Below are positions 1 to 24,086 of a stretch of DNA of 24,086 bases, piece after piece. Each line of letters starts with the position of its first letter. The first letter of the stretch is position 1. This stretch comes from a virus. The stretch covers positions 1-24,086 of IMG/VR virus record IMGVR_UViG_3300042465_000007; one strand, written 5' to 3'. The position numbers were made by a program, and so were the translations under genes. The notes under the pieces were generated by a model. That model did no database searches. It was not told where the DNA came from and worked only from the letters and a program-made list of their open reading frames with translations.

Positions 1-21
1 CCCAATTACGCATAAATTGGG
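1..21. other. Short inverted repeat upstream of the terminase genes
   Basis: CCCAATT (1-7) and AATTGGG (15-21) form a perfect 7-bp stem around a 7-nt loop. A run of seven G follows at 28-34. No T-tract follows the stem, so it is not a canonical intrinsic terminator on the plus strand. It may be the end of a larger element cut by the window edge, or part of a packaging (cos) region, since cos sites often lie just upstream of P27-type small terminase genes. The role is uncertain. Confidence 0.4.
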
Positions 22-58
22 TTAAGCGGGGGGGTTACTTATATGCTAGGATGTCAAC

Positions 59-514
59 ATGAACCGACTACCACCAGAATTGCATTTAGTTCACGGCACA
101 AAAGCAGAGCACAAAGCCAAAGGCTTGCCTGAGGCTGTTCGCGCTAGAGTTCCTAAAGCCGATTGGCTTGATAACCCTGACGCATGGGACAGGGATGTGT
201 TTGTTAAAGAAACATCCGACTTTCTTTGGGATACCTATGGCATTGGCTCTAACCAAGACAAACACGTTTTAGCCGCGCTTGCTAACCAAATGGAAATTTA
301 CATTAAGTGCATGAAGGGCGTGGCTAAAGGCGGCATCGTGACAACTTTCAACAATGGCGCAACTGTTGGGCCTAACCCTTACTTGACCGCTGGTGACAAA
401 GCCTTGGCCCGGGCGGTGGTGTTGATGAATGAATTGGGGCTTACACCCCGTGGGCGACTTGCAACAAATAAGCAAGAAGGTGGCAAGTACTCTAAATTAT
501 TGGCAGGGCCATGA
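59..514 (+). CDS. terS: Terminase small subunit, P27 family
   Basis: This 151-residue protein is the likely DNA-recognition subunit of the packaging motor, which binds the packaging site and hands the DNA to the large subunit. The C-terminal part (about residues 104-133) has the P27-type pattern: GPNPYL, an Ala-rich helix, then ELGLTPRGR. The N-terminal half is charged and helical. Length is normal for the family. The ATG at 59 is preceded by AGGA (48-51) at good spacing. The stop overlaps the start of the large subunit by 4 nt (ATGA), the usual translationally coupled terS-terL arrangement. The family call rests on the C-terminal motif and on position; the N-terminus alone is not diagnostic. 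Confidence 0.85.
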   Translation: MNRLPPELHLVHGTKAEHKAKGLPEAVRARVPKADWLDNPDAWDRDVFVKETSDFLWDTYGIGSNQDKHVLAALANQMEIYIKCMKGVAKGGIVTTFNNGATVGPNPYLTAGDKALARAVVLMNELGLTPRGRLATNKQEGGKYSKLLAGP

Positions 515-2172
515 ATTACGAAAACGGCATTATGTATGCTGTGCAAGTGGCAAGGGGTGAGATTGCAGTTTGTCGCAATATACGTTTAGCTTGCCAAAGA
601 TTTCTCAATCAACTAGAAGACAAATCATGGGCTTATGAATTTCACGTTAAATATGTGGAACACGTTTTAGAGTTCATTTGCACCCTGCGTCACACTAAAG
701 GCCCAGACGCTGGCAGTCCATTGGTTTTAGAGCCTTTTCAAATTTTTACAATTTGCGCCATTTATGGCTTTAGGGCAAAAAAAAACCCAAGTAAAAGAAT
801 GGTTACTGATGTAATTATTTTTATTCCTCGTAAGGCGGGTAAGTCTACATTGACTGCTGCGATTGCTCTTTATGAGTTGGCTTTTGGTGAGGCTGGCGCT
901 GAAGTCTACTCACTAGCAACAACCCGTGACCAAGCGTCTATCGTGTTTCAAGCGGCAACGGGATTCATTGACGCTATGCCGCCAGATGTGGCTGCACTGT
1001 ATAACCCGACAAGACACAACATCATGAAAACAGGCGACACGCAAACAATGTTTAAGGCGTTGTCGCGGGACGCCAAAAAAACAGGTGACGGTATGAACCC
1101 GTCATGCGCCATCATTGATGAGGCAGCGCAAATTATTGACCGTAACAGCATTGAGGTGCTGCACTCAGGCATGGTTGCTCGACAGAACCCTTTGAGGATT
1201 TACATCACTACAGCTAGCTTTACTAAAGAGACAAAATTCTATGAAGACATGATGATGCTTCAAACGATGTTGACTGGTGAAGCTGTTGATAACCCTCATT
1301 GGTTTGGGTTGCTTTACAGCCTAGATCCCGGCGACGATTGGCGCGACCCGTCAACATGGGCTAAAGCTAACCCCATGCACGGCATTTCCATTTTTGAGGA
1401 CGCTATTGCTCAACGCGCTGAAGAAGCCAAACACAAACCAGCGGCTCTTAATGAGTTCCTTTGCAAGACGTTGAACATCTATGTTTCTGCTAACAGCGCA
1501 TGGGTTGACCGCGAGTTTTGGGACAGTGATAAGTGCAAAATCATTGAACAACGTGAACCCGAAGCGGTGTTTATGGGCTTTGACTTGGCGGCAACACGCG
1601 ACTTAAACGCTGTCTGCACCTTAAAACGATATGCGGATGATGACTACGAAGCTGAGTTTAAATTCTTTTTGCCAGCAGATGGCTATGATTTAATCCCCAA
1701 GCACTACGGTGATATTTTTAGAGTTGCTAAAAATTCTGGCATTTTGCACATCACTGAAGGCAACGTCATGGATGACCGGGAGATTAGCGATTACATCATT
1801 CAGCAGTGTGCTAAATACGATGTAAAGGAAATTGGCTTTGACGCTTATAACGCTGCAAGCCTTGTTGCTCGACTAAATGATGCTGGTTTACCCGTTAAAA
1901 AAGTCGGGCAAGGCATGGCTGTTTTAAGCAACCCAAGCAAGCACGTTGAAAAATTATTGATGGGTTACAGCATCAAGCATGATGGCAATCCATTTGTGGG
2001 TTGGCAGCTTGGAAACTGCGAAGTCTATGAGGATGTCAATGGAAACATTAAAATCCGTAAGAACGAAGCTGACAAATCAGCAAAGGTTGATGGTATTATT
2101 AGCCTAATCATTGCAATGCACTGTTCTTTAGACAATTCAACGCAATCGGGGTTTGGTTTCCGAACTTTTTGA
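511..2172 (+). CDS. terL: Terminase large subunit (packaging ATPase and nuclease)
   Basis: This 553-residue motor protein pumps DNA into the prohead using ATP and cuts the concatemer. The ATPase domain shows a Walker A motif PRKAGKST (106-113), a Walker B motif CAIIDEA with D203-E204, and a coupling motif YITTAS (231-236). The C-terminal RNase H-like nuclease domain shows acidic residues in GFDLAATRDL (D358), IGFDAYNA (D444) and KVDGIISL (D527), a plausible metal-binding triad. Length and motif order fit the Terminase_1 group of HK97-like phages, in keeping with a P27 partner. It starts inside the terS stop codon (ATGA), with a purine-rich GGCAGGG just upstream. All catalytic motifs look intact. 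Confidence 0.96.
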   Translation: MNYENGIMYAVQVARGEIAVCRNIRLACQRFLNQLEDKSWAYEFHVKYVEHVLEFICTLRHTKGPDAGSPLVLEPFQIFTICAIYGFRAKKNPSKRMVTDVIIFIPRKAGKSTLTAAIALYELAFGEAGAEVYSLATTRDQASIVFQAATGFIDAMPPDVAALYNPTRHNIMKTGDTQTMFKALSRDAKKTGDGMNPSCAIIDEAAQIIDRNSIEVLHSGMVARQNPLRIYITTASFTKETKFYEDMMMLQTMLTGEAVDNPHWFGLLYSLDPGDDWRDPSTWAKANPMHGISIFEDAIAQRAEEAKHKPAALNEFLCKTLNIYVSANSAWVDREFWDSDKCKIIEQREPEAVFMGFDLAATRDLNAVCTLKRYADDDYEAEFKFFLPADGYDLIPKHYGDIFRVAKNSGILHITEGNVMDDREISDYIIQQCAKYDVKEIGFDAYNAASLVARLNDAGLPVKKVGQGMAVLSNPSKHVEKLLMGYSIKHDGNPFVGWQLGNCEVYEDVNGNIKIRKNEADKSAKVDGIISLIIAMHCSLDNSTQSGFGFRTF

Positions 2173-2180
2173 GGTAAAAC

Positions 2181-3581
2181 ATGGCTATATTTGATGTTTT
2201 CAAAAGAAAATCCGTAAAAAACAACGAATCAAACACGTTGTTTGGACAGACTGCGCTAGGCAATAACATTGTTTACCAAGGCAGCGACAAGCGAGCTGGT
2301 GTTAACACTCAAATCTTGTATGTAACTACCGCCAGCACCACAACTGCTGGTCGCCCGGTAGATATGTCTGTTTTGACGCGAAACAGCACAATCATGTCAT
2401 GTGTTGCAGTCAAGGCTAGAGCCTTGGCTCAACTGCCAATTAAAATTTGCTGTGAAATGATAGATGGCAAAACCGTAGATGCTGCAAACGGGGAGGGCGT
2501 GGGTGCGCGAGACAAAGCAAAAGCCCGTCAAGTATCCAAGTTAATTAACAACCCAAACAACTTCCAGAGCAAGTATGAGTTCTGGTATCAATGGCTTATG
2601 TGGTACGAATTGTCTGGTGAAGCCTTTACCCTGTGGTGGAGGAAGGACCAAAACAGTTCCACAGAGACTCCGCTAGAAATGTATGTGTTGGATTCAACGC
2701 TTATTGCCGTGAATATCACGCCTACACGTTATCCGACATTCCGACTGTCTACGCCTAGCTATGGTTTTAACAAGGACCATGAGTTCAAGTATTTCCAAGT
2801 CATGCACACAAAGGAAATGGCATGGCAAGGTTCTGCTGGCTTCAACAAAGCTATTTTGGCTACTGAGTTGGTTGGCCTTGACCAAGACATTGACTTGTAC
2901 GCCAACTTTGTCATGCAGAACGGTGCAAAGCCTTCAGGGATGTTTGTCACTGACCAAGTTATTCCTGATGGCAAGTACAAAGAGATTGCAGCTCGGTTGA
3001 AAGAGGCATGGAACAACATGACAGGCAGCAAGACCAGTGACCCAAGTAAGCCGGGTCAGGGTATGTTGCTGGATCAAGGCATGAAGTATCAGAAACTAGA
3101 GATGCTGACCCTGCAAGACACTGACGCTGCTGCTTTGAAAATGCAAACGATGCGCCGAATTTGCGGTTTGTTTGGTGTGCCGCCTTCCATGATTGGCATT
3201 CATGATGGCAAGTTCAACAACAGCCAAACGGCTTTGGATGAGTTTTACAAAACCACCATGTATCCCACAATTGTTAACATTCAGCAGAAGTTGACACAGC
3301 ATTTACTGGAAGGCTACCCAAGTCTGTGTATTGAGTTTGACACTAAGGACTTTTTGAAGGGTGCGCCTTTGGATCAAATGAATTTTGCAACTTCAGGCGT
3401 TTCTGGCGGTATCATGACTCCTAATGAAGCTCGTAACTACATGAATATGCCTTCTGTGGATGGGGGTGATGAATTAGCTGCAAATGCCAAACCAGCAGAT
3501 CCAATTCCCGGCACAAGCGCACAAGATACGGGTGGCGGAGGCGGCAATCAAACAAAAAAAATGAACATTGGCAAGACTTGA
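2181..3581 (+). CDS. Portal protein, HK97-type
   Basis: This 466-residue protein is expected to form the dodecameric ring at the capsid vertex through which DNA enters and leaves. Family features include the N-terminal SCVAVKARALAQLPIKI stretch (from residue 73), which resembles the conserved 'aiakcvaliasaiaslP' region. Later come GLFGVPPSMIG (about residues 328-338) and the NSQTALDEFYKTTMYP segment, typical of the helical stem and wing. The C-terminus is low-complexity, with five consecutive Gly and basic residues, probably a disordered tail. GAGG at 2171-2174 overlaps the terL stop and is well spaced from the ATG. Its place between terL and the protease is standard. Confidence 0.95.
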   Translation: MAIFDVFKRKSVKNNESNTLFGQTALGNNIVYQGSDKRAGVNTQILYVTTASTTTAGRPVDMSVLTRNSTIMSCVAVKARALAQLPIKICCEMIDGKTVDAANGEGVGARDKAKARQVSKLINNPNNFQSKYEFWYQWLMWYELSGEAFTLWWRKDQNSSTETPLEMYVLDSTLIAVNITPTRYPTFRLSTPSYGFNKDHEFKYFQVMHTKEMAWQGSAGFNKAILATELVGLDQDIDLYANFVMQNGAKPSGMFVTDQVIPDGKYKEIAARLKEAWNNMTGSKTSDPSKPGQGMLLDQGMKYQKLEMLTLQDTDAAALKMQTMRRICGLFGVPPSMIGIHDGKFNNSQTALDEFYKTTMYPTIVNIQQKLTQHLLEGYPSLCIEFDTKDFLKGAPLDQMNFATSGVSGGIMTPNEARNYMNMPSVDGGDELAANAKPADPIPGTSAQDTGGGGGNQTKKMNIGKT

Positions 3582-3587
3582 TATATC

Positions 3588-3797
3588 ATGCACACTGATA
3601 CACAATATCTGGTAGCATTAGCCAAACAGGTCAAACGACCTAAACAGTTGCCTGTACTTTTAGGGCAGCCCCCTAAAATACAGGACAATAACCAATCAAT
3701 TGCTTTAGGGGCAATCAATGAAGACATTGAATCTTATCTGCGAAGCCAAGCTGAATCTCAACGAAAAGCACAACGCCGAACCGTCTGGACAGATTGA
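3588..3797 (+). CDS. Possible small unknown protein overlapping the protease gene
   Basis: This open frame encodes 69 residues, basic and glutamine-rich, with no family I recognise, no signal peptide and no membrane segment. For it: it fills the otherwise empty gap after the portal gene, and its last part (DIESYLRSQAESQRKAQRR) looks like a normal helical segment. Against it: no Shine-Dalgarno precedes the ATG (the upstream bases are ATATATC), it overlaps the protease by 80 nt in another frame, and a strong hairpin at 3651-3684 lies inside it. It could be a real gene, a leader ORF whose translation influences the hairpin, or non-coding sequence. Confidence 0.4.
   Translation: MHTDTQYLVALAKQVKRPKQLPVLLGQPPKIQDNNQSIALGAINEDIESYLRSQAESQRKAQRRTVWTD
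3651..3684 (+). promoter_or_regulatory. Strong RNA hairpin upstream of the prohead protease
   Basis: The left arm CCTGTACTTTTAGGG (3651-3665) pairs with the right arm CCCTAAAATACAGG (3671-3684). This gives 14 base pairs with one bulged C and the 5-nt loop CAGCC. No U-tract follows, so it is not a classical terminator. Part of the loop and right arm, CCCCTAAA (3670-3677), is also exactly complementary to TTTAGGGG (3704-3711), the segment holding the protease ribosome-binding site. Two exclusive folds are therefore possible, one leaving that site free and one masking it. The hairpin is seen directly; the switch is inference. Confidence 0.75.
3707..3711 (+). promoter_or_regulatory. Ribosome-binding site that sets the protease start
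   Basis: AGGGG lies 6 nt before the ATG at 3718 and supports that start over later in-frame codons. It sits in TTTAGGGG, which is complementary to the right side of the upstream hairpin and resembles the hairpin's left arm (CTTTTAGGGCA versus CTTTAGGGGCA). Confidence 0.7.
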
Positions 3798-4512
3798 GGC
3801 TCGTATTACGACTTGGGGCGCACGGGAAGGCGCTGATGGTCGCAAATTCTTTTATAAGCCAGAAGGCTTTATGCAATGGGCCAAAGAGTTTGCCGAAATG
3901 GGCCGACCATTGCCTATGTACGTTAACCACAATGCTGACGCTATCCCTGTGGGCGAGTGGACAAGCATTGAAATGGATGACGAAGGCATGGATGCTTCAG
4001 GTCGCTTGTTTCTTAACACTACTGCTGGCTCTGACCTTTACCAAGTAATGAAAGAAAGCCCCAATATGTTTGGCGGGGTTTCTGTTGGCGCTTATGCTGA
4101 AGAATATCAAATGGTTGATGCTAATGGCGAAGCAATGACCATTGGCTCTGCCGATCCATATGAAGATGGTTATTTCCAGATTACCAAAGGTGGTTTGCGC
4201 GAGACTAGCGTGGTCATGCACCCAAATAACATGGCAGCAGAAATCAAAAAGTTGGAATATTTCCGACCTGATGGCTCTGCTGATTTGAAAGTATTGGAAG
4301 AAGCACTGCGGGATGCAGGGCTGTCCAAGCAGATGTCGGTTGCCGCCGCATCTGTATTCAAGACGGTGATTGAACAGCGTGATGCTGTTGTAGTGCCTAT
4401 TGAAAATGCGCCAACTCAGAGTGATTCTGATGCGGAGGCAACCGCTGAAATTCTCGCGGCTCTTGAGCAACGTGAACTTCTGAAACTCCTTGACAAACGA
4501 CTTAAAGGTTAA
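3718..4512 (+). CDS. Prohead protease, HK97 type (peptidase S78)
   Basis: This 264-residue protein is a capsid maturation protease expected to remove the delta domain of the major capsid protein inside the prohead. Conserved features fit the herpesvirus/HK97 assemblin-like fold: an opening beta segment GQIEARITTWG (24-34), a catalytic His71 in YVNHNADAIPVG, Ser122 in GGVSVGA, and LRETSVVMHPNN (160-171), resembling the family's 'l.EvSlV..PAn'. The C-terminal tail (EEALRDAGLSKQMSVAAAS, then a charged helix) resembles the extension seen in many of these proteases and may act in scaffolding. It sits directly before its presumed substrate. Translation may be affected by the upstream hairpin. Confidence 0.93.
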   Translation: MKTLNLICEAKLNLNEKHNAEPSGQIEARITTWGAREGADGRKFFYKPEGFMQWAKEFAEMGRPLPMYVNHNADAIPVGEWTSIEMDDEGMDASGRLFLNTTAGSDLYQVMKESPNMFGGVSVGAYAEEYQMVDANGEAMTIGSADPYEDGYFQITKGGLRETSVVMHPNNMAAEIKKLEYFRPDGSADLKVLEEALRDAGLSKQMSVAAASVFKTVIEQRDAVVVPIENAPTQSDSDAEATAEILAALEQRELLKLLDKRLKG

Positions 4513-4515
4513 ATC

Positions 4516-5865
4516 ATGTCCCAAGTTATTCTCGAAAAACTGGATGCTATCGAAGCTAAACAAGCCGAAAGCATCACTGCTGTAGAAGCCAAAATCCCTG
4601 CTGCTGTTGAAGCTGTAAAAGCTGAAATGCAAGAGATGGTTTCTGCCCTAGAAGCCAAAGTTGCTTCTATTCAAATGCCTGAGTTCATTCGCACACCCGC
4701 TAAAACTGTTCGCCAAGATGTGAACCGTTCAGTGCGTGAGCAATTGCGCGAGTTCTACAAAGGCAACAACCGTTTGGAAAAAGAATTGAAAATCTTTGCA
4801 GACGAAAGCCAAATGGATGCGTACCTGAAAGAAGCTTCTGCTTTGACCGCTGGTGGTGATGGCAAGGGTGGTCGTACTGGCTACGATCCAACTTTCACGG
4901 CTCTGCGTTTGATGAACCCAATGCGCGGTCTGTCACGCACTGTGGCTACTGACGGTTCCTCGTACCAATTTCGTGTTCGCACGGGCAATCCGGGTGAAGC
5001 ATGGGGCTATGGTATTCAGAACAACGGCGCAGCCACTACTGAAGACACAAGCATCTGGCAATTGGTTTTGCAAGACTTGAACGTCCAGTTCCCAATCCGT
5101 ACTGCGGCATTGGACGACATTGATGGTTTGGAAGCTGTGGTTGTTGACGACATGCTGGCCTCCTTCAGTCAGAGTGAGGCACTTTCAATGGTGGCAAACA
5201 ATGACCAAGCTGCTCAATCGGGTACTAACCCTTACGGCGGCACTAACGGTCTGCGTGGTTTGGATCAGTACGCTGGTTCTAATGCCACTTACACTGGTGG
5301 TACAACTTCTGCTGCTGCTTTTGGCACTTCTGGTACTGGTTCTTCAAGCGGTCTGCACTCGCTGGCTACTTATGACCAACTGACTTCTAACGTCAACACT
5401 GTTGGCTTGAACAACATTGCTTACAAAGACGTTATTAACTTGGTAATGGCTTTGCCGCAGCAGTATTGGACTCCAAACGCCAAGTTCATGGTTAGCCCAA
5501 TCTTGGCTCAAGCTATCCGTGGTCTGCAAGACACCAATGGTCGTCCAATCTTCAACTCTACTGAGTCGTTGATTCCTGATGGCATCATTGGCAATATGCT
5601 TGGCTTTGATGTGGTGATGAACCGTTACTTGGACTCTCCTTTCCAAGCTACAGTGGGCGCTGCTGGCACTACTAGCCTGTACCCAATGTACTTTGCTGAT
5701 TGGAGCCGCTTCCACACAATCGTTGATCGCCTGAATATGGTCATGCGCCGCTATGACCAAACACTTCCAGGATTTATAACATTTTTTGGAGAAAAGCGTT
5801 TGGCAACATCTGTGCGTGATCCTAACGCTGGTGTGCGTTATCGCTCGACAGGTACAGCCGCCTGA
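4516..5865 (+). CDS. Major capsid protein 1, HK97 fold with N-terminal delta domain
   Basis: This 449-residue protein is the probable main shell protein. Residues 1 to about 100 form a charged helical/coiled-coil region (repeated EAK and VEAVKAEM patterns) typical of the HK97 delta scaffolding domain removed by the protease. The mature part begins near LKEASALTAGGDGKGGRTG (from 104) and continues with the MNPMRGLSR and SSYQFRVRTG elements, ending with PGFITFFGEKRLATSVRDP. The predicted mature length is about 345 residues. AAAGG (4504-4508) gives a good ribosome-binding site. Codons such as GGT, CGT, AAC and GCT are heavily used, as expected for an abundant product. An intrinsic terminator follows immediately. 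Confidence 0.95.
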   Translation: MSQVILEKLDAIEAKQAESITAVEAKIPAAVEAVKAEMQEMVSALEAKVASIQMPEFIRTPAKTVRQDVNRSVREQLREFYKGNNRLEKELKIFADESQMDAYLKEASALTAGGDGKGGRTGYDPTFTALRLMNPMRGLSRTVATDGSSYQFRVRTGNPGEAWGYGIQNNGAATTEDTSIWQLVLQDLNVQFPIRTAALDDIDGLEAVVVDDMLASFSQSEALSMVANNDQAAQSGTNPYGGTNGLRGLDQYAGSNATYTGGTTSAAAFGTSGTGSSSGLHSLATYDQLTSNVNTVGLNNIAYKDVINLVMALPQQYWTPNAKFMVSPILAQAIRGLQDTNGRPIFNSTESLIPDGIIGNMLGFDVVMNRYLDSPFQATVGAAGTTSLYPMYFADWSRFHTIVDRLNMVMRRYDQTLPGFITFFGEKRLATSVRDPNAGVRYRSTGTAA

Positions 5866-5871
5866 TAAATC

Positions 5872-5898
5872 GGAGGGGCGTAATTGCCCCTCCTTTTT
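5872..5898 (+). terminator. Intrinsic terminator between the two capsid genes
   Basis: GGAGGGGC (5872-5879) and GCCCCTCC (5886-5893) form a perfect 8-bp GC-rich stem with loop GTAATT, followed by TTTTT (5894-5898). It starts 6 nt after the stop codon of the first capsid gene. This is the only textbook Rho-independent terminator I see in the window. It probably stops a fraction of transcripts, so downstream genes would need read-through, antitermination or another promoter. Confidence 0.9.
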
Positions 5899-5921
5899 GT
5901 GCCAATAATTTAGGAACTGAT

Positions 5922-6953
5922 ATGACCATTACCGAACGCATCCTGTCTGGAATTAAGCAAACATTGGAAACTGGCGATAAAGTCACGATTGACTTGCGCG
6001 AGGCATCTGCTATCACAGGCTCTGGTAACGGGGTTGGTGGTCGTACCTTTTTTGACAACGCATTTGCTGCACTGCGTTTTGCAAACCCAATTCGTGAGAT
6101 GTCGCGTGTTATTCCTGCATCTGGCTCAAGCGTACAGTTTGTAGCCAAGACAGGTAACGCGACAAACTCAACAAACCCGTTTGGATACACGTTCACGCCT
6201 GACAGCGGTTCGCCAAACATCAACACATCTATTTGGCAATTGCCGACCCGTGTTATTACTGCTCAACTGCCTGTTCGTTCAGCGGTTATGTCGGATGTAA
6301 ACTACCTGAACGAAACTTTGGTTGAAGATTTGATGCTGGAATTTGCACAGATCGAAGGCGCTTCAATGGTTTTGAACAATGACCAAGCTGGTTCTACCAC
6401 CACAATCAACGGCGCGACAAACGGTTTGCGTGGTTTGAATATGTACACCAGTGCTGTTTCATCTGCATTTGGTACAAGTGGCACAGCAATCACCAACGGC
6501 ATTCACTCCATTGCTACATACACTCAAGCAGCAGCGGCTGTGTCGTATTCCGACATTACTGACATGACCCGTTTGTTCCCTGCTCAATACTGGAATCTTC
6601 CCGGTACTGCATGGATGATGCACCCACAAACAATTCACGAACTGCGTAACCTCGGGACGGGTGGCGCGGCAATTAGACAATTTGCTGAAACTGGCGATGA
6701 TGATGGCGGTGCTGTTGTTAATGTGTTTGGCATTCCTGTCGTTGCGAACCCAAACATCCAAACAACTGGCGCTGGTAACTTCAACATTTATTTGGCTAAC
6801 TGGCCTCGTTTTGTAAGCATTGCTGACGTTGAAGAAATGACCATTCAGGCAATGGAACAGACAAGCCCCGGCTTCATTACCCTATATGCGGAAAAGCGTC
6901 TAGTAAGTACCGTGCGTGACCCGTTTGCTGGAATCCGTTTGGTAGGTGTCTAA
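5922..6953 (+). CDS. Second HK97-fold capsid protein, paralog without delta domain
   Basis: This 343-residue protein is clearly related to the preceding capsid protein. LREASAITGSGNGVGGRTF (25-43) aligns with LKEASALTAGGDGKGGRTG; further matches are ALRFANPIREMSR, NTSIWQLPTRVITAQLPVRSA and PGFITLYAEKRLVSTVRDP. Only about 24 residues precede the first match, against 103 in the first protein, so it lacks the coiled-coil delta domain and is close to mature length as translated. It may be a minor capsid or vertex subunit, as gp24 is to gp23 in T4, or an alternative shell protein; these are inferences. AGGA at 5912-5915 is a good ribosome-binding site. It lies after a terminator and so may be made in smaller amounts. 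Confidence 0.92.
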   Translation: MTITERILSGIKQTLETGDKVTIDLREASAITGSGNGVGGRTFFDNAFAALRFANPIREMSRVIPASGSSVQFVAKTGNATNSTNPFGYTFTPDSGSPNINTSIWQLPTRVITAQLPVRSAVMSDVNYLNETLVEDLMLEFAQIEGASMVLNNDQAGSTTTINGATNGLRGLNMYTSAVSSAFGTSGTAITNGIHSIATYTQAAAAVSYSDITDMTRLFPAQYWNLPGTAWMMHPQTIHELRNLGTGGAAIRQFAETGDDDGGAVVNVFGIPVVANPNIQTTGAGNFNIYLANWPRFVSIADVEEMTIQAMEQTSPGFITLYAEKRLVSTVRDPFAGIRLVGV

Positions 6954-6956
6954 GCC

Positions 6957-7628
6957 ATGAGTTTCGACAACTATCAATACGCTGCGCCCTTTGGCGCTCA
7001 AACGCGCAATCCGTTTAACTATGCAAAGGTTGAACAGATTGGGCGTGATAGTGTCACGGCGTGGTTGACGCTTGATGAAATTACCAATCAACTGAATTTG
7101 TTTAATGACGAAAGCCAAGACACCTATTTGCTTGGCCTTGAGGTGGCTACTAGACAAGCAATTGAGGATTACTTGGGGATGTCTATCCTTCCAGTAACTT
7201 ATCGCGTCTGGTACGGTTCTGAGAGCCTTGTAGCATCACCTATTAGTCTTGACTTGCCTGAAGTAAGTCAAAACTTTTACCCCAATCAACCCGGTTTGAC
7301 CATCAACTCGGTTGGCTATTGGAATGATGCGTTTCCTCCGGTGTTCACAACGCTTGCAAGCACAAGCTATTACTACGATGCTTCTGGCAACAAAGTAATT
7401 GTTAACAATTTGCCGACTGATGTTAATTCGGTGATGACTGCTCCTATCGTTGTTCAATACACAACTGTTTCCAACCCTTTGGCTGCTTACCCTGTCATCA
7501 AGCAAGCAGGTCTGTTGTTGCTTACGCACTTGTACAACAATCGGTCAAACAGCACAGAAGTACAACTTAAAGACATTCCGTTTGGCGTGACTACGCTTTT
7601 ACGCAGTTACAAACCATTGGTGATGTGA
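6957..7628 (+). CDS. Head-tail connector protein (gp6-like, QLRG type)
   Basis: This 223-residue protein is probably the adaptor ring that docks under the portal. The N-terminal part has the helical pattern TLDEITNQLNLFNDESQDTY followed by ATRQAIEDYLG, matching the family's 'v..hLri....D.li..li.aA...ie..tg'. A beta-rich middle follows, and the C-terminus PVIKQAGLLLLTHLYNNR...IPFGVTTLLRSYK is very characteristic. It is slightly longer than the shortest members, with an insert in the beta region (about 90-150). The start is 3 nt after the preceding stop, with GGTAGG upstream inside the capsid paralog. The order capsid, connector, joining protein is standard. Confidence 0.85.
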   Translation: MSFDNYQYAAPFGAQTRNPFNYAKVEQIGRDSVTAWLTLDEITNQLNLFNDESQDTYLLGLEVATRQAIEDYLGMSILPVTYRVWYGSESLVASPISLDLPEVSQNFYPNQPGLTINSVGYWNDAFPPVFTTLASTSYYYDASGNKVIVNNLPTDVNSVMTAPIVVQYTTVSNPLAAYPVIKQAGLLLLTHLYNNRSNSTEVQLKDIPFGVTTLLRSYKPLVM

Positions 7629-7629
7629 A

Positions 7630-7974
7630 ATGGCAATTGCTCGTTTTGAAAACATCAACATTAACAACCTGACTTTCACCAAGTCGGATTTTGGTGAGTC
7701 TGCGACTGTTCAGACATTGTGGTTTGCGACACGGGCAAGAGTTGCAGATGTTGCCAACAGTTTAAAGATTGCTGAAAAGTATCGTCTGTACCAAGATTTG
7801 ACAAACTTTACATTGAACTACACGCCAAACATGAAAGCAATAGTGGATAACCAAAACCTCTATTCAATCACATGGCGTGGTAAAGATTGGCGTATTGACA
7901 GCGCAAGAGAAACTGATGATCGAATGAACATCATTTTTCTTTGCTATCGTTCTGATCCAGTTACGGCGGTCTAA
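7630..7974 (+). CDS. Head-tail joining protein (SPP1 gp16 / phage H-T join type)
   Basis: This 114-residue protein likely forms the second ring of the neck, closing the head after packaging. The central and C-terminal pattern, FTLNYTPNMKAI then ITWRGKDWRIDSARETDDR and NIIFLCYRSD, fits the small beta-barrel family whose members show 'F.irY...i...~~v.~~gr.y.I......r...l.l.c'. Length is typical. It begins 1 nt after the connector gene and its stop overlaps the next start by 1 nt, so it is probably translationally coupled. The call rests on pattern and position. Confidence 0.72.
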   Translation: MAIARFENININNLTFTKSDFGESATVQTLWFATRARVADVANSLKIAEKYRLYQDLTNFTLNYTPNMKAIVDNQNLYSITWRGKDWRIDSARETDDRMNIIFLCYRSDPVTAV

Positions 7975-8393
7975 TGGCAGCACAACTAAACCCTGTTGTT
8001 TACGGTAGAGCAATTCAGTACCAACTGGCAAACATAGTCACGCCTGTGCCTGTGTATGCGTCTTTTAACCGTAACTTTGCGACTCAGCCCAAGTTCATTA
8101 CTTGGATGCTGCGTAACGTGCATCAGCCTGTATATACGGGGACACAGCAAAGCAACAAAGGTATAGATCGACCTGTATTCCAAATCTCTATCTTTACTCA
8201 ACAGATTGAAGAAGGATTTACAATCTCAAATCAGATTCTGCAAGCCTTGCATGGGTATAGCGGGATTTTGGGCAGTCCAGCAGAAGGCTTTTACATATCT
8301 AAAGCCGATGTTATGTGGCTGTACAACAGTTACAACGATGAGGAAAAGATGGCAGAAATCTTTTTAGACTGCACCATTGACATCCCGGCGTAA
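7974..8393 (+). CDS. Tail completion / neck protein (DUF3168-like)
   Basis: This 139-residue protein is probably the tail terminator that caps the tail tube at the neck. It shows the pattern of the gp17/DUF3168 group: an N-terminal helix, a PVYASFNRN strand, then RPVFQISIFTQQIEEGFTISNQILQAL, resembling 'p.v.i...s......a..l...v...L', and a C-terminal strand with a DCTIDIP ending. It sits directly before the major tail protein, the expected place for a tail terminator. It overlaps the previous stop by 1 nt. The family call is moderate; the positional argument is stronger. Confidence 0.62.
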   Translation: MAAQLNPVVYGRAIQYQLANIVTPVPVYASFNRNFATQPKFITWMLRNVHQPVYTGTQQSNKGIDRPVFQISIFTQQIEEGFTISNQILQALHGYSGILGSPAEGFYISKADVMWLYNSYNDEEKMAEIFLDCTIDIPA

Positions 8394-8430
8394 AACAAGA
8401 CAATTGTTCAACTCTTAAAGGATACTCAAA

Positions 8431-8925
8431 ATGGCTTTACCAAACAAAGTTCTTCCCGGTTTTACGGCAGCGTTGTACGCACAGCCCGGAGCCACTCCTA
8501 CTCCTTTGACAATTACACAGTTGTCCTTGGTTGCTAGTGTGGCTCCATTGGCTATTAGCGGCAATCTGATTCCTGTCGAAGCAATCCCTGCTTTCGGTCA
8601 AGATGATGCTGTGGCTAGTTTCGGCATTGCGGGTTCGCGTCAATCTGACAAGATCCCCGTTCAGGCTGCACCAACTTCCATGACCATCACTGCTGCATGG
8701 AACCCTGCTGATACCAACTTGTTGCTGATGCGTGCTGATGCTTATTCTGGCGTCATTGACCGCACTTTTATCGTTTCGGCAACCGAGGGTGCAAACATTA
8801 TTTATTACGCCTTCAACGGGCGTGTAGGCCAGTTTCAAGTGGATTCCGCACCCGGTGCAGAAGCCAAGGCTACATTTACCATCCATCCCCGTGGCAATCA
8901 GTACGGTTGGTCCAACAACGCATAA
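8431..8925 (+). CDS. Major tail (tube) protein, copy 1
   Basis: This 164-residue protein is the likely tail tube subunit, judged by its place between the tail completion and chaperone genes, its size, its all-beta character and good ribosome-binding signals (AAAGGA upstream). The C-terminal two thirds (from PVEAIPAFGQDDAVASFG) are nearly the same as the next protein. The N-terminal 50 residues differ more and this copy is 8 residues shorter. The ASFGIAGSRQSDKIPVQAAPT segment may be a tube hairpin or loop. I do not recognise a specific named family. Either copy could be the tube and the other a decoration or minor form. Confidence 0.72.
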   Translation: MALPNKVLPGFTAALYAQPGATPTPLTITQLSLVASVAPLAISGNLIPVEAIPAFGQDDAVASFGIAGSRQSDKIPVQAAPTSMTITAAWNPADTNLLLMRADAYSGVIDRTFIVSATEGANIIYYAFNGRVGQFQVDSAPGAEAKATFTIHPRGNQYGWSNNA

Positions 8926-8934
8926 GGAGTCATC

Positions 8935-9453
8935 ATGGCTATCCCTGCAAAAGTTCTTCCCGGTTTTAGCGCATCGTTGTGGATGCAATCGGCTGCAACT
9001 CCAACACCTTTGACAACCGCTAACTTGTCTGTGTGGGTTGCTCAAGTAACCACTATCGTGGGCACTTCAGCCAACGGTACAGGTGGCGCTGGTGTTGCTG
9101 TGCCTGTCGAGGCCATCCCTGCCTTTGGTCAGGATGATGCTGTAGCAAGTTTCGGTGTTGCTGGTTCGCGTCAAAGCGACAAGATTCCTGTGCAAGCGGC
9201 TCCTACAAGCATGACCATTACGGCTGCTTGGAACCCGTCTGACGCAGCCTTGTTGCAGATTCGTGCTGATGCTTACTCTGGTGTTGTTGACCGCACTTTC
9301 GTGGTTGCAGCAGTGGAAAGCACAAACACTATTGCTTATGCTTTCAACGGTCGCGTGGGTCAATTCCAAATTGATTCTGCACCGGGTGCTGAAGCCAAGT
9401 GTATGTTCACTATTCATCCACGAGGCAACCAGTACGGCTGGTCGAACAACTGA
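8935..9453 (+). CDS. Major tail (tube) protein, copy 2
   Basis: This 172-residue protein is a paralog of the gene just upstream. A by-eye alignment of the last 116 residues gives about 99 identities, roughly 85%, without gaps. Most differences lie in two patches (the NPADTNLLLM and FIVSATEGANIIYY regions in copy 1). The codons differ often even where the residues are the same, so the duplication is not recent and the protein is under selection. It has its own GGAG ribosome-binding site overlapping the previous stop. The N-terminal region has an extra Gly/Ala-rich stretch (about residues 43-54). Both copies keep a full open frame. Confidence 0.72.
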   Translation: MAIPAKVLPGFSASLWMQSAATPTPLTTANLSVWVAQVTTIVGTSANGTGGAGVAVPVEAIPAFGQDDAVASFGVAGSRQSDKIPVQAAPTSMTITAAWNPSDAALLQIRADAYSGVVDRTFVVAAVESTNTIAYAFNGRVGQFQIDSAPGAEAKCMFTIHPRGNQYGWSNN

Positions 9454-9665
9454 TGAAAGTCTCAGACGCAATCGAAGCAATTGTGACCAGCTACGGCGAC
9501 ATTAACCTTGTTGCCCGTGGCATGGTGGTAGACGCTGGTGAGCTTGCAAAAGCCACTGCCAAGCCTGATACAGCCGAAGCAATTGCTTTGGCTTTGCTGA
9601 AGAAGTACAACGTGACTGCCCCCGTAATGGTCATTGAAGAAGTTCCACAAGACACAACAGAGTAA
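9453..9665 (+). CDS. Small unknown protein between tail tube and chaperone genes
   Basis: This 70-residue soluble protein has no recognised family. I choose the ATG at 9453, which overlaps the previous stop by 1 nt (TGATGA). An upstream in-frame ATG at 9399 would reach far into the tail gene and add an unlikely N-terminus. The sequence is mostly helical: a SDAIEAIVTSYGD start, an Ala/Lys-rich middle (AGELAKATAKPDTAEAIALALLKKY) and an acidic end. No membrane segment is seen. Its position suggests a role in tail assembly, but this is inference. Confidence 0.65.
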   Translation: MKVSDAIEAIVTSYGDINLVARGMVVDAGELAKATAKPDTAEAIALALLKKYNVTAPVMVIEEVPQDTTE

Positions 9666-9671
9666 AAAAAC

Positions 9672-9890
9672 ATGATAGTAAAAGACAGTAACGACCTTCT
9701 TAACTTCCTTGTAGATCAAGCCAGCGCATCAAAGAACTGGTTTGGTTTTACTGAGCAACGAATCACTGCCATATCTTTGGCTCATGACATTGCTCGAAAC
9801 TTTGCCGACAAAATTACGCCTGATGAAGCTGTTGCTTACGCTACTGCATTGAATCAAGCTATCTACGACAAGATAATTAAAACAAAATAA
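9672..9890 (+). CDS. Small unknown helical protein
   Basis: This 72-residue protein has no recognised family. It appears helical, with a conserved-looking end DEAVAYATALNQAIYDKIIK, and has no signal peptide or membrane helix. The sequence before the ATG is A-rich with no clear Shine-Dalgarno, so translation may depend on coupling to the gene ending 6 nt upstream. It lies directly before the frameshifting chaperone gene. It could be a tail assembly helper; no function can be assigned from sequence. Confidence 0.6.
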   Translation: MIVKDSNDLLNFLVDQASASKNWFGFTEQRITAISLAHDIARNFADKITPDEAVAYATALNQAIYDKIIKTK

Positions 9891-9900
9891 AGGACATGAA

Positions 9901-10419
9901 ATGACATTAGCAAAAAAACTTGGCAAGCAATTTGAACAAGTAAAAGATGACATTCAAATCAAAAAAATCTCAATAGATTTGGGAGATGTAAAGTTTGATT
10001 TAAAATTAAAAGTTCCACTTAAAAAAGAGATGGAACAAATCAACACTTTAATTTTTTCACCACCAAAAGAAAAAGTTGATGCGGCTTTTGAGCGTATCTC
10101 TGCTCCAATGCGCCAAACATTGGAAGAAGGCGGTGAAGAATTTATCAAGGCTTTAAACACAAACAAACAATCAGTGACTGTTACAGATGATGATTTAATT
10201 ATGGACGGTGTATCACTGCGTCAAGTAGCGCAATACCAAGCCATTGAAGAAATCAAAATAGAGCAATATTTTCATCTTTTGGTTTCTGAATCAGGAAATG
10301 CTGTTGATGAATCTTATGAACAAATTTGCGCTGAATTCCCTGAGTTTGTAATTAAAGAAATTGTGCAAGCAATTCAAGCGGCTATTGCTCCTGATTACAA
10401 AAATGCAAAAAAAAACTGA
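9901..10419 (+). CDS. Tail assembly chaperone, short form (lambda G-like)
   Basis: This 172-residue charged, helical protein lies in the canonical place between tail tube and tape measure. In lambda-like phages the protein here (gpG) binds the tape measure during tail assembly, and a fraction of ribosomes shift -1 to make a longer G-T form. Here the zero frame ends GCA AAA AAA AAC TGA, with the classic heptamer A AAA AAC at the end. No close sequence family is recognised; the call rests on position, size and the frameshift. AAAGGA (9889-9894) is a strong ribosome-binding site. The gene is visibly AT-richer than the head genes. Confidence 0.8.
   Translation: MTLAKKLGKQFEQVKDDIQIKKISIDLGDVKFDLKLKVPLKKEMEQINTLIFSPPKEKVDAAFERISAPMRQTLEEGGEEFIKALNTNKQSVTVTDDDLIMDGVSLRQVAQYQAIEEIKIEQYFHLLVSESGNAVDESYEQICAEFPEFVIKEIVQAIQAAIAPDYKNAKKN
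10410..10416 (+). other. Programmed -1 ribosomal frameshift site (A AAA AAC)
   Basis: A run of nine A (10407-10415) followed by C ends the chaperone frame, with codons AAA AAA AAC just before TGA (10417-10419). Slipping back one base on A AAA AAC changes the next codon to CTG (10416-10418). This opens the frame that runs to 10772, which has no ATG near its 5' end (the first is at 10524). The heptamer and the lack of a start downstream both support frameshifting. I did not identify a definite downstream pseudoknot. Transcriptional slippage on nine A could give the same product. Confidence 0.85.
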
Positions 10420-10772
10420 GGCAAAGTTTGAGGCGGCAAGTGACAGCCGCTTTAATTTTTAATGGGCATACACAAAAATCAGTTAATGAAATAAGCGAAG
10501 AAGTTTTTACGGAGATTCAAGTTATGTACGCTGATGGTATGTTGGGAAACAGGGCTATCTTTGATGGCTTTGCTCCAATGACTGCGGCTGTATTTAACTA
10601 CATGAGGCCAGAAAATTCTGCGCCGTATAAACAACAAAGCATATTTCCTTGGATAAATGAATATTGGAACAATCCAGATAATGAACCAACAGCAACAGAA
10701 ATAGCAAGCAAGTCTTTGTTGTTGTTCTTGTCACAAGCGCCCGGTTTTGACAACCAAAGGTTTAAACAATGA
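10416..10772 (+). CDS. Tail assembly chaperone, -1 frameshift extension (lambda T-like)
   Basis: This region is most likely translated only as the C-terminal part of a fusion with the 9901 gene. It adds about 118 residues after residue 172, for a total near 290. The frame would otherwise have to start at a TTG (10428) with no ribosome-binding site, or at ATG 10524, which would lose the first third. The extension is a helical domain with LFLSQAPGFDNQRF near the end. In lambda the T part recruits the tube protein onto the tape measure-chaperone complex. The end overlaps the next gene by 4 nt (ATGA). Confidence 0.82.
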   Translation: MRQSLRRQVTAALIFNGHTQKSVNEISEEVFTEIQVMYADGMLGNRAIFDGFAPMTAAVFNYMRPENSAPYKQQSIFPWINEYWNNPDNEPTATEIASKSLLLFLSQAPGFDNQRFKQ

Positions 10773-11275
10773 GCGCAGAATTTCAAGTAAACGGTTTCGC
10801 TGAATTGTATAAAGCAATGGATAAGCTGTCAGAAGAAATCGGCAAAGGCAAGACCGATAAAATTTGGCGCACATCTATGGCTTACGCAATGGAGCCAGTG
10901 TTTCAAGATGCCAAAACATTTGCTCCGCAAGATACCGGGCAGATGCAAAACCGCATTTACATGAAAGTGCATAAACCTCAGTCACGCGACAAAAGCAGCT
11001 CAACATACAACGGGGAAATGTATATTGCTCGCGTTTCAGTCAGTACATTGCGCGATGATTCTATTCAAGATTTTATTGTCAACAAGCGCGGCAAATTGCA
11101 AAGCGTGTGGCGCAACAAAAGACCAGTTCCAGTGTCGCAAGAATTTGGTAATGCAAGAACGCCAAGCCATCCTTTTATGAGGCCAGCTTTGGACAATAAT
11201 ATAGAAAGAGTAAAAAGCCGTCTTGGTTCTGCTCTTTGGCAAAAAATTACTGAATTTACAAAGACAAAGGGGTAA
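10769..11275 (+). CDS. HK97 gp10-like tail/neck protein
   Basis: This 168-residue protein has the typical features of the HK97 gp10 family: an N-terminal amphipathic helix, APQDTGQMQNRI (52-63), matching 'APv.TG.Lr.si', and a C-terminal EFGN (125-128) with HPFMRPAL (134-141). These proteins are neck or tail completion factors and normally lie between the head-tail joining gene and the tail tube gene. Here it lies between the chaperone and the tape measure, which is unusual. It starts in a 4-nt ATGA overlap with the frameshift extension, so it is translationally coupled. Confidence 0.82.
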   Translation: MSAEFQVNGFAELYKAMDKLSEEIGKGKTDKIWRTSMAYAMEPVFQDAKTFAPQDTGQMQNRIYMKVHKPQSRDKSSSTYNGEMYIARVSVSTLRDDSIQDFIVNKRGKLQSVWRNKRPVPVSQEFGNARTPSHPFMRPALDNNIERVKSRLGSALWQKITEFTKTKG

Positions 11276-11278
11276 ATC

Positions 11279-13507
11279 ATGGCGGTCATCGGTTCGCTTT
11301 CAGTCAAATTAGGTCTTGTCACTGTTGAGTGGGACAAGGCTACAGCGCAAGCAAAAAGACAAGCTAAAGATTTGCAGTCTGCGTTTAACGACCTTGGCGT
11401 AAATATGCAAGGGTTAAAAAACCTGTTTCAACAACTTGGCGGCGCTGCTGGTTTGTCTGTTGCTGGTTTTGCTGCAATGTCTCATTCTGTGTTGCAGCTT
11501 GCTGGCGACCTTGATGACGTTTCAAAAACTTATGATGTAAGCATTGCAAAAGTTTTGCAATTTCAAAACGCTTTAGTTCAAGCTGGCGGCAAATCTGAAG
11601 ACGCTGGAAAAATCATTGCAAATCTTTTTGCAAAAATTTCAGACGCGCAACAGGGCAATGAGTCTGCTATTGCTTCATTTGAAAATTTGGGAATTAGCTT
11701 TCAAGACCTAAGAGCAATGAGTCCTGAAGAAGCCTTAAACAAAGTTTACAAAGGTTTGTCTAATATTGGCAACACTTATGATCGTGTTAAAGCGGTAAAA
11801 GAAATCTTGGGTAAAGGCGGTTTGCACAAGTCAGTAGAGGAAATTTCAGAGGCTTTAGGAAAGTCAAGCGCAGAATTTAAACGACAAGAAGTTGCACTAA
11901 AAGCATGGGCTGATGCTGGTGATCGTATTGATCGCATGATGTTAAATTTAAAATTAGCTTTTGCTGAATTCTTTAAAGTGTTTGTTGGTGGTGATTTCGT
12001 CCCATCTGTTAACCAGTTTAAATCCGCAATGGTAGCTATTACATCTGTAATGGTTATTAACGGAATGATGAAATTAGTGGCGGCATTTAAGGCGCTTAAT
12101 GTTGCACTCAAATCTACAGCCGCACTAGGCATTGCCATCCAATCAGCTCAAGGCGTTAAAGGCATTGCAATGGCTGGCGGCGCATTGGCGGCTTACTTTG
12201 GCGCAATGAAAGTATTTGAAGACCAAGACGAAGAAACTGATGCCGCTGATGAAAATGCTACACCAGAGCCGGGTAAAGGCTCTAGTGATGATGGCGCTGG
12301 TAGTCGCCGTACTATTGACGCAATGCAAGCAAAAATTAAACTTGCAAAAGATATGCTTCGTATAGATGCTGAACGTCATATGTATCAAATGCACTATTTG
12401 ACAGGAAGCCAAGATCAACTGCTTCTTGAGGAAAGTTTTTTAAAATATCAAGAAGATATTGCAAAAGCAACTCAAGCAAGAGCAGATGCTTTAAAAGCTG
12501 AAAATTTAAGCAGCGCACAAAAAGGCGGCATTCAATCAACATTTAATATTGATACAAAAAAAGCAGACCAAGAAAGAAAGCAACGTGATGAGCTAATCAA
12601 CGCAAAACACAAAATTGCGATTGATGCTGTAGAGCGACAAATAAATTTAGAACAAAAAATGTCGGCAATAAAAGCCGATCAAGCTCTTCTTGAAAATGAA
12701 CGCGCAACAATGACGGTGTTTGAATATGACAAACAACGAGAAAATTATGCGCTGCAAGAAAAGTTGTTAAACATTGAACACCAACGTCAAGAGTTGAGGG
12801 AGAAATATAAAGAAAACGAAATGGCTCCTGAGTTTGTTAACTCAATGACGCAACTAAACAATGCTGAAGCTACTGAAAAACAATTGTCAAAAATTAGAGA
12901 CAGAGGTATTGAGCAAGAACGTATGCGAGTTCAAGACTTCAATACAGGATGGGATTACGCATTGCAGCAATATGTAATGAATTCTGAAAACGCTGGCAGA
13001 ACTGCTTCTGATATGTTTAGTTCATTGACGGGAAACATGGAGGCGGCAATTACAAACTTTGTTAGGACGGGCAAGTTATCCTTTAAAGACTTGGCTCGTA
13101 GCATTATTCAAGACATCATTGCAATACAAATGAGGGCGGCTGCAAGCAAATTCCTTGGTTCTTTGTTCGGGAATATTGGTTCTGGCGGTAACGCCTCAAG
13201 TGGCGGTTGGTTTGAAAATGTTTACATGGCGGCAGAACCAAGAGCATCAGGTGGCCCTGTAAGCGCGGGTAATTCATATATGGTTGGTGAGCGTGGAGCA
13301 GAATTGTTTGTTCCTACAAATTCTGGAACAATTATTCCTAATGCAAAAATGAACAACATGGGCAGCACCACCAACGTGACAAACAACTACATTAATGCCA
13401 TTGATACCAAATCGTTTGAAGACAGGCTTCTAGGCAGTTCTAACGCGATTTGGGCGGCTAATCAATATGCTGGCAAGTCATTGGCAGTTAACAGGGGTCG
13501 GGCATGA
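11279..13507 (+). CDS. Tail tape measure protein, lambda-type C-terminus
   Basis: This 742-residue protein sets tail length and is injected or displaced during infection. At roughly 0.15 nm per residue the tail would be about 110 nm, a rule-of-thumb estimate. The order is: an N-terminal helical region, a hydrophobic segment (about 246-306, possibly membrane-inserting), an acidic linker (about 307-340), long charged coiled-coil helices (about 345-550), then the lambda tape-measure C-terminal domain starting near FNTGWDYALQQYV (about 553) with FVRTGKLSFKDLARSIIQDI. ASGGPVSAGNSYMVGERG (about 657) is a motif common near tape-measure ends. AAGGGG before the ATG is a good ribosome-binding site. Confidence 0.93.
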   Translation: MAVIGSLSVKLGLVTVEWDKATAQAKRQAKDLQSAFNDLGVNMQGLKNLFQQLGGAAGLSVAGFAAMSHSVLQLAGDLDDVSKTYDVSIAKVLQFQNALVQAGGKSEDAGKIIANLFAKISDAQQGNESAIASFENLGISFQDLRAMSPEEALNKVYKGLSNIGNTYDRVKAVKEILGKGGLHKSVEEISEALGKSSAEFKRQEVALKAWADAGDRIDRMMLNLKLAFAEFFKVFVGGDFVPSVNQFKSAMVAITSVMVINGMMKLVAAFKALNVALKSTAALGIAIQSAQGVKGIAMAGGALAAYFGAMKVFEDQDEETDAADENATPEPGKGSSDDGAGSRRTIDAMQAKIKLAKDMLRIDAERHMYQMHYLTGSQDQLLLEESFLKYQEDIAKATQARADALKAENLSSAQKGGIQSTFNIDTKKADQERKQRDELINAKHKIAIDAVERQINLEQKMSAIKADQALLENERATMTVFEYDKQRENYALQEKLLNIEHQRQELREKYKENEMAPEFVNSMTQLNNAEATEKQLSKIRDRGIEQERMRVQDFNTGWDYALQQYVMNSENAGRTASDMFSSLTGNMEAAITNFVRTGKLSFKDLARSIIQDIIAIQMRAAASKFLGSLFGNIGSGGNASSGGWFENVYMAAEPRASGGPVSAGNSYMVGERGAELFVPTNSGTIIPNAKMNNMGSTTNVTNNYINAIDTKSFEDRLLGSSNAIWAANQYAGKSLAVNRGRA

Positions 13508-14100
13508 GCTTCCAAACAATATTTGAAAATCAAGAGTCCATGACGGTAAACAACCGCCGCATGGTTGGTCAACAAGTTGCAAGGTCAGGCTACATCACTG
13601 TGGCTCAATACCTTACGTCTGTACCGTGGGTATTTACAGTCACGCCTAACAACTATCTGTACTACCCAACAGCTAGAGCCATCATTCAGACCATTGACAA
13701 CAAAGACCGTCAGTTGCCTGAAGTCATTACGTTTAACAGCAGCTTGTTGTCTTGGTTTACCAAAACTCTTGGCACAGCAACTACTGCGACATTGAACGGC
13801 GCACCTACACCCAACACACAAACGCTTGCCTTGACCTCTAACGGGACGTTTAAGGCGGGTGATTTCATCATGGTAGGTGGCTATACCTACAAGATCACAG
13901 CAGACTCTGCTGGCGCTTCTGTCAACATCCACAGGCCATTGATAGGAACACCTAGTTCTGGCGCTATTGTGTCAATTGGCAACGCTTGCACATTTAATGT
14001 TGTGGCTGAAGTTTGTCCAACATATACTCTTACTCCAATGACAGACGGAGCTTTTGTCAATTGGGATCAACCGTTTGTATTTCGGGAATACATCACATGA
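13504..14100 (+). CDS. Minor / distal tail protein
   Basis: This 198-residue beta-rich protein lies directly after the tape measure, where distal tail proteins such as lambda gpM lie. The opening (MSFQTIFENQESMTVNNRRMVGQ, then RSGYITVAQYL and PWVFTV) resembles minor tail proteins of uncultured siphoviruses, in which a similar 'nRR..v.Q.isRsG' start recurs; this is recalled from general knowledge and was not searched. A central Thr/Gly-rich part with FKAGDFIMVGGYTYKI looks like a small beta domain. It overlaps both neighbours by 4 nt (ATGA), so it is tightly coupled. Confidence 0.65.
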   Translation: MSFQTIFENQESMTVNNRRMVGQQVARSGYITVAQYLTSVPWVFTVTPNNYLYYPTARAIIQTIDNKDRQLPEVITFNSSLLSWFTKTLGTATTATLNGAPTPNTQTLALTSNGTFKAGDFIMVGGYTYKITADSAGASVNIHRPLIGTPSSGAIVSIGNACTFNVVAEVCPTYTLTPMTDGAFVNWDQPFVFREYIT

Positions 14101-14744
14101 CAACAATCAATGCCGTAACTGGCGCACAAATCAATCATGCCGAGTTTGTCAAACTAACAGTTGGCACGGCTGCAACGGTCTACACGTTTTGTAACGCTGC
14201 TGCCCCGATCACTGTTGGCGGGATTACCTTTACTAACCTTGGTGCTTTGCTCAATGTGGGTGATGTGCAGCGGGACATAAAAGCCACATCCGATGACATG
14301 ACTATTCAGTTGACGGGCATTGATCCAGCCTCAATTGCTCTTATTCTGAGTAGCGACATTAAAGGGTCATTGGTGGAAGTTTGGCGCGGGTTCTTTGACT
14401 CAAACAACCAGATCATCACAACGCCAACAACGCAGTTCTTCAAGCGTTATCAGGGCATCATCAATAGCGTGTCAATCACTGAAGATTTTAATAGTGAACT
14501 AAGGCAAAGGATTGCCACTTGTTCTATTGCTTGTTCTTCTATGCGCCGCATTTTGGAAAACAGACTTTCGGGTGTAAAGACAAACCAGAGTAACTGGCAG
14601 TTTCTTTATGCAAACGATACGTCAATGAATCGTGTGTCTGAAATTTCCAATCAATACTTTGACTTTGGCTCACCACCTAAAACACAGACGCAATCTAGCG
14701 AAACAACCGTAGTAGAAAACACCACTGATGGCGGTGGCGCATAA
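14097..14744 (+). CDS. Tail hub / minor tail protein (DUF2163-like)
   Basis: This 215-residue protein starts at ATG 14097, which overlaps the previous stop by 4 nt. A longer in-frame start at 14013 would add 28 unlikely residues. The pattern FVKLTVGTAATVYTFCNAA then ITVGGITFTNLGALLNVGDVQRDIKATSDD fits the beta-rich N-terminus of the DUF2163 hub group. The later part, ENRLSGVKTNQSNWQFLYAND followed by DTSMNRVSEISNQYFDFG, resembles its C-terminal 'r.sGrrTn......DtsfdfV..l....wG'. It probably forms part of the tail tip. The C-terminus is Ser/Thr/Gly-rich. Confidence 0.62.
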   Translation: MTTINAVTGAQINHAEFVKLTVGTAATVYTFCNAAAPITVGGITFTNLGALLNVGDVQRDIKATSDDMTIQLTGIDPASIALILSSDIKGSLVEVWRGFFDSNNQIITTPTTQFFKRYQGIINSVSITEDFNSELRQRIATCSIACSSMRRILENRLSGVKTNQSNWQFLYANDTSMNRVSEISNQYFDFGSPPKTQTQSSETTVVENTTDGGGA

Positions 14745-14746
14745 CC

Positions 14747-15193
14747 ATGATAAGACTAGCGACAAAATATGACATACCAAGATTGCTGGAAATTGTTGAA
14801 GCATATGCGTATGAAAACCCGATTAAAAAACTTGGTGACCCAAACAACCACAACGCTAAATACGTTGAGGAGCTTTTGTTTGGCATCATTAAAGGCCGTG
14901 GGTTTATCTTCATTGACAAGCATATGCGCGGCGCGATTGTGGCTTACAAATCTTCTAACATCTGGTCGCCGCAAGTAAGAGAGTTGAACGAATTGCTTTG
15001 GTGGGTAGAGCCAGAGCATAGAAACGGAACAATTGGCGGTAGGCTTTGGAAAGCGTTTGACGACCGAGCCAAAGCAATGCTTGAAGCAAATGAAGTAGAT
15101 TTTGTGTGTACATCAATTTCGGCAAATGGGCCATTTATTGATTACACACGCAGGGGCTATAAACCTCTTGGCGCAACTTTTGTGAAAGAATAA
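14747..15193 (+). CDS. GNAT-type N-acetyltransferase within the tail tip cluster
   Basis: This 148-residue protein would fold as a GNAT acetyltransferase using acetyl-CoA. Visible are the N-terminal MIRLATKYDIPRLLEIV helix, strand WWVEPEHRNGTIGGRLW (85-101), where R-N-G-T-I-G-G-R (92-99) forms the CoA pyrophosphate loop (Q/R-x-x-G-x-G/A variant), and YTRRGYKPLGATFVK (133-147), the motif B end. Length is normal. The target is unknown. It sits between the hub and J-like tip genes, where lambda has the peptidase gpK, so it may modify a tail protein or act on the host. No clear ribosome-binding site precedes the ATG; the gap is 2 nt. Confidence 0.78.
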   Translation: MIRLATKYDIPRLLEIVEAYAYENPIKKLGDPNNHNAKYVEELLFGIIKGRGFIFIDKHMRGAIVAYKSSNIWSPQVRELNELLWWVEPEHRNGTIGGRLWKAFDDRAKAMLEANEVDFVCTSISANGPFIDYTRRGYKPLGATFVKE

Positions 15194-15194
15194 A

Positions 15195-18100
15195 ATGGTC
15201 AGCACTATTATTGCTTATGGAATTATGTACGGCGGGTTAAGCCTTAGTGCTGCGACATTTGTTGCAACATTTGCTGTCAACTTTGCTCTTTCATATATTG
15301 TCACTAGAGTATTTGCAGACAATCCTGAACAACAGCAAGACATGGGTGTGCGTCAACAAGTGCCGCCAAGCGCAGTTAACGCTGTCCCAATTGTTTATGG
15401 CGATGCCTACATGGGCGGCACATTTGTTGACGCTGTGTTATCTATTGACCAAAAGACAATGTATTACGTCTTGGCTGTATCAAGCATTAGCCCTAACGGT
15501 CAGTTTCTCTTTGACAACACCGATATGTATTACGGTGATCGCTTGATGACGTTTGATGGAACAGATCAAACAAAAGTCATTAGCTTAACTGACGAAGCAA
15601 GCCCTCCTAACGTAGACACAAAAATCAACGGCAACTTGTTTATCTACTTGTATAGTTCAAATGAAGCCGGAACGATTACGCCTTTGAATGGCGCTCCAGC
15701 ACCAAGCACTGTGATGGGTGGTGTTGATATTGCTGCCGGATTGAGATGGACAGGCACACGGCAGATGAACGGTCTTGGCTTTGCGATTGTCAAGCTGATT
15801 TATAACCGTGATGCCGGAACTACACAACTTTCACCGATTACTTTTAAAGTTGCTCATTATTTGAATGGCGCTGGTTCAGCAAAGCCGGGAGATGTTTGGT
15901 ATGACTACATCACCAATAAAAATTATGGTGGTGCTGTTGGCTGGCTTCCTAATGGCTCTTTTAGTTCTGCATTTGTTGACACCGCAAGTGTTGCTACATT
16001 AAACGCATATTCAGATCAAACAATTACTTTCACCAACAGTGGTGGTTCGCCTTCAACGCAAGCCCGTTACCGTATTAACGGCGTTTTGGATGCGGGTGAA
16101 TCTGTGCTGTCAAACATTGACCGCATCATGTCTGCTTGCGATTCATGGATGACATACAACGCAGCATTGGGTCAATGGTCGGTGGTCGTTAACAAAGCAG
16201 AGACTGCGGCTTATGCTTTTACCGACAACAACATCATTGGCGACATTCGTGTAAGTGCAACAGACATTACCAGTTCCATCAATCAGGTTGAGGCTAGGTT
16301 CCCGTTTAAAGAGAACCGTGACCAAGCAAACTTTATCAACATTAAAACGCCAATTATTCTGCTGTATCCAAATGAGCCTGTTAACAAGTACAGCGTCACA
16401 TATGACTTGGTAAACGATTCTGTTCAAGCCAGTTATCTTGCAAATAGATTGCTTGAGCAAGCCCGTGAAGATTTAATTGTCAGCTTTAACACAACATATT
16501 TTGGCATTCAAGTTGACGCTGGTGATGTTGTCAGCGTTACGAACTCTAACTACGGTTGGACTGCTAAGTTGTTCCGTGTAGTGAAAGTCAATGAAGCATC
16601 ATTAGGTGATGGATCGCTTGGCGCTCGTCTTGAGTTGAACGAATACAACGCCCAAGTCTATGACGATCAAACCATCAATCAGTTTGCGCCAGTGCCTAAC
16701 AGTGGCTTGCCAAACGTGGGCTTCTTTAGCGCCTTAACAACGCCAACAGTTGCTGGATTTCCAACAGTTGCATTCCCTTATTTCAATGTCACGGTAACTG
16801 TTCCGACAACGGGTCGCGTAACTTTTCTTGAGTTGTTTTACACCACAACAGCAACTCCAGCGGCAACTGATTGGAAATTGTTGCTTACTGCAACTTCTGC
16901 CAATTCAGAACCTTTTGCAAGTTCAAGTTCATTTGTATTTAGCAATCAAAGCCTTCCAACTGGCACTTATTACTTTGGCTACATTGTTGGCAATGAAATC
17001 AGTCAATCAATAATCAGCCCACTTAGCGCATCGTTTGCTTGGAATCCTACTGGTCAAATAGGGCCAGTTGGTGACACGGGGCCAAGAAACGCTCAAGTGT
17101 ATTATTTCTTTAATACGCCACAATCAACAGCGCCTACGTCACCAACAACCGCGCAAGTTGCTTACGACTTTAATACAAGTACACCAACAATTTCTGCTTC
17201 AGGTTGGAGTTCTACATTCAATCCTTCAACTGTTGGAACAACAACGGCTAACAACAAATACTGGTCTATTCGTGTAATCTTTCAAGAAATCTTTTTTGGT
17301 GGCCCGTACACAGAAACTATCAGTTCTGTGTTTACTTGGCAGAACATGGATGGTCTTGTTACGTTTACAAACTTGTCTGGAGCAATTGGGCCAAGCGGGT
17401 CGGGAGCAACATTTATAGATGGCGGGTCAATTACTGCTAACAGCTTGACTGTCAACAAGATCACATCTGGAACTACTGCCACACTTAACGGCGGAACATT
17501 TGCTCTTGGCGCAACCGGAACTGTTCTTAATGGCTTTTCAGGTGTAGGCGCTTTTGAGAGCAATCAAAGTGGCAAATGGGGCGTAATGGCATTTTTGGAA
17601 GATGCTGGCGCAACTCAAGCTGCTGCTCTTGGCGCTTGTGTATTTGGTAACGGTGCGCCAGCGTTAGGTGTTTTTTCTGCGACTAGCGTTTCTTACAACT
17701 CTTTTTACACTGCGTTTTCTGGAGCCACAAACTCAGTTGCGGGTAACGGGCGATACAACAGAAGCATTGGCACTCCAAACAACATGAATTTGATCCCGGT
17801 CAATTCATCTGTTTTGAACAACAATGACAATGCTGGATACTTTGCCTATTTTGGCCCTACGGCATCTAATCGAGTAACAGAAGCATATATTGCTAATACA
17901 ACAACTGTATCTGCTGGAGTTTTTAGAAGATACGATACTTCTGGATCAACACTTGTTAATGAGACATATCTAAACAATGGAAGTTACTCGGTTCAGTCTA
18001 CGCTTGGAGCAATTTTTTCTGCTGGTGGCTATTTGCCATTCACAGGAGTTCACGATGGGCTGATTGAAGAATCAGATGGGCTTGCGGTTGGTGATATTGT

Positions 18101-18566
18101 GGTTGACTATCAAGTTGAGACTGTTCTTGACCCGTCTAACATTGTGATGCTTTATAAGAAAAGTAGTGTCACAAATCAAAAGGGTGTCATTGGGGTTTGT
18201 CTGCAAATTTTTGATGTTCCTCCATCTGATTGGAATGAATACGAAAACACAGGCGAGGTTGATCCGATTACGGGTGCGCCTTTGCCAAATCCACAGCCAA
18301 TTCCAAATCCGATGTACTATCCGATTCCGGCTGGTCAGAAAGTTATTTACGTTAACTCTCTTGGTGAGGGAACAATTAACGTAACTGGCGAAGGTGGAGA
18401 CATTGAAATTGGCGACTTGATTGTTACCAGTTCAACTCCCGGCAAAGGAATGAAGCAGTCAGATGACGTTGTTCGTTCTGTTACGGTTGCCAAATCTAGG
18501 CAATCTGTAACTTTTTCTAGTCCAACTGATGTTCAAACAATTGCGTGTATCTATCTTGGCGGCTAA
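15195..18566 (+). CDS. Tail tip attachment protein (lambda J-like)
   Basis: This very large 1123-residue protein is likely the central tip fibre or host-attachment protein. The N-terminus is strongly hydrophobic (about 3-40), a feature of lambda gpI, so it may combine I- and J-like parts. RQQVPPSAVNAVPIVYGDA (53-71) resembles the J start. A tip-type middle is followed by a fibronectin-III-like region (about 530-640), a module found in such tails (about 640-735, YYFFNTPQSTAPTSP then GWSSTFNPST), and IDGGSITANSLTVNKI. The C-terminal 150 residues (from PFTGVHDGLI, then GDLIVTSSTPGKGMKQSDD and IACIYLGG) resemble a conserved terminal domain of phage structural proteins, possibly an assembly or autoprocessing module. 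Confidence 0.8.
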   Translation: MVSTIIAYGIMYGGLSLSAATFVATFAVNFALSYIVTRVFADNPEQQQDMGVRQQVPPSAVNAVPIVYGDAYMGGTFVDAVLSIDQKTMYYVLAVSSISPNGQFLFDNTDMYYGDRLMTFDGTDQTKVISLTDEASPPNVDTKINGNLFIYLYSSNEAGTITPLNGAPAPSTVMGGVDIAAGLRWTGTRQMNGLGFAIVKLIYNRDAGTTQLSPITFKVAHYLNGAGSAKPGDVWYDYITNKNYGGAVGWLPNGSFSSAFVDTASVATLNAYSDQTITFTNSGGSPSTQARYRINGVLDAGESVLSNIDRIMSACDSWMTYNAALGQWSVVVNKAETAAYAFTDNNIIGDIRVSATDITSSINQVEARFPFKENRDQANFINIKTPIILLYPNEPVNKYSVTYDLVNDSVQASYLANRLLEQAREDLIVSFNTTYFGIQVDAGDVVSVTNSNYGWTAKLFRVVKVNEASLGDGSLGARLELNEYNAQVYDDQTINQFAPVPNSGLPNVGFFSALTTPTVAGFPTVAFPYFNVTVTVPTTGRVTFLELFYTTTATPAATDWKLLLTATSANSEPFASSSSFVFSNQSLPTGTYYFGYIVGNEISQSIISPLSASFAWNPTGQIGPVGDTGPRNAQVYYFFNTPQSTAPTSPTTAQVAYDFNTSTPTISASGWSSTFNPSTVGTTTANNKYWSIRVIFQEIFFGGPYTETISSVFTWQNMDGLVTFTNLSGAIGPSGSGATFIDGGSITANSLTVNKITSGTTATLNGGTFALGATGTVLNGFSGVGAFESNQSGKWGVMAFLEDAGATQAAALGACVFGNGAPALGVFSATSVSYNSFYTAFSGATNSVAGNGRYNRSIGTPNNMNLIPVNSSVLNNNDNAGYFAYFGPTASNRVTEAYIANTTTVSAGVFRRYDTSGSTLVNETYLNNGSYSVQSTLGAIFSAGGYLPFTGVHDGLIEESDGLAVGDIVVDYQVETVLDPSNIVMLYKKSSVTNQKGVIGVCLQIFDVPPSDWNEYENTGEVDPITGAPLPNPQPIPNPMYYPIPAGQKVIYVNSLGEGTINVTGEGGDIEIGDLIVTSSTPGKGMKQSDDVVRSVTVAKSRQSVTFSSPTDVQTIACIYLGG

Positions 18567-18643
18567 AATAGCCTGAACACATGACAAGAACCGTAGCCCT
18601 GCCAGTAGGCGGGGAGCGTCACCACCTGAGTACAGGGAAAATT

Positions 18644-19122
18644 ATGGCAGTCTTTAACAAATCTTCACTAGCCCAAGTCTCGGGCTTTGACAATCCTATC
18701 CTAGCTGGCGAACTTGTTTGGGATCAGCAAACGTATTGGAATTTGTCTTTTACATCTCTTGGCTTGCCCGTCAACCTTACGGGCGCAACCATTGATGCTC
18801 AGATTGCTAGGCGCAATCTAACAAACATTCAAGACACCCGAAACGGTCTGACGTTTGACATTGCAGACTACACGCCAACGCCTCCCGCAATCCCTTTGAC
18901 AATCACAAACATTGCTGCTGTTGCTGGTACTTGTACGCTTGTCATTGACGCTGGTGCATGGGGCTTGATGGCAACTGATCCACAGCTTGACATTAACGCT
19001 CAAAGTTGCGTGGGCTACTCAGGGCGCGTAAAGGTTTCGTTCCCTGCTGCTGGCGCTAATCCAGCGGATGACATGATTATTTTCTTGTTGTTCCTTGTCC
19101 GTTCTGATGGCGTTGTAGTGTT

Positions 19123-19126
<4 letters not shown>
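18644..19126 (+). CDS. Unknown structural protein before the collagen-like fibre
   Basis: This 160-residue protein looks beta-rich ([33 protein letters not shown]), suggesting a tail appendage or fibre-base subunit; I do not recognise a family. I choose ATG 18644 because AGGGA (18634-18638) is well placed. An earlier in-frame ATG at 18581 has no ribosome-binding site and would add 21 residues (MTRTVALPVGG...), which look less natural. If 18644 is right, 18567-18643 is an untranslated gap of 77 nt in which I see no terminator. The stop overlaps the fibre start by 4 nt. Confidence 0.62.
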
Positions 19127-20799
<1,673 letters not shown>

Positions 20800-21243
20800 A
20801 TGGCACAAAACACAAACCCTATTTTTCCGTTAGTCCCTGTCAACTCTTGGGTAAGCGGAACAGCCGCAACTGCGGGCACTCCCGGCTTGTCAGCCAACAC
20901 AACAACAGACCTGACCAGCGGCACAATCTACGGCCCTATTGAAACGGCTGGTGCTGTGGAAGGCTCACGGCTTGATTTTATTAAGGTCAGGGCGCTTGGC
21001 ACTAACGTGGCAACTGTTATCCGAATCTGGATTAACAACGGTTCAGTAACGACCACAGCGGCCAATAACGCTCTTTACCTTGAGCGAACACTGTCGGCGA
21101 CTACTGTATCGCAAACAGCAGAACAGCCTGACATCATCTTGCCTATGAGCATTAGCTTGGCTGCGGGTTACCGTGTGTACGCTACGTTTGGTACGGCTGT
21201 GGCTGCTGGTTTCCACCTGACTGCTATTGGTGGGGATTACTAA
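20800..21243 (+). CDS. Phage structural protein of unknown role (fibre cluster)
   Basis: This 147-residue Thr/Ala-rich beta-type protein starts immediately after the collagen-like fibre stop. NPIFPLVPVNSWVSGT at the start and the later EGSRLDFIKVRALGTNVATVIRIWINNG resemble small conserved proteins in the fibre regions of many uncultured phages, recalled from general knowledge. No catalytic motif or signal peptide is seen. It may be a fibre accessory, decoration or tip subunit. The stop overlaps the next start by 1 nt. Confidence 0.6.
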   Translation: MAQNTNPIFPLVPVNSWVSGTAATAGTPGLSANTTTDLTSGTIYGPIETAGAVEGSRLDFIKVRALGTNVATVIRIWINNGSVTTTAANNALYLERTLSATTVSQTAEQPDIILPMSISLAAGYRVYATFGTAVAAGFHLTAIGGDY

Positions 21244-22634
21244 TGTTTACGGGGTTCGCATCCGAGAACACACCTGCAATTCAGGTGTGGGATTTTTTCC
21301 AATCACTAGCCTCGGCAGGTGCGCTTACAAGTGTGACCTTGGCTGATGACTGCGCTCCAATTCAGTATTTTAGAACTGGTGGAACTGCCTCGCAGGTTGT
21401 TCGTGTTTATTTACCTACTTCGCCTGTTGATGGCAAACAAATAAGAATTATTAACGCTGCTGTTGGTTCATCAAGACAGTTTATTTCATTATTTACTTCA
21501 GATGTAACTACAAATTCTGGAAGTACAGGAACGCAATCTGTTTTAATATCTATTGGTCAGGGACAGACGGTTGATTTGTGCTATTTTAGTAGGCTATCTG
21601 GCGCAAACGATGTCACTCCAGTTTCAGGTAATACGGGATGGGTTAGCCTCAATCAGATGCCTGCAAGCGCAAGCAACAACAACGCTGTAACTTTAGGCGG
21701 CAGTTCAAACGCATCTACGGCAGCGTTTGCCGCAGTACTGGGTGGTACAAGCAACACAGCTAGTGGTTCTTATGCTGTTGTTGTTGGTGGGCAAAGCAGC
21801 ACGGCAAGTGGTAACAACAGCGCCGTAGTTGGTGGTTTTAATAACACAGCAAGCGGTTTAAGATCAGCCGCTATTGGTGGAACAACCAATCAAGCAACGC
21901 AACAATATGCCGCCACCATTGGGGGTGACACAATTAGAGCAACTGGAAGTTATGCTTTTGCTGGTGGTGGATCAGTTAATAATTCACAAGGTCAGTTTTC
22001 TGCCGTTGTTGGTGGAAATAGTAACACCGGCAATGGAACAAGTGCAGGAATTTTTGCTGGTGAAAACAATAGCACAAATGGATCACAAGCAGTTGTTTGT
22101 GGCGGGTCATACAACACGGCAAATGGTAATTCATCTTTTGTTTTAGGTGGAATTCGAGGAACTACGCGCTTATTAAATTGTTATGCAGTTTTTCCAGCTT
22201 CTAGTTCTCCAATTACAGCAGTTCTTGGTGTTTCTCAATCAGCAATGTTGATTTTAGGTCGCCAAACCACAGACGCAACCGCAACAGTTTTAACAAGCAA
22301 TACCAACGCTGCCGCAACAACCAACCAAGTCATCCTACCCAACAACAGCGCCTACGCATTTCAAGGCACTTGCATCGCCAACGTAACTGGTGGTGGCACT
22401 ACATCAGGCTGGAAATTTGAAGGCGTAATCAAGCGTGGTGCTAACGCTGCATCCACAGCTTTGGTTGCTGCTGTTACTCCATTGGTAATTGCTCAAGACG
22501 CTGGCGCTGTCACTTGGGTTTTGGCAATCACTGCTGATACAACCAACGGCGGCATCGCTGTGACTGTTACTGGCGCAGCGGCAACCACAATCCGATGGGT
22601 AGCAAAAATCGAAACAACTGAGGTAACTTTCTAA
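21243..22634 (+). CDS. Tail fibre with YadA-head-like repeats
   Basis: This 463-residue putative receptor-binding fibre has an N-terminal beta region (1-140), then a run of 15-residue repeats (about 145-303) in which a Gly-Gly pair recurs at residues 152, 167, 182, 197, 212, 227, 242, 257, 287 and 302 (Ala-Gly at 272). The core pattern is GG-x-S/N-N-T-A-S-G with a hydrophobic strand, as in left-handed beta-roll heads of YadA-type adhesins. The C-terminal part (310-463) is a separate beta domain ending WVAKIETTEVTF. Trimeric assembly and receptor binding are inferred from the fold. It overlaps both neighbours by 1 nt. Confidence 0.78.
   Translation: MFTGFASENTPAIQVWDFFQSLASAGALTSVTLADDCAPIQYFRTGGTASQVVRVYLPTSPVDGKQIRIINAAVGSSRQFISLFTSDVTTNSGSTGTQSVLISIGQGQTVDLCYFSRLSGANDVTPVSGNTGWVSLNQMPASASNNNAVTLGGSSNASTAAFAAVLGGTSNTASGSYAVVVGGQSSTASGNNSAVVGGFNNTASGLRSAAIGGTTNQATQQYAATIGGDTIRATGSYAFAGGGSVNNSQGQFSAVVGGNSNTGNGTSAGIFAGENNSTNGSQAVVCGGSYNTANGNSSFVLGGIRGTTRLLNCYAVFPASSSPITAVLGVSQSAMLILGRQTTDATATVLTSNTNAAATTNQVILPNNSAYAFQGTCIANVTGGGTTSGWKFEGVIKRGANAASTALVAAVTPLVIAQDAGAVTWVLAITADTTNGGIAVTVTGAAATTIRWVAKIETTEVTF
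21675..22151 (+). repeat. YadA-head-like 15-residue (45-nt) repeat array
   Basis: Eleven repeats with exact 15-residue spacing and no insertion between the Gly-Gly marks. DNA copies have diverged, but the GGTGG-AACAC-GCAAGTGG pattern remains visible. Confidence 0.8.
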
Positions 22635-22897
22635 TGGCTTTGAAAATCTCTATCCCCACAAGCAATGTCGGCGTTCCATTCACAGACGCCTATGCCCGTA
22701 TCACCAACATCTTTGGCAACAAGGAGCAGGTGCAATACCAAGTGTCTGTGTCTGCCAATGCTGATGCTAGGCAAGCAAACGCACAGGAAGTGGCGCAACA
22801 CGCCTTCTACTGCCCAACACCACAAGGCAACTTGATGGACGGCCTGTACGCTGACCTAAAGCTGCAAGTTGGGTTTGAGGACGCTGAAGACTGTTAA
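22634..22897 (+). CDS. Small conserved tail-associated protein
   Basis: This 87-residue protein has no named family that I am sure of. The start MALKISIPTSNVGVPFTDAYARI and the end LYADLKLQVGFEDAEDC resemble small proteins that follow fibre genes in many phages ('...T..g....dAYvrI' and '..aY..Lk...ef..a.Dv'), as recalled. No membrane or signal segment is visible. It overlaps the fibre stop by 1 nt (TAATG). A role in fibre assembly or attachment is a guess from context. Confidence 0.6.
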   Translation: MALKISIPTSNVGVPFTDAYARITNIFGNKEQVQYQVSVSANADARQANAQEVAQHAFYCPTPQGNLMDGLYADLKLQVGFEDAEDC

Positions 22898-22899
22898 AC

Positions 22900-23946
22900 A
22901 TGAAAATAGCTGTCTACGCCATCAGCAAAAACGAAGCGCATTTTGTCAAACGATTCTGTGCTTCAGCCAAAGATGCTGATTTAATTGTCATTGCTGACAC
23001 AGGCTCAACTGATGACACGATTCAGCAAGCAATGAATGCTGGCGCTAGAGTCTTTGAGATATGCGTAAAGCCTTGGCGATTTGATAGAGCAAGGGATGCT
23101 GCTTTGGCCTTGTTGCCGCCTGATATTGATATTTGCATTTCTCTTGACTTGGATGAAGTAATGGAGCCGGGGTGGAGAAAAGAAATTGAGCGTGTTTGGG
23201 CAACCGATACAACCAGATTGCGCTACAAATTTGACTGGAGCAATGGGGTAGTGTTTTATAGCGAGAAAATACACCATCGATATGGTTATCATTGGGTTCA
23301 CCCAATCCATGAGTACATTCGGGCCGACAACAGAATTGCTGAAGTGTACGCACATACGGATATGCTGCTTGTCAGTCACCATCCTGACGAAACAAAATCA
23401 CGCAGCCAGTATCTGCCATTGCTTGAGTTGGCGGTCAAGGAAGACCCGTACTGCCACAGAAATGCTTTTTACTACGCTAGAGAATTGACGTTTTATTCTC
23501 AGTGGAGAGAGGCCATCCCTGCGCTCAAGAAGTACCTGACAATGCCGCAAGCAAGCTGGAGCCATGAGCGATGCTACGCCATGAGGTTGTTGGGTAAGTC
23601 ACACGAAAGCCTAGGCGAGATCAAAGAGGCTGAAAAGTGGTATCAGGGGGCTTGCCTTGAAGAACCCAACACCCGTGAGCCGTGGGTGGATTACGCCATG
23701 TTCTGCTATAACACCCATGATTGGGAGACTTGCTACTTTGCAGCAACCAGAGCGTTAAAGATTAAAGAAAAGCTGGAGGTCTACACAATGGACCCTGCTG
23801 CATGGTCTGACAAGCCGCACGACTTGTGCAGCATCGCTGCTTGGCATCTAGGCCATAAAGACAAGGCAAGACAAGAGGTCGACGAGGCTTTAAAATTCAA
23901 GCCTAACGATCCTAGACTACTTGCCAATAAGGAATGGATGAAATGA
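22900..23946 (+). CDS. Glycosyltransferase family 2-like with TPR-like C-terminus
   Basis: This 348-residue protein likely transfers a sugar from a nucleotide-sugar donor. The N-terminal GT-A domain shows IAVYAISKNEAHFVKRF, the nucleotide-binding DTGSTDDT (33-40) and a DxD-type SLDLDEVME (81-89, with D83, D85 and E86 for metal binding). The C-terminal half is helical with TPR-like repeats (from about 200: YARELTFYSQWREAIPALKKYL and KSHESLGEIKEAEKWYQGACL). The target is unknown: it may glycosylate a phage structural protein or change host surface sugars. It is 2 nt after the preceding gene and overlaps the next by 4 nt, so it belongs to the late operon. Confidence 0.85.
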   Translation: MKIAVYAISKNEAHFVKRFCASAKDADLIVIADTGSTDDTIQQAMNAGARVFEICVKPWRFDRARDAALALLPPDIDICISLDLDEVMEPGWRKEIERVWATDTTRLRYKFDWSNGVVFYSEKIHHRYGYHWVHPIHEYIRADNRIAEVYAHTDMLLVSHHPDETKSRSQYLPLLELAVKEDPYCHRNAFYYARELTFYSQWREAIPALKKYLTMPQASWSHERCYAMRLLGKSHESLGEIKEAEKWYQGACLEEPNTREPWVDYAMFCYNTHDWETCYFAATRALKIKEKLEVYTMDPAAWSDKPHDLCSIAAWHLGHKDKARQEVDEALKFKPNDPRLLANKEWMK

Positions 23947-24086
23947 CCACCGTAGACAAAACAGACGCTCGACTGTCAACCCACGAAGAAGTTTGTGCAA
24001 TCAGGTACGAGCAGATCAATGCGCGATTAAAGCGCCTTGAAACAATTTTGATTCAAACTGCGGGTGTAATGATCCTGTCAATGGCT
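23943..24086 (+). CDS. Partial small membrane protein, XhlA/holin-like (cut by window end)
   Basis: 48 codons are visible and the gene continues beyond the window. The start MTTVDKTDARLSTHEEVCAI is charged and helical, followed by NARLKRLETILIQTAGVMILSMA, which begins a hydrophobic segment. This layout, a short amphipathic coiled coil followed by one C-terminal transmembrane helix, resembles XhlA-like lysis accessory proteins and some small holins. It starts in an ATGA overlap with the glycosyltransferase. Lysis genes would be expected here, but the call is tentative because the gene is truncated. Confidence 0.55.
   Translation, partial: MTTVDKTDARLSTHEEVCAIRYEQINARLKRLETILIQTAGVMILSMA

Follow-up and report, generated by a model that had tools for sequence, protein, structure and literature searches.

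A fixed pair of tandem HK97-fold capsid paralogs in a lineage of small phages, with a proposed vertex role for the subunit that lacks a delta domain

INTRODUCTION

Phages with genomes of about 40 kb, such as HK97 and P22, rely on one capsid gene product, and T4, whose two-gene arrangement has been rationalised by its large genome, is regarded as a rare exception (PMC13185644, a 2026 review). The DNA studied here, a 24,086-bp IMG/VR virus record (the window), comes from a small freshwater phage and departs from this pattern, since it carries two tandem and related capsid genes, MCP1 and MCP2. An original prediction made from the letters alone had called this arrangement unusual, and the review bears that out. 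The question raised by the locus is what such a phage does with a second capsid subunit that has no scaffold domain of its own.

RESULTS

Two tandem genes encode HK97-fold paralogs

The window encodes, in order, the small terminase, large terminase, portal, S78 prohead protease, MCP1, MCP2, connector, head-tail and tail proteins (coordinates are given in Table 1). Beyond the matches listed there, the protease scored 2.4e-7 against TIGR01543, under the cut-off of that model, and gave no match when used as a query against the PDB. A 69-aa ORF without a family match (window 3588-3797) lies in the gap between the portal and protease genes and overlaps the protease start.

Table 1. Features of the head-gene region, in window coordinates
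Feature	Position	Strand	Basis
Prohead protease, 264 aa	3718..4512	+	Pfam Peptidase_S78 5.9e-7; PHROG_3244 head maturation protease 2.2e-9
MCP1, major capsid protein with N-terminal delta (scaffold) domain, 449 aa	4516..5865	+	Pfam Phage_capsid, TIGR01554
MCP1 delta domain/propeptide, residues 1-106	4516..4833	+	Helices 2-51 and 65-82 in poor model; end set by invariant E106
Predicted MCP1 cleavage motif, L-K-E106↓A107	4825..4833	+	P1 Glu in 95/95 representatives; P3 M/L/I in 94/95
Intrinsic terminator between MCP1 and MCP2	5872..5898	+	9-bp stem, 7 GC pairs, T run
MCP2, delta-less HK97-fold capsid paralog, proposed vertex subunit, 343 aa	5922..6953	+	MCP1 homology, PHROG_10, TIGR01554, structure match
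MCP2 short propeptide (predicted), residues 1-27	5922..6002	+	Predicted helix 3-17; leader ends in aliphatic-x-E
Predicted MCP2 cleavage motif, L-R-E27↓A28	5994..6002	+	P1 Glu in 94/94 with locatable motif; P3 L/V/I/F in 93/94
MCP2 E-loop, approximately residues 66-107	6117..6242	+	Low-confidence loop before strand and long (spine) helix in model

The two capsid genes coincide exactly with the reading frames originally proposed, and BLASTP aligned their products over the mature part with 39% identity (222 bits, E=2e-73). The alignment starts at L104 in MCP1 and L25 in MCP2, in agreement with the roughly 103 and 24 residues that had been predicted ahead of the common block. MCP1 was recognised by Pfam Phage_capsid (1.7e-25, 90.4 bits), by PHROG_10 major head protein (6.9e-25) and by TIGR01554 major_cap_HK97 (2.4e-27, 96.1 bits, model positions 6-381). 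MCP2 matched PHROG_10 (1.2e-10) and TIGR01554 (2.9e-17, 62.8 bits with a cut-off of 27.5), the latter only from model position 90, indicating that the N-terminal delta region is absent from MCP2, as proposed. Pfam Phage_capsid did not match the window MCP2 but did match divergent MCP2s, at 2.4e-20 and 1.2e-19 (73.5 and 71.3 bits). By profile, MCP1 belongs to the HK97-type major capsid family (PF05065/TIGR01554), as does MCP2 through TIGR01554. MCP1 also has the delta domain of the self-scaffolding members, whereas MCP2 does not; this domain is needed only for self-scaffolding and not for membership of the HK97 fold family. A DUF4325 match of MCP2 (E=0.018) fell below the cut-off and was treated as noise.

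An AlphaFold model of MCP2, of moderate confidence (pLDDT 64.8, pTM 0.67), matched RcGTA capsid chains among the solved structures (E to 5e-13, probability 1.00) and also HK97 gp5, so that the HK97 fold, on which the original prediction depended, is retained. For MCP1 the quality of the model was too low for interpretation (pLDDT 46.6), and the fold was for this reason assigned from the family profiles. We regard it as virtually certain that MCP2 is an HK97-fold paralog.

The pair is fixed across a phage lineage

A tblastn search of 50,697 phage records returned one full-length relative, which is also the closest cultured one, Methylophilaceae phage P19250A (KX815270; 38,749 bp, circular), while scans of viral contigs and genome contigs yielded several hundred loci related to the window; a plasmid search gave no match. 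Removal of contained sequences left 386 loci, some of them possibly overlapping pieces of one contig, and the search for the pair that had been suggested at the outset found both genes at 370 of these, which rules out chance co-occurrence. The pair was intact at 366 loci and had broken frames at four (MCP2 in L130 and L318, MCP1 in L278, both genes in L302), perhaps through sequencing errors; at the remaining 16 only one gene is present and the contig ends there. No single-capsid close relative that could serve as an outgroup was found in the viral-contig scans out to 56% (MCP1) and 49% (MCP2) identity to the window.

In a tree of 95 representatives, MCP1 and MCP2 were reciprocally monophyletic (support 0.897 and 1.0), and the two proteins of any one virus shared 34-45% identity. 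Their distances were correlated (Mantel r=0.61, 0/999 permutations) and a median dN/dS of 0.13 (MCP1) and 0.16 (MCP2) indicates that both genes are under purifying selection; in close pairs MCP2 diverges faster (mean distance 0.28 versus 0.15). Tandem duplicates do occur, and the window also has tandem tail-protein paralogs, so one might ask whether MCP2 is a recent or decaying duplicate without function. The degree of divergence, the reciprocal monophyly, the low dN/dS and the near-universal intact frame already contradict this idea, to which we attach next to no probability. What can most safely be stated is that this phage lineage holds a fixed and ancient pair of HK97-fold shell proteins, the second of which has no scaffold domain and is probably cleaved at the same motif as the first.

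The counterparts in P19250A, gp5 and gp6, lie in the same gene order, share 58% and 54% identity with the window proteins and have the same cleavage-type motifs. There, gp5 is annotated as 'gene transfer agent capsid protein' and gp6 as 'hypothetical protein', and because only gp5 was annotated as a capsid protein the pair went unrecognised. Several hundred contigs thus carry a capsid gene that is called 'hypothetical' in the sole annotated relative, an annotation that should be corrected. Papers on relatives of P19250A name one capsid gene or none, and two capsid paralogs are unreported for this phage group in the literature searched, a set that did not include the original P19250A paper. The sources searched likewise yielded neither virion proteomics nor a structure for the group. 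The 'two major capsid proteins' in the JBD30 and Adjutor/Patience literature are two copies of one protein. Caulobacter phage Colossus, a phiCbK-like siphophage, does have a diverged extra copy of its major capsid gene (gp81/gp36; PMC3556154). Colossus is, however, a giant prolate phage, and its two copies, ∼21 kb apart, do not form a tandem pair present across a family.

Both paralogs carry a prohead-protease-type motif at the same point

In the original prediction, one subunit needed cleavage and the other did not. Alignment of the 95 representatives, anchored on the Glu preceding the common block, shows in both proteins an aliphatic-x-Glu motif followed by Ala or Ser, mostly Ala, exactly at the start of homology. 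The entropy of MCP2 was 0 bits at P1 compared with 1.7-3.0 bits at the positions upstream of P3. Since this invariant motif sits where that of MCP1 does, MCP2 is very probably cleaved as well, a step that would remove 27 aa in the window, and this part of the original prediction is not upheld. The prohead proteases of T4, phiKZ, 201phi2-1 and SPN3US cut C-terminal to Glu (PMC5694885), and the shared motif strongly suggests that the S78 protease, whose gene precedes theirs, cuts both MCP1 and MCP2. Conceivably, the motif instead has a role in the N-arm. The short stretch ahead of the common block (24-27 residues) would also suit a vertex or near-portal subunit that stays uncleaved, as first proposed, but we consider this improbable given that the motif is kept at the MCP1-equivalent point despite leaders of 23-42 aa. 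The leader itself starts with a predicted helix bearing a conserved I-L-x-x-I-K pattern and may act as a targeting signal.

The same motif bears on whether MCP2 enters the virion at all. An HK97 fold without a scaffold domain is also what encapsulins have, and MCP2 might be an assembly factor or form a separate small encapsulin-like shell outside the virion. Its linkage to MCP1 is complete, however, and a motif of the prohead-protease type together with a conserved position in the head operon would imply processing within proheads, which makes a role outside the virion highly improbable. From these sequence features, MCP2 is probably a minor subunit of the virion.

Sequence divergence and a predicted lower dose set MCP2 apart from MCP1

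The paralogs have diverged mostly in MCP1 residues ∼251-300 and 323-394, and share the blocks of the N-arm, spine and C terminus; in the divergent segments MCP2 has shorter loops, and the IRGLxDxxGRPI segment of MCP1 is replaced. Judging from the HK97 fold, we take these segments to be largely the A domain around the capsomer axis. Some of the T4 gene-24-bypass mutations also fall in the A-domain region (PMC9958956).

The gap between the two genes holds an intrinsic terminator. Similar hairpins, differing in sequence, were found in 126 of 132 distinct MCP1-MCP2 pairs, and under strict criteria a strong terminator was present in 70 of 95 gaps (11.6 kb), compared with 11 matches in 867 kb of flanking phage DNA. 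Such a terminator after the MCP1 gene would lead to MCP2 being made in lower amounts. Transcription of MCP1 should exceed that of MCP2, but it should equally exceed that of the entire downstream operon. Since all head-tail genes behind the terminator would be expressed less, its effect is not specific to MCP2, a point against the reading of MCP2 as a minor vertex subunit.

These data also bear on the possibility that MCP2 shares the hexamers with MCP1 or takes over part of the lattice, acting as a second major subunit or as a switch of size or shape. Both paralogs are equally fixed, the fold is the same and most N-arm, spine and C-terminal signatures are kept, all of which would fit. Divergence focused on the two segments named above is nevertheless what would be expected of a different capsomer, the conserved terminator ahead of MCP2 favours a lower dose, and the T4 precedent is a vertex-only paralog. 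We therefore hold a second major subunit to be unlikely, though with an appreciable chance.

Comparison with T4 gp23/gp24

T4 gp24 forms 11 vertices and probably derived from gp23 by duplication (PMC9958956), and the original prediction had named it as a precedent for a paralog at the vertex. The parallel is a fitting one. As in T4, the paralogs are adjacent with the major capsid gene first, and a long propeptide is followed by a short one: gp23* and gp24* lack 65 and 10 N-terminal residues, respectively (PMC9958956), and 106 and 27 are predicted to be lost in the window. In both systems a prohead protease cuts after Glu, although for the phage of the window this is predicted, and a terminator stands behind the major capsid gene, as predicted 3' of gene 23 in each member of a set of six T4-like genomes (PMC1524935).

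Two further parallels are circumstantial. The GIY-YIG gene segD lies between T4 genes 23 and 24 (PMC2988022), and in three relatives of the window a homing-endonuclease-like ORF (PHROG_314, 6e-15; below the NCBIfam cut-off) occupies the MCP1-MCP2 gap (L091 6351-6995, L092 2253-2897 and L227 3416-4000); segD is antisense to its neighbours, whereas the ORF of the relatives is on the same strand. In T4, the E-loop of the capsid proteins bears an I domain (PMC9958956), and in one subclade (the L327-L333 type, comprising L327, L328/L408, L329, L330, L332 and L333, with L409 and L411) the E-loop of MCP2, unlike that of MCP1, contains an inserted domain of ∼66 aa that resembles part of phage tail-fibre families (PHROG_38233, PHROG_21413).

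Other properties separate the two systems. T4 gp23 and gp24 share ∼20% identity, compared with 39% for MCP1 and MCP2; the genome of the cultured relative, at ∼39 kb, is far smaller than that of T4; and the scaffold of the window phage is the MCP1 delta domain and not the product of a separate scaffold gene. RcGTA (Rcc01687) and HK97 gp5 are the nearest solved structures, for MCP2 by fold and for both proteins by sequence profile. Profile searches of the PDB with either protein matched RcGTA (and, for MCP1, also a cf-PICI head protein) and recovered no T4 capsid chain, and none was present in the top 50 fold matches of MCP2. Descent from T4 gp24 thus finds no support in profiles or top fold matches, by which measures MCP2 is not a member of the gp24 family. 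Because the nearest solved relatives are RcGTA and HK97 capsids, the duplication looks independent, and on profiles and model the T4-like traits of the pair look like convergences. MCP1 has the layout of HK97 gp5, a delta domain followed by the HK97 fold. HK97 differs in that a single capsid gene makes both hexamers and pentamers, and in the window proteins the predicted cut, as a further difference, falls after Glu.

DISCUSSION

We propose that the shell of this phage is built from two HK97-fold paralogs, with MCP1 and its built-in delta scaffold making up most of it. Without a scaffold domain, MCP2 would have to be brought into a prohead that MCP1 organises, probably by means of its own short helical leader. 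The S78 protease would then cleave both proteins after aliphatic-x-Glu, and the terminator 3' of the MCP1 gene would keep the dose of MCP2 low. The likeliest site for a minor HK97-fold subunit would be the pentameric vertices, as for T4 gp24; a T=7 shell would take up 55 copies there. By this analogy, the reading we favour, with some reserve, is that MCP2 is a minor shell subunit and most likely a pentameric vertex protein working like T4 gp24; the vertex position, which the original prediction offered as one of several roles, is our best guess and somewhat more probable than not. With slightly better than even chances, a ∼40-kb lineage of the HK97/GTA type has, independently of T4, gained a vertex subunit of its own that is matured by proteolysis, converging on the T4 23/24 layout with its short leader, common protease motif, terminator, homing-gene site and, in one subclade, decorated E-loop of the second subunit.

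If this is correct, a fixed two-gene shell in a ∼39-kb lineage would be a second and apparently independent case beside T4, and a separate penton gene would not be tied to large or prolate heads. Viral contigs of this lineage are common in public data, and a bacterial host strain has been named for P19250A; the pair allows a direct test of the purpose of a vertex subunit, be it curvature, protease gating or surface display.

Other features of the window

A second structural duplication in this phage consists of tandem major-tail-protein-like genes (window 8431-8925 and 8935-9453; 72% identity, each with a weak PHROG_158 match), at the position of which P19250A has one gene of similar size. Within the tail module, window 14747-15193 encodes a GNAT-like acetyltransferase (Pfam 0.0012, just under the cut-off). 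The tail-fibre region encodes a 558-aa collagen-like protein with GPTGPTG repeats (window 19123-20799; Pfam Collagen 8e-32), and a gene 3' of the tail genes (window 22900-23946) matches the PHROG_13126 beta-1,4-glycosyltransferase at 4e-97 and contains TPR repeats.
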